This document shows positions 1 to 64,000 of a stretch of DNA of 64,000 nt, piece by piece. Position 1 is the stretch's first letter. Every line of letters starts with the position of its first letter. The notes below the pieces were generated by a model that saw nothing but the letters and a program-made list of their open reading frames with translations, searched no databases and was not told the DNA's origin. The position numbers and the translations under genes were made by a program. Origin of the DNA: Lysinibacillus fusiformis (lineage in GTDB: Bacteria > Bacillota > Bacilli > Bacillales_A > Planococcaceae); assembly GCF_016925635.1 (NCBI RefSeq), contig NZ_CP070490.1, positions 4,222,001-4,286,000 on the forward strand, written 5' to 3'.

Positions 1-288
1 ATTCACGTTGTCTTACCACAAGTAGCGCGTAACGTCTTACCAGCGACTGGTAACCAATTAATTATGAATATTAAAGATACAGCCGTTTTAAATGTCATTG
101 GGGTAACGGAATTATTCTTCCAAACTAAATCAATTTCAGGTAACAACTTCCGCTATTTCGAATCATTCTTTGTTGCATGTATTCTTTATTTCATCATGAC
201 ATTTACCGCATCACGCATTCTTCTTTACGTTGAAAAACGTTTAGATGGACCTGATGCCTATCAAAAAGAACAAAAAGAAGCCGTATAG
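1..288 (+). CDS. Amino-acid ABC transporter permease, C-terminal part
   Basis: The reading frame is open from base 1, so the gene starts outside the window; only about 95 C-terminal residues are present. The stretch around residues 8-30 (LPQVARNVLPATGNQ, then NIKDTAVLNVIGVTEL) is the cytoplasmic loop and following helix typical of HisM/GlnP-type permeases, where the loop docks on the ATPase. One further hydrophobic helix (FFVACILYFIMTFTASRILL) precedes a charged tail. The stop lies 12 bases before the ATPase gene, so both belong to one operon. The periplasmic-type binding protein gene would be expected further upstream, or fused to this permease. The substrate cannot be read from this fragment. 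Confidence 0.9.
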   Translation: MHVVLPQVARNVLPATGNQLIMNIKDTAVLNVIGVTELFFQTKSISGNNFRYFESFFVACILYFIMTFTASRILLYVEKRLDGPDAYQKEQKEAV

Positions 289-300
289 GGGGACGCACAA

Positions 301-1032
301 ATGGCAGTCATTAAAATCGAACATTTAAGTAAATCATTTGGACGTAACCAAGTGTTAAAAGATGTGAATTTCCAAGTGGAAAAAGGGGAGGTAGTTTGTT
401 TAATTGGCTCCTCTGGCTCTGGTAAATCCACACTGCTTCGTTGCATTAATTTATTAGAAACACCAAGTGGCGGTCAAATTATTTATAAAGGGGAAGACAT
501 CTTAGATGAAAAGCACAATATTCAAGAATATCGTACACATCTAGGCATGGTGTTCCAGCAGTTCAATTTATTTAACAACCACAACGTCATAAGTAATTGC
601 ACAGTGGGCCAAGTCAAAGTGTTAAAACGTTCGAAAAAAGAAGCAGAAGAAACGGCGCTTAAATATTTGAAAATCGTTGGCATGGATCAATATGTGAATG
701 CCAAGCCGCGTCAGCTTTCAGGCGGACAAAAGCAGCGTGTGGCCATCGCTCGCGCCTTATCGATGAATCCAGATGTAATGCTATTTGATGAGCCAACATC
801 CGCATTAGACCCAGAAATGGTGGGTGAGGTATTAAAGGTGATGCGTCAGCTAGCAGATGAGGGCAATACGATGCTCATCGTGACACATGAGATGGAATTT
901 GCCAAAGAAGTGGCAGATCGTGTTGTCTTTATGGATAAAGGCGTAATTGTCGAAGAAGGCCCTCCAGCACAAGTGTTAGTTAATCCATTACATGAACGTA
1001 CGAAGGAATTTTTAAAGCGTACTTTAAAATAA
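301..1032 (+). CDS. Polar amino-acid ABC transporter ATP-binding protein
   Basis: A 243-residue ATPase that powers uptake of a polar amino acid together with the preceding permease. All ABC motifs are intact: Walker A GSSGSGKS (residues 36-43), Q-loop in VFQQFNLF, signature LSGGQKQR, Walker [11 protein letters not shown] and the switch histidine in VTHEM. Length and sequence are those of the GlnQ/HisP/ArtM group. The start is supported by a GGGGG ribosome binding site 8 bases upstream. A strong terminator follows at once, so this is the last gene of its operon. Which amino acid is carried (glutamine, arginine, cystine) is not decided by the sequence. Confidence 0.95.
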
Positions 1033-1043
1033 GCACAAAAAAG

Positions 1044-1067
1044 GTGAGTCCAACCAGTTGGACTCAC
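1044..1067. terminator. Bidirectional terminator
   Basis: A 10-bp perfect stem (GTGAGTCCAA / TTGGACTCAC) with loop CCAG, T-rich on the right and A-rich on the left. It ends the ABC transporter operon and also lies just past the stop of the small minus-strand gene at 1068-1166. Confidence 0.85.
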
Positions 1068-1166
1068 TTATTTTCTAGAATTCCATTCTGCATAAAGCAC
1101 AAAGCAGATTGCGAATGCTACAGCAATGATAAAAAACCATTGCGGAACACCACCAAAACTCATCAT
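1068..1166 (-). CDS. Small single-pass membrane protein, 32 residues
   Basis: A short open frame read on the minus strand. It starts with two ATG codons after a GAGGTG ribosome binding site (about 6 bases away) and encodes one hydrophobic helix (WFFIIAVAFAICFVLYAEW) with a short polar N-terminus and a basic C-terminal NSRK tail. The stop abuts the terminator shared with the ABC operon. I do not recognise the family; size and layout fit the many tiny single-span proteins of bacilli. Evidence is the ribosome site, clean helix and terminator; homologues were not checked. Confidence 0.6.
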   Translation of the reverse strand: MMSFGGVPQWFFIIAVAFAICFVLYAEWNSRK

Positions 1167-1296
1167 AACACCTCAAATTTTCATTTTTTTTGGATAGAAT
1201 AGGTATAGTATTTCTTTTTTCTCCACAAAAGACCAAAAATATTATAGAATAAGCAATAGACATTAGCTTTTGCTAGTAAAGAGAGGTAGAGAGAAT

Positions 1297-1494
1297 ATGT
1301 TACATTTAAAATGGAAAGATGCGCCAACATTACGAACGGTTACTTGCAAACATACAAATGCATCAAAATACTTAGTATCCAACGTATTAACAGTAGGGAA
1401 AGAATATGAAGTGAAAAATGAAACAGAAGAGTTCATTTTTATCATCGACAATACAGGTAATGTCGGTGGCTACTATAAAGATTATTTTGAATAA
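1297..1494 (+). CDS. Small conserved protein, DUF6501-like
   Basis: A 65-residue soluble protein. The start chosen is the ATG at 1297, preceded by AGAGAGGTAGAGAGA; a TTG nine codons upstream in the same frame has no better signal. The sequence (THTNAS-like HTNASKYLV motif near residue 20, then KNETEEFIFIIDNTGNVGGY) matches my memory of the DUF6501 family, small Bacillaceae proteins of unknown function. The beta-rich pattern and closing GGYYKDYFE motif suggest a compact beta fold. It is a single-gene unit with its own terminator immediately downstream. The family assignment is from memory and moderately certain. Confidence 0.8.
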   Translation: MLHLKWKDAPTLRTVTCKHTNASKYLVSNVLTVGKEYEVKNETEEFIFIIDNTGNVGGYYKDYFE

Positions 1495-1503
1495 AAACAA
1501 ACA

Positions 1504-1540
1504 GGGTGGTTCAGAACTTTTACTGAGCCACCCATTTTTT
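1504..1540 (+). terminator. Rho-independent terminator
   Basis: An 11-bp stem GGGTGGTTCAG / CTGAGCCACCC (one G-U pair) followed by a run of T. It ends the 65-residue gene and separates it from the converging telA gene. Confidence 0.85.
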
Positions 1541-1542
1541 CG

Positions 1543-2610
1543 TTAATCTCGCCGATAGCTGCTAGCACCCGCCACATCCTGTAGCTGTTGTTTCTCTTGT
1601 TCAGTTGCCGTATGCAGGGCAAATACATCTTTAATCGCTGTTTGCAGCTCTTGCTGTGTTTCTTTAAATTTCGAAACTTGCTGTTCAAACGAGGGACTAG
1701 AGAAGCGATCATGGGCCTGTGATAATCGTTCCTCTAAACGTGCATAATGATGATCCATATGCATGGACAGCATCATCGCCAGTTGGTTTTTCCAGAGTGG
1801 AATCAAGGTAACGATAGAAAACTCGATTTTTTCTGCTAACGTTTGATTGGCCTGCTGAATCATACGGATTTGAGGAGCTGTTTGCAGGGCGACTTGCTGT
1901 GATACTTGTAAATCGTAAATACGTTGATCCAGTCTTTCAATTTGAGCAGCAAAGTCATTTAATTGCTGGATCGCAAGTGGCTGCTTGGTTGCTTGGACAC
2001 TTGTTATTTGTGCAGGTAACTCTACCTCAATGGCTTGCTGCTTCTTCATTTGTCCTGCGGCAATGGCTGTTGCCAATTCCTCAAAAAAACCTCGATTATG
2101 GGCATATAGCGCCTCTAAGTTTTCAACATCCTTTATCAGCTGAAGCTGTGCACGTTCCAGCTGAACACCAATACGTTCCACCTGTATACTAATACGTTCA
2201 AATTCTGTTAGCGTTTGCTTTACAGTAGGCTCGGTTTTGCCAAAGATTTTTTTGAAAAAGGTTTGCTTCTTCGGTTCCAAAGCGGTCGGGTCTACTCGAT
2301 CTAACGTCTGCATTAAAGAATCGAGCATTTGACCAATTTTTGTGACGTCCTTTTGCTTTACTTGAGCAAGCATGCGGTCGGCAAATTGAGACAGAGCTCG
2401 CTGTGAATCTTGCCCGAGGGACAGCAATGATTCAAAATCAGTCAACTTGATTTGACTGGCATACAGTAATGCACGACTTTGCGCAAGAGGCGATAGCGTT
2501 TCATAAGTCGCCATCGCCTCGTTTTGTGGAGTTGTTTCTAAATAGGATTGGACTAGTGGAGAAAGCCCTGGTATGGTATTTAGTTGAAATGCGTGTTCGT
2601 TTGCTGTCAT
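1543..2610 (-). CDS. TelA-family protein (YaaN-like)
   Basis: A 355-residue protein of the TelA / toxic-anion-resistance family (B. subtilis YaaN is the familiar example, named for tellurite resistance, though the biochemical role is not settled). It is largely alpha-helical with long coiled-coil-like stretches rich in Q, E and L and no signal peptide, so it is cytoplasmic. Its start codon overlaps the stop of the upstream xpaC gene by four bases (ATGA), which indicates translational coupling. The same xpaC-telA order is known in B. subtilis, supporting a shared function in envelope or oxyanion stress. Confidence 0.9.
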   Translation of the reverse strand: MTANEHAFQLNTIPGLSPLVQSYLETTPQNEAMATYETLSPLAQSRALLYASQIKLTDFESLLSLGQDSQRALSQFADRMLAQVKQKDVTKIGQMLDSLMQTLDRVDPTALEPKKQTFFKKIFGKTEPTVKQTLTEFERISIQVERIGVQLERAQLQLIKDVENLEALYAHNRGFFEELATAIAAGQMKKQQAIEVELPAQITSVQATKQPLAIQQLNDFAAQIERLDQRIYDLQVSQQVALQTAPQIRMIQQANQTLAEKIEFSIVTLIPLWKNQLAMMLSMHMDHHYARLEERLSQAHDRFSSPSFEQQVSKFKETQQELQTAIKDVFALHTATEQEKQQLQDVAGASSYRRD

Positions 2611-3257
2611 TTATCATCGCCTCGCCAGTCCAATTGTTCTCTACGTCTAAGATTGGAACGATTTGCGAATTCAATCTCCATTTGCAGATGATCGATATCA
2701 TTAGCAAGCGCATCCTTTAAATCAATTTGAATCGTATCATTCAAATCAGTCAGGGTTTCACGTGTTTTGGATAAGGTCAATTGAATTTCCTTATCCTTCA
2801 CCGGCTGCTTGGAAAGCATCGTATATTTATCCGTTAATTCCACAGCAGAAGGTAGGTGTGCATAGAAAAATGGTTCCACATTATAAAATTTACGTGGGTC
2901 TGTCTTGACGATTTTGACGATATTTTTTGAGATACGCGTCATTTCAAGTAGTTGTTTAAAAGCAGAAACAGAACGTACACGTAAATAGTTTTGACTCAAT
3001 GTTTGAATATGCTTATTAGCTGTTAATACTTGTGTTTCAATGTGTTTGAATTCTTCTTTTGTGATGCCTGCTATTTGCATGACTTTCTTTTTTTGTCTAT
3101 GTTTCAGCAACGCTGTACTCGTCGCATAGGAACCCGCAAACAGTAAACCACCAAGGAAGAATCCAGGATTTGCCGCAATTGCTGCGATAGAAACAGTCGT
3201 GAGCGAAATAAGAAAGCTGGCACTATGTCTAGAGAAAAACTGTCCGACACTAAGCAT
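2607..3257 (-). CDS. xpaC: XpaC-like membrane-associated protein
   Basis: A 216-residue protein related to XpaC, described in B. subtilis through hydrolysis of 5-bromo-4-chloroindolyl phosphate. Two hydrophobic stretches lie near the N-terminus (about residues 12-50), followed by a basic loop KHRQKKK and a helical C-terminal region. The start at 3257 is favoured by AGGAGGATGAAACA directly upstream; a longer frame reaching 3314 lacks a ribosome site. It is the first gene of a two-gene operon with telA. True phosphatase activity is doubtful, since no classical phosphatase motif is visible. Confidence 0.85.
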   Translation of the reverse strand: MLSVGQFFSRHSASFLISLTTVSIAAIAANPGFFLGGLLFAGSYATSTALLKHRQKKKVMQIAGITKEEFKHIETQVLTANKHIQTLSQNYLRVRSVSAFKQLLEMTRISKNIVKIVKTDPRKFYNVEPFFYAHLPSAVELTDKYTMLSKQPVKDKEIQLTLSKTRETLTDLNDTIQIDLKDALANDIDHLQMEIEFANRSNLRRREQLDWRGDDK

Positions 3258-3443
3258 TGTTTCATCCTCCTTGCTTTTCAATATGTCTATCTTCTTATAC
3301 GAAATAATCGACATAAAGTTTCATTGAAATTAATCCCTTACATAAATTTTACTGCTATTTGTGAACTTTCTCAATGATAATACATAGAATAAGTGAGTTG
3401 TTTCGATGAATTAGTCGATTTTGTCCTCTTAAGGAGTCATTTA

Positions 3444-3549
3444 GATCGCTTTTTTTCAATTCAAGAGCGGTTTCTGCCTCAGAGAGAGCGGTGTTACTCA
3501 AATTGAGAGCGGTGTTGATCCTCGAGAGAGCGGTTAAGTGAGATCCATG
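3444..3549 (+). repeat. 21-bp-phased GAGCGG array, left half
   Basis: The core GAGCGG begins at 3465, 3486, 3507 and 3528, exactly 21 bases apart, with a degenerate copy (GATCGC) at 3444 in the same register. The 15-base spacers differ. The fifth core would start at 3549, where the IS element is inserted; the array resumes at 5075 in register. An open frame on the minus strand here (heptads beginning T-A-L) is a by-product of the 21-base period. Confidence 0.85.
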
Positions 3550-3698
3550 AGTCAAGTCCTAATTATTGTGTAAAATTCTATACAGAAGTTTTCAACCTAG
3601 CGTTTATTCATAGCTCTTGATTGGTGTAGCCAAATTTTGTTTATCCATTTAACAACACTACCATTTTTTTGCCCGTAACTTCCATGGGTTTATATCTC

Positions 3699-3756
3699 CA
3701 CAGGCAGTAAAGGCTGTCAAAGGCTCTTTTCACTTTGATAGCCTTTACTGCTTGTG
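3699..3756. repeat. Long hairpin inside the IS
   Basis: Two 24-base arms (3699-3722 and 3733-3756) pair completely as RNA in one orientation with only two G-U pairs, around a 10-base loop. It lies between the transposase stop and the left end of the IS. No T run follows on either strand, so it is not a standard terminator. A role in shielding the transposase from outside transcription is possible but is inference. Confidence 0.75.
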
Positions 3757-3797
3757 GAATACTCCATGAATGGAAGATACGTTGAAAAATACTTGTT

Positions 3798-4964
3798 CTA
3801 TTTGGTTAAACCTTTTTTCTTTGAGTAAATCGTTTCTTGATACTGCATTAAAATAGCACCTACCAATCGAAAGGCAGACTGCGTATTTGGAAAGATTCGT
3901 ATGACCTTTTCTCTTCTACGCACTTCTTGATTTAATCGTTCAAGTGAATTTGTACTTCGAATATGACAGCGTATATCTGCTGGATAATTCATGTATTGGA
4001 TGGTATCTTCGAAACCTTCATCTAAGATAGTAAGAGCTTTTTCGTACTTTGGATTATTTCCAAATTGGTCCATTAATTCATCCTTAAACTTTCGAATATC
4101 TTCAAGGGTTACGGCTTCAAAAATGCGCTTCATCATCATTCGGATATCGACGGAGTCTTTTTTAGGAAGCTTCTCGATAATATTTCGTTTAAAATGCACA
4201 TTACATCTTTGCCAAGCAGTGCCGATAAATTCACGCTGTATCGCTTTTTGAAGCCCTTGATGAGCATCTGAAATCACTAGTTGAGGTGATTGAAGTCCAC
4301 GTGATTTGAGTTGTTTAAAAAAAGAGCTCCAACTATCAAAACTTTCAACATGATCCACACTTAAACCGATAATTTCGCGTTTATTTTCTTCCGTAATGGC
4401 CGTAGCGATATAAACAGCTTTTGATACGACACGTTGATGTTCACGTACTTTTATGTACATGGCATCTACAAAAACAAAAGGATAATACATGGTGTTTAAT
4501 GGACGATTTGCCCATTCGTTCACGATCGGATCCAGTTTCTGTGTGAGTGAAGAAACAAAAGATTTAGAAACGGATTCGCCGCAAAGTTGTTCTACAATAT
4601 GTGTGACTTTTCGTGTAGAGACGCCATTAATAACCATCTCCAGCATAGAAAGAACAAATGCCTGATCACAACGTGCATACTTGTCAAAAACAGTAGGAGA
4701 AAATTCACCATGACGCGTTCTAGGAACTTTTAGTTTTATCTTACCAATACTCATAGTCAGTTCACGTTCATAGTACCCATTACGGTAATCACGACGCTCA
4801 TTAGAACGTTCATAGGCAGATGCATGAAGGAAGGCATCTCTTTCTTTTTCCATAAATTCATTTAAGACTAAAATAATAGCTGACTTTACAACAGCATCAA
4901 TAGTGGAATTCATAACGGAATCTTTTAAAAGATCCATGTCTAGGTTAAACTGTAACTGGGTCAT
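3798..4964 (-). CDS. IS256-family transposase
   Basis: A 388-residue DDE transposase of the mutator/IS256 type, full length for the family. Recognisable family features are the N-terminal NERRDYRNGYYERELTMS-like region, VPRTRHGEFSP, the FVDAMYIKVRE segment containing the first catalytic Asp, ISDAHQGL with the second Asp, WQRCNVHFKRN, and the C-terminal RSTNSLERLN segment carrying the catalytic Glu. The start at 4964 follows AGAGAGGTAGATTAAAA; a longer frame to 5051 runs into the terminal repeat. The gene is uninterrupted, so the element could be active. Confidence 0.95.
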   Translation of the reverse strand: MTQLQFNLDMDLLKDSVMNSTIDAVVKSAIILVLNEFMEKERDAFLHASAYERSNERRDYRNGYYERELTMSIGKIKLKVPRTRHGEFSPTVFDKYARCDQAFVLSMLEMVINGVSTRKVTHIVEQLCGESVSKSFVSSLTQKLDPIVNEWANRPLNTMYYPFVFVDAMYIKVREHQRVVSKAVYIATAITEENKREIIGLSVDHVESFDSWSSFFKQLKSRGLQSPQLVISDAHQGLQKAIQREFIGTAWQRCNVHFKRNIIEKLPKKDSVDIRMMMKRIFEAVTLEDIRKFKDELMDQFGNNPKYEKALTILDEGFEDTIQYMNYPADIRCHIRSTNSLERLNQEVRRREKVIRIFPNTQSAFRLVGAILMQYQETIYSKKKGLTK

Positions 4965-5067
4965 TTTTAATCTACCTCTCTTAAAATGTGTTCGTGGTTG
5001 AAAACATTCTAACCAAGAGGAGAGAAAATGACCCCTTTTCTTTTTACACAATTATATGGACTTAATC

Positions 5068-5122
5068 GATCCATGAGCGGCTTCGGCATCGAGATGAGCG
5101 GCTTATTCTCTAAGAAGAGCGC
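5068..5122 (+). repeat. 21-bp-phased GAGCGG array, right half
   Basis: Cores GAGCGG, GAGCGG and GAGCGC begin at 5075, 5096 and 5117. With the IS and one copy of GATCCATG removed, base 3549 joins 5076 and the seven cores plus one degenerate copy are all 21 bases apart. Confidence 0.85.
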
Positions 5123-5207
5123 CTTCATCCAAAAGAATAAAGTAGTGAAGGCCTTGTATGAAACTTTTTCCAAGTAAATTCGTAACTGATACAAAGGGGG
5201 ATAGATC

Positions 5208-5417
5208 ATGTCGAAAATTTTTCTGGTGTCTATTACTAAAAACATTGATGATCAAGTAAGTGAGCAAAAAGTGAAAGAAAAAGTCTTTGAGAAGAAATCA
5301 AAGTTAAAAGCGTATTTAAACAAAGAAGGGTATATGAAGGAATCTAAAAATCAATATGTGAAAATCACGGACGAATCGATATTTGTTGCTGCGATTCAGA
5401 AAATAAAAATCAAATAA
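5208..5417 (+). CDS. Small basic hypothetical protein, 69 residues
   Basis: A lysine-rich soluble protein (about one residue in four is Lys) with a short hydrophobic start (MSKIFLVSI), a charged helical middle and an alternating C-terminus (SIFVAAIQKIKIK). The start is well supported by AAAGGGGG eight bases upstream, and a terminator follows. I do not recognise the family. It sits between the repeat array and a converging acylphosphatase-like gene and forms its own unit. No helix-turn-helix or metal motif is visible. Confidence 0.65.
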   Translation: MSKIFLVSITKNIDDQVSEQKVKEKVFEKKSKLKAYLNKEGYMKESKNQYVKITDESIFVAAIQKIKIK

Positions 5418-5427
5418 TAATCATGAG

Positions 5428-5455
5428 GTCATGTTCCTACGAGCATGACTTTTTA
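5428..5455 (+). terminator. Weak terminator
   Basis: A 6-bp stem GTCATG / CATGAC with a 10-base loop followed by TTTTT. It ends the 69-residue gene. Confidence 0.55.
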
Positions 5456-5483
5456 AATGTGTTTTTAAAGACATTTAAAAAGC

Positions 5484-5503
5484 CAGACATTAAACAATGT
5501 CTG
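5484..5503 (-). terminator. Terminator overlapping the acylphosphatase stop
   Basis: An 8-bp perfect stem CAGACATT / AATGTCTG with loop AAAC; on the minus strand it is followed by GGCTTTTT. The stop codon of the gene at 5490-5771 lies inside the hairpin. Confidence 0.8.
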
Positions 5504-5771
5504 ACTCCATACGTATATAGCCTTTTAAATCGTGGGATAGTTCTAATGAAAATGAATTGGAATCGGCTTGGGGGCTAACGCCTTTTTGGACAAAAAGGAG
5601 GAATTCATTGAGTGCCTTTTCTGAGCCCTCCACTTCCACTTCAATTTGCTCTGCGTCATTCAATCGACAGTATCCTTTTAACCCTAATTCAATCGCTTTT
5701 TGCTTGATGAAGAAACGATAGCCTGTGCCATAGACATCACCAAAAAATTTTATACTTGCTCGTTTGTTCAA
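5490..5771 (-). CDS. Acylphosphatase-like protein
   Basis: A 93-residue protein with the acylphosphatase fold signature: GDVYGTGYRFFIKQKAIELG corresponds to the phosphate-binding loop, with Arg in the usual catalytic place, then GYCRLND and EVEVEG. Acylphosphatases hydrolyse acyl phosphates in the cytoplasm. The catalytic Asn normally closes the G-W-V-x-N motif; here that position is Leu and an Asn follows one residue later, so activity is uncertain. The start is a TTG with AGGAGG seven bases upstream. It is transcribed in the same direction as the chemoreceptor gene upstream, but the gap of 45 bases holds its own ribosome site. Confidence 0.85.
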   Translation of the reverse strand: MNKRASIKFFGDVYGTGYRFFIKQKAIELGLKGYCRLNDAEQIEVEVEGSEKALNEFLLFVQKGVSPQADSNSFSLELSHDLKGYIRMESDIV

Positions 5772-5816
5772 GGGAATACCTCCTACTTAATGAGGGAGAG
5801 GGATGAACCTCTCCTT

Positions 5817-7544
5817 TTATTGCATGACACGTTCTTTTTCTAAATAGGCAATTAAGTTATTAATGTAATAAAGCACATGCTTAGATGCCTCATCGACCTC
5901 TTTTAGATGCACATCGGCTTGCTCGATATGACCCGCTTTATGGGCTTCAGCGGCAAGCTTCGCTGATTCATGGACACGTAAGTGATAGCCATCTAACTCA
6001 TGATAGTCCTGTAAATGACCAAAACGTTCGACTGTACGAGGTGCTGTGTACCATTTGCCAAGTCGACAGTCTCGATGCGATGAAACATCGCTTGGATCAA
6101 CGTTTTCTAGGCCAAGGAACATGTTATAAATGCGCCATTTCCATAAAATATGATCCGCCTTCGATAATTGTAATAGGGCAATGGATGAAAGCTGAACATT
6201 ATTGTTAGCAATGAGATCATTACGGAAACGGTTAATTTCTTTCCCTAATAAATGAATATCGCTAGATGTATTATGACTATAATCACGAATATCTTCTTGT
6301 AAGCTTGAAATTTCGATCATTCTTGCTGAGACTTCATCAATTGCGGCTGCTTGCTCCTGGGAAATGGCTGCCGTATTTGTCACATCTAAATTAATACCTT
6401 CAATCGCCTGAACAATGGCATTTAATAATGGTAACGAATCTTTTGCTTCAACGGTTGCTTCTTTAATAATGGCTGTAGTATCAGTAATCGAGTTAGATAC
6501 ATCATTGGAATAACTCTTTAAATGATGGACATTCGCAGATACTTCACTTAGCGCAGATACCGTGTTTTCAGCAAGCTTTCTTACTTCCTGTGCAACAACC
6601 GCAAAGCCTTTCCCATGTTCACCAGCACGCGCAGCTTCAATGGAGGCATTCAGTGCGAGGAGGTTGGTTTGATCGGCGATTTGATTGATTAATGTGACAA
6701 CCTGCTCAATATCATTTACCCGTTTTTGCAATTCTGAAAATGATTCTACAATGGAAGTAAATGTTTCTTCCGTTTTAAAGATTTCCGATAAGGCATGCTC
6801 AATTGCGTTTTTCCCTTTCGTTGCATGGTCAACAGATTCGGTTGTTTTCTCAGATATATGAGAAGACATGCGCGCAACCTCATTGATAGAAGCGGCGATC
6901 TGTTCTGTAGCAGCTGTAGAGGATTGGATTTCTTCATTTTGCTTATCTAGGCTAAAAACTAAATCCTTCATGTACATAATTTTGGCATTGACATCCATTA
7001 AAGAGGATACTTCTCCTACCACATTTTCAATAATACGCTCCGTCAACACCTCCACCAATAACTCTTGATCGACATTGACAGCGGATTGGAATGATTTCAT
7101 ATATTGAAATGCTTTATTCGGCTTGATACCAAAATTGTATAAAATATATGTAGTAATGTAGAAGGCAAATTGGTTGAATACAACAATTAATTTACCAGGC
7201 TCGTATTGATGCTTGCGAAATAGATTGAAAAATTTGACAGTTTCGTCTACATAATGATCATCACGTGTTCCTAAGAAAAACTGTGTTAAATATTGATTAA
7301 TATTTTCTTCACTAATGGTTAATTGAGAGGTAGGGGATATCTCGCTTAAATAATGATGAAAAATGGCATTCATGGAAGGGGTAATATCTTTGAGCTTTTG
7401 ATAGAGTGCCTTTAAGTGCTCTTCATCCTGTGAAGAGAAATGGTTGAATGCCAGAGTTTTGTGAAATCGGCCTGTTGCATGTAAATCTGTACCACGTTTT
7501 AGTAGCTCTTCTAGCTCTGCTTTAGGTCGAATGCTTGAAAACAT
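5817..7544 (-). CDS. Globin-type soluble chemoreceptor with C-terminal CZB domain
   Basis: A 575-residue cytoplasmic methyl-accepting protein without membrane segments. The N-terminal 170 residues resemble the HemAT protoglobin sensor. Residues 200-440 are an MCP signalling coil, with the conserved hairpin tip [27 protein letters not shown] split around residue 290. Residues 460-570 match a chemoreceptor zinc-binding (CZB) domain: His465, Cys493 in CRLGKWY, His521 and His525. By my alignment the proximal haem histidine of HemAT is Phe109 here, so haem binding is doubtful. The start follows GGAGG. It should signal to CheA/CheW, sensing oxygen, redox or zinc/hypochlorite; the ligand is inferred only. 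Confidence 0.9.
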
Positions 7545-7667
7545 AAAAATACCTCCAAAAAGTATGTATAATAAGGTAATAATAGCATAATTCAGGTGGT
7601 TTTAATAGACATTTCAGTTGTGTTTGCTAAAATGAAACTATCTTATGACAGCAAGGAATGGGCAAAT

Positions 7668-7952
7668 ATGTATACAATTATTTACATGAAAGCGGACTAT
7701 GAGCCTTGGTGGAAATTTGAAGGCTGGGAAGCTTATATTCAAACAGAAGATACATTTGATACGAAGGAGCTCTTTGAACGTGCATTACAGCAAAAATTAG
7801 CACATTTCCGCTCCTCTTATGATAATGAGGCGACGAAGGAAGAGCAGTATTGGGCCTTTTGGTCTGAGGATGAAAGCTTTTATTGTGAGGCTTGCGATGA
7901 TGATGCACAAGTATATCATGGAGTAATTGCGTGTAAAATAGAGGAGAAGTAA
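7668..7952 (+). CDS. DUF1033 family protein
   Basis: A 94-residue acidic protein of the DUF1033 family, recognised by its start MYTIIYMKADYEPWWKFEGW. These proteins are found across Bacillota and have no assigned function. The start at 7668 is preferred over an upstream GTG (7596) because family members begin at this Met and AAGGAA lies 9 bases upstream. It has aromatic-rich clusters (YEPWWKF, YWAFW) and a Cys pair (YCEACDDD) in an acidic C-terminal half. It stands alone, divergent from the chemoreceptor, with no clear terminator before the csp promoter. Confidence 0.85.
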   Translation: MYTIIYMKADYEPWWKFEGWEAYIQTEDTFDTKELFERALQQKLAHFRSSYDNEATKEEQYWAFWSEDESFYCEACDDDAQVYHGVIACKIEEK

Positions 7953-7991
7953 AATAATTTTGAAATAAAGTAAAAAACATTTTTTCTTTAT

Positions 7992-8020
7992 TTGACAAAA
8001 TTATGAATGGCAGTTATACT
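7992..8020 (+). promoter_or_regulatory. Sigma-A promoter of the cold-shock gene
   Basis: TTGACA at 7992-7997 and TATACT at 8015-8020 with a 17-base spacer. Transcription would start near 8027, giving a leader of about 148 bases. Confidence 0.85.
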
Positions 8021-8055
8021 TAAGTTAACAATTTAATTGCTTCACCGGTAACATG

Positions 8056-8119
8056 AATTCACATATTACAAAAAGTGATCGCGTTAGTTCGGTACTCTTT
8101 GTAATATGTGAATTTTTTT
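8056..8119 (+). promoter_or_regulatory. Terminator-like hairpin in the csp leader
   Basis: Arms 8056-8072 and 8098-8114 form a 17-bp perfect stem, extended inward by three pairs past one mismatch, followed by seven T. It lies 55 bases before the csp start, inside the predicted leader. It may act as an attenuator or cold-responsive RNA structure. Confidence 0.75.
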
Positions 8120-8174
8120 CATTCGCTGAAGAAATTACATATTGTTCACTTTTATTTTTTGGAGGTTTTCTTAA

Positions 8175-8375
8175 ATGAAACAAGGTACAGTAAAATGGTT
8201 TAACTCAGAAAAAGGTTTTGGATTCATCGAAGTTGAAGGTGAAAACGACGTATTCGTACACTTCTCAGCTATCCAAGGCGAAGGTTTCAAAACTCTTGAC
8301 GAAGGTCAAAAAGTGGAATTCGAAGTTGTAGATGGCAACCGCGGACCACAAGCTGCTAACGTAACTAAACTTTAA
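8175..8375 (+). CDS. Cold-shock protein (CspA/CspB family)
   Basis: A 66-residue single-domain OB-fold protein that binds single-stranded nucleic acid and melts RNA structure. RNP1 (KGFGFIEV, residues 13-20) and RNP2 (VFVHF, about 26-30) are intact, and length is exactly that of the family. GGAGG precedes the ATG by nine bases. Expression is expected to be controlled in part through the long structured leader described separately. The gene ends with its own terminator. Which of the usual several csp paralogues it represents cannot be told here. Confidence 0.97.
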
Positions 8376-8410
8376 TTCTCAGTAATTAAAACTACTTTCG
8401 TTAAACCCAA

Positions 8411-8440
8411 GACATCCTATGCAAATAGGATGTCTTTTTT
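8411..8440 (+). terminator. Terminator of csp
   Basis: A 9-bp perfect stem GACATCCTA / TAGGATGTC with a 6-base loop followed by six T. Confidence 0.9.
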
Positions 8441-8500
8441 GTATCATTTAAAAGTTTAAGGATTACAAATCCTATTTTAGGTTAAATATATAGTAGTGGC

Positions 8501-8938
8501 GGATAGCAGCGATAAAGTAGCGGTTAGAACTGCAAGAATGAGAGATAGCTGTAAAAGAAGCGGATAGCCTTGCAAAAGTGAAGGATAGCGCTATAAAAGT
8601 AGCGGTTAGAACTGTAAGAATGAGGGATCGCTGTAAAAGTAGCGGATAGCCTTGCGAAAGTGAAGGATAGCGCTATAAAAGTAGCGGTTAGAACTGTAGG
8701 AATGAGGGATCGCTGTAGAAGTAGCGGATAGCTTTGCAAAAGTGAAGGATAGCTCTACAAAAGTAGCGGATAGCCTTGCGAAAGTGAAGGATAGCGCTAT
8801 AAAAGTAGCGGTTAGAACTGTAGGAATGAGGGATCGCTGTAAAAGAAGCGGATAAGCTTGCAAAAGTGAAGGATAGCGCTATAAAAGTAGCGGTTAGAAC
8901 TGCAAGAATGAGGGATAGCTGTAATAGAAGCGAGTAGT
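8501..8938 (+). repeat. Tandem array with 82-bp units built of 21+21+21+19
   Basis: About 440 bases of intergenic DNA with a core close to GCGGATAGC. Core positions (GATAGC/GTTAGA/GATCGC) fall at 8502, 8523, 8544, 8563, 8584, 8605, 8626, 8645, 8666, 8687, 8708, 8727, 8748, 8769, 8790, 8811, 8832, 8851, 8872, 8893, 8914. Steps are 21 bases except a 19-base step after each GATCGC/GATAGCTG unit, giving 82-base higher-order units, with one 103-base unit carrying an extra 21-mer. Minus-strand open frames here are repeat artefacts. Confidence 0.9.
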
Positions 8939-8977
8939 CCCGCTAAAATACTGAATAGTTAGCATAGAAGGAGGCAG

Positions 8978-9469
8978 ATGAATTTGAATAATGAAGAAAA
9001 ATTGCCTGATGAACAGGAGCAGCAAGATTTTTATCAGAAACTACGTACAAAATTAGTAGCGTTTCTTGGATCGAAAAAGGGAAAAAGTAATAAATTTACA
9101 CCGTATTTAATGTTTGTGCCTGATTTATTTCATTTATTAATTAAAACCGTAACGGATGCGGGTGTGGATAAGAAGAGTCGTGCGTTAATTGGGGCATCCA
9201 TTGCGTATTTTGTGTTGCCGATGGATCTAATGCCAGAAGGACTATTGGGCTTTGGTGGCTACTTAGATGATGTGGTGCTAGCAACTTTTGTGGTAAATAC
9301 GATTATCAATAAATTGGGGCCAGATGTAGTAGAAAAGCATTGGACAGGAGATGACAAGCTTTTGCATGTGCTGCAAAAGGTGGCAGAAGTGAGTGATGAG
9401 GTTGTCAGTAAAATTCCTGTGAAATCGCCAATTGCTCAGTTTGTGAAGCAAGAGAGTAAAGATCAATAA
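8978..9469 (+). CDS. DUF1232 membrane-associated protein (YkvA-like)
   Basis: A 163-residue protein with the DUF1232 core near residues 70-105: SRALIGASIAYFVLPMDLMPE then GFGGYLDDVVLATFVV. This pair of short hydrophobic segments around a DLxP and a DD motif defines the family, whose function is unknown. A charged N-terminal region precedes it. AGGAGG lies only three bases before the ATG at 8978; a TTG two codons later (8984) has ideal spacing and could be the true start. Directly downstream of the big repeat array. The stop codon lies inside a copy of the shared 19-base element described at 9466. Confidence 0.85.
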   Translation: MNLNNEEKLPDEQEQQDFYQKLRTKLVAFLGSKKGKSNKFTPYLMFVPDLFHLLIKTVTDAGVDKKSRALIGASIAYFVLPMDLMPEGLLGFGGYLDDVVLATFVVNTIINKLGPDVVEKHWTGDDKLLHVLQKVAEVSDEVVSKIPVKSPIAQFVKQESKDQ

Positions 9470-9484
9470 TAATATTATGTAAAC
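9466..9484 (+). repeat. Core copy of a shared AT-rich element
   Basis: Nineteen bases (ATAATAATATTATGTAAAC) also found within the 28-base elements at 11103 and 25462. This copy overlaps the stop codon of the DUF1232 gene. Confidence 0.7.
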
Positions 9485-9502
9485 CCATAATGCCCTAAAA
9501 AA

Positions 9503-9525
9503 TGAACCTGTGATAAGCAGGTTCA
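9503..9525. terminator. Bidirectional terminator
   Basis: An 8-bp perfect stem TGAACCTG / CAGGTTCA with a 7-base loop, A run on the left and T run on the right. It serves the DUF1232 gene and the converging protease gene. Confidence 0.85.
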
Positions 9526-10335
9526 CTTTTTTAATAAATTCCGGAGCTGTTGTACAGGTACAAACAAGCCGACACGTCCAATGGGCTCATATTTCATCGT
9601 TGCAAAGATCACCCCAATAACTTCGCCCTTTTGATCAATGACAGGGCTTCCACTATTCCCACGATAAACAGGTGCTTTTAGCATCATCACAGGCTCCTGC
9701 CAATCCTCTAATTGAATGGATTCTAGCAATGTCCCCTCATTAGCAATGCCCGTAAAAGCAAGTGGATTTCCAATAAAATAGACATGTTCATTAGCCGAGT
9801 AAGGTGGCTCTTCTGCAAGAGGGAGATAGGGGAGCTGCTCTGCTTCCACTTGTACTAAGGCTAAATCTACGGCTGGATAGCTCTCAATTAATGTTGCCTC
9901 CATCAACCCCTCATCTGGAAAGACGACAGATAATGTTGTGGCATTTTCTACTACATGGGCATTGGTGACAATTAGACCATCAGGAGAGATGGCAAAACCA
10001 GTGCCTTTACTGGAGCCTGTCGAAATTTCAACGACTGCCTTTTTATAGGTTTGTATATCCTCTTGTGCTGAGAGTCTCGTTGAAACCTTGATAAATTCAA
10101 GCGCAGGTATGGAATAAATTTGAAAAATCAGGGCGAATGTATTGAAAAACAGCACCATTGCCATACCCCACACAATCCAGCGTACAAGAGGCTTTTGTTT
10201 TTTTTGCTTTTTTCCATGAATGCGTTCTTCACGCTCCTGTGCCAATGCTTTTTGCTGTTCCTCGAGTACAAGTTCAATAAATTCTTCTTCCGTTAAGTCT
10301 TCTTGCTTTGGTGTTGCATTATGTATTTCACTCAT
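9523..10335 (-). CDS. Membrane-anchored HtrA-like serine protease without PDZ
   Basis: A 270-residue trypsin-fold protein. A charged cytoplasmic N-terminus (1-50) with a basic stretch GKKQKKQK is followed by one membrane helix (about 51-73), so the protease domain faces outside. The triad is intact: His127 (TNAHVV), Asp157 (AVDLAL) and Ser228 (GNSGSP). The frame ends right after the protease domain, so the PDZ domain of standard HtrA/DegP is missing. The start at 10335 follows AAGGGGGG; an upstream in-frame ATG at 10389 sits inside a terminator. Likely role is envelope protein quality control or a specific cleavage. Confidence 0.9.
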   Translation of the reverse strand: MSEIHNATPKQEDLTEEEFIELVLEEQQKALAQEREERIHGKKQKKQKPLVRWIVWGMAMVLFFNTFALIFQIYSIPALEFIKVSTRLSAQEDIQTYKKAVVEISTGSSKGTGFAISPDGLIVTNAHVVENATTLSVVFPDEGLMEATLIESYPAVDLALVQVEAEQLPYLPLAEEPPYSANEHVYFIGNPLAFTGIANEGTLLESIQLEDWQEPVMMLKAPVYRGNSGSPVIDQKGEVIGVIFATMKYEPIGRVGLFVPVQQLRNLLKK

Positions 10336-10355
10336 GTATGGCCCCCCTTTGCTAA

Positions 10356-10386
10356 AAAACAGACGCCCAAGCAGGACGCCTGTTTT
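10356..10386 (-). terminator. Terminator of the lipoprotein gene
   Basis: Ten-base arms 10356-10365 and 10377-10386 (one G-U pair) followed on the minus strand by TTTT. It separates the lipoprotein gene from the protease gene. Confidence 0.7.
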
Positions 10387-10393
10387 CATTCAA

Positions 10394-11032
10394 TTATTCT
10401 ATTTTTTGCAAGGTTGATGTCACAACAAATGGCTCATCTTGCTCTGTTTCCATCGTATCCTCTGTGCGGATTAGGCCAATATCTTTCGCAAAATACTTGA
10501 TTGTCGTCATTTGGTCTTTAGAGCGGGTTAGCTGGATGACATCTTGATAGACCGTTGTGCCTGTATCGACAGTGGCAGTCGTTGATTCAATGGTCCAACC
10601 TTGAAAGCTCGTCCCGACTTGTAATGGCTTTTGAAGTATGGTTTCCAGTACAGGGTAAGAAGCTGCCTCTGCTGCACTTGGCATGCTTGGATTGCTGTCA
10701 ACGGGTTCTCGATAGACAAGATTAATGCTTGCATCGGTTATACGATAGATTTTTAATAGTGTCACACCACCATTATTCTCTATTTGCGCGATATGCTGTG
10801 TATCGAGATAGGTTGTTTTTAGTGTGAAGCTGGCAAACTCATTTCCTTCCCCTTGAAAAGAGGCGACGGATCCATCAGGTGGAAAATAGGATAGAAGTGA
10901 CGTTTGATCTTGTTCATCTGATTGCTTGTCCTCCACAGGTGGTGTTGGCGATGGCACAGGCTCTTCTTTGACTTCTTCACGACAGCCAGCAAGTAGAAAT
11001 GCAAGAGAAAGTACGAGAACATGGTATCTCAT
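10394..11032 (-). CDS. Secreted lipoprotein of unknown function
   Basis: A 212-residue lipoprotein precursor. The signal peptide ends in the lipobox LLAGC with the lipidated Cys at residue 17. A Pro/Glu/Asp-rich linker (about 20-45) leads to a beta-rich domain of about 165 residues. The start at 11032 has AAGGAG seven bases upstream. I do not recognise the domain; alternating hydrophobic patterns and repeated TTT/TVDTGTTV stretches suggest a beta-sandwich or beta-barrel. It lies directly upstream of the membrane protease in the same direction but is separated by a terminator, so co-transcription is partial at best. Confidence 0.85.
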   Translation of the reverse strand: MRYHVLVLSLAFLLAGCREEVKEEPVPSPTPPVEDKQSDEQDQTSLLSYFPPDGSVASFQGEGNEFASFTLKTTYLDTQHIAQIENNGGVTLLKIYRITDASINLVYREPVDSNPSMPSAAEAASYPVLETILQKPLQVGTSFQGWTIESTTATVDTGTTVYQDVIQLTRSKDQMTTIKYFAKDIGLIRTEDTMETEQDEPFVVTSTLQKIE

Positions 11033-11102
11033 AAGCACACTCCTTCGCTATTTTCTTTCATTATACGTGAATGGAGGGCGTTATACGAATGAAATGAGAA
11101 AT

Positions 11103-11130
11103 TAATTTCATAATAATATTATGTAAACTT
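11103..11130 (+). repeat. 28-base shared upstream element, copy A
   Basis: Identical over 28 bases to 25462-25489 and over its 19-base core to 9466-9484. Contains the near-palindrome CATAATAATATTATG followed by TAAACTT. It lies 12 bases before the -35 box of the next gene. Confidence 0.75.
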
Positions 11131-11142
11131 CATACTAGAAAC

Positions 11143-11171
11143 TTGTAACAGAATGGAAAATTAACTATGAT
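11143..11171 (+). promoter_or_regulatory. Sigma-A-like promoter
   Basis: TTGTAA (11143-11148), 17 bases, TATGAT (11166-11171). It drives the DinB-like gene. Confidence 0.65.
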
Positions 11172-11202
11172 AGAAATGAAGTTAAAAATGGGGGGCAAAG
11201 AT

Positions 11203-11673
11203 ATGTATAGACAAGTAGATGATTTTTTACAAGAATGGTCAAATGCATCGAAGGGAACACTGCAAGTATTACAGGCTTTAACAGATGACAAGCTAGCGCA
11301 AAGTATTGTAGAGGGTCATAGTACACTTGGCTGGTTAGGTTGGCATTTAGTTGGGGCGGCTGGTTATTTTAGCTATCTAGCAGGGTTAAAAGTACCAATG
11401 ATTCGTCAAGAAGATCCTGTACCAACGACTGCAGCTGAGATCGTGACAGCCTATGAAAGCGTTGCAAATGGTATTAAAGAGGAAGTGGCTAAGCTTTCGA
11501 ATGACGATTTACTAGAGGTAGTAAATGGCTTTACGGCGCCCATGCCAAAAGGGGCTTTATTACGTGTATTAATCGACCATCAAACACATCATCGTGGACA
11601 AATGACGGTCCTGCTACGTCAAGCAGGCTTACCAGTACCTGGTGTGATGGGACCAACAAAGGAAATGCAATAA
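11203..11673 (+). CDS. DinB-like metal-dependent four-helix protein
   Basis: A 156-residue protein of the DinB/YfiT superfamily, whose members bind a metal with three histidines; several act as thiol-dependent S-transferases. Candidate ligands are His48 in LGWHLVG and His126/His130 in DHQTHHRGQ, the latter being the classic C-terminal motif. The start at 11203 follows GGGGGGCAAAGAT; the upstream in-frame ATG at 11167 overlaps the promoter. It is a single-gene unit with a good terminator. Substrate unknown. Confidence 0.88.
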   Translation: MYRQVDDFLQEWSNASKGTLQVLQALTDDKLAQSIVEGHSTLGWLGWHLVGAAGYFSYLAGLKVPMIRQEDPVPTTAAEIVTAYESVANGIKEEVAKLSNDDLLEVVNGFTAPMPKGALLRVLIDHQTHHRGQMTVLLRQAGLPVPGVMGPTKEMQ

Positions 11674-11681
11674 CCATGCAA

Positions 11682-11716
11682 GCGGCAGATATATCGTTTA
11701 TCTGCTGCCTTTTTTT
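11682..11716 (+). terminator. Terminator
   Basis: A 10-bp stem GCGGCAGATA / TATCTGCTGC (one G-U) followed by CTTTTTTT. Confidence 0.88.
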
Positions 11717-11718
11717 AA

Positions 11719-11747
11719 TTGACACTTACCTACTAGTAAGTTAGTAT
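11719..11747 (+). promoter_or_regulatory. Promoter with internal operator for the TetR gene
   Basis: TTGACA (11719-11724), 17 bases, TAGTAT (11742-11747). The spacer holds an inverted repeat ACTTAC-N6-GTAAGT (11724-11741). The predicted transcription start falls on the A of the ATG at 11754, so the mRNA would be leaderless. Confidence 0.75.
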
Positions 11748-11753
11748 AAAGCC

Positions 11754-12311
11754 ATGACAAATAGAAAAATGCAAATTATAGAATTAACATTGAAGAATAT
11801 TCAGGAAAAAGGTTTCACATCATTTAGTTATGAGCATTTAGCAAAGGAGCTTGGCGTTACGAAGGCAAGTATTCACTATCATTATGAGAAGAAGGGAGAT
11901 TTAGGGATCGCTGTTTGCGAAAGAATTCAGCAAGGGTTAGTGGGGGCTTATACACTGATTAAGGAGTCCACTATGCCAGCTGAGGAAAAGCCTTTTGCCT
12001 TTATTATGCAGCGAGTAAAATTCCTTGAGCAAGATGGTGTTTGCCCTATCTCAGCTTTACAGGCAGACTATCAAGAATTACCGCAACCGATGCAAGAAAA
12101 GCTTCAGCAGCTTAGCCAAATGGAAATCGATGTTTTTGTAGAGCTACTGAAAGATGCTAAACAACAGGGCGCCCTCCAAGCCACTAATGATTTGGAGGCA
12201 CTAGCTGTATTCCTTATTTCAAGTACGAAAGGGGCATTACAATACAAACGCGTTTTAGGAGAAGCGTTCTTTCTCAAAATGCTGGCGCAATTACAGGAAT
12301 TGTTAAAATAA
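11754..12311 (+). CDS. TetR/AcrR family repressor
   Basis: A 185-residue regulator. The N-terminal helix-turn-helix is clear (YEHLAKELGVTKASIHYHYEKKGDL, about residues 26-50, shown in two parts: helix 2 and recognition helix TKASIHYHY). The rest is the helical ligand domain. No ribosome binding site precedes the ATG; the promoter overlaps it, pointing to leaderless translation. The gene is directly followed (28 bases) by a FabF-like synthase gene in the same direction, probably co-transcribed and both repressed through the palindrome inside the promoter. The inducer may be a lipid or acyl compound, which is only inference from the partner. Confidence 0.9.
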   Translation: MTNRKMQIIELTLKNIQEKGFTSFSYEHLAKELGVTKASIHYHYEKKGDLGIAVCERIQQGLVGAYTLIKESTMPAEEKPFAFIMQRVKFLEQDGVCPISALQADYQELPQPMQEKLQQLSQMEIDVFVELLKDAKQQGALQATNDLEALAVFLISSTKGALQYKRVLGEAFFLKMLAQLQELLK

Positions 12312-12339
12312 AAAACGAAAACAAAAAGGAGCGATGTAC

Positions 12340-13575
12340 ATGATACGAAGAGTCGTAGTTACTGGATATGGTGTTGTTTCCCCGTTAGGTAATTCGGTAT
12401 CAGCCTTATGGGAGAATATAAAAGCAGGACAATCAGGGATTCAAAACATTCAAGGGGAGGCATTTAGCGGCATTAATACGCAAATTGCTGGGACGATCAC
12501 GGATTTCGATGCAACGCAGTATATGGATAAAAAAGAAATCAGTAAGTATGATTTATTTGTACAATATGCTGTTGCCGCTTCCCAACAGGCCCTAACGCAA
12601 GCTAATTTAAATATGGAGCAGGTGGATAAAGAGCGTTTAGGCGTATACATTGGCTCAGGTATCGGGGGCATTGAGACGATTTTAGAAAATCATCAGGCTA
12701 TGCTTGCTAATGGGCCAAGAAAGGTGTCACCGTTTATGGTACCGATGATGATTAGCAATATGGCTGCTGGGATTCTAGCGATTAAAACGGGCTTTAAAGG
12801 GCCAAGCTTTTCACCTGTTTCGGCCTGTGCGACAGGAAACCAGGCCATTGGAGAAGCGTTCCTAGCGATTCGACATGGCTATGCGGATGGTATTTTAGCA
12901 GGTGGAGCGGAGGCACCCATCAATCCACTTAGCTTTGCAGGATTCTCTCGTATGAAAGCCATGTCCACAAGAAACGATGCGCCAACAAAGGCTAGTCGAC
13001 CATTCGATAGCGAACGAGATGGCTTTGTCATGTCTGAAGGGTCTGGCATCGTGTTCCTAGAGGAATATGAACACGCCAAACAAAGGGGTGCTACGATTCT
13101 TGGTGAGATTGTTGGCTATGGTGTCACAACCGATGCTCATCACATTACAGCACCTGATTTTACGGGCGCTGCCAATGCCATGAAGCTCGCATTGAAAATG
13201 GGCGAAATCGATGAATCAGCTGTCGATTATATCAACGCACACGGCACAAGCACACCAGAGGGAGATAAATCTGAAACGAAGGCTATTAAAAGCGTTTTTG
13301 GTGACCATGCCTATCAATTAAAGGTCAGCTCCACAAAATCAATGACAGGGCATCTCTTTGGAGCAGCTGGTGGAATCGAAGCCATTATTACATTGAAAAG
13401 TATAATGGATGGCATCATTCCACCAACGATCAATTATGAAAAGCCAGATCCCGAGTGTGATTTAAATTATGTTCCAAATGAGGCGCTTCATCAATCCATC
13501 CACTTAGCTTTATCCAATGGATTTGGCTTTGGTGGTCATAATGCTGTGCTAGCCTTTAAAAAGTATGAGGAATAA
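12340..13575 (+). CDS. FabF-like 3-oxoacyl-ACP synthase
   Basis: A 411-residue thiolase-fold condensing enzyme of the KAS II type. The catalytic triad is intact: Cys163 in SACATGNQ, His301 in NAHGTSTPEGD and His338 in TGHLFGAAGG. Full length for FabF. The start at 12340 is preferred over the ATG at 12334 because AAGGAG is then eight bases away. It is not next to fabH or acpP, where the housekeeping fabF usually lies, but pairs with a TetR gene, so it may be an accessory synthase that adjusts fatty-acid length or feeds a special pathway. It ends in a strong terminator. Confidence 0.92.
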   Translation: MIRRVVVTGYGVVSPLGNSVSALWENIKAGQSGIQNIQGEAFSGINTQIAGTITDFDATQYMDKKEISKYDLFVQYAVAASQQALTQANLNMEQVDKERLGVYIGSGIGGIETILENHQAMLANGPRKVSPFMVPMMISNMAAGILAIKTGFKGPSFSPVSACATGNQAIGEAFLAIRHGYADGILAGGAEAPINPLSFAGFSRMKAMSTRNDAPTKASRPFDSERDGFVMSEGSGIVFLEEYEHAKQRGATILGEIVGYGVTTDAHHITAPDFTGAANAMKLALKMGEIDESAVDYINAHGTSTPEGDKSETKAIKSVFGDHAYQLKVSSTKSMTGHLFGAAGGIEAIITLKSIMDGIIPPTINYEKPDPECDLNYVPNEALHQSIHLALSNGFGFGGHNAVLAFKKYEE

Positions 13576-13598
13576 AGCAGTAGATTGTTGATAAAGGG

Positions 13599-13631
13599 AT
13601 GGTATGAAATTGGATGTTCATACCATTTTTT
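13599..13631 (+). terminator. Terminator
   Basis: A 10-bp perfect stem ATGGTATGAA / TTCATACCAT followed by TTTTTT. Confidence 0.88.
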
Positions 13632-13677
13632 CTCTGTATAATGATAACAAAAATATAGTGTGTGAAAGGAGTTCCAT

Positions 13678-14463
13678 ATGAATTACGAAATTTATGGGGA
13701 TGTAGAAAGTAAAGTGACAATTCTCGCTATACCAGCTTTAGGTGAACGAAAAGAATTTTATCTACCTTTGGCAAAGCAACTATCCAGTTTTCGTTGGATA
13801 GTTTGTGAACTACCAGGACATAACGGTTATGACACAAAGGGTATTTCGATTAATAGCTATATACATAATTTGAAAAATCTACTAGATTCTTTAGACGTGA
13901 TAAATGTCCATTTAGTTGGTACATCAATAGGAGCAACGATCATACAGGCTTTTTATCAACAATACACTGAAGTTGTTCAGTCTCTATTTTTACTAGATGG
14001 AGGTTATTACTTTTTAGGTGAACGACAAGGCTTACAAGAAGAAATGACAGTACAAAAAATCGACAATTTTGAGGATATAAAAGAAGCTGTTCACAAATTT
14101 ACCTATTCCATCGAAAGGTTACAACCACAGAATTATGAGCAGTTTGAACACTATTTTTTAGGAAACTATATAATGGACACAGGATATTACAGACATCATT
14201 GTGATTCAGATTCTTATAATGCTTTAAGCAAGGAGGTTGAAACCATCAATTATTGTTTAAACAATCAACCTTCTATTTCCTTAAATTTACTCTTAGCAGA
14301 AAATAGTTTGGATACATACACTACCGAAAAACTGAAAGAATTTCAACTACGGTATCCACTAGCTAATGTTCAAGTTATTCAGAACGGTCATCACTATTTA
14401 CCTTTAACACATACGGAGGAGGTAAAAGTTTTTCTACAACACAATATTGCAAACGATATGTAA
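13678..14463 (+). CDS. Alpha/beta-hydrolase
   Basis: A 261-residue alpha/beta-hydrolase. The nucleophile elbow is GTSIG with Ser83; the histidine is in NGHHYLP near residue 239; the acid should lie around residues 205-215. An oxyanion segment IPALGERKEFY occurs near residue 18. No signal peptide, so cytoplasmic. AAAGGAG precedes the ATG by 7 bases. It stands alone between a terminator and the next gene, with no close partner to hint at the substrate. The family covers esterases, lipases and C-C hydrolases; nothing more specific can be said. Confidence 0.85.
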   Translation: MNYEIYGDVESKVTILAIPALGERKEFYLPLAKQLSSFRWIVCELPGHNGYDTKGISINSYIHNLKNLLDSLDVINVHLVGTSIGATIIQAFYQQYTEVVQSLFLLDGGYYFLGERQGLQEEMTVQKIDNFEDIKEAVHKFTYSIERLQPQNYEQFEHYFLGNYIMDTGYYRHHCDSDSYNALSKEVETINYCLNNQPSISLNLLLAENSLDTYTTEKLKEFQLRYPLANVQVIQNGHHYLPLTHTEEVKVFLQHNIANDM

Positions 14464-14556
14464 ATCAATAAGTTTTTCTTATGATAAATAACTAGAAATT
14501 CGTACTATTACTTATGTTTATGATATGGTAAATTCAAGGAAAAAGGGGGATGAATG

Positions 14557-15303
14557 ATGAGAATTTTTGATGCCCATTTTCATATTATTGACTTTGATTT
14601 TCCGATTATTGAAAATCAAGGATATACACCACCAAGCTATGTAGTAGAGGATTATCAAAAGGATACAGTGAATCTCCACATAGCAGGGGGTGCCATTGTA
14701 TCAGGGTCTTTTCAAGGATTTGACCAAGCCTATTTATTAAAAGCATTGAAACAGCTCGGTCCCGCATTTTGTGGGGTAACGCAATTACCTTATTCAGTTA
14801 CGGATGATGAAATTGTTCATTTACATAACAATGGGATAAGGGCATTACGCTTTAATAGTAAACGAGGTGGCTCAGAGGATTTATCGCAGCTAGATACCTT
14901 TGCACGAAGGGTTTATGATTTGGTGGGGTGGCATAGTGAGCTCTATATCGATGCGAAGGAATTACCGGAGATAGCCGCCACCATTGAAGCATTACCAGCC
15001 ATCTCCATCGATCATTTAGGATTGTCGGAAGAAGGGCTGCCACATTTATTAAGGCTTGTTGATAAGGGAGTACGTGTCAAGGCGACTGGCTTTGGTCGTG
15101 TGGAGCTAGATGTGAAGCATGCGTTACAAGCGATTTATAACGTCAATCCAGATGCGCTCATGTTCGGAACAGATCTGCCGTCCACAAGAGCCAAACGACC
15201 TTTTCATGATGGGGATGTGGAATTGATTCAACAGCTATTTGATCAACAGGCTGCTGATAAAATTCTTTATAAGAATGCGCTACAATGGTATTTCCAGCGT
15301 TGA
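14557..15303 (+). CDS. Amidohydrolase family 2 (TIM-barrel metal hydrolase)
   Basis: A 248-residue TIM-barrel amidohydrolase. The N-terminal metal motif D-A-H-F-H, a His at the end of a later strand (IDHLGL) and the Asp in FGTDLPS match the amidohydrolase-2 group, which includes 2-pyrone-4,6-dicarboxylate lactonase and related decarboxylases. The start is the second of two adjacent ATG codons (14557), seven bases after GGGGG; 14554 is an alternative. Single-gene unit, separated by about 90 bases from the hydrolase gene and ending in a bidirectional terminator. Substrate unknown. Confidence 0.85.
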   Translation: MRIFDAHFHIIDFDFPIIENQGYTPPSYVVEDYQKDTVNLHIAGGAIVSGSFQGFDQAYLLKALKQLGPAFCGVTQLPYSVTDDEIVHLHNNGIRALRFNSKRGGSEDLSQLDTFARRVYDLVGWHSELYIDAKELPEIAATIEALPAISIDHLGLSEEGLPHLLRLVDKGVRVKATGFGRVELDVKHALQAIYNVNPDALMFGTDLPSTRAKRPFHDGDVELIQQLFDQQAADKILYKNALQWYFQR

Positions 15304-15312
15304 ATACCAAAA

Positions 15313-15344
15313 AAGAATCCATTTTGGCATTAAAATGGATTCTT
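15313..15344. terminator. Bidirectional terminator
   Basis: A 13-bp perfect stem AAGAATCCATTTT / AAAATGGATTCTT with a 6-base loop and T-rich ends on both strands. Shared by the amidohydrolase and the converging phosphoesterase gene. Confidence 0.85.
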
Positions 15345-15365
15345 CATTTTTGAATGGAGACGCCA

Positions 15366-16085
15366 CTAAGCATTTCGATAGTTGGCAAACATAATTTCAT
15401 TATAATATTGTTCTAATTGAGGCATACCCAGCTCTTTTGCGCTCATTAGCTCAGCCTCTCGGTCATATGGTACTCTAATGAATTGGATGGCATTGTTTGA
15501 CTGTGTCCCATCTAGGATCGCATAGGAAGCGGAAGTTAGGTCAAGTGAATTACCGACACTCCCCACATTACAAAGAATTCCTTGTTTATATGTATGTAAA
15601 AAAGTTGTATGGATATCGCCATAGAACACAATATCAGGGCGTTTCTTGTAATGGATTGAATTGGTTACTTCATTATTTTCAAACATAGATAAACGCTTTT
15701 CAAGTGGATGACTCGGTAAAATACGTTCAAATTCACTTCTTGGAGATGCATGGAAAAATCTAATGAGCTGCCCATTTAACTCAAGGTCAATATGGAAGGG
15801 GAGGGATCCGAGGTACTGATAGTCTTTTGCTGTTAAACGATCTTTCAACCATTGGAGATAATCATTGTCAGTAGGGGATTGAATAAATACGTCCCAATTG
15901 CCTCGAACGACTTGTTCGCAGTTCTGTTGGATAAGCTCTATACATGCAGATCCTTGAGGGCCTTTGCCGATTAGATCACCTAAACAAAAAATTCTGTCAA
16001 TCTTTCTGAAGCGAATGTCTGTTAACACGGCCTCTAATGCCGTTTTATTCCCATGAATATCTGAAATAATTGCAATTTTCTTCAC
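15366..16085 (-). CDS. Calcineurin-like metallophosphoesterase
   Basis: A 239-residue two-metal phosphoesterase. Motifs in order: D-I-H-G (residues 9-12), GDLIGKGP (36-43), GNWD in place of the usual GNHD, a His near residue 112, and GDIHTTF followed by NVGSVGN. The His-to-Trp change in GNxD also occurs in members of this family that have broad nucleotidase or phosphodiesterase activity. The start is a GTG with GAGGGGG seven bases upstream. It is a single-gene unit. The substrate is not predictable. Confidence 0.88.
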   Translation of the reverse strand: MKKIAIISDIHGNKTALEAVLTDIRFRKIDRIFCLGDLIGKGPQGSACIELIQQNCEQVVRGNWDVFIQSPTDNDYLQWLKDRLTAKDYQYLGSLPFHIDLELNGQLIRFFHASPRSEFERILPSHPLEKRLSMFENNEVTNSIHYKKRPDIVFYGDIHTTFLHTYKQGILCNVGSVGNSLDLTSASYAILDGTQSNNAIQFIRVPYDREAELMSAKELGMPQLEQYYNEIMFANYRNA

Positions 16086-16190
16086 GAAGCTTCCCCCTCA
16101 TCAATGCTATACTCTACTATTCTATAAAAATCCTTTTAATCCTTTAAAAACCAGATAAACGCAAAAGACATACATATTTAGCAAACAAAA

Positions 16191-16219
16191 AACCCTCTAC
16201 CAGCAATGGGTAGAGGGTT
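16191..16219 (-). terminator. Terminator of the ABC-F gene
   Basis: An 11-bp stem AACCCTCTACC / GGTAGAGGGTT followed on the minus strand by TTTTTTG. Symmetrical, so it may also stop plus-strand readthrough. Confidence 0.88.
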
Positions 16220-16229
16220 TTTGTAAAGC

Positions 16230-18429
<2,200 letters not shown>

Positions 18430-20316
18430 ATGGGTAAGGGCTTATTATGGACAGCCACTTGTGTAATAGTAGTTTTACTTGGGTTTGGTAGCTACTATTT
18501 TATTAAAGATATAACAAACTCTATGGCATACAATAAATTAGTGGATGAGTATAAAAAGCCAGAACCAATTGAACATATAGAGGCAGAATATGATGTCATT
18601 GTCATCGGTGGTGAACCAGAGGGTGTGGCTGCGGCGGTGGCTGCTGCACGAAATGGTGCGAAAACATTGCTGGTCGAAAAACGACAAGAGTTAGGTGGAT
18701 TATTTACATATGGTATGCTGAATTTCCTCGACATTCCTCGTGATGGCCATAACAACTCGATTAGTGAGGGGATATTTAAGGAATGGCATGAGCTTGTTAG
18801 AGGGAAAGACGCTTTTGGCATTGTAGGTGCTAAGGCTGCCTTTAAAAAGCTGATCGATGAAGAGCCTAACTTAACCTTATCCGTGCAAACCGAGGTCGTG
18901 AAAGCGAATGTCAAACAACAACAATTAACGTCTGTGGAATTAAAAAATGAGTACGGTACATATGTTGTGACAGGAAAATCATTCATTGATGCCACACAGG
19001 ATGCTGATTTTGCTGCCATGTCGGGCGTTCCTTTCTTTGTAGGTGGGGAAGATATTGGCATAAAGGATAAACGCATGGCTGTGACCTTAATGCTGCATTT
19101 AAAAAATGTCGATTGGGATGAAGTGAAAAAAGCAGCTAAATCCAATGTATTTGGCGGTGCCAATTTAAATCATACCGTTATGTGGGGCTTTACAAAGCTG
19201 CATGATGAATACAAGCCTCTGCAAGAGGGCACAAGGTTACGAGGGTTGAATTTAGCACGTGTAGATGATGAATATTTCATTAATGCCCTACAGATTTTTG
19301 GTATTGATGGCTTGAACGAGCCTTCAAAACAAGCGGCCATTGTCGCAGGGAAGAAGGAAACGCTACATATTCTAAACTATTTACAAACAAACTTCCCTGG
19401 GTTTGAAAAGGCTGAAATTGTTAGCTATCCAGAAGAACTCTATGTACGAGAAACGAGACATATTTGGGCAGAGTATCAATTACCAATGGCTGACCTTTGG
19501 AAAAATAGTGATCAGTGGGATAGCATTGGGATTGCCTCTTATCCAGTCGATGTGCAAGCACAAACACCTCATGATTACGGCTATGTGATTGCTGCACCAA
19601 AGCAATATGCCATTCCTTTCCGTTCGTTAGTACCGAAGGACATTGATGGCTTACTGGTTGTCGGACGCTCTGCAGGTTATTCATCACTCGCGGCTGGTAG
19701 TGCCCGCATTGTTCCAACAGGGATGGTGACAGGTGAAGCGGCTGGGACTGCGGCTGCTCTTGCACAGAAGCATGATGTAACCTTTAGAGACATGAGCAAG
19801 GATAAAAAATTAATCGCTACGTTACGAGAGCAATTGACTAAACAAGGTGCCTATGTCGATTCATTTTCTGTAGACTATCCATATCAAGGGGAATGGTATG
19901 ATGAAGCTATTCAAACGCTCATTAATTATGGCCTTGTAGTGGGTGGCTATGATAATGACTTAAAAGTAGACAGTAAGGCGACAAAAATAAAGTTTGCTAA
20001 AATGTTAAAAGAGAGTATGCTACGTGCTGGTGGAGAAAGTGCATCAGGAATGAAGGATCAGCTCGAAATTGTCATCAATAAAGTTTATAATCAAGGCGAT
20101 GAAGCTATTGAACGAGATGAGCTAGCCCAGTATTTGGCTGATGTCCTCATCGGTGAATCCAATGCGACTAGCTGGGATACATTAGTTGAAAAAGGAATGG
20201 TCACGGAGCAGGTAGCCAAAAAAATCGCTGACAATAAGGAACTAAAATTAAAAGAGATGTATGCCATTATGGCTGATGTTATTCATTATGTAGAAAAGAA
20301 ACACTCCTCTTCTTGA
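18430..20316 (+). CDS. Membrane-anchored extracellular FAD-dependent oxidoreductase
   Basis: A 628-residue protein. One N-terminal helix (about 5-25) with a Lys before it predicts an outside location. The dinucleotide fold begins at residue 55 with DVIVIGGEPEGVAAA (GG-x-P-x-G variant of GxGxxG), followed by an acidic strand end VEK and LGGLFTYGM, as in the FAD_oxidored (PF12831) group. A late FAD motif is GLLVVGRSAGYSSLAAGSARIVPTG in two halves near residues 410-435. The C-terminal part (about 476-530) resembles an S-layer homology repeat: GEWYDEAIQTLINYGLVVGG then a KFAKML helix. GGAGG precedes the ATG. Substrate unknown; wall attachment is inferred. Confidence 0.88.
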   Translation: MGKGLLWTATCVIVVLLGFGSYYFIKDITNSMAYNKLVDEYKKPEPIEHIEAEYDVIVIGGEPEGVAAAVAAARNGAKTLLVEKRQELGGLFTYGMLNFLDIPRDGHNNSISEGIFKEWHELVRGKDAFGIVGAKAAFKKLIDEEPNLTLSVQTEVVKANVKQQQLTSVELKNEYGTYVVTGKSFIDATQDADFAAMSGVPFFVGGEDIGIKDKRMAVTLMLHLKNVDWDEVKKAAKSNVFGGANLNHTVMWGFTKLHDEYKPLQEGTRLRGLNLARVDDEYFINALQIFGIDGLNEPSKQAAIVAGKKETLHILNYLQTNFPGFEKAEIVSYPEELYVRETRHIWAEYQLPMADLWKNSDQWDSIGIASYPVDVQAQTPHDYGYVIAAPKQYAIPFRSLVPKDIDGLLVVGRSAGYSSLAAGSARIVPTGMVTGEAAGTAAALAQKHDVTFRDMSKDKKLIATLREQLTKQGAYVDSFSVDYPYQGEWYDEAIQTLINYGLVVGGYDNDLKVDSKATKIKFAKMLKESMLRAGGESASGMKDQLEIVINKVYNQGDEAIERDELAQYLADVLIGESNATSWDTLVEKGMVTEQVAKKIADNKELKLKEMYAIMADVIHYVEKKHSSS

Positions 20317-20332
20317 GGAATGTTTCTTTTTT
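20297..20332. terminator. Bidirectional terminator overlapping a stop codon
   Basis: A 13-base stem AGAAACACTCCTC / GAGGAATGTTTCT with one mismatch and T runs on the right; the TGA of the oxidoreductase gene lies in it. It also faces the converging MFS gene. Confidence 0.8.
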
Positions 20333-20333
20333 T

Positions 20334-21524
20334 CTATTGTTTATCCTTTTGATCCAATTGATAGCTTATATATGTTAGCACGGAAGCTATGAGTGCTAAA
20401 ATCCCACCAGCCCATGATAGTTTGTCTAGACTACCCGTGGCTACAACAACCCCTCCAATTGCGGCACCTAATGCAATGCCCACATTAACGGCTACAGGGG
20501 TTAACGAGGATGCAAAGTCTTTGGCAGACGGGGAATACCTTTCTGCTAGATCCATGAAGTATAGTTGAACAGTTGCATTCACAGCATAAAGCATGACAGC
20601 CATTAACATAATACTCATGAGTCCCAGCCACGTGGAGGACATCGTGAAATAGAGGGTAAATAAGATAATGGCCTGAAAGATGAATGTATAGCGCAATTTA
20701 CTAAGACCGTTATGTTGAGCGATCTTGCCAGCTAAAAGATTACTAAAGATTGAAAAAAAACCATAGATTAAGAGAACAATACTGATATATTTCGTATCAA
20801 TCCCAAGTTTGTTTTCTAAAATTGGCGTAATAAAAGTATAGATTGTGTATGTTCCAGCAATCGTAAAAACAGGAATGAAGAATGCTAGAATGATTTTAGG
20901 TTGCTTAAATAAACTTAATTGGTCTGATAGCGAACCTTTTGTTCCTTTACTATTCCGAGGTAGCACAAAGAGGCTGATGACAAAGGCAATCCCTCCTAAT
21001 AGAGCCGTTAACCAGAATGTCATATGCCAATTACTCCATTGACCCACCATCGTTCCTAGCGGTACACCCATAACGTTGGCAATCGTAAAACCAGCAAATA
21101 GTAAGGCAATGATAGAGGATCTTTTTTCCTTCGGCATACAATCATTTGCTAAAGACATAGATAATGCTGTTAGCACACCGCTGACAACAGCCGTAACAAC
21201 TCTAGAAGTCATTAAAATACCATATGAGCTAGCTAAGGCACTTACTATATTTCCAAGTATAAAGATAGCAATGAACAGTAACATGAGTGGATATTTTGCA
21301 AATCTACTAACAAAACCAGTTAAGATAGGTGTACCAATGGCATAGGCAATCGCAAATCCAGAAACCAAGGAACCAGCAGTGGCAATGGTAATGCCTAAAT
21401 CTGTCGAAACCTCTGTTAATAATCCTACAATGACAAATTCACTTGTTCCCATGACAAAAGTTAATAATGTTAAGGTAAAGGCTAAAATTTTATGTTTATG
21501 ACTAAGTGTATTTTCTTTCATCAA
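20334..21524 (-). CDS. MFS drug/arabinose-efflux-type transporter (DHA1)
   Basis: A 396-residue, 12-helix major facilitator exporter. The first helix region TFVMGTSEFVIVGLLTEVS and the loop between helices 2 and 3 are typical of the AraJ/YdhP-like DHA1 efflux group. The ribosome site AAAGGAG favours the TTG at 21524 (9 bases) with an ATG as the next codon. Between it and the upstream ArsR gene are two copies of an inverted repeat also found at the ArsR promoter, so the exporter is very probably repressed by that regulator. The exported compound is unknown. Confidence 0.9.
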   Translation of the reverse strand: MMKENTLSHKHKILAFTLTLLTFVMGTSEFVIVGLLTEVSTDLGITIATAGSLVSGFAIAYAIGTPILTGFVSRFAKYPLMLLFIAIFILGNIVSALASSYGILMTSRVVTAVVSGVLTALSMSLANDCMPKEKRSSIIALLFAGFTIANVMGVPLGTMVGQWSNWHMTFWLTALLGGIAFVISLFVLPRNSKGTKGSLSDQLSLFKQPKIILAFFIPVFTIAGTYTIYTFITPILENKLGIDTKYISIVLLIYGFFSIFSNLLAGKIAQHNGLSKLRYTFIFQAIILFTLYFTMSSTWLGLMSIMLMAVMLYAVNATVQLYFMDLAERYSPSAKDFASSLTPVAVNVGIALGAAIGGVVVATGSLDKLSWAGGILALIASVLTYISYQLDQKDKQ

Positions 21525-21548
21525 ATAATGACGCTCCTTTTATATTTA

Positions 21549-21570
21549 TATATCGAGAATAATCGATATA
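21549..21570. promoter_or_regulatory. ArsR operator 1
   Basis: Perfect inverted repeat TATATCGA-N6-TCGATATA, 25 bases upstream of the MFS start. Confidence 0.8.
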
Positions 21571-21602
21571 TTATGCGAAACCTAATCAGTATAGCGTATC
21601 TA

Positions 21603-21624
21603 TTTATCGTGAATAATCGATATA
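21603..21624. promoter_or_regulatory. ArsR operator 2
   Basis: TTTATCGT-GAATAA-TCGATATA: same 8-6-8 layout with two mismatches in the left arm; the spacer GAATAA is identical to that of operator 1. It lies between the ArsR stop and the MFS gene. Confidence 0.75.
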
Positions 21625-21645
21625 ATAACTAAAACAGAAACCCAA

Positions 21646-21945
21646 TTAATCATTTTGGGTATCTGAGACAAGAAACGAAGCAATTTGATGAATCGTTTCT
21701 TCTTTTAATTTATAATATGTCCATTGACCATGACGAAAAGATTCGAGAAGTCCAGCTTTTTGCATCATATTTAAGTAGTGAGAAACGGTTGATTGAGAAG
21801 TTTTAGCTTTCTCTTGAATATCACCAACACATACGCCTCCTTCGATACTCACTTTTGGGAAATGTTTCTCAGGTTCCTTCAACCACTGTAAGATGTTTAG
21901 CCTCGTCTCGTTTGATAACGCTTTGAAAATTTCAATTGGTTCCAT
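21646..21945 (-). CDS. ArsR-family repressor
   Basis: A 99-residue winged-helix regulator: KALSNETRLNILQWL (about 7-21) and the recognition region TSQSTVSHYLNMMQKAGLL, then the wing RHGQWTYYKL. Metal-site ArsR motifs (ELCVCDL) are not present; one VCVGDI segment keeps a single Cys, so it may sense a small organic effector. The ATG at 21945 has no ribosome site; the in-frame TTG at 21981 is the -35 box itself. The promoter places the transcript start at or within three bases of the ATG, i.e. leaderless. It precedes and very likely controls the MFS exporter. Confidence 0.9.
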   Translation of the reverse strand: MEPIEIFKALSNETRLNILQWLKEPEKHFPKVSIEGGVCVGDIQEKAKTSQSTVSHYLNMMQKAGLLESFRHGQWTYYKLKEETIHQIASFLVSDTQND

Positions 21946-21951
21946 ATGACG

Positions 21952-21981
21952 ATAATATATCGAATTATCTCGATATGTCAA
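21952..21981 (-). promoter_or_regulatory. ArsR promoter with embedded operator 3
   Basis: On the minus strand, TTGACA (21981-21976) and TATATT or TATTAT (21959-21952) with a spacer of 16 or 18 bases. The operator TATATCGA-N6-TCGATATG (21956-21977) fills the spacer, so bound repressor would block the promoter. Confidence 0.78.
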
Positions 21982-22014
21982 TTGCTAAGTACCGTCATTT
22001 TACAGTAAAAATGG

Positions 22015-22043
22015 TTGACGCCAATAAGGAAGTCCGGTAATAT
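22015..22043 (+). promoter_or_regulatory. Promoter of the argS T-box transcript
   Basis: TTGACG (22015-22020), 17 bases, TAATAT (22038-22043). Confidence 0.75.
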
Positions 22044-22059
22044 ATGTAAAAATCATAGA

Positions 22060-22299
22060 AAAATTCGATGAAAAAGAGAGTAATTGATGGGATGACTGGC
22101 AAGCGAGTTAGGGATGGTGTGAGCCTAATGCAGGGACCATGAATGAAGCGCACTTTGGAGAAGATTCTCGAACAAGTAGTAGAGAATAGCGGGGCGTCAC
22201 CTCGTTAACAATGGAAAGTGGTCATGTCACATGGCAACTAGAGTGGTACCACGGGATTATCATGCTCTCGTCTCTAATTTTAGAGGCGAGGGCTTTTTT
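22060..22299 (+). promoter_or_regulatory. T-box riboswitch (arginine)
   Basis: A 240-base leader ending in the T-box sequence AGAGTGGTACCACGG (22240-22254) and an intrinsic terminator (13-bp stem 22264-22276 / 22281-22293, then TTTTTT). The specifier is probably CGC at 22149-22151, followed by A as usual, which is an arginine codon and fits the downstream argS. Uncharged tRNA-Arg would pair with the specifier and the T-box bulge and favour the antiterminator. Confidence 0.9.
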
Positions 22300-22322
22300 A
22301 TTTGGATAGGAGGAGAATCAAG

Positions 22323-23996
22323 ATGAATAAACAAATCGCGGACAGTATAGCAGTCGCATTAAATCAACAAATAACAGGAGAGGAAATATTGTCATTATTA
22401 GAAAAACCAAAAAGCTTGGAGCTAGGGGACGTGGCCTTTCCATGCTTTACCCTAGCAAAAGTGTGGAAAAAGTCTCCACAAAGTATCGCAGCAGATATAG
22501 CAAGTCAATTAAACCATGACAGTATCCAGCGTGTGCAAGCCGTTGGAGGCTATGTCAATATTTTTCTAGCTCAAGAAAAGGTGACGCAACAGGTGTTAAG
22601 CAAGATTCTGCGCGACAAGCAACAATATGGCACTATGCCAATAAAGATGGAAGCAGTCGTCTTGGATTTTTCATCTCCAAATATAGCGAAGCCATTCTCG
22701 ATGGGACATTTACGTTCAACGGTCATCGGCAATGCCTTAGCAAATATTGCAGAGAAAAATGGCTATCAAGCCATTCGTATCAATCATTTAGGGGATTGGG
22801 GTACACAGTTTGGTAAGCTGATTGTTGCTTATCAGCTATGGGGAAACAAACAGGCCATTTCAGCGTCACCGATTGAGGAGCTATTAAAGATTTATGTGAA
22901 GTTTCATGAAGAGGCAGAGCAAGACCCAACACTGAATGAGCAGGCTCGTGCCGCCTTTAAAGCATTGGAGGACGGTGATGCAGAGGCACTGGCATTGTGG
23001 CAATGGTTCCGAGATGTGTCATTAGTAGAGTTTCAAACAATATATGAGCTGTTAGGAATTGATTTTGATGCCTTTACAGGTGAAGCCTTTTACAATGACA
23101 AAATGACACCTGTTGTGACAGAGCTAACAGATAAAGGGCTCCTCGTGGAATCAGACGGAGCGTATGTTGTGGAGATGGGGGAGATGCCTCCATGTTTAAT
23201 AACGAAAACGGATGGGGCCACACTTTATGCAACGCGTGATTTAGCAGCCGCCCTGTATCGCCAACAGCACTACCAGCCCAAAAAGATGTTCTATGTCGTT
23301 GGCAATGAGCAGTCCCTCCATTTTAAACAGCTTTTTCAGGTCATCGAAAAAATGGGCTATCCTTGGGCAAAGAGTCTACAGCATGTCCCATTTGGTATGA
23401 TGCTGAAGGATGGTAAAAAAATGTCGACTCGTAAAGGCAAAGTGGTGTTATTAGCTGATGTGCTAGCAGAGGCCATTGCGACGGCGAAGCGTAATATTGA
23501 GGAGAAAAATCCTCATCTTCCAAATAAAGAGCGAGTAGCACAGCAAGTGGGCGTTGGAGCAGTAATTTTTAATGATTTAAAATACCACCGCCTAAACGAT
23601 ATTGAATTTTCAATTGAGCAAATGATGAATTTTGAAGGGGAAACAGGACCATATGTGCAGTATACGTATGCGCGTATTTGCTCCATTTTAGACAAAGCAA
23701 ATGCACCATCTCAAGACATGATATTCACACCATTAGGTGAGCAGGCTTGGCCGATTATCTTATTACTGGAGCAGTTTCCAAAAGCGGTAGCTATGGCTTT
23801 TGAGCAGGCTGATCCGTCCCAAATAGCGAAATATGCCTTACTACTGGCACGTTTATTGAATAAATATTATGCACAGCACAAAATATTAGCAGATGATGAA
23901 CAACAAGCATCACGTCTCGCACTTTGTCATAGTGTGGCCATTGTCTTAAAAGAGTCTTTAGCCTTATTGGGTATTGAATCCCCTGAAAATATGTAA
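22323..23996 (+). CDS. argS: Arginyl-tRNA synthetase
   Basis: A 557-residue class I synthetase that charges tRNA-Arg. The HIGH-like motif is SMGHLRST in PNIAKPFSMGHLRST; the KMSKS-like motif is KMSTRKG; the N-terminal tRNA-binding domain and C-terminal all-helical anticodon domain (TGPYVQYTYAR onward) are present. The start at 22323 follows AGGAGGAGAATCAAG. Controlled by the T-box directly upstream. The FSMGH variant of the first motif is common in Bacillota ArgRS. Confidence 0.97.
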   Translation: MNKQIADSIAVALNQQITGEEILSLLEKPKSLELGDVAFPCFTLAKVWKKSPQSIAADIASQLNHDSIQRVQAVGGYVNIFLAQEKVTQQVLSKILRDKQQYGTMPIKMEAVVLDFSSPNIAKPFSMGHLRSTVIGNALANIAEKNGYQAIRINHLGDWGTQFGKLIVAYQLWGNKQAISASPIEELLKIYVKFHEEAEQDPTLNEQARAAFKALEDGDAEALALWQWFRDVSLVEFQTIYELLGIDFDAFTGEAFYNDKMTPVVTELTDKGLLVESDGAYVVEMGEMPPCLITKTDGATLYATRDLAAALYRQQHYQPKKMFYVVGNEQSLHFKQLFQVIEKMGYPWAKSLQHVPFGMMLKDGKKMSTRKGKVVLLADVLAEAIATAKRNIEEKNPHLPNKERVAQQVGVGAVIFNDLKYHRLNDIEFSIEQMMNFEGETGPYVQYTYARICSILDKANAPSQDMIFTPLGEQAWPIILLLEQFPKAVAMAFEQADPSQIAKYALLLARLLNKYYAQHKILADDEQQASRLALCHSVAIVLKESLALLGIESPENM

Positions 23997-24126
23997 TGAA
24001 CATTAGCCATTTAAAAGCAAACGGTCCAATCATTGACCATCCATCGAAAACATGGTAAAAGGATAGAGGAATCGATGCAAGTTTTTCATAAATGAATGTT
24101 GCGTAATAGTAGAGAGGATCGAATAA

Positions 24127-25308
24127 ATGGCTAAAAAACAATGGACCGTTTCACTCACCTTAGTGGTCATTAGTATATTTTTTGTAGCACTCAACATGAG
24201 ACCAGCCGTCACGGGAATAGGACCGCTTTTTAATGTGCTGATGACATCGTTACATGTCTCGACTACAAGCATCAGCTTTCTTACATCCATCCCCGTTTTT
24301 TGTATGGGCTTGTTTGCACCTTTGGCTGTCCCGCTACAGCGAAAAATGGGCACGAAATCAGCTATCACCCTTTTAGTGACCCTCCTTGTTGTCGCCAATG
24401 GTCTACGCTTTTTCCAAGCAAGCTATTTCTTGCTCATCGTGACAAGCTTCGCAGCAGGCTTAGCGATTGCGATGATTGGTCCTATTTTAAATGCTTATAT
24501 TAAGAAAAAGTTTCCCGAACGCTTCACGACAGTTATCGGTATTTATTCATTCGGTATTGGCGTAGGGGCTACTTTAAGCGCAGCCTTAACCGTGACTTTT
24601 TATCAGGGGTTCGGTAATAGCTGGACAGTCGCCCTCGGCATGTGGTCAATACTCGCCGTAGTCGCGCTCGTTATCTGGCTATGGGCGATTCCATCCGGGC
24701 ACAACGAGCAGCTGCAACAAGTAACTGCGACAGAACATGCCCGTAATCCGTGGACATCTAGACGTGCTTGGGTGATCCTCTTGTACTTTGGTTTACAAAC
24801 GTCGCTCTTTTTCTCGATCATGTCATGGCTCACACCGCTACTACAGGATAAAGGCCTGTCATTAGAGGCAGCAAGTGCCATGTTGACCATAATGTCCGTT
24901 GTGCAAATGATAGGGAATATGACGGTGCCACTTCTCATGGAAAAATGGCCTAGTCGAATGGCCTGGCTACTAGTGCTAAGCTTTGTTGGCGTGATTGGAT
25001 TTATGCTACTGTGGCTCACATCGGGTACGTACCTATGGCTGGCTATTTTATTAATTGGCATTATGTTAAGTGGACTATTTCCAATCGGTCTATTGTTGCC
25101 TCTTGATGAAGCCAAAAATGATCAGGAGGCCACGAGCTGGTCATCCATGGTGCTAGCAGGTGGCTTTATGGTAAGTGCGATTATCCCCATCCTAATAGGC
25201 GTTTGCTATGATTTAACAGGTAATCATACATGGACGTATCTGATCTTTGTCCTATTAATGATTGGCATTTTGGCAACGACTGGACTGCTAAGAAAAAAAA
25301 CATCGTAA
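24127..25308 (+). CDS. MFS transporter, CynX/NimT type
   Basis: A 393-residue, 12-helix transporter. The first helix and loop FVALNMRPAVTGIGPL are characteristic of the CynX/NimT (cyanate/nitroimidazole) group of the major facilitator superfamily. Central basic loop between helices 6 and 7 (about 195-215). GAGAGG lies nine bases before the ATG. About 130 bases separate it from argS, too far for certain coupling; a strong terminator follows. Substrate unknown. Confidence 0.9.
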   Translation: MAKKQWTVSLTLVVISIFFVALNMRPAVTGIGPLFNVLMTSLHVSTTSISFLTSIPVFCMGLFAPLAVPLQRKMGTKSAITLLVTLLVVANGLRFFQASYFLLIVTSFAAGLAIAMIGPILNAYIKKKFPERFTTVIGIYSFGIGVGATLSAALTVTFYQGFGNSWTVALGMWSILAVVALVIWLWAIPSGHNEQLQQVTATEHARNPWTSRRAWVILLYFGLQTSLFFSIMSWLTPLLQDKGLSLEAASAMLTIMSVVQMIGNMTVPLLMEKWPSRMAWLLVLSFVGVIGFMLLWLTSGTYLWLAILLIGIMLSGLFPIGLLLPLDEAKNDQEATSWSSMVLAGGFMVSAIIPILIGVCYDLTGNHTWTYLIFVLLMIGILATTGLLRKKTS

Positions 25309-25310
25309 GA

Positions 25311-25340
25311 GACATGTGTGACGTTGCACATGTCTTTTTT
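25311..25340 (+). terminator. Terminator
   Basis: An 8-bp stem GACATGTG / CACATGTC followed by TTTTTT. Confidence 0.88.
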
Positions 25341-25461
25341 AGTGAAAATTATTTTGAGGGTATGATATCCTTCCATTCTCACAGCAAATTTCGTCTTCCC
25401 TCAATATTAATAGGTAGAAAGAAATGAATTGAGCATAGTAGCTGCATTTTTCTAATATTGA

Positions 25462-25489
25462 TAATTTCATAATAATATTATGTAAACTT
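25462..25489 (+). repeat. 28-base shared upstream element, copy B
   Basis: Identical to 11103-11130. Its last two bases are the first two of the -35 box of the promoter below. Confidence 0.75.
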
Positions 25490-25516
25490 GAAACATCCTC
25501 ACGCCTTGATTATGAT
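25488..25516 (+). promoter_or_regulatory. Sigma-A-like promoter of the lipoprotein-recQ operon
   Basis: TTGAAA (25488-25493), 17 bases, TATGAT (25511-25516). Confidence 0.7.
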
Positions 25517-25556
25517 AGAGAAGAGAGAATGTTGAATAGAAAGTTTTGGTGAAGGT

Positions 25557-26660
25557 ATGTATAAAAAGATGCTCGTTTTAGGAGCGACAGCTTTACTTGT
25601 AGCAGGCTGTGACAGTCAAATAGGTACAGGTTGGTTTCAAAATAAAAAGGCAGACGTGCAAACAGAGGGAGCGGTGACGAAGCAACAGGAAAAAATTGTG
25701 CCAGAGGTCAAAGTAATTGGAGAGCACGGTGTTGGTGCAGGTATTATTATCAAGCAACAGGATGATCAACTGTATATTTTAACGAATGGCGCACTGGTGG
25801 CATCCAAACCAACTGCCCTTGTTCAATTTGGTGAGGACAAGCTGGTAGCAGCAACTATTCATGTCATGTCAACAGCCTATAATATGGCCATGTTACGAGT
25901 ATCCTATCAAGCGGATGTGCAAGTGCCTAATCTCTATGAAGGTGAGCTCAATCAGCTAGCTGTTTATGTGAATGGTTTACCTTATACGATTCAAAAATAC
26001 CAAGATAAGGTAGCGGCCTATTTTATAAAAGCAGAACAATCCATACCTCTAGGAAGCCCTGTCATGGAGGCTGAAAATGGAGCCATTGTCGGTCTTTATT
26101 TTAATCGACAACAGCAGGGAGAGTCCCAGCCATACATATTGCCTATAAAGGAATTTCAATCATCCATTGATGAATGGATTGACGAGGGCATGACAGCTAG
26201 TGTACGACTATCCCAATCGAAAAATTTATATCCCTATATCGAACAAGGGGATAAAGAAGCTGTACAGCAAGCAATCGCACAATATGGAGAAAATGTATTT
26301 GCGTATAATACCGATGAAATTAAGCTATTTTTAGATACGTTTCACAAGCATTTAAAGGGGGCAGTGACAACTCAGGATGCAAGTGTCATGAAACCCATTG
26401 TCGGGACAGAGGCGATACAGGAAACCTTGGCTAGTATGGTTGCCTACTATGCTTCCAAACAAGCCAAAATTCATTTCGCTGACACGGACATTCAGGATAT
26501 TCGCGTAGAAGGACAGCGTCTCATCGTGCAAGCCAAAACGGAATATATGCTGACGAATGCTGCTGGACAGGAGGCACTTGCCTACTCCAACATGCTGTAT
26601 GAGCTAGAAAAAAATGAACAGGGCGAGTACAAGCTACTTGGTCTCACAAATGAGGAGTGA
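25557..26660 (+). CDS. Lipoprotein with a degenerate trypsin-like domain
   Basis: A 367-residue lipoprotein precursor; lipobox LVAGC with Cys18. Residues 55-200 follow the HtrA pattern seen in the window's own protease but with the catalytic residues replaced: GVGAGIIIK...ILTNGALV (His of TNAHVV becomes Gly), AYNMAMLRV (Asp of AVDLALV becomes Asn) and IPLGSPV (Ser of GNSGSPV becomes Leu). The remaining C-terminal part (about 215-367) is helical then beta-rich and unrecognised. The gene lies 7 bases before recQ and ends with the ribosome site for it. A non-enzymatic substrate-binding or scaffold role outside the membrane is the best inference. Confidence 0.8.
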   Translation: MYKKMLVLGATALLVAGCDSQIGTGWFQNKKADVQTEGAVTKQQEKIVPEVKVIGEHGVGAGIIIKQQDDQLYILTNGALVASKPTALVQFGEDKLVAATIHVMSTAYNMAMLRVSYQADVQVPNLYEGELNQLAVYVNGLPYTIQKYQDKVAAYFIKAEQSIPLGSPVMEAENGAIVGLYFNRQQQGESQPYILPIKEFQSSIDEWIDEGMTASVRLSQSKNLYPYIEQGDKEAVQQAIAQYGENVFAYNTDEIKLFLDTFHKHLKGAVTTQDASVMKPIVGTEAIQETLASMVAYYASKQAKIHFADTDIQDIRVEGQRLIVQAKTEYMLTNAAGQEALAYSNMLYELEKNEQGEYKLLGLTNEE

Positions 26661-26667
26661 ATTTTGC

Positions 26668-28446
26668 ATGGAGCAAGCAAGACAAATGCTACAGCATCAT
26701 TTTGGCTATGAAACCTTTCGCCAAGGTCAAGAACAAATTATTGAACAAACATTACAAGGGCAATCAAGCCTTTGTGTCATGCCAACAGGTGGAGGGAAGT
26801 CCATTTGCTATCAAATTCCAGCGTTAATGCTTGAAGGGTTAACCATCGTCATTTCACCTCTGATTTCACTGATGCAAGATCAGGTAGAGGCTTTACGAAC
26901 GGCTAACATTCCAGCAGCCTATATCAATAGTACGCTGACGGCACAGGAAGTGGATGAAACTATGCAACTTGCGAGTGCGGGGTATTTAAAGCTCCTCTAT
27001 ATTGCACCAGAGCGACTAGAAAGTACTACGTTTCTTCAAGCATTGTCGTATTTATCTGTGCCATTACTAGCGATTGATGAGGCTCATTGTATATCGCAAT
27101 GGGGGCATGATTTTAGACCAAGCTATCGTTCCATCCACAAGCTTTTTAAGCTATGGCCACAAAAGCCCACAGTTTTAGCACTGACAGCCACTGCGACGCC
27201 AGCAGTTTGTGATGATATTCGTCAATTGTTAGCGATTGATGAGCGAGCAACGGTCATGACAGGCTTTTCGCGTGAGAATTTGGCGCTTTCGGTGTTAATT
27301 GGCGAAAATAAAGAACGCTATATAAAAAATTATGTACAAAAAAATCAACAGGAAGTCGGCATCATTTACGCTGCCACTCGAAAAGCAGTAGATGCGATTT
27401 ATGATATGCTGAGTCGCTCTGGTGAAGCCGTTGCAAAATATCATGCGGGTCTATCAGAGGACTTGCGAATGGCTGAGCAGGAGCGATTTTTAAAAGATGA
27501 GGCACGTATCATGGTGGCAACGAATGCTTTTGGTATGGGTATTGATAAAAGTAATGTACGCTTTGTGTTGCATTATCAAATGCCTCGTAATATGGAGAGC
27601 TATTACCAAGAAGCGGGTCGTGCTGGGCGAGATGGTCTGCCAAGTGCGTGTATTTTATTGTATGCTTCAGGCGACGTCCAAACACAGCGTTTTCTTATTG
27701 AACAAACACAGGATGAAGCGCGTATTACCCAGGAGCTAGCCAAACTTCAAACAATGGTGGATTACTGCCATACAGAGGGCTGCCTCCAAAATGCGATTTT
27801 ATCGTATTTTGGGGAAGAGGAGGAGGAGCCTTGTGGGCGTTGTAATAACTGCAATGATGGACGAGCAGTAACAGATGTGACGGAGGATGCACAAAAGGTG
27901 CTAGCCTGTGTTGTACGCATGGGCCAAAAATTCGGTAAGACCATGGTGGCACAGGTGTTAATTGGCTCTAAAAATCAAAAGATAGCTGAATTTGGCTTTG
28001 CCCGATTATCGACCTACGGCATCTTAAAGGGAAAATATGCCTCAAAGGATGTATCCAACTTTATTGAATTTTTAATTGCTGAGGGCTTGCTTGCCGTGAA
28101 GCACGGTACATTCCCCACAATTTATGTGTCAGCAGAAGGCAGGGAGGTACTGCTTGGCAATCGACAGGTCATGCGCAAGGAAGCTGTCACGGTGAAGAAG
28201 CTGGTGGATAATGATCCATTATTTGAACATTTACGTGTGCTACGGAAAGAAATTGCCGACGAGGAAAAGGTACCGCCATTTGTTGTATTTTCGGATAAAA
28301 CGTTACGTGAAATTTGTGATAAAAAACCATCCGAGCTTGATGGGCTACGACATATTAGTGGGATTGGTGAAGTAAAATTCGAAAAATACGGCATTCGTTT
28401 CTTTAATGCGCTCCAATCTTATTTGGAAACACCATCGAATAGTTAA
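26668..28446 (+). CDS. recQ: ATP-dependent DNA helicase RecQ
   Basis: A 592-residue superfamily 2 helicase that unwinds DNA in recombination and fork repair. Walker A TGGGKSICYQIPA, DEAH box (AIDEAHCISQWGHDFRP), helicase C-terminal motif with QEAGRAGRDG, the four-Cys zinc cluster (CHTEGC ... CGRCNNC), winged helix and an HRDC domain in the last 80 residues. Length equals the short Bacillus RecQ. The start at 26668 follows GAGGAG at the end of the preceding gene; an earlier in-frame ATG lies inside that gene. Co-transcribed with the lipoprotein gene. Confidence 0.96.
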   Translation: MEQARQMLQHHFGYETFRQGQEQIIEQTLQGQSSLCVMPTGGGKSICYQIPALMLEGLTIVISPLISLMQDQVEALRTANIPAAYINSTLTAQEVDETMQLASAGYLKLLYIAPERLESTTFLQALSYLSVPLLAIDEAHCISQWGHDFRPSYRSIHKLFKLWPQKPTVLALTATATPAVCDDIRQLLAIDERATVMTGFSRENLALSVLIGENKERYIKNYVQKNQQEVGIIYAATRKAVDAIYDMLSRSGEAVAKYHAGLSEDLRMAEQERFLKDEARIMVATNAFGMGIDKSNVRFVLHYQMPRNMESYYQEAGRAGRDGLPSACILLYASGDVQTQRFLIEQTQDEARITQELAKLQTMVDYCHTEGCLQNAILSYFGEEEEEPCGRCNNCNDGRAVTDVTEDAQKVLACVVRMGQKFGKTMVAQVLIGSKNQKIAEFGFARLSTYGILKGKYASKDVSNFIEFLIAEGLLAVKHGTFPTIYVSAEGREVLLGNRQVMRKEAVTVKKLVDNDPLFEHLRVLRKEIADEEKVPPFVVFSDKTLREICDKKPSELDGLRHISGIGEVKFEKYGIRFFNALQSYLETPSNS

Positions 28447-28455
28447 GTTCCATTG

Positions 28456-28490
28456 AAGTGCTTAATTCATAAGAATTAGGCACTTTTTTT
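28456..28490 (+). terminator. Terminator of recQ
   Basis: A 13-bp stem AAGTGCTTAATTC / GAATTAGGCACTT (one G-U), loop ATAA, then T run. Confidence 0.88.
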
Positions 28491-28516
28491 ATTGGGCAAG
28501 CACCTTAAAGACGCTC

Positions 28517-29425
28517 TTATTCTGATTTGGCGATATTCGCTTTCAGGTATTTTAAAAACTCTTTTGCTGCCAAAGAGAAATGCTTTTTCTTAGACCGTAC
28601 CCATCCAAAGGAACGTTTATTGGATTCAAAATTTATTAAGGGTATGGGGACAATCTCTCCATTCGTAACATAATGATCATCCTGTAAAGCTATATCCATC
28701 AAAAAGGTGATGGCTAAGCCCTCTGCAACGGCTTTTTTAATGACTTCGGTATTGTTAGTGGTAAATAAAATATTAAGAGGGCCATACTTATTCATAAATT
28801 TTGTAATAGAATCCTTCCATATTACCCCATCATACATGACAATTGTTTCATGGATTAGCTCCTCAGGTGTGATATAGTCACTAAATGCAAGTGGAGAATG
28901 CTTGCTGACACATACCATGATTTTGCCCTCTAGTAAGGCTTCGAAAACCAATTCTTCATGCGCATTCCAATCAATATCATCAAGCATCGCTAAGCCAATA
29001 TCGATCTTCCCTTGAATCACTTCTTCAATAATCGTTGGTGACTTTTTTTCGGTCATATGGATACGAAAGGAAGGGTAATCTTTTTTAAAGCTTGTTAACG
29101 CTTTAAGTAAAATGGGCAGAAAGAAGCTAGGGCTAGCCGTTATATTCAATTCCCCGTTTATGAGGGAGGTTTGCTCTTGTGCTTCTTCCTGTATTTCTTC
29201 CAACTTCATCACAATTTCATAGGCTTTTTTTATGATATTTTTCCCTTCGGCTGTTGGTATGGCGCCTAGCCGTGAACGTGTAAACAAGGAAATACGTAAT
29301 TCTTGCTCTAAGTTCGTAATGGATTTACTGATCGTTGATTGTGAAACATGAAGATTCTGTGCTGCGATGGAAATCGATCGTGTTTTAGCTACCTCAACAA
29401 TATATTTTAATTGCTCTATATGCAC
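28517..29425 (-). CDS. LysR-family regulator
   Basis: A 302-residue LysR-type regulator: N-terminal winged helix (IEQLKYIVEVAKTRSIS, then SQSTISKSITNLEQEL) and a two-lobed effector domain. The GTG at 29425 gives the usual LysR N-terminus and has GAGGG six bases upstream; the ATG two codons earlier touches the ribosome site. It is divergent from the acyl-CoA dehydrogenase gene 170 bases away, which is the common arrangement for a LysR gene and its target. It may control fatty or branched acyl-CoA use; inferred from position only. Confidence 0.9.
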   Translation of the reverse strand: MHIEQLKYIVEVAKTRSISIAAQNLHVSQSTISKSITNLEQELRISLFTRSRLGAIPTAEGKNIIKKAYEIVMKLEEIQEEAQEQTSLINGELNITASPSFFLPILLKALTSFKKDYPSFRIHMTEKKSPTIIEEVIQGKIDIGLAMLDDIDWNAHEELVFEALLEGKIMVCVSKHSPLAFSDYITPEELIHETIVMYDGVIWKDSITKFMNKYGPLNILFTTNNTEVIKKAVAEGLAITFLMDIALQDDHYVTNGEIVPIPLINFESNKRSFGWVRSKKKHFSLAAKEFLKYLKANIAKSE

Positions 29426-29597
29426 AATCATCCCTCTTTTTATATGAATTATATTCAAGTATCTATGATATTTTACCATTTTACTTTATTCACAGCCATA
29501 TATAAAATAATGAGCGAGAATATTTTTATTATTCTAAAAATTTAAAGTGGAAACGTTTTCGTTCTGAGATTGAACGAGTGTTGGAAAGGAGTACAGT

Positions 29598-30776
29598 ATG
29601 CAAGCAACAGGGACAATTGATTATCTTGATCAGTTAAAGCAGAAGTTACGTGCGTTTATTGACAATGAACTATTACCGTTTGAACGGGAGCATGAAATGG
29701 ATGCAGAGCAAAAGATTTCGATGGAGCAAATTACATGGGTTCGAAAGCGATCAAAGGAGCTTGGATTTTATGGTATCAACCTACCAAAGGAGTTGGGAGG
29801 GCAGTCGCTTAGCTTAAAGGGACTATGTGTTTTAAAGGAAGAGCTTGCAAAATCAGGCGCGGTTTTATGGGGGCATGTTTTGGGTGAAATCGGTGGACCT
29901 TTACGTATTGGTCAGATGGTAAACGTTTTTACGCCAGACCAATTAACAAAGTACGTCATGCCAGTGATTAATGCTGAAGCAGGTTGTTGTTTTGCATTAT
30001 CAGAGCCTGGTGCAGGATCTGATGCCCGTGCCATTCAAACAACAGCTATACGGGATGGTGATAGCTACATATTACATGGGAAAAAGCATTTTATTAGCGC
30101 TGCACCCTATGCTGACTGGGCAATTGTTTTGGCAAAGGAAATGGTAGAGCCAACTAATGTAAGCGTTACTGCCTTTATTGTAGAGAAACAGACAGAGGAA
30201 CGACCAGGTTTTGAACTTGGCAAGATTCAAGTGCCTATATCGGGAGAACATAGTACAGCTGAGCTGATTTTTAACCAATGCCGAGTGCCTTCTACGAATA
30301 TTCTCGGTCAACGAGGCAAGGGATTGATGCTGGGGCTTAACAGAATCAATGAAAACAGAGCGTCTTGGGGAGCTACCTACCTTGGGGTAGCACAACGGCT
30401 ATTAGATGAAGCAGTTGACCATGCCAAAGAGCGTAGACAGTTTGGTAAACCAATTGGGGAATTTCAAGCTATTCAACATATGTTAGCGGAAATGGCCACT
30501 GAACTCTATGCAGCACGTTGTATGCTCTACGATGTGATCGAACGTATGGACCATGGTGAAAACGTGAGAGGGCAAGCATCTATGGTGAAACTGTATACCT
30601 CTGAGGTTGCCAATCGAGTGGCAGACAAGGCAGTTCAAATCTTGGGTGGTCAAGGGTTAATGAAAGGACATCCTGTAGAGAAAATGTATCGAGATGTACG
30701 GATGTTTAGAATTTTGACGGGTACATCTGAAATTCAGAAAAACATAATAGCTAAAGAATTGCTGAGTCAATCATAA
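29598..30776 (+). CDS. Acyl-CoA dehydrogenase
   Basis: A 392-residue flavoprotein. FAD-binding motif CFALSEPGAGSDA, middle beta domain, and C-terminal helical domain with RRQFGKPIGEFQAIQHMLAEM split over residues 275-295, and QILGGQGLMKGHPVEKMYRD. At the usual catalytic position (Glu in YEGTSEIQ) the sequence is LTGTSEIQ, i.e. Thr; some families, such as isovaleryl-CoA dehydrogenase, carry the base elsewhere. A nearby NENR in the G helix could supply it. AAAGGAG precedes the ATG. It heads an operon whose next genes are broken. Confidence 0.9.
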   Translation: MQATGTIDYLDQLKQKLRAFIDNELLPFEREHEMDAEQKISMEQITWVRKRSKELGFYGINLPKELGGQSLSLKGLCVLKEELAKSGAVLWGHVLGEIGGPLRIGQMVNVFTPDQLTKYVMPVINAEAGCCFALSEPGAGSDARAIQTTAIRDGDSYILHGKKHFISAAPYADWAIVLAKEMVEPTNVSVTAFIVEKQTEERPGFELGKIQVPISGEHSTAELIFNQCRVPSTNILGQRGKGLMLGLNRINENRASWGATYLGVAQRLLDEAVDHAKERRQFGKPIGEFQAIQHMLAEMATELYAARCMLYDVIERMDHGENVRGQASMVKLYTSEVANRVADKAVQILGGQGLMKGHPVEKMYRDVRMFRILTGTSEIQKNIIAKELLSQS

Positions 30777-30823
30777 ATACATCGTCTTTCGAAACGATTA
30801 TTTACCTAAAGGAGGAAGTTTAC

Positions 30824-31147
30824 ATGGATGCTATAACGTTTCAAGCTTTTCTATTTACTAGTTTAAATAAATTTGATAGACAGCCAGCGCTTACTTGTGT
30901 AGAGACAAATGAAACGATTACTTATAAGACATTACGGGAACAAGTTGATGCGGCAGCAAGCCAGTTAGGTCGTCTTGGCGTACAAGTCGGAAAGCGTGTT
31001 GCAGTTCTCATTCCAAATAGTATTGAAAATGTTATCTACAATCTTGCTGTCAGTCGGTGTGGAGCTACGGTCGTTCCGTTAAATGATAAGCTAGGCATGA
31101 AGGAAATTGAGTTTATTTTAAGAGATGCGGAGCCTCAAGTCATTTAA
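30824..31147 (+). pseudogene. N-terminal fragment of an AMP-forming acyl-CoA ligase
   Basis: The first 107 residues of an acyl-CoA synthetase: FLFTSLNKFDRQPALTC, TYKTLREQVDAAASQL, GKRVAVLIPNSIE and VPLNDKLGMKEIEFILRDA are typical. The protein then stops; the AMP-binding core (P-loop, A8, Lys) is missing, roughly 400 residues short. AAAGGAGG precedes the ATG. The sequence passes directly into the remains of an unrelated hydrolase gene, so a deletion removed the end of one gene and the start of the next. Confidence 0.88.
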
Positions 31148-32024
31148 TGGCTATCCATTCTATCAGCCTCATGCATTGAACTCTGCATCAAAGTCATTTG
31201 TCGGGTTAATTGTGGGTTTACTAGCTGATGAAGGGGTACTAGATCTAACTAAAAAAGCTTTCTATTACATTCCTGAATTAGAAGGAACAGGACTAGGCGA
31301 AGGTACTGTTCAGCAATTGCTTGATATGCAAGTTCCTGTGAAGTATATGGAAGCGGATACGCCTATGGGAATAGGGCGGGGCACCCCTATTTTTATCGCA
31401 TCTGGTTCGATACCAAAACCTGAAAACTATCATGGACCGGAAAATCTATATGAATTTATGGTAGCAAGTAAACGAGCTATTCCCCCTGGTACGGTATTTA
31501 AGTATGAAAATGGCCAAACAGAAACATTAGGCTGGATCATTAAACGATTAACAGGTAAAAATCTAGCTGAATTAATTCAGCAATATATATGGTCTAAATT
31601 AGGAGCAGAAGAAAATGCTTGCATGCATTTGGATGGCATTGGCACAGATATAGCTAGTGGCGGTATGCGCGCAACCTTACGTGATTTAGGACGTTTTGGT
31701 AGCATGATGTGTAACAATGGTTTTTATAATGGGCAGCAAATTATTCCCGTGCCAATCATAAGGGAAATCCAAAAAGGCGGAAATCCACAATTACTTGAGG
31801 AAAGTAATCATCATTATCTTCCAGGGTTTTCCTATCATAATCAATGGTGGATTAGTCATGATCAATACGGAGGATATTCAGCACGAGGAAAGTTTGATCA
31901 ACAAATCCACATTGCACCGAAAACCGAGACCGTCATTGTCAAACTATCTTCCAATTACTCACCTCAGCCAGAAGGAATGCAAGCATGTCAGGCCATTATA
32001 GCCTATTTAGCTAAAAACGAATAA
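31125..32024 (+). pseudogene. 5'-truncated beta-lactamase-family serine hydrolase
   Basis: About 295 residues of a class C beta-lactamase/6-aminohexanoate-dimer-hydrolase-type protein. Homologous sequence begins near 31137 (SFNGYPFYQPHALNSASKSF). The S-x-x-K motif (SASK) is kept, as is the YENGQ-type second motif and a C-terminal G-x-x-S-A-R-G-like segment. The N-terminal 80-100 residues of the family are missing and no ribosome site precedes the frame. The frame overlaps the end of the ligase fragment by 23 bases. Confidence 0.82.
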
Positions 32025-32065
32025 TGTGTAGCAATTGAAAATGGAATAGGGAAGGGTTACCGTTT

Positions 32066-32452
32066 ATGGAGGGATTCAATACATGGAACGAAGGAGCGAA
32101 CAATAGTGTACAGTATGCCCAGCAGCATTTAGCGAACGAAAGAACGTACTTAGCTTGGATACGGACTAGCATTTCGATTGTCGGAGTCGGGTTTTTGACC
32201 ACCTCCTTGCATTTTACGATTAAAATGAATTCAAATGATTCTATTCATATCGTAGCCATTTGCCTTGGCATTTTTGCCTGCATCATTGGGTTTATCATAG
32301 GCGTTTTGGCAACCTTTCAATATGCAAGAAAAAGAAAAGAAATTCAGGATGGACGATTTTATCCTTCCAATCATTGTATTTATATGATTTCTAGTCTTTT
32401 TTCTCTGCTGATTTTGATTATCTTTCTGTATCTTTCGTTCTTGTTATTTTGA
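32066..32452 (+). CDS. DUF202 family membrane protein
   Basis: A 128-residue protein with three membrane helices (about 38-55, 64-85, 105-128). The segment HLANERTYLAWIRTSISIVGVGF is the DUF202 (YidH-type) signature. GGAAGGG lies nine bases before the ATG. Function of the family is unknown; homologues of yeast Vtc1 and bacterial YidH share this region. It follows the truncated hydrolase by about 40 bases and may have belonged to the same original operon. Confidence 0.88.
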   Translation: MEGFNTWNEGANNSVQYAQQHLANERTYLAWIRTSISIVGVGFLTTSLHFTIKMNSNDSIHIVAICLGIFACIIGFIIGVLATFQYARKRKEIQDGRFYPSNHCIYMISSLFSLLILIIFLYLSFLLF

Positions 32453-32549
32453 GAGGCAAGGAATCACTTGAAAAATATTGGCTTTCCAATAGAAAAACAC
32501 GTATTTTTGATTACCTATCAAATAATACGTGTTTTTCATGTTCTCTAGC

Positions 32550-33074
32550 TTATTCTTTTTCCCAATGCTTCGCAATAAATGTATCACGGCCAGAAACGGC
32601 ACGGTCTTGCTGATAGTGTTCCGTTTCTTTTTTATAATAATCTTGGTGATAGTCTTCTGCTGGGTAGAAGCGTTCAGCATCGCGAATTTTGGTTACAATA
32701 GGTTTATCAAAGCGTCCGCTATTGGCAAGCTTTTCTTTCGAGGCCTCTGCGATATGCTTTTGCTCATATGTATAGGTAAAGATAGCGGTTGTATAGGATT
32801 CGCCACGGTCATGGAACTGTCCATACGCATCTGTCGGGTCAATTTGCATCCAATAAATATCAAGGAGCTGCTCATAACTAAAAATAGCAGGGTCGAATTC
32901 GATTTCGACGACTTCTAAATGGCCTGACGTTCCTTTTTTGACATCTTCATAGGTTGGGTTTTCTAAATGGCCACCCATATAGCCAGAAGTCACTTTATGT
33001 ATACCGTCCCACTCGACGAATGGCTTGACCATACACCAAAAACATCCGCCAGCAAATGTCGCTTTTTCTATCAT
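32550..33074 (-). CDS. msrA: Peptide methionine sulfoxide reductase MsrA
   Basis: A 174-residue enzyme that reduces S-methionine sulfoxide in proteins. The catalytic motif GCFWC is at residues 8-12 and the family segments [16 protein letters not shown] and [22 protein letters not shown] are present (quoted in part). The start at 33074 has AAAGG nine bases upstream; the longer frame to 33185 starts in the promoter region. It is divergent from the LCP gene. MsrB is not adjacent. Confidence 0.95.
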
Positions 33075-33248
33075 TTGAATCATCCTTTCTTTTGTGAAAA
33101 TATTATAGCATTGTTTTGCTCCAAACTGCGCAAATGGGTGTAAAATAACGATTAGATAGAAAATCATGGAATAGATCCTTTTCAAAATGAAACTTTCTAG
33201 CTAATCAATCGTTACATTAACTATATCAAAATAGAGGAGTTAGTTGTT

Positions 33249-34199
33249 ATGGAAGAGCAAGATTATACGAGACGCTCCCAACGTCCAAAAAAGCGTAGAT
33301 TACGTAAAGGGAGAGCAATTTTCACACTATTACTACTGTGTATCATAGTGATTGTCGGCTATTCGGTCATGCAATATCGCAGTGGACTTGAGCTAGCCAA
33401 TGACACGAAAGTAGCACAGGAAGATTTTACGGGTGATAGTATCAAAGGGGATATCGAAAACTATTTGATTTTAGGGGTCGATACACGTGGAGAGGAAAAA
33501 TCACGTACCGATACAATGATGGTATTATCCTGGAATAAAGCAAACAACGATATTAAACTCGTATCCTTTATGCGCGATATTTACGCGGATATCCCAGGCT
33601 ATCAATCCTATAAGCTTAATACAGCCTACTATCTAGACGGTGTCCAGCTATTGAAGGATACATTGACAAATATGTTTGGCCTACCGATTCATCATTATGC
33701 ACTAATTGATTTTAAAAACTTTGAATCCTTAGTGGATATTTTAGCGCCAAATGGTGTGGAAATGGATGTTGAAAAGGACATGTCTGAAAACATTGGCGTA
33801 GAGTTAAAGCAAGGTGTTCATCGTTTAAATGGACAGGAGCTACTGGGCTATGCTCGTTTCCGTCATGATGCGGAAGGAGATTTTGGTCGTGTTGCGCGTC
33901 AGCAAAAAGTCATTGAAGCGTTGAAATCGGAGCTATTAACGCCTACCAATATGTTGCATTTACCAAAATTCGTCGGAGCGGCACAGGGCTATATCACAAC
34001 AGATTATTCATCCTCTGAGGAAATGCAGCAAGTGCTTAAATTGCTATCAAAGGGCAAGGTCAACATTGAGAAAGCAACCATTCCTATTGAGGGGAGCTAT
34101 CAATTCCAAAACTTTAGCCATGCAGGCGATTCCATTGTCATCGATGTGGAGCAAAACAAGGCATTTTTAAGCGATTTTTTAGGTATTTCACTAGAGTGA
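33249..34199 (+). CDS. LytR-CpsA-Psr family cell-wall ligase
   Basis: A 316-residue protein with a basic N-terminus, one membrane helix (about 23-42) and an outside LCP domain that transfers teichoic acid or other polymers from lipid carriers to peptidoglycan. Core motifs: GVDTRGEEKSRTDTMMVLS, SFMRDIYADIPG and the Arg-rich GYARFRHDAEGDFGRVARQ (given in parts). Full length. Several such paralogues normally exist in a genome. The ATG follows GAGGAG. It lies 64 bases before the AI-2E family gene. Confidence 0.93.
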   Translation: MEEQDYTRRSQRPKKRRLRKGRAIFTLLLLCIIVIVGYSVMQYRSGLELANDTKVAQEDFTGDSIKGDIENYLILGVDTRGEEKSRTDTMMVLSWNKANNDIKLVSFMRDIYADIPGYQSYKLNTAYYLDGVQLLKDTLTNMFGLPIHHYALIDFKNFESLVDILAPNGVEMDVEKDMSENIGVELKQGVHRLNGQELLGYARFRHDAEGDFGRVARQQKVIEALKSELLTPTNMLHLPKFVGAAQGYITTDYSSSEEMQQVLKLLSKGKVNIEKATIPIEGSYQFQNFSHAGDSIVIDVEQNKAFLSDFLGISLE

Positions 34200-34263
34200 T
34201 TTTTCGCAAAAACCAACATTATCCTGTAATATAAAGGTAGAGCATTTGGATTGGGGTGGATCT

Positions 34264-35463
34264 ATGGAAAAAGAGAGACCAAAAGAGCGTTCAAACCTGT
34301 TAGCAACTAAGTTTATTCGTTTTTTAGGTGGTAGAAACCTATTATTTACACTGGTGATTTTATTACTAGTGGCATGTGTTATTTTTATGTTTAATGAAGT
34401 TTCCTTTATCTTTACCCCGCTTCAAGTATTATTTGAAGTAGTGATTTTACCAGGGGTACTAGCCGTCATTGGCTACTATTTATTACGCCCATTGCTGGCG
34501 ATACTAGTACGATGGCGTATCCCAAGAATATGGGGTATTTTAATCCTCTACATTGCGGTCATTGGTGTCATTACGTTACTCGTGGTGCTAGTCTATCCGT
34601 TTTTACGCGACCAGTTCACCAATTTAGCACAGGAATTCCCAGAGTACTTCATGGCATTTACGCAAAACATTGTAGAATTTCTGAATCATTCACGTTTTAA
34701 TGAGTACTTAGATAAAATTAGTTTTAATTTTGATGAAGTATTGAATAACTTCACAACGGATATGGTAAAAACAGTGAAGGATATGGCGACCAATGTAGCA
34801 CAGGGTGTGGCATCTGGGATTACGGGCTTCCTATCAACGTTAACAGGCATTGTGCTATCACTTGTAACGGTGCCATTCATCTTATTTTATTTACTAAAAG
34901 AGGGCGAAAAATTACCGAAATTTATGCTGAAAGTGTGCCCACCACGTATGCGTAAAGAAGTAACTGACATTTTCCATGACATGGACAAGCAAATTAGTTC
35001 GTACATACAGGGGCAAATTTTAGTATCCATGTGTATTGGCGCAATGGTGACGATTGGCTTTTTAATTATTGGCATGAAGTATGCTTTATTGCTCGGCTTC
35101 CTTGCGATGATTACCAGTGTGGTGCCTTATTTAGGTCCCGTTATTGCGATCACACCAGCTGTCATTATTGCCCTTGTCACGTCCCCATTAATGCTAATCA
35201 AGCTAGCCATTGTATGGACAATCGTTCAGTTGATTGAAGGGAAATTTATCTCGCCACAAATTATGGGGAAATCACTCAGTATTCACCCGATTACGATTAT
35301 CTTTGTGTTATTAACGGCAGGCTCGTTATTTGGTGTCCCAGGTGTTATTTTAGGGATTCCAGGCTATGCAATCTTTAAGGTGCTTGTCACGCATTTATTC
35401 AAGCTCTTTAAGCAGCGCTATAACCGTTACGAGGATGACGTTCATCAAAAATATGATATCTAA
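34264..35463 (+). CDS. AI-2E family transporter (YtvI/YubA-like)
   Basis: A 399-residue membrane protein of the AI-2 exporter (PF01594) family, with about eight helices: two pairs at the N-terminus, a long outside segment (about 100-185) and the conserved C-terminal run PYLGPVIAITPAVIIAL and GKSLSIHPITIIFVLL. Despite the family name most members have other or unknown functions, including sodium/proton antiport. ATG 34264 lies four bases after GGGGTGG; a TTG at 34246 with AAAGG is an alternative start. Ends in a strong terminator. Confidence 0.9.
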   Translation: MEKERPKERSNLLATKFIRFLGGRNLLFTLVILLLVACVIFMFNEVSFIFTPLQVLFEVVILPGVLAVIGYYLLRPLLAILVRWRIPRIWGILILYIAVIGVITLLVVLVYPFLRDQFTNLAQEFPEYFMAFTQNIVEFLNHSRFNEYLDKISFNFDEVLNNFTTDMVKTVKDMATNVAQGVASGITGFLSTLTGIVLSLVTVPFILFYLLKEGEKLPKFMLKVCPPRMRKEVTDIFHDMDKQISSYIQGQILVSMCIGAMVTIGFLIIGMKYALLLGFLAMITSVVPYLGPVIAITPAVIIALVTSPLMLIKLAIVWTIVQLIEGKFISPQIMGKSLSIHPITIIFVLLTAGSLFGVPGVILGIPGYAIFKVLVTHLFKLFKQRYNRYEDDVHQKYDI

Positions 35464-35464
35464 T

Positions 35465-35501
35465 AAAACAGCTACTGTTCTTATGGCAGTAGCTGTTTTT
35501 T
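35465..35501 (+). terminator. Terminator
   Basis: A 13-bp perfect stem AAAACAGCTACTG / CAGTAGCTGTTTT with a 9-base loop followed by T. Confidence 0.9.
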
Positions 35502-35560
35502 GCTGTAGAAAATAGCATTATGGTATGCTATGAATAGACTCAAAGCAAGGGGGAATGGAA

Positions 35561-35926
35561 ATGGCATACATACCGATTAATTTTCAAGAGAAATTAGCTA
35601 AATTTCAAGAGCATTGGTCACCAAAGGTCATTGCTGAAATGAATGATTATCAATTTAAGCTCGTCAAAGTTCAGGGGGATTTTGTCTGGCATAAGCATGA
35701 TGATACGGATGAAGTGTTTATCGTCCTTGAGGGGCAGTTAATCATCGAATTCCGAGATGGTGAAGTAAGCCTGCAAGCAGGGGAAATGTTTGTGGTTCCG
35801 CGCAATGTGGAACATAAACCCTATGCGGCTTCAGAGTGTAAAATTTTGCTTGTAGAGCCTGTTGGTGTCGTGAATACAGGTGAGGAACAATCAGAGCTTA
35901 CCGCTGAAAACGATGTGTGGATTTAA
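35561..35926 (+). CDS. Cupin-fold metal-binding protein
   Basis: A 121-residue single-domain cupin. Metal ligands: His-x-His in [12 protein letters not shown] with the following Glu, and His in RNVEHKPYA. Such small cupins act as isomerases, dioxygenases or ligand sensors. The ATG at 35561 has GGGGG seven bases upstream; the ATG two codons earlier is too close. It stands alone and faces the aminotransferase gene across a shared terminator. Function not predictable. Confidence 0.88.
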
Positions 35927-35935
35927 CCTTCATAG

Positions 35936-35970
35936 AAAAACCCTTCCAACAAAATGTTAGAAGGGTTTTT
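35936..35970. terminator. Bidirectional terminator
   Basis: Arms 35936-35951 and 35955-35970 (AAAAACCCTTCCAACA / TGTTAGAAGGGTTTTT) with one internal mismatch. Shared by cupin and aminotransferase genes. Confidence 0.88.
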
Positions 35971-35977
35971 AAATTGC

Positions 35978-37159
35978 CTAATTTTTGCTTTGGGCCAATA
36001 ATTGTACTTTTGCTAAGCGATCCACAGCTTCTTGCAGAAGTTCCTTTGGTTGGACTAATGCTAAACGTAAATAGCCTTGTCCTGCAGTACCAAATACGGT
36101 TCCGGGCACTGTGACAACGCCAACTTGTTCAATCAATTGGAAGGCTAGTTCTGTACAATCGATAGCATAGGGATATTTTGCCCAAACGAACATTCCCCCA
36201 TCTGATGGTGCTGCCTCCCATCCTAAAGCTTGTAAGCCATTCATCAGTGTTTTATGACGTTGTGAGAAAGTGGCACGTAAGCTTTCCGTAATTTCCTCTG
36301 CGTTATCCAGTGCAACGACAGCCGCATCCTGGATAGGCTCGAAAATACCGAAGTCTAAATTTGATTTTAATTGCTTGATAACAGCGATCATTTCTGCATT
36401 TCCTGCGATATAGGCAATACGTGTGCCCGCAAGACTAAAGCTTTTGGAAAGGGAGTTAATCTCCATGCCGACTTCTTTTGCTCCTGGTGCAGCTAGGAAG
36501 CTAATGGGGCCATCTCCCGTAAAATAGAACTCTGAATAGGCCGCATCATGGAGAACAATAATATTATATTTTTTGGCAAAGGCAATGACTTTTTCAAAGT
36601 ACGCTAATGAAGGCATCGCTGGTACAGGATTTCCTGGCAAGTTTAAAATCAATAGCTTTGCTTTCTGGGCAATATCTTCTGGTACAGCGTCTAAATCAGG
36701 TAAATAATCGTTGTCAGCTGTTTGAGGCATGTAATAAGGTATTGCGCCAGCTAAGTGAATTCCTGCGTCATATGCAACATAAGCTGGGTTTGTGGATAAG
36801 ACGATGTCTCCTGGATCACAAAAGGCGATGGGTAAATGCACTAAGCCTTCTTGCGAGCCAATTGTTTGAATAATTTCTGTTGCGGGATCTAGATCGACGT
36901 TACTACGGCGCTTATAGTAGCGACTCACCGCATCATAAAAACGCTGTGTGCCTGTCAGTGTATAGCCGTAAGATTCAGCTAAACCTGCGCGATAGGAAAG
37001 ATGCTCACGGATTTTAGCATGTGGGGGAAGATCAGGACTTCCTAAGCTTAAGTCAATTAAGGTCATGCCTTTTGCTTGCTGCTCGCGCGCAAAATTTTTC
37101 AAATCTCCGAAAATTGCTGGTGTAAATAATGACATTTTTTTAGATGGTACGATTTTCAA
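35978..37159 (-). CDS. PLP-dependent class I aminotransferase
   Basis: A 393-residue fold-type I aminotransferase of the LL-diaminopimelate/aspartate group. The PLP lysine is in NSLSKSFSLAGTRIAY; other marks are PGNPVPA, HDAAYSEF and GYLRLAL with the substrate Arg. The true start is a TTG at 37159, eight bases after AAGGAGT, giving the family N-terminus (K-I-V-P-S-K-K); the next ATG is at 37135. Amino donor and acceptor cannot be fixed; methionine-, alanine- and DAP-type roles are all possible. Confidence 0.9.
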   Translation of the reverse strand: MKIVPSKKMSLFTPAIFGDLKNFAREQQAKGMTLIDLSLGSPDLPPHAKIREHLSYRAGLAESYGYTLTGTQRFYDAVSRYYKRRSNVDLDPATEIIQTIGSQEGLVHLPIAFCDPGDIVLSTNPAYVAYDAGIHLAGAIPYYMPQTADNDYLPDLDAVPEDIAQKAKLLILNLPGNPVPAMPSLAYFEKVIAFAKKYNIIVLHDAAYSEFYFTGDGPISFLAAPGAKEVGMEINSLSKSFSLAGTRIAYIAGNAEMIAVIKQLKSNLDFGIFEPIQDAAVVALDNAEEITESLRATFSQRHKTLMNGLQALGWEAAPSDGGMFVWAKYPYAIDCTELAFQLIEQVGVVTVPGTVFGTAGQGYLRLALVQPKELLQEAVDRLAKVQLLAQSKN

Positions 37160-37391
37160 AGCTAGTACACTCCTTGTAGTTGTATAACAGAATAGTAGTT
37201 CACATTTTATCATACTGAAGCACAGAAAGGGACAGATATTCTGAAAAAAGAAAATATTTATATAATGGAGAGGATGCGTGCGTAGGCTAGCGAAAATAGA
37301 TTGTCTGCTGTTGGGAGAAGCTACTATAAATTCCTTCACAAAGGAAATTGTATTATACTGAGTATAAAGTTTTTTAGGTGGGATGAGTCTT

Positions 37392-37707
37392 ATGCGAGAC
37401 GAGCTACCATATGCCAAGCAAATGCTTGAAGAAACCACAAGACAGTCCTGACATCAAATGCTCAATTGGTCAGCATAATGATTTTCAATTATCTACAGGC
37501 AAAATGGGGAAGTATTTGAAAAACTATGTGTCAGCTAATTATTGGGCATTGTATGTAAAAACCTATGCGGACGCTGACTATGCTAATATGTGGAATGCCC
37601 TATTTACGGCATGCACACTGTTTCGAAGCATGGCAAAGCATGCCCATATGTCAGCCTATTTGAAGCAAGTATGCACGTTATCACCAGATGCGAAAACGAT
37701 TTTGTAA
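37392..37707 (+). pseudogene. Relic of an aminoglycoside 6-adenylyltransferase (AadK-like)
   Basis: Two frames carry consecutive parts of the C-terminal half of the family. Frame A from 37392: RDELPYAKQMLEET, then a stop. Frame B: KCSIGQHNDFQLSTGKMGKY, LKNYVSANYWALYVKTYADA, MWNALFTACTLFRSMAKHAH, ending near 37707. A shift or small deletion lies around 37440, a piece is missing after MAKH, and the catalytic N-terminal half is absent. The 37392 ATG has a GGTGGGATGAG site. This is a decayed streptomycin-type resistance gene. Confidence 0.75.
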
Positions 37708-37721
37708 GGGGGAAGAGGGCA

Positions 37722-38537
37722 GTGAAGGTATATTCATTAAGCGGACCAAGTGGCACAGGCAAAAGTACAAGTGCGCTTGCCTTTGCCCATAAATTAGGGG
37801 TGGAGGCCATTGTTGATGATGGATTACTCATTGTGAATGGCGTAAGAGTTGCAGGCCTTTCTGCTAAATTTGAAAAAAATACAATTACCGCTGTACGGCG
37901 TGCCATTTTTACAGATCCAGCCCATCGTGAGGCTGTCCAAAAAGCGCTAGCTCATCATCAGGTACAGTCTATTTTACTTATCGGCACATCGACTAAAATG
38001 ACGAATAGTATTGCCAAGCAGCTAGAGCTAGGACCGATTGAGCATTATTATGATGTGGAGGATGTCCGTTCTTTTAAGGAAATTCAAAAAGCCCGCTTTA
38101 TCCGTCAAACACAGGGTAAGCATGTGATGCCGATCCCCTATAGACAAGTGGAGCAAAATTTCTTTAAACGATTGGTGCAAAAGGGCATGGAGATTTTTTC
38201 ATCGAAACGAGAAAAAATCGGGGAAACGACGATTGTGCGTCCTGATTTTCAGCGGGAATATATAGAAATCAGCAAGCCAGTTTATGTACAGCTACTGACA
38301 TACTGCTGTAGCCAACAGGCGATTGTACAAAAGGTGGAGCAGGCACAATTTGTGTTAGGGGATCAGGTTCAAGCTATCCTCACTATTCAGGTGAAGCTAC
38401 CAATTGATTATCCATTAGCAGCCCGTTTATTGGCATTACAACAAGCGGTGCAGGAAGATTTTTATCTACATTTTGGCTATGAATTAGATGCTATTCATGT
38501 GCATGTTAAAACAGCTATACAAAAGAAAAAGGCGTAA
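37722..38537 (+). CDS. P-loop NTPase fused to an Asp23/Gls24-like domain
   Basis: A 271-residue protein. Walker A SGPSGTGKST lies at residues 7-16, followed by a kinase-like fold with KARFIRQTQG basic segment. From about residue 180 the sequence (PVYVQLLTYCCSQQ, VQAILTIQVKLPIDYP, DAIHVHVKTAI) resembles the Asp23/Gls24 alkaline-shock domain, alternating strands and one helix. The start is GTG with AAGGGGG nine bases away. I recall similar ATPases with Asp23-like tails in Bacillota, but have no function to assign. A strong terminator follows. It may handle nucleotides or envelope stress. Confidence 0.8.
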   Translation: MKVYSLSGPSGTGKSTSALAFAHKLGVEAIVDDGLLIVNGVRVAGLSAKFEKNTITAVRRAIFTDPAHREAVQKALAHHQVQSILLIGTSTKMTNSIAKQLELGPIEHYYDVEDVRSFKEIQKARFIRQTQGKHVMPIPYRQVEQNFFKRLVQKGMEIFSSKREKIGETTIVRPDFQREYIEISKPVYVQLLTYCCSQQAIVQKVEQAQFVLGDQVQAILTIQVKLPIDYPLAARLLALQQAVQEDFYLHFGYELDAIHVHVKTAIQKKKA

Positions 38538-38584
38538 AAAACAGGTACTCCGCTCGCACATTGGCGTTAAGAGTACCTGTTTTT
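38538..38584. terminator. Bidirectional terminator
   Basis: A 13-bp perfect stem AAAACAGGTACTC / GAGTACCTGTTTT with a 20-base loop and T/A runs on both sides. Confidence 0.85.
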
Positions 38585-39378
38585 TATTTTGGCTGACGGG
38601 TAAATTGAGGCTGGCGTTTTTCCACAAAGGCACGACAACCCTCTGCGAAATCACTGCCTACAAATGGCGAAGAGCCTTGCCATAAGGTCGGCACACTATC
38701 GAGACATTCCTGAACGGATTGCTTCACGGCAAGTAAGGATTCAGGGGACATCCCTGCAACAAGCTTGCCCATTCGAATCATGTATTTATTTAAATCCTTT
38801 TCAGCTACTAAGTAGTTAAGCAGCCCAAGCTTGAAAGCTTCCTCTGCTTTAAACATTCGTCCTGTAAAGACTAAATCCTTGGTTGTGGCAGGGCCGACGA
38901 GCTGAACTAAACGCTGCGCAAATTTGTTATTTAAAGTAATCCCTAATTTACCGACAGGAATGCCGAGCTTGGCCTTGTCGGAGCCAATGCGGATATCACA
39001 GGCTAAGGCTAATTCCAAGCCAGCGCCCATTGCCGGGCCGTTGATGACGCCAATCGTTGGAATCGGTAGGCGCTCAATGGTTGAAATGGTCTTTTCCATA
39101 TGTACAAACGCTTCTTCAGCTTGCTCAAGAGAGATGGCATTGAACTCTTTAATATCAGAGCCGGCTGTAAAGCTTTGGCCAGAGCCTCGTAAAATCAGTA
39201 CTTTATTTTTCGGATTATCTAATACTTGTAGGGCAATCTTGGCTAATTGATCCCACATGTTTGCCGTTAATGCATTTTTTGCCTGTGGTCGATGAATCGT
39301 AATAATCGCTAGCCCAGCTGTTTCTTGATAAATAATTTTCGCATCTTCTGCTTCCAGTCGAGTCGTTTTTACTTGCAT
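38584..39378 (-). CDS. Enoyl-CoA hydratase/isomerase family protein
   Basis: A 264-residue crotonase-fold protein. The oxyanion-hole segments are SFTAGSDIKEF and NGPAMGAGLELALACD; the Glu in GLELA matches the first acid of hydratases. The second acid, normally PE in the following loop, is PV here (LGIPVGKLGI), so it may be an isomerase, a hydrolase or another crotonase rather than a true hydratase. AGGAGG precedes the ATG. It is not next to other beta-oxidation genes. Confidence 0.88.
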   Translation of the reverse strand: MQVKTTRLEAEDAKIIYQETAGLAIITIHRPQAKNALTANMWDQLAKIALQVLDNPKNKVLILRGSGQSFTAGSDIKEFNAISLEQAEEAFVHMEKTISTIERLPIPTIGVINGPAMGAGLELALACDIRIGSDKAKLGIPVGKLGITLNNKFAQRLVQLVGPATTKDLVFTGRMFKAEEAFKLGLLNYLVAEKDLNKYMIRMGKLVAGMSPESLLAVKQSVQECLDSVPTLWQGSSPFVGSDFAEGCRAFVEKRQPQFTRQPK

Positions 39379-39745
39379 ATCGGAAAGCCTCCTACATGTT
39401 AGTGTCTATCTTTATTATATAACACAATCAACGATAAACACGAAATGATACGAATTTTCACATAAAATTGCGTTGTTATACAAGAATGTAGGGAATAGTA
39501 AGCATTTATTGTACTACAACAGGGGAGCGGAATTTACTATTGTAAGAAAGTAAAAATTATGAGAAACTACTTTAGGAACATATGTTTCTTCATTACGTAA
39601 GGGGCATTTGATTGGTAGAAGCGGGTTCATGTTGTGAAAATACAGATTATCCGACATTACAATAATATAAAACGAATTTGAACCTACGCACCCAAAATAT
39701 AGTAAAATAGAAACAACACACGCAAAGCAATCAAGGAGGGGCAAT
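39379..39745. other. Intergenic region, about 365 bases
   Basis: AT-rich DNA between the divergent crotonase and recombinase-like genes. No hairpin, repeat or small gene is convincing; the minus-strand frame of 81 codons reaching into the recombinase gene lacks a ribosome site. Confidence 0.4.
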
Positions 39746-40621
39746 ATGGTTACACTCAAGGAAGCATGGAATAGCTACGCATTGCTGCTACAATCATTGA
39801 AAAAAAGTGCTGCCACAAAAAAACAATACAATATGGATGGGCAGCAGTTTTTAACATTCGCCCATGAGCAAAACTACCTGTATGTGGACCATCAATTGAA
39901 AAATTTATTACAGCTCTATTGCGACTATTTAAAGGAAACCTACAGTAATATCAACACGTTTAATCATAAAATAGCGACATTGCGAGGCTTTGTAGATTTT
40001 ATTTTTTTACGAGAATGGGTGGAGCCTTTTGATTATCAGCATATTTTGCAGCCGAAAAAAAGACAAAAAGAAGCACTGCAAGTACTGACAAATAAACAGG
40101 TCATGCAAATTGCCAACGTATGGCCAACCTATTTTCAATATGCTAAAACGCAGGAGCATGCATGGCTGGCAAGACGCAATGGCTGTATCGTTCAAGTGTT
40201 GATGGAAACGGGTTGTAAGCCCGCTGAGCTTGTGCGCATGAAATGGGCTCACTTGAATGAAGAGAAAGCGACCCTTTTTATAGCTAATCGAAATGGACGT
40301 CGAGAAATTAAGTGTTCGCCCATCCTCATGGACATGCTAACACAATATAAAAAAGAGACGACCCATTTACATGAGCAAGAGGTAGGGGAATGGGTTTGGG
40401 TAAGCGAGGCGAGTTTAGCGAAGCCGATTACGACGAAGACAATTGAACGCATTTTCCAAACGATGGCTCAAGATATAGGGAAGAATATAAGAGCAACTGA
40501 TTTGCGTTATACTGTCATGCAACGGGCATTTCAGCAGGAAAAAACGCTGGAGCATATTCAACAAGAAATGGGCTATGTACGGAAATGGGTGCTAACAGAA
40601 AGACAGCAGCGCCTCGAATAA
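39746..40621 (+). CDS. Degenerate tyrosine-recombinase-like protein
   Basis: A 291-residue protein with the two-domain layout of phage-integrase-type recombinases: SAM-like N-terminal domain (about 1-105) and catalytic domain. The catalytic residues are eroded: TGCKPAEL in place of TGxRxSEL (Arg to Lys), ATDLRYT in place of HxLRHT (only Arg kept), MGYVRK in place of GHSS, and no tyrosine in the terminal segment, which ends soon after. The gene itself is intact with AAGGAGGGGC upstream, so it may be a DNA-binding protein derived from a recombinase. An intact Xer-like relative lies at 44793. Confidence 0.8.
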   Translation: MVTLKEAWNSYALLLQSLKKSAATKKQYNMDGQQFLTFAHEQNYLYVDHQLKNLLQLYCDYLKETYSNINTFNHKIATLRGFVDFIFLREWVEPFDYQHILQPKKRQKEALQVLTNKQVMQIANVWPTYFQYAKTQEHAWLARRNGCIVQVLMETGCKPAELVRMKWAHLNEEKATLFIANRNGRREIKCSPILMDMLTQYKKETTHLHEQEVGEWVWVSEASLAKPITTKTIERIFQTMAQDIGKNIRATDLRYTVMQRAFQQEKTLEHIQQEMGYVRKWVLTERQQRLE

Positions 40622-40664
40622 AGGCGTGCAGTAATCGCGATTTATCACCATCACTGCACGCCTT
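40621..40664. terminator. Bidirectional terminator
   Basis: A 12-bp perfect stem AAGGCGTGCAGT / ACTGCACGCCTT with a 20-base loop, T and A rich ends. It ends the recombinase-like gene and the transglutaminase operon from opposite sides. Confidence 0.88.
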
Positions 40665-41519
40665 TTATAAATGATTCAATGCTTTGACATTCACTTTGAC
40701 TGTTAAATCATGCTTGCCTCCAGAATATACACCTTCCACAGGGCTAATGTCACTATAATCGCGACCAATACATAAAATAATATGATTTTCCAATACTTCC
40801 ACATTATTCGTGGGATCAAGACCAATCCAGCCAATACCCGGGATCATGACTTCTACCCAAGCATGTGTTGCAATATCACCAATGAGGGCTGAGTTTTCAT
40901 CGACATATAAATAGCCACTGACATAGCGAGCTGGAATTCCTTTAGCCCGTAAAACAGCCAGCATAACATGGGTGAAATCCTGACAAACACCCCGTTTTAA
41001 TGCAAATGCCTCACTTGCCGTTGTCGTTACATTTGTCGCTGTCGGATCATACTCAAAGCTCGAATATAAATATTGCATTAAATTAAGCGAAAAGAGCACA
41101 GGATTTTCAGCATGACCGATCGCATGATAGACTTCCTCTAGCTGCTGCTCTGTCATAAATGTAAAATGTGTTGCTTTTAAATACGGTAAATAATGCTCAT
41201 AGAATAGCTGCGAGTGAAAAATGGTCTGCATTTCGGGTGAATATTGAATACGATGAATAAATGGCGCACGCTGAATACTCACAATCGAAGATGTATGAAT
41301 TTCTAGTATTTGATGCTGCTCTGGTATATAAAAAGAACCAACTGTATTGCCCCAAATATCCGTATGCTCACGGGTCAGGGAAGACGGCGTAATGGCAATT
41401 CGATAAGATAATAATCGCTGACGCTCATCACTACGCGGCTTTAAACGAATGGTATTCAAGCTTTGATCGACTTCAGACTCATATTGAAAAATATTTGTAT
41501 GCTGAATTTCAAATTTCAT
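40665..41519 (-). CDS. Transglutaminase-like cysteine peptidase
   Basis: A 284-residue protein: N-terminal Bact_transglu_N beta domain (about 1-130) and a papain-like transglutaminase core with the triad Cys (RGVCQDFTHV), His (ATHAWVEV) and Asp (LDPTNN). No signal peptide. It is the last gene of a three-gene operon with an alpha-E protein and an ATP-grasp enzyme, a combination described by Iyer and co-workers as a predicted peptide-forming/cleaving system. The start at 41519 follows AAGGAA; a longer frame to 41633 would overlap the upstream gene. Probably a peptidase acting on the amide products of the partner ligase. Confidence 0.93.
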   Translation of the reverse strand: MKFEIQHTNIFQYESEVDQSLNTIRLKPRSDERQRLLSYRIAITPSSLTREHTDIWGNTVGSFYIPEQHQILEIHTSSIVSIQRAPFIHRIQYSPEMQTIFHSQLFYEHYLPYLKATHFTFMTEQQLEEVYHAIGHAENPVLFSLNLMQYLYSSFEYDPTATNVTTTASEAFALKRGVCQDFTHVMLAVLRAKGIPARYVSGYLYVDENSALIGDIATHAWVEVMIPGIGWIGLDPTNNVEVLENHIILCIGRDYSDISPVEGVYSGGKHDLTVKVNVKALNHL

Positions 41520-41580
41520 CGTGTCCGCTTCCTTCTGCTTACTGACTTGCCTGTTGAAAGGGAGCTGTGGTGAATTCCTT

Positions 41581-42546
41581 TCAAGGTTGTACGCTGGGTT
41601 CATATAAATGATAGATTGTCGAAAAGGCATCACTAAACGCCATAAATTGAGACAATCTTTCCTCCATCATTGTTATGGTTTCCTCAATAGTCATTTGCCA
41701 AAAATCAATATGATCGATTGCAAGAACTAGGCTACTAATATCCGATTGAAGCGTTAATAATCGTGAGGATAAGGAATCATGTTCAATAGCCGTTATAGCT
41801 TCTTCTATTTTCTTTACACAAAACTTCACAGAACATGGGAAATGCTCATCTTGGACTAAATAGCGAATGACCGTCAATAAATCGGTGTGACGATGCTTCC
41901 GCATGAAAGATTCTCTCGCTGCGGTAAGTTCCAATAAAAAGGTACCATCATCCTCTAACTGCGACATACCTGTCAGCTTTTGTTGTTCTACGATAATAAC
42001 AATCATCCGCATGGTTTTTTCTGCTCGTTCAAGCCATTTGCCGACCTGCATAAAATAGAAGGGAAGATCGCGATCCACCGTGCTTTCAATCAACCCTGTC
42101 TCCATCCATAAAGTCTTTCGTACGTTCTGTAGAAAACCTTGGAGCTCAATGAGTGGAATTGGTCGTTCTCTTTTTAGTATGGACTGTTGCTTCGTTAAAT
42201 AAAAGGCATTTTGAATTTCCCATAGTTCCGTTGGCATACTATCACGTGTAACCCGTGCATTTTCCCGAATCGCACGTAATGTGGCATGAAGGGCATTACC
42301 GTTTTTCTCAGAAAATAGAAGATAGTCAATCAAAGGATTGACACGTATCGTTGAATAATTTGCTAAATACTCCTCCTTAGAGGCGCAAATATTTAAAACA
42401 GCCTCCCAATGATCAATATAATCATGTTCTTGCCCTGATTGCTCCAACATATTCAACAGCTGTACCTGTAATATATGTGCATTTGTTTGTGTGCGTTCAC
42501 TATAACGTGCCATCCAGTACAACGCGTCGGCTACTCGACTTAGCAT
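41581..42546 (-). CDS. Alpha-E domain protein (DUF403)
   Basis: A 321-residue all-helical protein starting MLSRVADALYWMARYSERTQ, the signature of the alpha-E family. Members almost always sit with circularly permuted ATP-grasp proteins and transglutaminases and are thought to be structural or catalytic partners. AAAGGAGG lies nine bases before the ATG. Its 5' end overlaps the end of the ATP-grasp gene by 47 bases in another frame, suggesting tight translational coupling. Confidence 0.93.
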   Translation of the reverse strand: MLSRVADALYWMARYSERTQTNAHILQVQLLNMLEQSGQEHDYIDHWEAVLNICASKEEYLANYSTIRVNPLIDYLLFSEKNGNALHATLRAIRENARVTRDSMPTELWEIQNAFYLTKQQSILKRERPIPLIELQGFLQNVRKTLWMETGLIESTVDRDLPFYFMQVGKWLERAEKTMRMIVIIVEQQKLTGMSQLEDDGTFLLELTAARESFMRKHRHTDLLTVIRYLVQDEHFPCSVKFCVKKIEEAITAIEHDSLSSRLLTLQSDISSLVLAIDHIDFWQMTIEETITMMEERLSQFMAFSDAFSTIYHLYEPSVQP

Positions 42547-43990
42547 GCTGCCATTCCTCCTTTAAAATCCACGTATCCTTTGCACCGCCACCTTGAGATG
42601 AATTCACAACAAGGGACCCTTCTTGTAGTGCCACTCTGGATAAACCACCAGGCAACACATAGCAATCCTCACCCTTCATAACATAGACACGTAAATCAAC
42701 ATGGCAAGGATAAAATCGTCCATTCTGGAAGGCAGGCGCTCTGGATAATTTAATCGTTGGTTGTGCAATGTACTGATAGGGACGCTCTATAATTTTTTGC
42801 TTAAACAAAGCAATCTCTTCCTTACTAGCATGTGGACCAATTAGCATATCATAGCCACCAGAGGCTCCCACATTTTTAATGACCAGCTCGTCAAGATGCT
42901 CTAGCACCCATTCACGCTGACTGTCATCTCCTAGATGGTAGGTTTTCACATTCGGTAGAATCGGCTCTTCCTGTAAATAATAGCGAATCATCTCAGGTAC
43001 ATAGGCATACATCGCTTTATCATCTGCCACACCATTTCCCACGGCATTCAAGATTGCCACATGACCTGCTTGATAGGCTGCCATTAAATGCGGAACACCT
43101 AATAAAGAATCCTCACGAAATACGGTAGGATCTAAAAAATCATCATCAATTCGACGATAAATAATATCGATTTGCTGTAGGCCATAGATGGTTTTCATAT
43201 AGACTTTCAAATCTTGTACGACTAAATCGCGTCCTTCGACAAGCTGGATGTTTAAATGCTGGGCTAAAAAGACATGATCGTAATACGCTGAATTGTACAT
43301 GCCTGCTGTTAGTAGCACAGCTTTAGGCTCTCGCTCCGCTTGCATGGAAGGTGGACGATGCGCAAGAAGTGCTTTTTTCATGCAAGCCATATGTTTATCA
43401 AGTGGTCGGATCGTATGCTTGGAGAAAAATTCTGGGTATACTTCCTTCATCACATCCCGATTTTCAAAGACATAGGAAATACCAGAAGGGTTGCGTAAAT
43501 TATCTTCAAGCACATGATAATCTCCTTTTTCATCCCGAATTAAATCAATCCCTGCTAAAAATATATGATTCCCAATTGGTACATGAAGCCCCTTCATGGT
43601 TGGTGTGAAATACGGATTATTTTCGACAAGCTGTTTCGGAATAAGACCGTCTTGAATGATCATTTGCTGCCCGTAGACATCCTGTAAAAATAAGTTCAGA
43701 GCTTCCACACGTTGTTTAACACCTGCTTCAATCATAGCCCATTTCGTTTGAGGAATAATGATAGGTACACAATCAAAGGGCATGGTACGCTCCGTTCCGT
43801 CTTGTGCACCATACACCGTAAAGGTAATTCCTTGTCTAAGAAAGCTTGCTTGTGCTTGTCGGTATTTTTCTTCAAGTTGCTCCTGCGAAAAAAAGGATAG
43901 CTTATGATGAAAAGATCGGTAGTGAGGCTTTGGCTTATTGCCGTCAAACATTTCATCGAAAAACAGACTAGAATCATATAAATTCATCAT
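42500..43990 (-). CDS. Circularly permuted ATP-grasp amidoligase (DUF404/407 type)
   Basis: A 496-residue ATP-grasp protein of the circularly permuted type 2 group, predicted to form amide bonds between an acid and an amine using ATP. Recognisable segments: DGNKPKPHYRSFHHKL, GITFTVYG, YTPTMK-like FTPTMKGLHV, DIIYRRIDDDFLDP, NAVGNGVADDKAMY, KNVGASGGYDMLIGP and SSQGGGAKDTWIL (in order). The ATG at 43990 has GGAGG eight bases upstream. First gene of the operon. Substrates unknown; the family is linked to synthesis of small peptides or peptide tags. Confidence 0.93.
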   Translation of the reverse strand: MMNLYDSSLFFDEMFDGNKPKPHYRSFHHKLSFFSQEQLEEKYRQAQASFLRQGITFTVYGAQDGTERTMPFDCVPIIIPQTKWAMIEAGVKQRVEALNLFLQDVYGQQMIIQDGLIPKQLVENNPYFTPTMKGLHVPIGNHIFLAGIDLIRDEKGDYHVLEDNLRNPSGISYVFENRDVMKEVYPEFFSKHTIRPLDKHMACMKKALLAHRPPSMQAEREPKAVLLTAGMYNSAYYDHVFLAQHLNIQLVEGRDLVVQDLKVYMKTIYGLQQIDIIYRRIDDDFLDPTVFREDSLLGVPHLMAAYQAGHVAILNAVGNGVADDKAMYAYVPEMIRYYLQEEPILPNVKTYHLGDDSQREWVLEHLDELVIKNVGASGGYDMLIGPHASKEEIALFKQKIIERPYQYIAQPTIKLSRAPAFQNGRFYPCHVDLRVYVMKGEDCYVLPGGLSRVALQEGSLVVNSSQGGGAKDTWILKEEWQHAKSSSRRVVLDGTL

Positions 43991-44066
43991 ATGGATCGCC
44001 TCCGAATTCAAGTAGTAGTGAAAACATGTTACACTGTGAATAAATACATAAAAGGAGCTAATAACC

Positions 44067-44480
44067 ATGACCATCATTAATTTAATGCAAGCGTATGAAT
44101 TAGATAAACTATCCAAATTAAATTTATCAGACGAGGAGATTTTACGAGCTTTACGTTCGGGGGATGTATCAGCTTGGCAAGAACAAGTACCAAACTATGA
44201 ATTTAGTGAGACAATGGCTCTTTATCAGGAAGGGGAACAACAGTTCTTAGATGCATACCATGGCCATTATCGAATCAAGTATGTAACATTACCAGGCATC
44301 CAACGTTTATTGCAGCTACGCTTTCAATTAGAAGAAGGGAAGGATTACCAACTATTAGAAACAGGTATCCAGCATTTAACGTGTGATGAGGAGACAGTCA
44401 CAAGACTTCAGCAAATGTTATCGACAAACTGGTCACTCACAAAACAAGAGGATGGGAACTATTCAGTTTTTGTAAAATAA
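44067..44480 (+). CDS. Hypothetical protein, 137 residues
   Basis: A soluble acidic protein with a good ribosome site (AAAAGGAG, ten bases). Divergent from the ATP-grasp operon with only 76 bases between starts, so the two units may share control. Helical N-terminal half (DEEILRALRSGDVSAWQ), then mixed strand/helix with aromatic residues (YHGHYRIKYVTLPGIQRLL). I do not recognise the family. Nothing resembles a DNA-binding motif. The position could mean a link to the ATP-grasp system. Confidence 0.8.
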   Translation: MTIINLMQAYELDKLSKLNLSDEEILRALRSGDVSAWQEQVPNYEFSETMALYQEGEQQFLDAYHGHYRIKYVTLPGIQRLLQLRFQLEEGKDYQLLETGIQHLTCDEETVTRLQQMLSTNWSLTKQEDGNYSVFVK

Positions 44481-44640
44481 TACCATGTGCGTTGTGAGAC
44501 GAATTGACATGGACAGTTACCCATCTACTGTTTTTTCAAAGCGTCTCATAAAACAAATAAAGTCTACTAGATTTTAATATTCATTTACCGTGAACTTTAT
44601 GCCTAAAATCCTATAACTGTCACAAAATAGTTAAAACAAA

Positions 44641-44669
44641 AACCTCTTTTATAAAAAGAGGTTTTTTTA
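44641..44669 (+). terminator. Terminator
   Basis: A 10-bp perfect stem AACCTCTTTT / AAAAGAGGTT with loop ATA, then seven T. Confidence 0.85.
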
Positions 44670-44681
44670 TTGCGCTCATAT

Positions 44682-44695
44682 AGAACGTTTGTTCT
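44682..44695. promoter_or_regulatory. SOS-box-like palindrome
   Basis: AGAACGTTTGTTCT contains GAAC-N4-GTTC, the arrangement of the Bacillus LexA (DinR) box. It lies about 100 bases before the Xer-like gene. A candidate only: one outer base and one inner base differ from the consensus. Confidence 0.4.
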
Positions 44696-44728
44696 GAAGT
44701 GCGAAAAAGGGCATTTTTTTTCAATAAA

Positions 44729-44752
44729 GTTCCCAAATTTATATTTGGGAAC
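44729..44752 (+). promoter_or_regulatory. Perfect palindrome with T run before the recombinase gene
   Basis: Ten-base arms GTTCCCAAAT / ATTTGGGAAC with loop TTAT, then G and six T. It looks like an intrinsic terminator placed 40 bases upstream of the Xer-like start, or an operator. Either would control entry of transcription into the gene. Confidence 0.65.
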
Positions 44753-44792
44753 GTTTTTTCATGGTAAAATAGAGCAAATAGAGGTGATACGC

Positions 44793-45755
44793 ATGCAAAA
44801 AACGAAGCAACCAAAATTCATGAAGGATTTTCTTGTCTATTTAACGACCATCAAAGGAAAGTCTCAGCGTACAAGAAAAGAATATGAATATGACCTGACC
44901 TTATTTTTTCGCTTCCACAAAGCTGTCCAAGAAGATTTGAATATAGAGAATTTAGCTGCCATTGATATTAGCACTATTACAATAGAAGAAATCCGTGAAA
45001 TGACATTAGAGGATCTTTATTTATTCATGGAATATTGTGAGGTACAGCGAGGCAATTCTGCCGCTGCAAGAGCACGAAAAGTGGCGACTTTAAAATCCTT
45101 TTTTAAATATCTAAAAGGCAAACGTCGACTCATTGAGGAAAATCCGGCAGATGAATTAGAGACACCGAAGATAGGCAAAAAAAGACCTATCTATATGAAC
45201 CTCCAGGAAGCTACACAATTTATAGATGGAATTAAGAGCAATCAGGCATCCCCAAGAAATTATTGCATGATGATGTTTTTCTTAAATTTAGGCATTCGTG
45301 TCACTGAGCTATGTCAGCTCAATAAGACATCCATCCAAGGACGTTATTTAACCGTGATTGGGAAGGGCAACAAAGAGCGCACTGTCTATTTAAATGATAG
45401 CTGTATGCAGGCACTTGCTGACTATGAAAACTGTGGGAAGACACCCTATAAAGGAGAAGGCGAGGAGCCCCTTTTTGTATCACAAAAGGGAACACGCTTT
45501 ACACGTCAAACCGTTGCCAAAATCGTTAAACGCATTAATCAGCAGTCAGGTCTTCAAAAAGAACGACTTACGCCACACAAGCTACGTCATACATCCGCGA
45601 CGATGATGTATAAAGCAGGGGCAGATATCCGCAGTTTACAACATATTTTAGGGCATTCTAGTGTCGCAACCACGCAAATTTATACGCATATTGAAGATGA
45701 GCAGCTGCAGCATGTCTTAGAAAATAATCCATTTAATATTGTTCGAGAAAGATGA
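44793..45755 (+). CDS. Tyrosine recombinase, XerC/D-like
   Basis: A 320-residue site-specific recombinase with all active residues: Arg in LGIRVTEL, Lys in GKGNKERT, HKLRH, GHSSVATTQ and Tyr in IYTH. The N-terminal domain contains the SAM-like core fold with YEYDLTLFFRFH. The start at 44793 follows GAGGTGATACGC. Length and motif spacing fit XerC/XerD; it may be an additional Xer, since the chromosomal xerC and xerD usually lie elsewhere. It is preceded by two palindromes that may regulate it. Confidence 0.9.
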   Translation: MQKTKQPKFMKDFLVYLTTIKGKSQRTRKEYEYDLTLFFRFHKAVQEDLNIENLAAIDISTITIEEIREMTLEDLYLFMEYCEVQRGNSAAARARKVATLKSFFKYLKGKRRLIEENPADELETPKIGKKRPIYMNLQEATQFIDGIKSNQASPRNYCMMMFFLNLGIRVTELCQLNKTSIQGRYLTVIGKGNKERTVYLNDSCMQALADYENCGKTPYKGEGEEPLFVSQKGTRFTRQTVAKIVKRINQQSGLQKERLTPHKLRHTSATMMYKAGADIRSLQHILGHSSVATTQIYTHIEDEQLQHVLENNPFNIVRER

Positions 45756-45813
45756 TTTTGCTTTACCTGTATCGAATATATAGAAGAACGCCTAATGAAA
45801 GGGGTAGCTTAGG

Positions 45814-46308
45814 ATGTCAAACGTCAAAGATCATCTCGATGCCACAAGGACACAATTGCTTCAGGAGATTGACACATTAGATGACACAGCCTTTAATAGG
45901 AAACCAGATGTACAAAGCTGGAGTGTAGCACAAATCTGTCATCATCTTGTATTAGTAGAGGAAGCAACGAGAAAAGCCATTGCTTGGGGATTAAAAGCCC
46001 AGGAAAATTCAACGCCTGCTCGAAAAAATGTTCAGCTCATTTTAGATCGGACAAAAAAAATCCAGGCGCCATCGATTGTAGAGCCGACAGAACAACCTTT
46101 TACCGTTCAAGCCATGCAGGATTTACTCGCCACAACAAGAAAGAACCTCCTCGCCTTTTTACAAACAATCGAGGATCCTGAAGTATTAGCTAAGCGCGCT
46201 GTGCAGCACCCAGCTTTGGGAGAATTACCACTCGATCAATGGATTGAAATGGTCTATTTGCACGAGCAACGTCATATCGAGCAATTACAAGAAATCGTTA
46301 GAGAATAG
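45814..46308 (+). CDS. DinB/YfiT-like protein
   Basis: A 164-residue four-helix protein of the DinB_2 group: WSVAQICHHLVLVEEATRK near residue 36 gives the first metal His, and YLHEQRHIEQL near the end gives the two C-terminal ones. Probably a metal-dependent thiol S-transferase or hydrolase. AAAGGGG precedes the ATG at a long distance (11 bases). It lies 58 bases after the recombinase gene and could be co-transcribed. A second DinB-like protein is at 11203 but is not closely similar. Confidence 0.88.
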   Translation: MSNVKDHLDATRTQLLQEIDTLDDTAFNRKPDVQSWSVAQICHHLVLVEEATRKAIAWGLKAQENSTPARKNVQLILDRTKKIQAPSIVEPTEQPFTVQAMQDLLATTRKNLLAFLQTIEDPEVLAKRAVQHPALGELPLDQWIEMVYLHEQRHIEQLQEIVRE

Positions 46309-46385
46309 CAAGTATCAAGGGAATTTGGCCACAAGGGATGAGCTAAATTCCTTTTAATGTTATTCAATTTTTCTATTATAATCTC

Positions 46386-46446
46386 TTGACGTGTCACATA
46401 ATCTGTTATATATTAAATAAAAATAATAACAACTGTTATAAAACAG
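46386..46446 (+). promoter_or_regulatory. Promoter and twin boxes of the first micro-gene
   Basis: TTGACG (46386-46391), 17 bases, TATATT (46409-46414). The -10 region lies in TCTGTTATATATT, identical to the second copy. A second box, CTGTTATAAAACAG (46433-46446), begins 30 bases after the first TGTTATA. Confidence 0.75.
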
Positions 46447-46469
46447 ATTCGTTAGAGGAGGAATTTTAA

Positions 46470-46619
46470 ATGTCAAAGTATCGTGATGGTTATGAATTTT
46501 ATTGTGAAATGTGTGAGCGCTATGGATTAGAAGCAATTTCTTTTCGTTACTATGTACTACAATTATCACAGCAACAACTTTCAGCTTACAATATGCAAGC
46601 AAAACAATTAGGAATTTAA
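46470..46619 (+). CDS. Micro-protein A of a tandem pair, 49 residues
   Basis: A small soluble protein: starts MSKYRDGYEFYCEMCERYGL and ends SQQQLSAYNMQAKQLGI. Strong ribosome site GAGGAGG nine bases before the ATG. The gene at 46837 encodes a clear paralogue with the same pattern YR-x-GYEFY-x2-xCE-x-x-GLE-x-I-x-F-x-YY-x-L-x-LSQ-x-QL-x-AYN-x-QAK. Both have a sigma-A promoter, shared boxes and a terminator. The conserved Cys and aromatic residues suggest a compact helical protein. I do not recognise the family; function unknown. Confidence 0.8.
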   Translation: MSKYRDGYEFYCEMCERYGLEAISFRYYVLQLSQQQLSAYNMQAKQLGI

Positions 46620-46660
46620 AAGGATGTGATTATGACGGAAGCCGCCGTGAATATTTTATG

Positions 46661-46698
46661 AAAAGCCCAGCCATACTAAATAAAATGGTCTGGGCTTT
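46661..46698 (+). terminator. Terminator after micro-gene A
   Basis: A 13-base stem AAAGCCCAGCCAT / ATGGTCTGGGCTTT with one G-U. The 40 bases between the gene and this hairpin hold a nine-codon frame (ATG at 46632) after AGGATGTG, too short to judge. Confidence 0.8.
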
Positions 46699-46730
46699 CG
46701 TGATTTCAGTAAGAAATTTCAGATAATTTA

Positions 46731-46790
46731 TTGACAAGTATCGCAGTCTGTTATATATTTTTAAACAAATAATATTTCTGTTATATAACA
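46731..46790 (+). promoter_or_regulatory. Promoter and twin boxes of the second micro-gene
   Basis: TTGACA (46731-46736), 17 bases, TATATT (46754-46759). TCTGTTATATATT covers the -10 as in copy A. A perfect palindrome TGTTATATAACA (46779-46790) begins 30 bases after the first TGTTATA, the same spacing as in copy A. Confidence 0.8.
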
Positions 46791-46836
46791 AAATAAACTA
46801 GACGTATAGTAACGAATGTGAAAGGAAGTTATGAGG

Positions 46837-47007
46837 ATGACAGATTATCGAGAAGGTTATGAATTTTATCGCCAAGTTTGTGAGGAGCATGGGCTAGAGC
46901 CTATTAATTTTCACTATTACATTTTAAATTTATCGCAAGAGCAGTTAGATGCCTACAACAAGCAGGCGAAATCAACAGGGGGTTCAATTGAATATGAGGT
47001 CTCTTAA
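46837..47007 (+). CDS. Micro-protein B of a tandem pair, 56 residues
   Basis: Paralogue of the 49-residue protein at 46470, about half its residues identical (YREGYEFYRQVCEEHGLE, then LSQEQLDAYNKQAKS). It has a C-terminal extension GGSIEYEVS. AAAGGAAG precedes; the ATG at 46831 is an alternative in-frame start two codons earlier. Own promoter and terminator. The duplication includes regulatory DNA, so the pair is probably under the same regulator. No known function. Confidence 0.8.
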   Translation: MTDYREGYEFYRQVCEEHGLEPINFHYYILNLSQEQLDAYNKQAKSTGGSIEYEVS

Positions 47008-47012
47008 CATCT

Positions 47013-47051
47013 AAAATGCCTTACTTCCTATGTGGGACAGTAAGGCATTTT
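47013..47051 (+). terminator. Terminator after micro-gene B
   Basis: A 13-bp perfect stem AAAATGCCTTACT / AGTAAGGCATTTT with a 13-base loop. Confidence 0.82.
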
Positions 47052-47267
47052 ACTTTAACAAAAATTTTACATAACATCAAAACGCAAAATATAAAACTTT
47101 AATGTTTTGTATTAAAAAGATAAATAGCCTAAATAAACTATTTACATTAGTTCAAAAGTATCAAAAAACTATATTTTTAGACAATTTCAAGGTGTTAATA
47201 TCCACTAAATTTTGTCTGTTTTATTAAAAACTATCAAATGTAGCTTTGAATGTTTTTGAGATTTGGG

Positions 47268-47297
47268 TTGAATTAACTGCTTTTCTAAGACTATAAT
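47268..47297 (+). promoter_or_regulatory. Promoter of the PAS-GGDEF-EAL gene
   Basis: TTGAAT (47268-47273), 18 bases, TATAAT (47292-47297). The leader of about 95 bases has some pairing potential (GGGCGA...TCGC), but I could not match it to a known riboswitch. The 200 bases before the promoter show nothing definite. Confidence 0.65.
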
Positions 47298-47398
47298 ATA
47301 ATTACATAAAAAAGGGCGATATACCACAACTTTATACCTCGCTGTAAGATAAAGCAAAAGTACCAAACCCTTCATATTTTAATGAATGGAGAATGAAA

Positions 47399-49117
47399 AT
47401 GATGAATATCACGCCTAGTAGTATTAATCAAATGAACTACAGTCTAAAAGAATTACAAGATATCTTTTCCGCCATGAATAGTTCCATCATTGTAGCGATT
47501 ACAGATCGCACCGGAAAAATTACTTTTGTTAATGATCATTTTTGTAAAATTTCCAAGTATACGCGTGAAGAATTAGTTGGCCAAGATCACCGTTTACTAA
47601 ATTCAGGCTTTCATCCTAAATCTTTCTTTAGAGAGATGTGGAAAACAATCGGTAATGGCGATATGTGGAATGGCGAGGTGTGCAATCGTGCGAAAGATGG
47701 CAGTTTATATTGGGTGAAAACAACGATTATCCCGTTCCTAGATGAAAAGGGAAAGCCTTATCAATATATTGCCATTCGCGTAGATATTACAGCGCAAAAG
47801 GACATTAAAAAAATTACTCACATTGCCTATCATGATGAACTAACAGGGCTACCAAATCGTCGCAAATTAGAACAGCGTTTAGAAAATGAATTTCATCAAT
47901 CTCGACGTACAGGAGAGAAGTTTGCGTTATTTTTCATTGATGTGAATCGTTTCAAACACATTAACGACGGACTTGGGCATATTATCGGCGATATGTTTTT
48001 AGTGGAAATGTCGAATCGTCTGCGCAATATTGATCATACATCAAATTCTTTCTATCGCCACAATAGCGATGAATTTGTCATGATTTTAAATGACGTCAGT
48101 CGCATTGAGGAAATGGCTAAGGAAATTATTAGCGTCTTCAATGAAAGCTTTATTGTCGACACCTATGAATTTTATGCAAGTATCAGCATCGGCATCAGTA
48201 TATTCCCAGATCATGCAAACTCCGTAGAAGAATTATTGAAAAACGCAGATATTGCTATGTATGCAGCAAAATCTACACGAGGCAATCAATATCGCCTGTA
48301 TCGTGACAATATGGATGAGGCCAATGATAAATGGCTTTTATTAGAAACGAAATTACATCAAGCATTAAAACAGGATCGTCTAGAATTACATTATCAGCCT
48401 AAAATAGACCTAAAAACAGATTCTGTCATTGGTATGGAGGCATTGCTACGCTGGTACGACCCTGAATTAGGGCATATTCCGCCAGATCGTTTTATTCCAT
48501 TTGCGGAGGATTGCGGACTGATTAATGATATCGGTGTCTGGGTTTTACGTAAAGCATGTGCACAAGCTCGTCTTTGGAATGAATCACATGAATTATCCTT
48601 GCGAGTAGCCGTGAATATTTCGCCCATTCATATTAGCATAGGTGGCTTTGTTGATATGGTGCGTGGTGTCATTGCAGAAACAGGCATTGACCCTAATTTA
48701 TTAGAAATTGAAATTACCGAGATGAGTATGCTTGATTATACGGAAGATTTAATTGATACAATCAAGCAATTACGAGCACTGGGTATTACTATTTCATTAG
48801 ATGATTTCGGGACGGGCTATTCATCGCTAAACTACTTAAAAAAATTCCCGGTGGATGTGCTTAAAATAGATCGTGCCTTTGTCCGTGATATCGTGCCTGA
48901 AAAATCGGGAATCGCCATGATTTCGGCCATGATTTCATTAGCCCATGCCTTAAACCTACAAGTAGTAGCTGAGGGTGTGGAGGAGGAAGCTGAATTAAAC
49001 GTACTGCGTGAGCACGGCTGTGAATATGTGCAGGGCTATTATTTCAGTAAGCCTTTATCGGTAGGAGATTTTACGAATCTCATTGTTAATTCTGTCACAA
49101 ATAAATCCAGTTATTAA
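47399..49117 (+). CDS. PAS-GGDEF-EAL cyclic-di-GMP enzyme
   Basis: A 572-residue soluble signalling protein. PAS domain about 15-135 (FVNDHFCKISKYTREELVGQ), GGDEF domain about 140-300, EAL domain about 310-565. The GGDEF signature is NSDEF (RHNSDEFVMI), so cyclase activity is doubtful though GTP binding may remain. The EAL domain keeps EALLRW, VNIS, EITE, DDFGTGYSS, KIDRAFV, AEGVE and QGYYFSKP, so it should hydrolyse c-di-GMP. The start at 47399 has GGAG seven bases upstream. A stand-alone gene; it probably lowers c-di-GMP in response to the PAS input. Confidence 0.93.
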   Translation: MMNITPSSINQMNYSLKELQDIFSAMNSSIIVAITDRTGKITFVNDHFCKISKYTREELVGQDHRLLNSGFHPKSFFREMWKTIGNGDMWNGEVCNRAKDGSLYWVKTTIIPFLDEKGKPYQYIAIRVDITAQKDIKKITHIAYHDELTGLPNRRKLEQRLENEFHQSRRTGEKFALFFIDVNRFKHINDGLGHIIGDMFLVEMSNRLRNIDHTSNSFYRHNSDEFVMILNDVSRIEEMAKEIISVFNESFIVDTYEFYASISIGISIFPDHANSVEELLKNADIAMYAAKSTRGNQYRLYRDNMDEANDKWLLLETKLHQALKQDRLELHYQPKIDLKTDSVIGMEALLRWYDPELGHIPPDRFIPFAEDCGLINDIGVWVLRKACAQARLWNESHELSLRVAVNISPIHISIGGFVDMVRGVIAETGIDPNLLEIEITEMSMLDYTEDLIDTIKQLRALGITISLDDFGTGYSSLNYLKKFPVDVLKIDRAFVRDIVPEKSGIAMISAMISLAHALNLQVVAEGVEEEAELNVLREHGCEYVQGYYFSKPLSVGDFTNLIVNSVTNKSSY

Positions 49118-49179
49118 TTGCTATTCCTGAATGATTTTGCTAAAGTGGGATAAAGTAAAACTGTTAACATGATAGACCA

Positions 49180-49420
49180 TTTGATGATGTGGCCAAGTAA
49201 GTAAGAATTGTGAAACAGAAAATATAGCAACTGCTGAGAGCTATATCACCGCTTCTTGACTGAACACCTACCACGGAGATGTTATGCAAACATAACCGAG
49301 TCGTTTTCGTTACCAAACGTGAGAGGGCTTTAAGTTCTGCTTAAAGCTAAATCAAGGTGGTACCACGTCATTCCAGCACAAAGACGTCCTTATTCAGAGG
49401 ACAGCTTTGTGCTTTTTTTC
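49180..49420 (+). promoter_or_regulatory. T-box riboswitch (proline)
   Basis: The T-box sequence AAGGTGGTACCACG (49354-49367) is followed by a terminator: stem 49376-49390 / 49398-49412 with a two-base internal loop, then TTTTTTT. The specifier is probably the CCT in ACACCTACC, a proline codon followed by A, matching the proS gene behind it. The 5' edge is approximate. Confidence 0.88.
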
Positions 49421-49485
49421 TTGCTTCAGCTAAATCTTCATACGGGTTGAACAAGTATTCATTTAACAAAATAGGAGGAGAACAC

Positions 49486-50922
49486 ATGTCAAAACAACTA
49501 GAAGATTTTTCGAAATGGTATATCGAGACCATCCAAAAAGCCGATTTAATGGATTATACACCTGTTCGTGGTTGTATTGCGTTTAAGCCAGATGGCTACG
49601 AAATTTGGGAGCATATTCAGGAGGAAATGGATCGTCGCTTTAAAGAGACAGGACATCGTAATGCCTATTTCCCAATGCTGATTCCTGAATCCTTCTTCCA
49701 AAAGGAAAAGGATCATATTGAAGGATTCTCACCTGAGCTTCCTTGGGTAACTGAGGCAGCAGGAGAACAACTAGAAGAACGGCTAGCCCTTCGTCCAACA
49801 TCTGAGACGATGATTGGGCATCTTTACTCTAATTGGATTAAAAGCTACCGGGACCTACCAGTGCTAATCAATCAATGGGCAAATGTCTTCCGTTGGGAAA
49901 AGAAAACACTGCCTTTTATTCGTACCTCTGAATTTTTATGGCAAGAGGGGCATACAGCACACGTAGATGAAGCAGATGCTCGTCAGGAAACAATGCAAAT
50001 GCTCGAAATTTATAAAGAAGTGGTGGAACAAGTGCTAGCAATTCCTGTCTATGATGGACAAAAAACCCCTTCTGAGCGTTTCGCAGGGGCTGTCGATACG
50101 TACTCTATTGAGGCGATGATGAAAAACGGCAAGGCTGTGCAAGCAGGAACATCGCATTATTTAGGAACAAAATTTGCAGAAGCCTTTAACATCAAGTATT
50201 TAAATAAAGCGAACCAGCATGAATATGTTCACACAACATCTTGGGGTACATCTACACGCTTAATTGGTTCAGTTATTATGGTGCATGGTGATGAGCAGGG
50301 ACTTGTTTTACCTCCACGCATCGCGCCAACGCAAGTCGTTTTAATTCCAGTAGGGCCATGGAAAAAGAACCCTCAAATTATGGAGCATTTAGATGAGATT
50401 TTTGCTGCCTTAAAAGCGAAGGGGATTCGTGTACGTCTGGATGACTCGGACCAATCACCAGGCTTCAAATTCAATGAATGGGAGCTAAAAGGGGTACCTG
50501 TACGTGTTGAATTAGGGCCACGTGACCTAGAAAACAAGCAAGCTTTACTGAAAGCTCGTGATGAAGAGGAAAAACGAACAGTCGATTTAGCTACAATTAT
50601 CACAGCTATTGAAGAAGAATTAATGACTATGCAAACACGCTTACTAGAAAAAGCTCGTCAATTCCGTGAAGCAAACGCTCATACGACGATTGACACACTT
50701 CCACAATTACAACAGCATATTGACACAGCTAAAGACAATGGCACAATCCCAGGCTGGGTACTTGCTGGATGGTGTGGAGAGGATGCGTGCGAGGAAAAAG
50801 TGAAGGAAGAAACAAAATACACATCTCGCAATATTCCATTTAATCCACCAACAACGAAAACAACATGTATTGGCTGTGGAAACAAAGCAAAACATACAGT
50901 TTGGTTTGCACAAGCTTATTAA
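49486..50922 (+). CDS. proS: Prolyl-tRNA synthetase, archaeal/eukaryotic type
   Basis: A 478-residue class II synthetase. Motif 2 and 3 regions: LALRPTSETMIGHLYSNWIK and FRWEKKTLPFIRTSEFLWQEG (in parts), with no insertion (editing) domain between motifs 2 and 3. The C-terminal zinc-like domain has WCGEDACEEKVKEE and TTCIGCGNKAKHTVWF, ending in Y as usual for this type. The standard Bacillus ProRS is of the bacterial type with an editing insert, so this may be a second enzyme. The start follows AGGAGGAGAACAC. Controlled by a T-box. Confidence 0.95.
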   Translation: MSKQLEDFSKWYIETIQKADLMDYTPVRGCIAFKPDGYEIWEHIQEEMDRRFKETGHRNAYFPMLIPESFFQKEKDHIEGFSPELPWVTEAAGEQLEERLALRPTSETMIGHLYSNWIKSYRDLPVLINQWANVFRWEKKTLPFIRTSEFLWQEGHTAHVDEADARQETMQMLEIYKEVVEQVLAIPVYDGQKTPSERFAGAVDTYSIEAMMKNGKAVQAGTSHYLGTKFAEAFNIKYLNKANQHEYVHTTSWGTSTRLIGSVIMVHGDEQGLVLPPRIAPTQVVLIPVGPWKKNPQIMEHLDEIFAALKAKGIRVRLDDSDQSPGFKFNEWELKGVPVRVELGPRDLENKQALLKARDEEEKRTVDLATIITAIEEELMTMQTRLLEKARQFREANAHTTIDTLPQLQQHIDTAKDNGTIPGWVLAGWCGEDACEEKVKEETKYTSRNIPFNPPTTKTTCIGCGNKAKHTVWFAQAY

Positions 50923-50945
50923 TGAACAAAGCCGTATGAACAGAA

Positions 50946-50979
50946 AGCCCGAACCATGATGTAATTAGTTCGGGTTTTT
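50946..50979. terminator. Terminator of proS
   Basis: An 8-bp stem GCCCGAAC / GTTCGGGT followed by TTTT; symmetrical enough to serve the converging Nudix gene. Confidence 0.75.
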
Positions 50980-51425
50980 CATGTTTAGATGGTGAACAAT
51001 AATATCCTGTGCTTTCTTAACATGATGAGAAGGTAATGCATCTAAAGAAAAATAGTTTAACGCTAAGCTTTCACCATCTAACGCGGATAGTTGCCCATTT
51101 ACCTGTTCAGCTAAAAAGACCGCTGTTACGCCAAAGACCTCATCCCCATTTGGATATTTAAAATAATCCTGATGACCTGATAATATGGTTAAAAGCTGAA
51201 GATTACTTGCACGTAATCTTGTCTCTTCGTATAATTCTCGTTTCGCTGTTTCTTCAAGCGTTTCTCCTGGCTCCATAGCTCCTCCAGGTAGCCCCACATT
51301 TTATTATCAGAACGAAATTGCAGGAGGACTTCTCTTTCCTCATTTAATACAATGACGGTAGAACCTACTAATATAATAGGCATTGATCCAACTAATTGTC
51401 TTAATTTGGTTACATAATCACTCAT
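50965..51425 (-). pseudogene. Nudix hydrolase with a one-base frameshift
   Basis: Two overlapping minus-strand frames together make one Nudix protein of about 150 residues. The first frame gives MSDYVTKLRQLVGSMPIILV to NKMWG; the second continues LPGGAMEPGETLEETAKREL then YEETRL, the Nudix box. The join lies in a run of four G (51292-51295 on the plus strand as CCCC); five G would restore the frame. So a single G was lost in a homopolymer, or the read has an error. Probable substrate: a nucleoside diphosphate derivative. Confidence 0.88.
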
Positions 51426-51664
51426 AGTGCACCCTCCGTTTCTTGCAATCTATCTAAACCTTAACAGATATCGCCAAATTCTCATCATGATTGTGATAAA
51501 ATGAAGGGGCGTTTGTTCCTGAAAATTTCCTAAAGCAATAGGAGTATAAATGACAACATTACAATGATTTGTCGATCACTACCTCGATATTAAAATCAAG
51601 GATTGCCAGCTATTCAAATGGAGGACGCTCTAATAGAAGATGAACAGTACAAGGAGACAAGGAA

Positions 51665-52351
51665 ATGACCAACACAACCGACTGGAAACAGAATGCACAA
51701 AATCATACATTTATTGCTTCGTTTAGTGGTGGCAAGGATAGTGTTTTAGCTTTATATAAAGCATCACAGGTGGGCCAAGCAATGGGACTCATTGTGATGT
51801 TGGAAGAAGAAGGGAAACGTTCAAGGTCCCATGGGATGCCACCTGAGCTTATCCAGGCACAAGCTGACTCTATTGGGCTGCCAGTCTATATAGCTGCGGC
51901 AAGTTGGGCCGATTATGAAGAAGTATTTGTAGGACTCTTAGAAAATGCAAAGCAGCAAGGGGCAGAGGTATTAGTGACAGGAGACTTAGATATGCCTGCG
52001 CATGGCTGCTGGCATGATGAAGTCACTAAAAGGGTTGGTTTAAAGCTAGGCATGCCATTATGGGAGATGAACCATCGAGAGGCTGTCGATGAATTTATGA
52101 ACCTAGGCTTTGTCACAATGATTGTCACGGTCAACATATCCTTAGGCATGACGGAGGACGATTTAGGACGTGTGCTTACCCCTGAATATGTAAAGGAGCT
52201 TGAAGCCCGGAATATCGATCCTTGCGGTGAAGGGGGAGAATTCCATACAACCGTCATTGATGGGCCACTTTTCCGGCAGCCAATTGCGGTGCGCAAATGT
52301 TCCATTATAAGAGATGGAGACTACGCATTCTTACCTTTAGAACTGGCATAA
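51665..52351 (+). CDS. Dph6-related ATP pyrophosphatase
   Basis: A 228-residue N-type ATP pyrophosphatase (DUF71 family). P-loop SFSGGKDSVLAL near residue 20; LVTGDLDMPAHG; the C-terminal signature NIDPCGEGGEFHT. Eukaryotic Dph6 completes diphthamide, which bacteria lack, so the bacterial branch must act on another substrate, possibly in B12 or a modified peptide. AAGGAGACAAGGA precedes the ATG. It stands alone with a terminator after it. In the 240 bases upstream a five-codon frame after AATAGGAG (51551) may be a remnant. Confidence 0.88.
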   Translation: MTNTTDWKQNAQNHTFIASFSGGKDSVLALYKASQVGQAMGLIVMLEEEGKRSRSHGMPPELIQAQADSIGLPVYIAAASWADYEEVFVGLLENAKQQGAEVLVTGDLDMPAHGCWHDEVTKRVGLKLGMPLWEMNHREAVDEFMNLGFVTMIVTVNISLGMTEDDLGRVLTPEYVKELEARNIDPCGEGGEFHTTVIDGPLFRQPIAVRKCSIIRDGDYAFLPLELA

Positions 52352-52379
52352 ATGAAGATACAAATGAATAATTAACTTC

Positions 52380-52412
52380 AAGTACAAAGGTTCTTGCCTC
52401 TGTACTTTTTTG
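52380..52412 (+). terminator. Terminator
   Basis: An imperfect stem AAGTACAAAGG / CCTCTGTACTT (one mismatch), then T run. Confidence 0.75.
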
Positions 52413-52472
52413 TATTTCGGCTAATTCTACCTTGTACGTATAGAACCCCTATCGCTTTGTCCAAAATAATAA

Positions 52473-52521
52473 TTGACTGGACACTATTTGGTGTCATATA
52501 ATTAAGACACCAATCAGTGTC
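52473..52521 (+). promoter_or_regulatory. Promoter with two ArsR operators
   Basis: TTGACT (52473-52478), 18 bases, TATAAT (52497-52502). Two perfect inverted repeats GACAC-N6-GTGTC lie at 52480-52495 (in the spacer) and 52506-52521 (at the start site), 26 bases apart. Confidence 0.85.
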
Positions 52522-52542
52522 CTATTAGAAAGGGTGGTGGTT

Positions 52543-52869
52543 TTGAATAACAATCATCAAGAGCGTGACGTTTATGTAGCCATTGCTGACCCAACTAGAC
52601 GAAAGTTGATCCGTTTATTAGCTGAGGTAGATGAGTTACCGCTTCACGAATTAACCGCTCAATTTGACATGGGGCGTACCGCTGTTTCGAAACATTTAGC
52701 CATCCTGAAAGATGCAGGCCTTGTCATTGCTCGTAAGGAAGGGAGAGAGACGAGGTATCGTTTGAATGCAGCTCCATTGAAAGAAATACAAGATTGGGTA
52801 TCGTTTTATGAAGGATTTTGGAAAGAAAGAATCGCGAAATTACATCTTTTATTGGAGGAAAAAAAATGA
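52543..52869 (+). CDS. ArsR-family repressor (SdpR-like)
   Basis: A 108-residue winged-helix regulator: VAIADPTRRKLIRLLAEVDE, the recognition helix GRTAVSKHLAILKDAGLV and wing RKEGRETRYRL (in order). No metal-binding Cys. The TTG at 52543 is favoured by AAAGGG eight bases upstream; GTG codons at 52534 and 52537 are alternatives. Its stop overlaps the start of the SRPBCC gene (ATGA). Probably autorepressed through the GACAC-N6-GTGTC sites. Confidence 0.9.
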   Translation: MNNNHQERDVYVAIADPTRRKLIRLLAEVDELPLHELTAQFDMGRTAVSKHLAILKDAGLVIARKEGRETRYRLNAAPLKEIQDWVSFYEGFWKERIAKLHLLLEEKK

Positions 52870-53276
52870 AACCAGATGTATCATTAGATTTTAAATTTAC
52901 AAGCTCCATCGAACAGGTATGGCATGCTTTAACTGATTCAGACACGCTAGCAAAATGGATATGGAGCAATGACTTCCAACCAGTTGTAGGGCATAAATTC
53001 CAATTCCGTGCTGAACCAAATGAATGGTGGGACGGCATTGTAGACTGTGAGGTGCTGGAAATAGAAGAGCCTCACAAATTATCTTATACTTGGACAAGTG
53101 CTGGTGAGACAACGACAGTTACATGGACATTAACACAGGAAGCAGATGGCTCGACTCAGCTTCATCTAGATCAAGGTGGCTTCAGCGAAGAAACAAAGGC
53201 ACGTCAAGGGGCAATCGAGGGCGCAACATATGCTTGGACAAATATGAGTGCGCAGCTTGAAAAAGTATTAGCTTAG
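52866..53276 (+). CDS. SRPBCC (AHSA1-like) domain protein
   Basis: A 136-residue START-like/AHSA1 protein with a hydrophobic ligand cavity: DFKFTSSIEQVWHALTDSD at the start and YTWTSAGETTTVTWTLTQEA, then a C-terminal helix. Such proteins often partner ArsR regulators and bind or modify hydrophobic compounds. GGAGG lies seven bases before the ATG. Translationally coupled to the ArsR gene. Ligand unknown. Confidence 0.92.
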   Translation: MKPDVSLDFKFTSSIEQVWHALTDSDTLAKWIWSNDFQPVVGHKFQFRAEPNEWWDGIVDCEVLEIEEPHKLSYTWTSAGETTTVTWTLTQEADGSTQLHLDQGGFSEETKARQGAIEGATYAWTNMSAQLEKVLA

Positions 53277-53379
53277 TGTAAATTAAATGACAAAAAGGAG
53301 AGCGCAATTCCGTAGCAAGAATTGTGTTCTTTCATTTTCAGTCAAATCTTTTAATTTTCTTAAATGGAAGGATAACTAA

Positions 53380-56300
53380 ATGAAGATTAATGAACTAATT
53401 GCCAATAATATCAGCCGTTTAGATGTCGTTTTACCAGAAGATCAATCGTTAGCGATAGCAGGTTTGTCTGGTTCAGGGAAAACGACCTTTTGTCAGACGA
53501 TTGGGGAAGAATCTAAAAAACGTCTCGTTTCCTTATTGCCAAAGGCTGAATATCAATATTTGTTTCCAAACATTATGGAAACGAACTTCAGTGCCATCAA
53601 AATGGAGGATATGCCCCTTGTACTTTTTCTAGGAAAATCCTCAATCTCCAGCAATCCACGCTCCACAGTTGGCACGCATACAGGTGTTTTTAAAGAAATT
53701 CGTCATCGACTGGCAGATGAGTTTCATCTTTCGCCAGAGATGTTTTCCTTTAACAATGCGTTAGGCTGGTGTCCTGCGTGTAAAGGACGAGGCACAACCA
53801 AAAATGTAGAATGTAAAAAATGTTTAGGAAAGCGCTATAGCCCAGAAGTGGAGCAACATAAAATCACTTTATGGAATGAACCTTATAGTGTTTCTGATAT
53901 TCACAATTTAAGTATCGAGGCCATCTATTCCTTATCAGAAGAATTAAATATCAGTGAAGAAAAACAGCATATTCTTCACAATATTATGCAAATGAATATT
54001 GGCTATTTAACATTAAATCGTATTATGGGGACATTGTCAGGTGGAGAATTAACAAGACTTTACTTAGCACAATTCATGGCGACAAGCGAAAACACAGTGA
54101 TTATTGTTGATGAAATTTCTGTGGGCCTTGACCATAACACCTTACTGAAAATTTTAGAGCAAATTCAACAACTCGGCGCTAAAAACCAAATTTGGCTAAT
54201 TGATCATTCTGATACGGTGTTAGACACAGCAGACAAGCATCTATTCTTTGGACCAGGTAGTGGAAAATACGGTGGGAAAATCGTTGAAGAATCTCCACGA
54301 CCAAAGCCTATGTATTGGGAGCGAAACCTAGCAGCGCCAATATCCTATTATCAATTCCGAGACCTCCATTGCCGTAATATCCAAATAGACGAGATAGACA
54401 TTCCTCAAAACCGACTTGTTACCTTTACGGGGGAGTCTGGCTGTGGAAAATCAACGCTTGTCAATGAGTGTATCGCTAAAGATTTTGTCAAACGCTATCC
54501 AAAGGACAAACTCGTGATGGTTGGGCAAGATCGAAACCAATCGATTACGAGTCGATCTACTGTGGCAACATTCCTTGATATTAAAAAGAAACTAACAAAA
54601 TATAGTGAAGATATTGATGATATTTTCCAGCGCTCGATTGAAGATATAATCGATGAACTACCTAATGAAGACATCGCCCATAAACGTTTAAGCTTGTTGA
54701 TTAAGCTTGGACTAGGCTATTTAACACTTGAAAGAAAAACGCAATCCCTATCGACTGGTGAATTCCAATGTGTGCATTTAGTCTCAGAGTTATTTGCCAA
54801 CTCGCGTAATCCACATACATTATTTATTTTTGACGAGCCTTCTAAAGGGCTATCTCAAAATATTTTAAACCAGTTCATTGATAGTGTAAGGGACATCCTA
54901 GAGGATGAAACCATCTCCATCCTGATGATTGAGCATAATGCCTATATGTTGGAAAGCTCAGATTTTGTTGTGGACTTCGGTAGAAGACAGCAGGAGCCTG
55001 TAACACATCTTGATGTGACCAGTCATGACGATTATTTTAAGCAGGATAACCATTCAACGGGTACAGCTCCATTACAAATTGCATCTACACTCGCAACACG
55101 GAATGGCATTCAATACTTAGAAGACAACCATATTAGCTATTTTAAAAATGCGGAAAATATTTATAAGGGTGGCATCTTAAAAAGCTTATCTTCCATGGCT
55201 CGTCTTATTTACGGTGAATACGAATCCAATAAGATTGCCCCTGTTGTTGCCATTGATTTGGAAAGACATTTATATAGCCAATATAGTTTTCTCTATGAAA
55301 TAGGTGGTCTGATCAATCATATTGTGGCTGCACATCCAACGAATAAGGATACAAGAAGCTTTGATTTTTACAGCCAAGAAAATCATTGTCCTAGCTGCTC
55401 TGGTCGATTGGAAATTGAAAAATTCGATTTTGATCTTGTCGTACAAGACAAAAACGTGCCATTTTGGGACGGTCTCTTACATCCAGACATCATGGAGGTC
55501 TTGAAATACTATCAACATGCCAAAATAGCGTTTCTCTTTGAGCAAATAAAAAATGAGCTTGGTCAGGATATCAGTAAAAGCTATCATGACATGACTGAGG
55601 AAGAAAAGCATACATTTTTATATGGTTATTGGGAAAAATCCTTTTACGATAAAGCAACGAAATCCTCGAAAAAGTGGGAGGGCTTTAATTTTATCATTGG
55701 TCGTTATATCGTGATTTCGAAATCCATTATTAAAGAGCAAATGAAGGAAACAAGAGAAATGGTGCCTTGCCCAATTTGTCATGGCACTGTGCTCAACCAC
55801 CACAAGAAATTGCGATTTGGGGACACAGATATTCGCAAATTGATTCACCAGCCACTTGATGAAGTCATCAAAACTGTAGGCAACTTACCACAACTAGAAA
55901 AAATCAAAGCCATCGTTGGCGGAGATATGTCACTGCTACAAGATGTTTCCTTATTGCCAAGGGAAACACAGGTAGCACTGAAAATGCTGGAATTAGAGCT
56001 AGCCAGTTTTGTCGGCTATGAAATCGTGCTACAAAACGCTTTTCCGTTCTGGGACAAAATCAAGGATAATCTAGAGAACATCAGCCGTAAAAATCAAGTA
56101 ACCATCTGTGATTTTGCTACTATACAGGAGACAAGAGAACATATTATTGACCAATATTTTACGAATGGTAAATACAAAAAACTAACATATGTCTATGAAG
56201 CATTTGGCTACAAAAAAATCGTCACCCAAATCAATAAAGTAAAAGCTAGTCACTCCTGTCCATTCTGTAAAGGCAAAAAGGTGCTTTCTGAAGATGGGCT

Positions 56301-56550
56301 GCATGACGGTGTCCATAAATTAACCGTGCCATGTGTAAGCTGTGGTGCAAGTGGCATTAATAAGGAGGGGCGCAAGGAAATCGTGGATGGCGTTGATGTG
56401 GAAACATGGCTAACTGGTACTGTAAGCGATGTTGTAACAGAGGGCTCCGATCTTGAGGCCGTTGCCAATATTCCTATTTTTAATCGTATTCGCGAATTGA
56501 ATAAACAGGAAATGATGGCAGTCTATCAGTTCCTTCAATCAAATAACTAA
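53380..56550 (+). CDS. UvrA-like ABC protein with long C-terminal zinc-module extension
   Basis: A 1056-residue soluble ABC ATPase related to UvrA. NBD1: Walker A GLSGSGKT (28-35), zinc knuckle C-x2-C (131-134) and C-x2-C (145-148), signature LSGGE (219-223), Walker B with DE (244-245). NBD2: Walker A GESGCGKS (351-358), no zinc insertion, signature LSTGE (457-461), FIFDEPSKGL. Residues 540-1056 have further CxxC pairs at 670-673, 797-800, 960-963 and 985-988 and resemble UvrA insertion modules (CPICHGTVLN; CPFCKGKKV), but lack Walker motifs. Normal UvrA is about 940-960 residues with zinc sites in both halves. AAGGATAACTAA precedes the ATG. Function unknown: repair, drug tolerance or defence. 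Confidence 0.85.
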   Translation: MKINELIANNISRLDVVLPEDQSLAIAGLSGSGKTTFCQTIGEESKKRLVSLLPKAEYQYLFPNIMETNFSAIKMEDMPLVLFLGKSSISSNPRSTVGTHTGVFKEIRHRLADEFHLSPEMFSFNNALGWCPACKGRGTTKNVECKKCLGKRYSPEVEQHKITLWNEPYSVSDIHNLSIEAIYSLSEELNISEEKQHILHNIMQMNIGYLTLNRIMGTLSGGELTRLYLAQFMATSENTVIIVDEISVGLDHNTLLKILEQIQQLGAKNQIWLIDHSDTVLDTADKHLFFGPGSGKYGGKIVEESPRPKPMYWERNLAAPISYYQFRDLHCRNIQIDEIDIPQNRLVTFTGESGCGKSTLVNECIAKDFVKRYPKDKLVMVGQDRNQSITSRSTVATFLDIKKKLTKYSEDIDDIFQRSIEDIIDELPNEDIAHKRLSLLIKLGLGYLTLERKTQSLSTGEFQCVHLVSELFANSRNPHTLFIFDEPSKGLSQNILNQFIDSVRDILEDETISILMIEHNAYMLESSDFVVDFGRRQQEPVTHLDVTSHDDYFKQDNHSTGTAPLQIASTLATRNGIQYLEDNHISYFKNAENIYKGGILKSLSSMARLIYGEYESNKIAPVVAIDLERHLYSQYSFLYEIGGLINHIVAAHPTNKDTRSFDFYSQENHCPSCSGRLEIEKFDFDLVVQDKNVPFWDGLLHPDIMEVLKYYQHAKIAFLFEQIKNELGQDISKSYHDMTEEEKHTFLYGYWEKSFYDKATKSSKKWEGFNFIIGRYIVISKSIIKEQMKETREMVPCPICHGTVLNHHKKLRFGDTDIRKLIHQPLDEVIKTVGNLPQLEKIKAIVGGDMSLLQDVSLLPRETQVALKMLELELASFVGYEIVLQNAFPFWDKIKDNLENISRKNQVTICDFATIQETREHIIDQYFTNGKYKKLTYVYEAFGYKKIVTQINKVKASHSCPFCKGKKVLSEDGLHDGVHKLTVPCVSCGASGINKEGRKEIVDGVDVETWLTGTVSDVVTEGSDLEAVANIPIFNRIRELNKQEMMAVYQFLQSNN

Positions 56551-56556
56551 TTCATC

Positions 56557-56584
56557 AAACCCATGTGCTTCGGCAAATGGGTTT
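56557..56584 (+). terminator. Terminator of the UvrA-like gene
   Basis: An 8-bp perfect stem AAACCCAT / ATGGGTTT with a 12-base loop, then TCTTTC. Confidence 0.7.
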
Positions 56585-56695
56585 TCTTTCATTGGACTAG
56601 AATGACACACTAATTTTTCCAAAAAAAATCATAATCAATGTCAGCTTTGATTACTATAAGGATAACAGTAATGGAAGTAAAAGGGAGGCTATTCT

Positions 56696-57646
56696 TTGGT
56701 GAAGAAAGTGCTGTTATTTGGGGATATTGGCATTGATGATACGGTGGCACTAATCTATGCACGGCTCAATCAAGCAATAGAAATTGTGGGACTTGTTGCA
56801 GATTACGGCAATGTATCACGAGAAGATGCGGTGTCCAATATTTATTATGTCATGAAATTGTTTAACTTTCCTCAAGGGATTCCCGTTATTTTAGGAGCAG
56901 AAGTACCTTTAACTGGCGAGCAGCCCACCTATTATCCAGAAATTCATGGTGAACGAGGACTTGGACCCATCATACCGAATGATGATCACGAATTAAAAAT
57001 TGAGAACTTTTTTGAAATTGTCAACATTATTGAAAGGTATAAGGATGATGAGCTGATTATTGTTAATATTGGGCGATTAACCTCACTTGCCACAATGTTC
57101 ATCCTTTACAAAGAGCTTATGAAAAGCGTAAAGGAATTTTATATTATGGGTGGAGCATTTTGGGTGCCAGGCAATGTGACGACGGTGGCAGAGGCGAATT
57201 TTCATGGCGATCCTTTTGCTGTTAATATTGTGCTTACCTATGCAACAAATGTGACAATCATACCATTAAATGCTACGCAAAAGGCCATTGTTACACCAGG
57301 AATGGTGGACTATATTGATTCCTTTGGAAAAACAAAAATTTTGAAGCCCTTAATGGAATACTATACACGTTTTTATCAAGAACGGGACCCCTCATTACTA
57401 GGAAGCCCCGTGCATGATGCATTAACACTTATGGCAGTTATTTATCCTGACATGTTCATTTATGAATCCTATCCGGTATCTGTTGTCGATAAATTAGAAG
57501 GACCTGCAAGAGGGCAAAGTATTGCGGAAACAAGACCTTATGAAAAAAACAACGGCGAAAAAAAACATCGAATTGCCTTTGATCTTCAATATGAACATTT
57601 TTTCCATAACTTTTTATCGATCATGACAGGGCAACCATTGCATTAG
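56696..57646 (+). CDS. Nucleoside hydrolase family protein
   Basis: A 316-residue inosine-uridine hydrolase-like protein that would cleave N-glycosidic bonds of nucleosides. The N-terminal metal motif is FGDIGIDD where the family has DTDPGxDD: three of four Asp are kept and the first is Phe. Other family features: FYIMGGAF, AEANFHGDP (with the Asn and Asp of the active site) and PVHDALTL containing the C-terminal Asp ligand. The start is TTG with GGGAGG seven bases upstream; GTG is the next codon. It converges on the ger operon with one base between the stops. Confidence 0.9.
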   Translation: MVKKVLLFGDIGIDDTVALIYARLNQAIEIVGLVADYGNVSREDAVSNIYYVMKLFNFPQGIPVILGAEVPLTGEQPTYYPEIHGERGLGPIIPNDDHELKIENFFEIVNIIERYKDDELIIVNIGRLTSLATMFILYKELMKSVKEFYIMGGAFWVPGNVTTVAEANFHGDPFAVNIVLTYATNVTIIPLNATQKAIVTPGMVDYIDSFGKTKILKPLMEYYTRFYQERDPSLLGSPVHDALTLMAVIYPDMFIYESYPVSVVDKLEGPARGQSIAETRPYEKNNGEKKHRIAFDLQYEHFFHNFLSIMTGQPLH

Positions 57647-57647
57647 C

Positions 57648-58772
57648 TTATTCAAAAACTCCATCTCGTAAGATGATAAAATCAACATTGACATTTACCT
57701 TCATGTCTTTATATATCTTATGCCATTTTTCCTTTGTTAGCTTAGCATGTCTTACTTCGCTTCGATATTTCTCACCAAAGCCAAAGATATCAGACTCAAC
57801 TTCCTGACTATGAGCAATCACTCTACGTATTTCCTTTGACAATTTTTTCTCGATTTCTTTTTCCAGTGCCGCCACACTTTTTGGGTCCCCTTGATTGATA
57901 TCAGGGTACACCTCTAATACTCTCGATTTGATTTTGATGTTCAGGTCAAATGTTGGCGTATCCGCATCAACTAACATCATTTCTCGTTTCGACTGGATTG
58001 CATCAAAAGCTACCGTTATTTTATTGGCAGGCTTTTGAAGAATTTCGGAAGGTACATCTTCGTTTTCCAGAACGGTTTCATATAAACCTACTTTAAAGGT
58101 ATCTCTGACAATCTTTACGTAAAAGCTATCTTTTGCTGGAAGGGTACTGACCATTTTGCTGCCTTTAAAAAGTGCTATCCCACTTAATTCCACCAGCTCG
58201 TCATCTCTTTTAATAATAGGCATGGCAAATTCTTTTCCAGATGAATAGAAATCATGGGCAATTTGATGAAGTGTAGAGGAAATCATATATTCCTGCTTGA
58301 CATTTTGTTCAATCAACCTAAAAATATGCTGCCCAATATCCTCAATATTTTGATATTCGTATTTCAGTAATGTTTCTGTTTCACCTTCCACAATAGCCAT
58401 AAAGATTCCATTGCTGACACTAGCATTTTCTAGGTTTGTATCAATATAATAGCGAAGGTCTTTTTTTGCCAATTCCTCTCCAAATAGGATGACTCTCATT
58501 TGACCAACCATGATTTTTTTCGAAAGCTTACGATTGGCTTCCATCCGATTTCCTTTACTCGTATCGTTTTCTGTAGACAGAACTTCCACATTGCTTTGAA
58601 ATTCGGGGTTTACTTCACGAATAACAGCTGTTGTCTTTATTTTATCCTCTGTACCTACATCATAGCCGACTAAAGTAGTTAATCCAACTTTATCCAAAAT
58701 ATTGGTTTGTGCACATCCATATAAAAAAACAAAGGATAGAAGAATCATCCATCTTCCTTTAAGTTTGTTCAT
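57648..58772 (-). CDS. Spore germinant receptor subunit C (Ger(x)C)
   Basis: A 374-residue lipoprotein of germinant receptors. Lipobox FLYGC at residue 20; the body has the three-domain beta/alpha layout with the GxC segments TTLVGYDVG, RLSKKIMVGQMRVILFGEEL (in part) and a C-terminal helical part with KEKWHKIYKDM. It sits on the outer face of the inner spore membrane together with subunits A and B. The start overlaps the end of the B gene by 14 bases. Complete and intact. Confidence 0.94.
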   Translation of the reverse strand: MNKLKGRWMILLSFVFLYGCAQTNILDKVGLTTLVGYDVGTEDKIKTTAVIREVNPEFQSNVEVLSTENDTSKGNRMEANRKLSKKIMVGQMRVILFGEELAKKDLRYYIDTNLENASVSNGIFMAIVEGETETLLKYEYQNIEDIGQHIFRLIEQNVKQEYMISSTLHQIAHDFYSSGKEFAMPIIKRDDELVELSGIALFKGSKMVSTLPAKDSFYVKIVRDTFKVGLYETVLENEDVPSEILQKPANKITVAFDAIQSKREMMLVDADTPTFDLNIKIKSRVLEVYPDINQGDPKSVAALEKEIEKKLSKEIRRVIAHSQEVESDIFGFGEKYRSEVRHAKLTKEKWHKIYKDMKVNVNVDFIILRDGVFE

Positions 58773-59880
58773 TCTTTTTCACCTTCTTTGATGTGAAGTT
58801 CTTCTTTAGTCGTGCTATTGGCCAAAGTAAAATAGGGTAGACAAAGATTACGTAAAAAGCAATCTGTCCAAACACCGTGTTAATTGTATTAATCTGTGTC
58901 CGTGTTTGAACCAATAATGTTCCGATTAAAACGATGAATGAAAAGAGCCAAACAAATGTCTTTTCACTTATCGGGAATAAACGAATTGCTCCGCGGTACG
59001 CAGCCCATAAGTATAGACATAGATTCGGTAAAATGATTAGCATCCAAAAACAAACAGCTACAAATTCAAAGCGTTCCATAAAGGGGAAGCTAATAAAACT
59101 AAATAATGTCAAGGTTGCCCATATCGTTTTCAATAGCTTGCCCTCACTGTAATAAGCAATGGACACCAGCATCACGGCTAAATAGATGATGGTTGTAGCT
59201 AATAGTCCTAAATGAACAGGTTTTCTGATTTTTTTCTTGTCTTTTACAAAGGGGTAAATCACGTTTAGAATTTCAAAGCCGATAATCGTAAAGGTCATTG
59301 ATTGTGCCCCTTTTAAAATGGAGCGAATATCATTTTCTAAAATAGGGAGAAGACTTTCTACTGTAGCGTATTTCATCGGAAATGCTAGCATTGGGAAAAT
59401 CCATAAGGAGAGAATGATACTAAAAAAAGACACGCCTACAATGACACGAAGCCCTCCCGTAAAGGCATAAATAATAATAATTAATAAAGTTGCTGACAGG
59501 AACCAGGTCTCGATGCTAGGAAAAATCCATGCTTGTATAACTTCAATATAATTTCGTAAAACAGAAAAGAACGCCACGGAGCAATAGATGACATAAATTG
59601 CATTTAAAAAATTGCCAATCCATTTGCCAAAAATATCAATTTGAATTCCGTAAAGATCATCAGAGCCGTAAATTTCTAACGTTTTAATCATACAAAACGT
59701 AACAAGATGTGTGGCAATCCCAGCCAGTAGAACAGAAATCCATGCATCCTGTCTAGCATCCTGATAGATAATGCGTTGAAATCCCTGTATACCAACCCCA
59801 ATTTGAGCACCGTGTACCACAAAAAAAAGCAAATAAGCATTAATCATATCTTTAGGGCTAAGTTGTATAGGTTTTGCCAT
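58759..59880 (-). CDS. Spore germinant receptor subunit B (permease-like)
   Basis: A 373-residue protein with ten predicted helices of the APC-like spore permease family; the start PIQLSPKDMINAYLLFFVVH and the motif GVGIQGFQRIIYQDARQDAW (in part) are typical. It binds germinant (usually an amino acid) within the receptor complex. Sixteen bases separate it from the A gene stop, with GGTGAAATAA before the ATG. Which germinant is bound cannot be inferred. Confidence 0.94.
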   Translation of the reverse strand: MAKPIQLSPKDMINAYLLFFVVHGAQIGVGIQGFQRIIYQDARQDAWISVLLAGIATHLVTFCMIKTLEIYGSDDLYGIQIDIFGKWIGNFLNAIYVIYCSVAFFSVLRNYIEVIQAWIFPSIETWFLSATLLIIIIYAFTGGLRVIVGVSFFSIILSLWIFPMLAFPMKYATVESLLPILENDIRSILKGAQSMTFTIIGFEILNVIYPFVKDKKKIRKPVHLGLLATTIIYLAVMLVSIAYYSEGKLLKTIWATLTLFSFISFPFMERFEFVAVCFWMLIILPNLCLYLWAAYRGAIRLFPISEKTFVWLFSFIVLIGTLLVQTRTQINTINTVFGQIAFYVIFVYPILLWPIARLKKNFTSKKVKKNEQT

Positions 59881-59896
59881 TTATTTCACCTTCAGT

Positions 59897-61414
59897 TCAA
59901 CTTTTATCAGGTTTCACTGGCTCTGGCACAAATTTATGTTCATCCTTTGGTCTTGTCAAAGCAGGTCTTTTTGATGTTAATGGGACAGGCATTCTAATAA
60001 TACTATCCCGCATTTCCTTCAACCTCGGTGGATAGAAGGGAGACATATACGGAGCACCCAAGCTTGACTGACGTAACAAATGAATCAGAATAAAACAAAA
60101 AGCCAACATGATACCATAAAAACCCCAAAATCCTGCAAGTATAATGATAGGGAAGCGAATAAGACGAATCACATTGCCCATCATATAACTTGGCGACGTA
60201 AAAGAGGCTAGGGCACTTAACGCAATGATAATCAGCAATATATTACTGGTAATCCCTGCCTGTACAGCTGCTGTTCCAATAACGATACCACCAACGATAC
60301 CGATTGTTTGTCCAATTTTAGTTGGTAATCTGGCTCCTGCTTCTCTCAGTAGTTCAATAATAAATTCCAGCAGCAAAGCCTCAAATATGGGCGGGAAAGG
60401 AACTAAAGCCCTTGATTCACTTAATGGTACGAGAAAGGCTTGTGGAATCACTTCATAATGAAAGGTAAGAGCTGCCACATAAAATGGTGTTAAATAAACA
60501 GATAAAAAGAAGGCAGCCAGTCGTAATAAACGAAGAAAAGTAGCAATTTGCCATCTTAAATTTTGATCTTCTTGACTTTGAAAAAACTCAGTAAATCCTT
60601 GAGGGGAAACGATAGCCATTGAACTACCATCTACGAGAACCCCAATTTTTCCATCTAAAATGCCATCACAAAATCTGTCAGGTCTTTCTGTCAATAGCAT
60701 TTGTGGAAAGACAGATAGTGAATTATCATCAATCATTTCAGCTAATACGGCACTATCGATAAGCTCATCGATATAAAGATCTTTGATTCGTTGACGCATT
60801 GTTTGAACCATTTGATCATTGGCAATGCCACGCATATATAAAAGAGAAACAGAGGTACTTGTCCGTGTACCAATTTTTACTTTTTCATTACAAAGATTAG
60901 GACTCACTATGTAGCGACGAATCAAGGAAATATTGGTAGATAGACTCTCATTAAATCCAACCTGTGTACCAATTACCTGCGATTCATTCTCAGGCGCTGA
61001 CAATGCTCTAGACTCTCTGCTAGCGATATTGGCTAAAATAGTCTGCGGGAAGCCACCTATGTGAATCACAACATGACCATTGACCATCAATTCTACGGTT
61101 TCCCTTAGTAGACTGGATTGACTGACTTCTGCAATAGAAAGGGCCATCTCAATTGCCTCGGGTGTATCGTGAGGCTTGCTCTGTAAATTAGCAATAATAT
61201 CATTATTTAAAGTCTGATCATCGATCAAATTATCGATGTAAATAAGGGTGACGTTTGGTGGAAGAGATTTAATGATTAAATCTGCCGGATGATTAGTAGC
61301 ATTTTTAATCGATTGAATAAAATGATCTGTGGCATGTGCAACTCTCACAAGATTTTCTTTAGGCGCCTCTTGAACTGGTTGTTGTTGTTTGTTGAAAGGT
61401 AGTTTAAATTTCAT
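59897..61414 (-). CDS. Spore germinant receptor subunit A
   Basis: A 505-residue GerA-family protein: N-terminal soluble domains (about 1-270) with EISIxxx-like VIGTQVGFNESLSTNISLIR and SPEGFTEFFQSQEDxx-type GFTEFFQSQEDQNLRW, then five helices and PFYPPRLKEMRDS near the end. It forms the oligomeric ion channel of the receptor. The start at 61414 is chosen because the longer frame (to 61504) runs through a sigma-G-type promoter; GGGAG lies 13 bases away, a little far. First gene of the ger operon. Confidence 0.93.
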   Translation of the reverse strand: MKFKLPFNKQQQPVQEAPKENLVRVAHATDHFIQSIKNATNHPADLIIKSLPPNVTLIYIDNLIDDQTLNNDIIANLQSKPHDTPEAIEMALSIAEVSQSSLLRETVELMVNGHVVIHIGGFPQTILANIASRESRALSAPENESQVIGTQVGFNESLSTNISLIRRYIVSPNLCNEKVKIGTRTSTSVSLLYMRGIANDQMVQTMRQRIKDLYIDELIDSAVLAEMIDDNSLSVFPQMLLTERPDRFCDGILDGKIGVLVDGSSMAIVSPQGFTEFFQSQEDQNLRWQIATFLRLLRLAAFFLSVYLTPFYVAALTFHYEVIPQAFLVPLSESRALVPFPPIFEALLLEFIIELLREAGARLPTKIGQTIGIVGGIVIGTAAVQAGITSNILLIIIALSALASFTSPSYMMGNVIRLIRFPIIILAGFWGFYGIMLAFCFILIHLLRQSSLGAPYMSPFYPPRLKEMRDSIIRMPVPLTSKRPALTRPKDEHKFVPEPVKPDKS

Positions 61415-61452
61415 AGTAAATGGTAGGCTCCCTTCATTGCTAACTTCGTTTA

Positions 61453-61482
61453 TAGAATAGGCTTTAAAGGGGCATTCTATAC
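61453..61482 (-). promoter_or_regulatory. Sigma-G-like promoter of the ger operon
   Basis: On the minus strand GTATA (61482-61478), 18 bases, TATTCTA (61459-61453), close to the forespore sigma-G consensus. The predicted start is near 61446, about 30 bases before the GerA start. Confidence 0.65.
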
Positions 61483-61586
61483 TTATTTCAGTTATTTTCA
61501 TCATGTAGACATATCTAACAAATAACGGTAATATAATAGTAATCTTAAAAACAGAAGGGAGATTAGCTTTTTTATGCTAAAACTAA

Positions 61587-61682
61587 TTATCGCAAATTAA
61601 ATTCAATGAATTTAATAAAGGGGTTATTCTATAATTTTTTTTAAAATTATAGGGTCTATTTAGTAATGCCCTTTTGCGATAA
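61587..61682. other. Cloverleaf-like structured element
   Basis: A closing stem TTATCGCAAA / TTTGCGATAA (61587-61596 and 61673-61682) encloses two perfect hairpins: ATTAAATTC / GAATTTAAT (61596-61616, 9 bp) and CTATAATTTT / AAAATTATAG (61629-61652, 10 bp), with further partial pairing GGGGTTATT / AGTAATGCCC. No gene inside. It could be a small structured RNA or a mini-transposon relic. Confidence 0.6.
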
Positions 61683-61832
61683 AAGAGAAGCATAATGATG
61701 TCTAATCCACAGTTATATTTTGTATAACAAAGGACTTTATGAGCTTGTTCTCATAGGGTCTTTTTCTGTTTTTAGGAGGTGATGATTCCCACAAAAATTA
61801 GCGATTGAAACATAAAATAGGAGGGAATAGAC

Positions 61833-62717
61833 GTGGCAAAATATGAATTAGTTAGTGATTATCGTCACAATGAAAATTTAAAGGCAAGTTTTAATGATTT
61901 AGCAATGAAAACATTTGGTTTGGACTTTCGAGGCTGGTATAACAAAGGCTATTGGAATGACCAATACATTCCCTATTCATTTGTACAGGATGAAAAAGTC
62001 ATTGCAAATGCCTCTATAAACAAAATGTCAGTACGAATAAATGGAGAGCGATTAAACGGCATTCAAATTGGTACAGTGATGACTGCTGAACAGTATCGCC
62101 ATCAAGGCTTAGCGAAACAGTTGATGCAGCATATTCTCAAGGAGTATGAGAGTGCCTGTGATTTCATCTATCTTTTCGCCAATGACACCGTTTTGGATTT
62201 TTATCCGAAGTTTGGCTTTACACGCGTTCATGAAAGCGAATTTAGCTTAGACCCTACAAAAAATCCTATTCAACCAAAGAAGGGGGCCAAGGTACGTCAG
62301 CTGACAATCGAACAAGATCTCGCACTGTTAGAAAACTATGCAAAAAATCGTCATATAAATTCTAGTATTTTAGCTGTTGAACACAATGAAAGCTTATTAA
62401 TGTTTTATTTCACTTTAGTATTTCAGCATTCCATTTACTATTTAGAAGACGTAGCAGCCATTGTATTAATGGAGGAGGAAGAAGGGGTGTTACATATTTT
62501 CGATATCATCTCTTTACAGGCAATTAATATAGAGGCTGTATTAACAAGCATTATTAAGGATACAACCAAAAAAGTAGTATTCTATTTTACACCGGACTTT
62601 ACAATCGAAGGCATGACAGCCACCATCACGCCGAATGATGACGACGCACTTTTTATCCTAACGAAAAAACCATTACTACAGGGGCATTTTATGTTTCCTT
62701 TAACATCCCATTGTTAG
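61833..62717 (+). CDS. GNAT-family acetyltransferase
   Basis: A 294-residue protein with an N-terminal GNAT domain (about 1-150): IQIGTVMTAEQYRHQGLAKQLM holds the acetyl-CoA loop (RHQGLA), followed by FIYLFANDTVLDFYPKFGF. The C-terminal half (about 150-294) is a second, less clear domain as in Eis-like enzymes. The start is GTG after AGGAGGGAATAGAC. The leader upstream holds a partial terminator-like hairpin (about 61726-61762) and an eight-codon frame at 61780 after AGGAGG. Substrate unknown. Confidence 0.88.
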   Translation: MAKYELVSDYRHNENLKASFNDLAMKTFGLDFRGWYNKGYWNDQYIPYSFVQDEKVIANASINKMSVRINGERLNGIQIGTVMTAEQYRHQGLAKQLMQHILKEYESACDFIYLFANDTVLDFYPKFGFTRVHESEFSLDPTKNPIQPKKGAKVRQLTIEQDLALLENYAKNRHINSSILAVEHNESLLMFYFTLVFQHSIYYLEDVAAIVLMEEEEGVLHIFDIISLQAINIEAVLTSIIKDTTKKVVFYFTPDFTIEGMTATITPNDDDALFILTKKPLLQGHFMFPLTSHC

Positions 62718-62760
62718 GAAGTGTTTCTGAAGGCTGTTTGATCACTTCAAGTTGAAATCG

Positions 62761-62870
62761 GAGCGCTGTTGATTAAAGAATGAGCGCTTCTAGCTGGAAA
62801 GGGAGCGTTTTTGAATAAAGAGTGAGCGCTTTTAGCAAGAATGAGAGCGCTTTTGGATAAAGTATGAGCG
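62761..62870 (+). repeat. 21-bp-phased GAGCG array, third locus
   Basis: GAGCG begins at 62761, 62782, 62803, 62824, 62845 and 62866, all 21 bases apart, with variable A/T/G-rich spacers. It lies 43 bases after the GNAT gene stop. Confidence 0.88.
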
Positions 62871-62898
62871 ACTCCTGTCACATACCATAACAGCCTTT

Positions 62899-62997
62899 TT
62901 AATAGCTTCTATAGTATTGCTCATATCCATACATTGTTGCAATACGAGTTACTGATGGTGGTGTTGTCAGCGCACTTCTTACCATTCTAGAGGACAT
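62899..62997 (-). other. Possible coding remnant, 32 codons
   Basis: A minus-strand frame ending in TAA with protein-like sequence (MSSRMVRSALTTPPSVTRIA, then YGYEQYYRSY) but no ribosome site. It stays open for 15 more codons upstream. It may be the end of a lost gene. An inverted repeat (13-base arms 63013-63025 / 63034-63046, one G-U) lies just upstream of it. Confidence 0.25.
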
Positions 62998-63202
62998 GCA
63001 TTTACTAATGACAAAAGGCTTAGGAGGATTTCTTCCTAAGTCTTTTCATATTCTATTTTGCCATTGAAAGAACAGGCCCATGCGCACGTTTATTACCAAA
63101 TAGTGCTACTAAAAATAAATCCTTTAGCACCATCTTCACAGTGATTGTCTAACTATAATAGATAATGTTTCAACAATCTTGAGGAGGAATTGACGATAAT
63201 TG

Positions 63203-63592
63203 ATGGCTTCTAAGCGATATAAACGATTTGTAAAAAGAGCGAATCTGTATGATATGATTTTTATGAAAAGGACAGCTATAAAAATCATGTCCGCTGCATT
63301 AAAGGAGCCATTAACAGATCATGAGAAATCAAGTGCAATGATTTATATGGGGCTTTTATACGGAGAGCTAAGAGAATATGAAAAGGCTTCCGATCATTTT
63401 CATAATGGGCTGAGTCTTGTAGAACATCAAGCATTTTATTACAGCCCTAATTTCAAGAAAATACTGAGTATCTTCTATAAGAACAATGATTTAGAAAGAG
63501 CAGCCTATTGGTTTGAGAACTTTCATAGAAGAAACGCCTACGATAAAAATTTTGAACAGCTCGAAATTTTTTCAAAAAGAAAATTAAAATGA
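63203..63592 (+). CDS. Small TPR-like helical protein
   Basis: A 129-residue basic, all-helical protein with a tetratricopeptide-like pattern: MIYMGLLYGELREYEKASDHF and ILSIFYKNNDLERAAYWFENF form two helix pairs. GAGGAGG lies 15 bases before the ATG at 63203, rather far; a TTG nearer to it (63190) opens a seven-codon frame in another phase that ends at TAA overlapping this start, so coupling is possible. Followed after 36 bases by a membrane protein gene, probably one operon. Function unknown. Confidence 0.75.
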   Translation: MASKRYKRFVKRANLYDMIFMKRTAIKIMSAALKEPLTDHEKSSAMIYMGLLYGELREYEKASDHFHNGLSLVEHQAFYYSPNFKKILSIFYKNNDLERAAYWFENFHRRNAYDKNFEQLEIFSKRKLK

Positions 63593-63628
63593 AATACCTT
63601 TTGATAAGGTCTAATGAATGGAGTCCTA

Positions 63629-63910
63629 ATGGAACAAAGAAAAAATAAAACACTCACGCATTTATTATTTAGCAGTTATACCATTGGCTTTGTATTAGGT
63701 GGCTTTACCTTTTTTATAACAGAAACGAGCATGACTATTTCAAAGGAAGGTATTTTTAGTTTTATCCTATTGCTTCCTATTATTTACTGGATATACCGTT
63801 ATTCAGGGATGGTATTTAATGAGCAAAGTATGAAAATAAAATTCCTTTACGCTGTACTATTTTTGATAGGTATATGTTTTGGTGTTCTATTTTTTTGGTC
63901 CATGCGCTAA
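63629..63910 (+). CDS. Small membrane protein, 93 residues
   Basis: Three hydrophobic segments (about 14-33, 43-59, 70-90) with a basic N-terminus (EQRKNKTLTH) and an end FFWSMR. The ATG at 63629 follows GGAG by 5 bases; an earlier in-frame ATG lacks a site. Family not recognised. It ends with a strong terminator shared with the next, converging gene. Confidence 0.75.
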   Translation: MEQRKNKTLTHLLFSSYTIGFVLGGFTFFITETSMTISKEGIFSFILLLPIIYWIYRYSGMVFNEQSMKIKFLYAVLFLIGICFGVLFFWSMR

Positions 63911-63922
63911 TAGCTTTGAGAC

Positions 63923-63958
63923 AAAAAGTGGGCGTCACACGGATGACGCCCACTTTTT
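63923..63958. terminator. Bidirectional terminator
   Basis: A 14-bp perfect stem AAAAAGTGGGCGTC / GACGCCCACTTTTT with an 8-base loop. Confidence 0.92.
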
Positions 63959-63961
63959 CTG

Positions 63962-64000
63962 TTAGGGAAGAATGCGAATAGTTGTTTCGTTCTTTGTTTT
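63962..64000 (-). CDS. C-terminal end of an unidentified gene
   Basis: The last 12 codons (ending TIRILP and TAA) of a minus-strand frame that is open to the window edge. The bidirectional terminator directly behind the stop supports a real gene. Product unknown. Confidence 0.45.
   Translation of the reverse strand, partial: KTKNETTIRILP

Follow-up and report, generated by a model that had tools for sequence, protein, structure and literature searches.

Phased GAGCG arrays in intergenic DNA of Lysinibacillus fusiformis and a possible reader of their core on one face of the helix

In a stretch of 64,000 nucleotides from Lysinibacillus fusiformis (contig NZ_CP070490.1, positions 4,222,001 to 4,286,000; here called the window), the short motif GAGCG recurs every 21 bp, the length of two helical turns, in an array that is split by an insertion element. 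This raises the question of whether such an array is simply the product of tandem duplication or whether its core is kept by something that reads it. In the open-licence literature, searched by titles and abstracts, no description of such arrays was found.

The interrupted array and other features of the window

The features concerned are the following (window positions):

3444..3548, plus strand: left half of the array, with a degenerate GATCG at 3444 and GAGCG at 3465, 3486, 3507 and 3528
3542..3551, no strand: left copy of the target duplication GATCCATGAG (8-10 bp, end ambiguous)
3550..5067, minus strand: IS256-family insertion element dividing the array (left end 3550-3552)
5068..5077, no strand: right copy of the target duplication GATCCATGAG
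5075..5137, plus strand: right half of the array, with GAGCG at 5075, 5096 and 5117
8487..8950, plus strand: array with another core (GGATAGC / AGCGG) and a looser pitch (TRF periods 21, 82, 124 and 206)
62740..62886, plus strand: second GAGCG array at 21 bp, with GATCA at 62740 and GAGCG at 62761, 62782, 62803, 62824, 62845 and 62866

The seven GAGCG cores and the degenerate GATCG that a first-pass annotation of this DNA had reported for the split array were all found again; a further core that it had placed at 3549 proved to be the GAG of the target duplication and hence incomplete. Since this duplication flanks the IS256-family element, the two halves once formed a single array. The translation of 3798-4964 matches Transposase_mut (PF00872, E 2.3e-127), the element has similar inverted ends (read by eye), and the uninterrupted array sequence without it is present in a sister genome (G122, locus L192; genomes and loci are given as G and L numbers where they have to be told apart). 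The element is an accident outside the repeat system, and the array is the subject of our analysis. Ten pairs of GAGCG separated by 15 to 17 nucleotides were found in the window, every one of them with a gap of 16, where the expectation is 0.06 and 100 shuffles gave at most 1. The same pitch had been claimed for two other loci, which is correct for 62740-62886 with its six GAGCG, but applies only loosely to 8487-8950, where period 21 was detected at only 58% match beside better rows at 82, 124 and 206 and where the core is a different one; placing this array in the same family would be a guess. It lies directly after a match to the cspA thermoregulator (8106-8439, RF01766) and before a DUF1232 gene. 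In addition, the window contains a T-box leader (22059-22278, RF00230) and a chemoreceptor, by its look soluble, that combines protoglobin, MCP signalling and CZB zinc-binding domains (5817-7544).

A genome-wide family with a constrained core and pitch

The genome-wide search that the first-pass annotation had proposed returned 423 triplets of phased GAGCG cores (191 + 232) in the 5.01-Mb genome versus a single one (1 + 0) for the reversed pattern, and six phased cores occurred 76 + 121 times versus 0. In an even sample of the genome (20 x 20 kb, 400 kb), distances of 5-119 bp between GAGCG pairs peaked at 42 (36 pairs), 21 (32), 84 (31), 63 (26) and 105 bp (25), with at most 2 pairs at any other distance, and among all 1024 5-mers GAGCG and its complement had the largest excess at 21. 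The peak at 21 on which the annotation had staked its proposal is therefore present, together with its multiples. From the pattern matches and the even sample we obtained a map of 35 arrays, each with 4 to 55 units and nearly all of them intergenic, a set in which short arrays from unfetched parts of the genome are missing. Among 414 consecutive core distances in the arrays fetched, 311 were 21 bp and 388 were multiples of 21, while 9 were 20, 2 were 19 and 2 were 22, a spread that is somewhat understated because the arrays were found via multiples of 21. The phasing is thus predominant rather than exact, as had been stated. Single core-to-core steps were off by 1-2 bp, none of them measuring 18 or 24, and one longer gap was 66 (63 + 3); breaks of this size are easier to reconcile with helical phasing than with a reading frame.

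The constancy of the core was determined in 305 held-out centre units from 27 arrays, whose two neighbours carried GAGCG and whose own core was unselected. Exact GAGCG was present in 237 of these units, and the five core columns were constant at 0.98, 0.99, 0.89, 0.99 and 0.81, compared with 0.35-0.86 for the spacer columns. The sixth base was variable (G 166, C 113, A 23, T 3). Among 447 units the most common forms were GAGCG (379), GAGCA (29) and GATCA (27), so that the core of this genome can be written GA[G/T]C[G/A]. Likewise, adjacent units mismatched at rates of 0-0.21 in core columns but 0.20-0.89 in spacer columns (n = 244). Units 21 bp apart differed at 50-89% in 15 of the 16 spacer columns, whereas those 42 bp apart differed at only 11-31% per column (n = 214), their spacers being about 78% alike. 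Since neighbours at 42 bp resemble each other and neighbours at 21 bp do not, the arrays have an ABAB order, with 42-bp duplication at work. The spacers, described as free in the annotation, are indeed far less constrained than the core, but this likeness at 42 bp limits their freedom.

Comparison with sister genomes revealed large differences in unit number. The array at 4185079 has 55 units here, 4 in G122 and, in G033, about 2 that have decayed, and the array at 4199806 has 42 units here, 1 in G122 and 2 in G033; in the decayed units of G033 the cores had decayed too. G128 carries arrays with diverged spacers at both sites, and none was found there in G126 or G074. At the locus of the split array, G122 has a partly phased array, G128 a phased one with other spacers, and G033 (L191) four cores that are mostly out of phase, while 14 of the 17 sister intervals compared (30 loci fetched, 32 genomes searched) contained no array. 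The hisS-leader array (L053 4675-5139) differs from its sister orthologue by exactly one 21-bp unit. Such whole-unit differences, the ABAB order and the contrast between 1-4 units in sisters and 42 or 55 here show that tandem duplication is at work, and the original argument that the pattern is not the signature of simple tandem duplication alone finds no support in the form given. Two arrays could be aligned, hisS leader with G033 and thrS leader with G122, both chosen for intact cores in our genome, which introduces a mild bias; in these, 3 of 70 core positions differed, compared with 37 of 219 in spacers and 37 of 958 in flanks. Since the flanks consist of T-box and gene-start sequence, they are unfit as a neutral yardstick, and fourfold sites of genes in the syntenic block were used instead, of which 986 of 4088 and 994 of 4117 differed (24.1% in either sister). 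Core differed from spacer (Fisher p 0.009) and from fourfold sites (p 1.5e-5), and spacer from fourfold sites (p 0.013). The spacer rate is thus somewhat lower than that of fourfold sites and the core rate far lower, and the annotation's own counter-case, spacers as conserved as cores, was not what these two arrays displayed.

The two-turn pitch recurs in dozens of arrays and in several genera. In an order-wide search, four phased cores were found in 85 of 261 genomes; all 261 share one family label and represent 19 genera, 11 of them with matches; the reversed-core control, counted from the table, was non-zero in 27 of the 261. Within the family, 39 of 121 genomes contained a phased triplet. 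Named carriers among the matches listed include several Sporosarcina, Oceanobacillus arenosus, Virgibacillus oceani, Ornithinibacillus halophilus and Allobacillus saliphilus, in which core and pitch are the same and the spacers quite different. Many other matches listed fall in unrelated phyla and may be explained by chance or coding repeats. The letters beside the core vary by species, from TTTTG before GAGCGG to ATT or ACCY before GAGCG and TAT before GAGCGAATT. Because the genome searches used GAGCG, part of this core's universality comes from the search itself. A look that presupposed no core found 21/42-bp arrays with a CGCG[A/G]GTA core in G126, G063 and our own genome, and ACCTGAGCG-type units in G134; in our genome this second core family (CGCG[A/G]GTA, ATACCCGCG) occupies L043 18805-18930 and L050 18057-18272 at 21/42 bp. 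No 21-bp signal was detected in 160 kb of G074. For G142, G185 and G110, from three other genera, 80-kb samples gave a ratio of 1.3-1.5 at 21, and two of the three samples contained a few short arrays of period 21; since G110 is rich in GAGCG arrays elsewhere, 80 kb is too small to show absence.

Predicted curvature, replication polarity and genomic context

Curvature was predicted with a wedge model, a trinucleotide roll model and A-tract phasing and compared with controls in which spacer columns were permuted while core, composition and pitch were kept. On the classic test the wedge model returned GA4T4C as curved (0.525) and GT4A4C as straight (0.988). The arrays of our genome lay beyond the control mean in 34 (wedge), 35 (roll) and 31 (A-tract) of 35 cases and reached p<0.05 singly in 15, 11 and 18 of 35, respectively, although arrays are not independent of each other. 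Mean shortening in 28 arrays was 0.80 versus 0.92 after permutation and 0.94 in random DNA, and all five arrays from sister members of the genus exceeded controls in all three measures. The left half of the split array (3444..3548) was significantly shortened by the wedge model (0.767 versus 0.944 in column-permuted controls) and not significantly different from controls by roll or A-tract; the curvature of its right half (5075..5137) was not beyond controls. Arrays from other genera exceeded controls in 3 of 10 cases by wedge, 9 of 10 by roll and 6 of 10 by A-tract, with wedge values of 0.988 in Virgibacillus, 0.965 in Oceanobacillus and 0.941 in Ornithinibacillus beside 0.945 in random DNA of our genome. 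The curvature suggested by the annotation is thus predicted for this species but is not general: as modelled by wedges, static curvature characterizes this lineage, while a degree of helically phased roll may be more widespread. In the sister genome G134, an array (L255 591-1081) has period 41 rather than 42 and is uncurved in the wedge model, which speaks against coding and against strict phasing.

The spacers also have a polarity that follows replication. Judged by GC skew, the origin lies between 1.57 and 1.80 Mb and the terminus at 4.32-4.47 Mb. GAGCG is on the lagging strand in 26 arrays, and in every one of these the spacers contain 16-35% purine on the GAGCG strand and hence 65-84% on the leading strand; in the 9 arrays with GAGCG on the leading strand they contain 45-69% there, 7 of the 9 above half. 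The association of strand with spacer purine is complete at a cut of 0.4, picked after the values had been viewed (Fisher p 1.4e-8). The split array is nearly unbiased (0.45). As background, the leading strand has a purine content of 0.53 both in 300-bp segments and in noncoding stretches, and of 0.534 at fourfold sites of leading-strand genes. Purine excess on the leading strand of Firmicutes has been tied to PolC in some lineages (PMC4070872) and alternatively to genes avoiding Rho (PMC13323073); in our judgement neither predicts about 75% purine in intergenic repeats. One guess would be that arrays oriented the other way have been selectively lost. Gene direction was considered as a cause of the polarity. 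In co-directional intervals with leading-strand genes the purine-rich strand was the sense strand in 20 of 20 cases, where transcription and replication are not separable; of three intervals with lagging-strand genes, two follow replication and one, that of the almost unbiased split array, is opposite.

With genes called as ORFs of at least 100 aa, those mostly inside arrays being set aside and small genes being missed, array intervals were co-directional in 23 cases, convergent in 9 and divergent in 3; interval 4794307 has an ORF inside. The hisS array (gene identified by TIGR00442) lies between a T-box leader and the start codon and is presumably transcribed, whereas at thrS (TIGR00418) a T-box-like sequence was read by eye and is below the threshold of Rfam. 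A terminator hairpin and a promoter-like sequence, each recognized by eye, enclose the array at 4185079. Of the 35 arrays, 19 had a terminator-like hairpin within 200 bp, versus 55 of 144 control intergenic points, so that the position near terminators raised in the first-pass annotation amounts to a weak excess on which little can be built. The occurrence of arrays in every kind of intergenic context argues against one regulatory role.

Candidate explanations for the core and its pitch

Several known kinds of repeats resemble the arrays. REP/BIME elements are RAYT-associated, intergenic, present in many copies and in arrays, and lineage-specific, as the GAGCG arrays are apart from the RAYT, but they consist of palindromic hairpin units, while GAGCG units are direct repeats lacking a folding excess in 7 of 8 strands. 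The RAYT domain Y1_Tnp (PF01797) had no match in our genome, compared with 21 positive genomes of 32 in the genus, and an origin as RAYT/REP elements was set aside for the missing domain and the non-palindromic units. Iterons and plasmid centromeres (parC, iteron origins) are likewise direct repeats at about two helical turns, which a protein reads from one face; for the GAGCG arrays such reading is a suggestion, and they differ in occupying dozens of chromosomal loci and in having a 5-bp core with free spacers. Among seven window proteins scanned near two array loci, none was a Rep or Par protein. CRISPR arrays, in which identical repeats of at least 20 nt alternate with unique acquired spacers, share the alternation of a constant with a variable element at fixed pitch; here the repeat is 5 bp, and the 16-bp spacers recur as ABAB, about 78% alike at 42 bp rather than unique, and drift by point mutation. 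A-tract periodicity and curved DNA in bacterial chromosomes have been linked to nucleoid compaction (PMC3940949, PMC4060949) and are also helically phased, but the present arrays are discrete and built around a GC-rich core. Taken as curved-DNA elements by bend above composition-matched controls, they qualify in 34, 35 and 31 of 35 cases at home and in 3, 9 and 6 of 10 in other genera, 7 of the latter 10 being uncurved by wedge.

The explanation that we tentatively prefer, at a probability slightly short of even, is that a trans-acting reader recognizes the core in double-stranded DNA and that the cell makes use of it. Constraint on core and pitch rather than on spacers, transcripts or frame, together with cores running both ways relative to replication, points to double-stranded recognition from one face. 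This reading is favored by the 81-99% constancy of core columns in held-out units and the scarcity of core changes between sisters, by the recurrence of core and pitch across 85 of 261 genomes and in the named other genera, and by the indifference of arrays to location. It has to contend with the dispensability of the arrays (none in 14 of 17 sister intervals, no signal in 160 kb of G074), with the constant pitch that duplication alone yields within an array, with the cores in G033 that decayed along with their units or, at L191, were left over out of phase, and with an orthologue test confined to two arrays picked for intact cores. Moreover, the existence of two core families makes neither indispensable, and reversed-core arrays in 27 of 261 genomes imply that GAGCG is not the sole core. 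A substantial, if doubtful, possibility is that the arrays are non-functional or selfish minisatellites whose amplification, by slippage or by a nicking or recombination enzyme, needs the core while the cell makes no use of them. Biased amplification of this kind is a strong rival, and at the level of sequence an architectural protein and an amplifying enzyme would look alike. It would account for the extreme turnover (42 and 55 units here versus 1-2 and about 2-4 in G122 and G033), the ABAB homogenization, the near relatives without arrays and again the indifference to location. However, slippage by itself leaves unexplained why neighboring units have five core positions in common and little else, and why one core recurs at 35 mapped sites, and the one repeat-associated enzyme looked for, Y1_Tnp, has no match in our genome.

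The remaining alternatives appear considerably less probable. That selection acts on static curvature, with phased T/A tracts bending the DNA at two-turn pitch and GAGCG serving as a GC-rich half-turn, is in line with the excess of our arrays over permuted controls and with the roll and A-tract results from other genera, but only 11 to 18 of the 35 arrays, depending on the measure, were significant singly and the arrays are not independent, the wedge model curved only 3 of 10 arrays from other genera, and GAGCG in particular would not be required; we regard this as improbable. Even less probable is an element acting through RNA or termination, such as a Rho terminator that is polar and stops head-on transcription. 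In Bacillus, Rho reportedly terminates RNA rich in C and T (PMC13323073), which would suit the strand polarity of the pyrimidine-rich spacers; Rho is encoded in our genome, the hisS-leader array is presumably transcribed, and with a crude proxy (C-minus-G plus T score against genome percentiles) the co-directional RNA of all 35 arrays was at or below the 45.2th percentile. The head-on RNA, however, exceeded the 95th percentile in only 3 of 35 arrays (all 3 above the 99th), 27 of 35 lying between the 35th and 90th, which speaks, at the crude level of this proxy, against a class-wide Rho terminator; the array at 4185079 sits between a terminator and a promoter-like sequence, as read by eye, and Rho does not account for a core every 21 bp. 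RNA hairpins were set aside as well, no folding excess being present in 7 of 8 strands from 4 arrays (z -2.05 to +2.90, one strand at -2.05). An array of Chi-like recombination hotspots is very unlikely. The Bacillus Chi, AGCGG, is contained in GAGCGG, but the sixth base is free in the 305 units and cores run both ways relative to replication (26 lagging, 9 leading), so that the single orientation and fixed AGCGG of Chi (AddAB) sites are lacking; outside arrays the leading-strand excess of GAGCG is unremarkable (194 to 139, compared with 230 to 128 for AGCGG and ratios of 1.8-2.1 for three other 5-mers of like composition). Protein coding, with 21 nt as seven codons, is the least credible. ORFs of at least 60 aa overlap many arrays and two forward frames contain somewhat fewer stops than column shuffles (58 versus 73, 181 versus 195), but one reverse frame contains more (215 versus 185), stops occur in every frame in 17-24 of 27 arrays, the pitch breaks by 1-2 bp rather than 3, periods of 41 and 82 occur, and spacer divergence is 17% compared with 24% at fourfold sites; coding was set aside for its stops and pitch breaks.

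Under the preferred reading, in which the core is recognized in double-stranded DNA, the arrays would be fast-turnover intergenic minisatellites composed of two-helical-turn units. A putative sequence-specific protein would bind GAGCG, reaching neighboring cores from one face of the helix, and this recognition would keep core and pitch, while the spacers would drift at a nearly neutral rate and acquire the purine asymmetry set by replication. Each array would begin with a single core or a few, grow through duplications of 21 or 42 bp and then decay; the change between sisters would accordingly have run toward growth from few units. The binding scaffold envisaged in the annotation would fit this picture, with a reader that would be a protein, would bind cooperatively and would serve chromosome architecture rather than the control of single genes. 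A more specific version, which we consider unlikely, would be a chromosome-organizing system of the Bacillales, in which a putative protein polymerizes along one DNA face on GAGCG two turns apart, with several dozen replication-polar intergenic arrays turning over within a genus and an extended core that is species-specific, as though core and reader evolved together.

If the core has a reader, the arrays would be natural and cheap reporters of a new DNA-binding or amplification activity. If it has none, they would represent an unusual minisatellite whose mutational mechanism keeps a 5-bp core. They provide many natural replicates of repeat expansion, of the strand composition of spacers and of selection on two-turn phasing.
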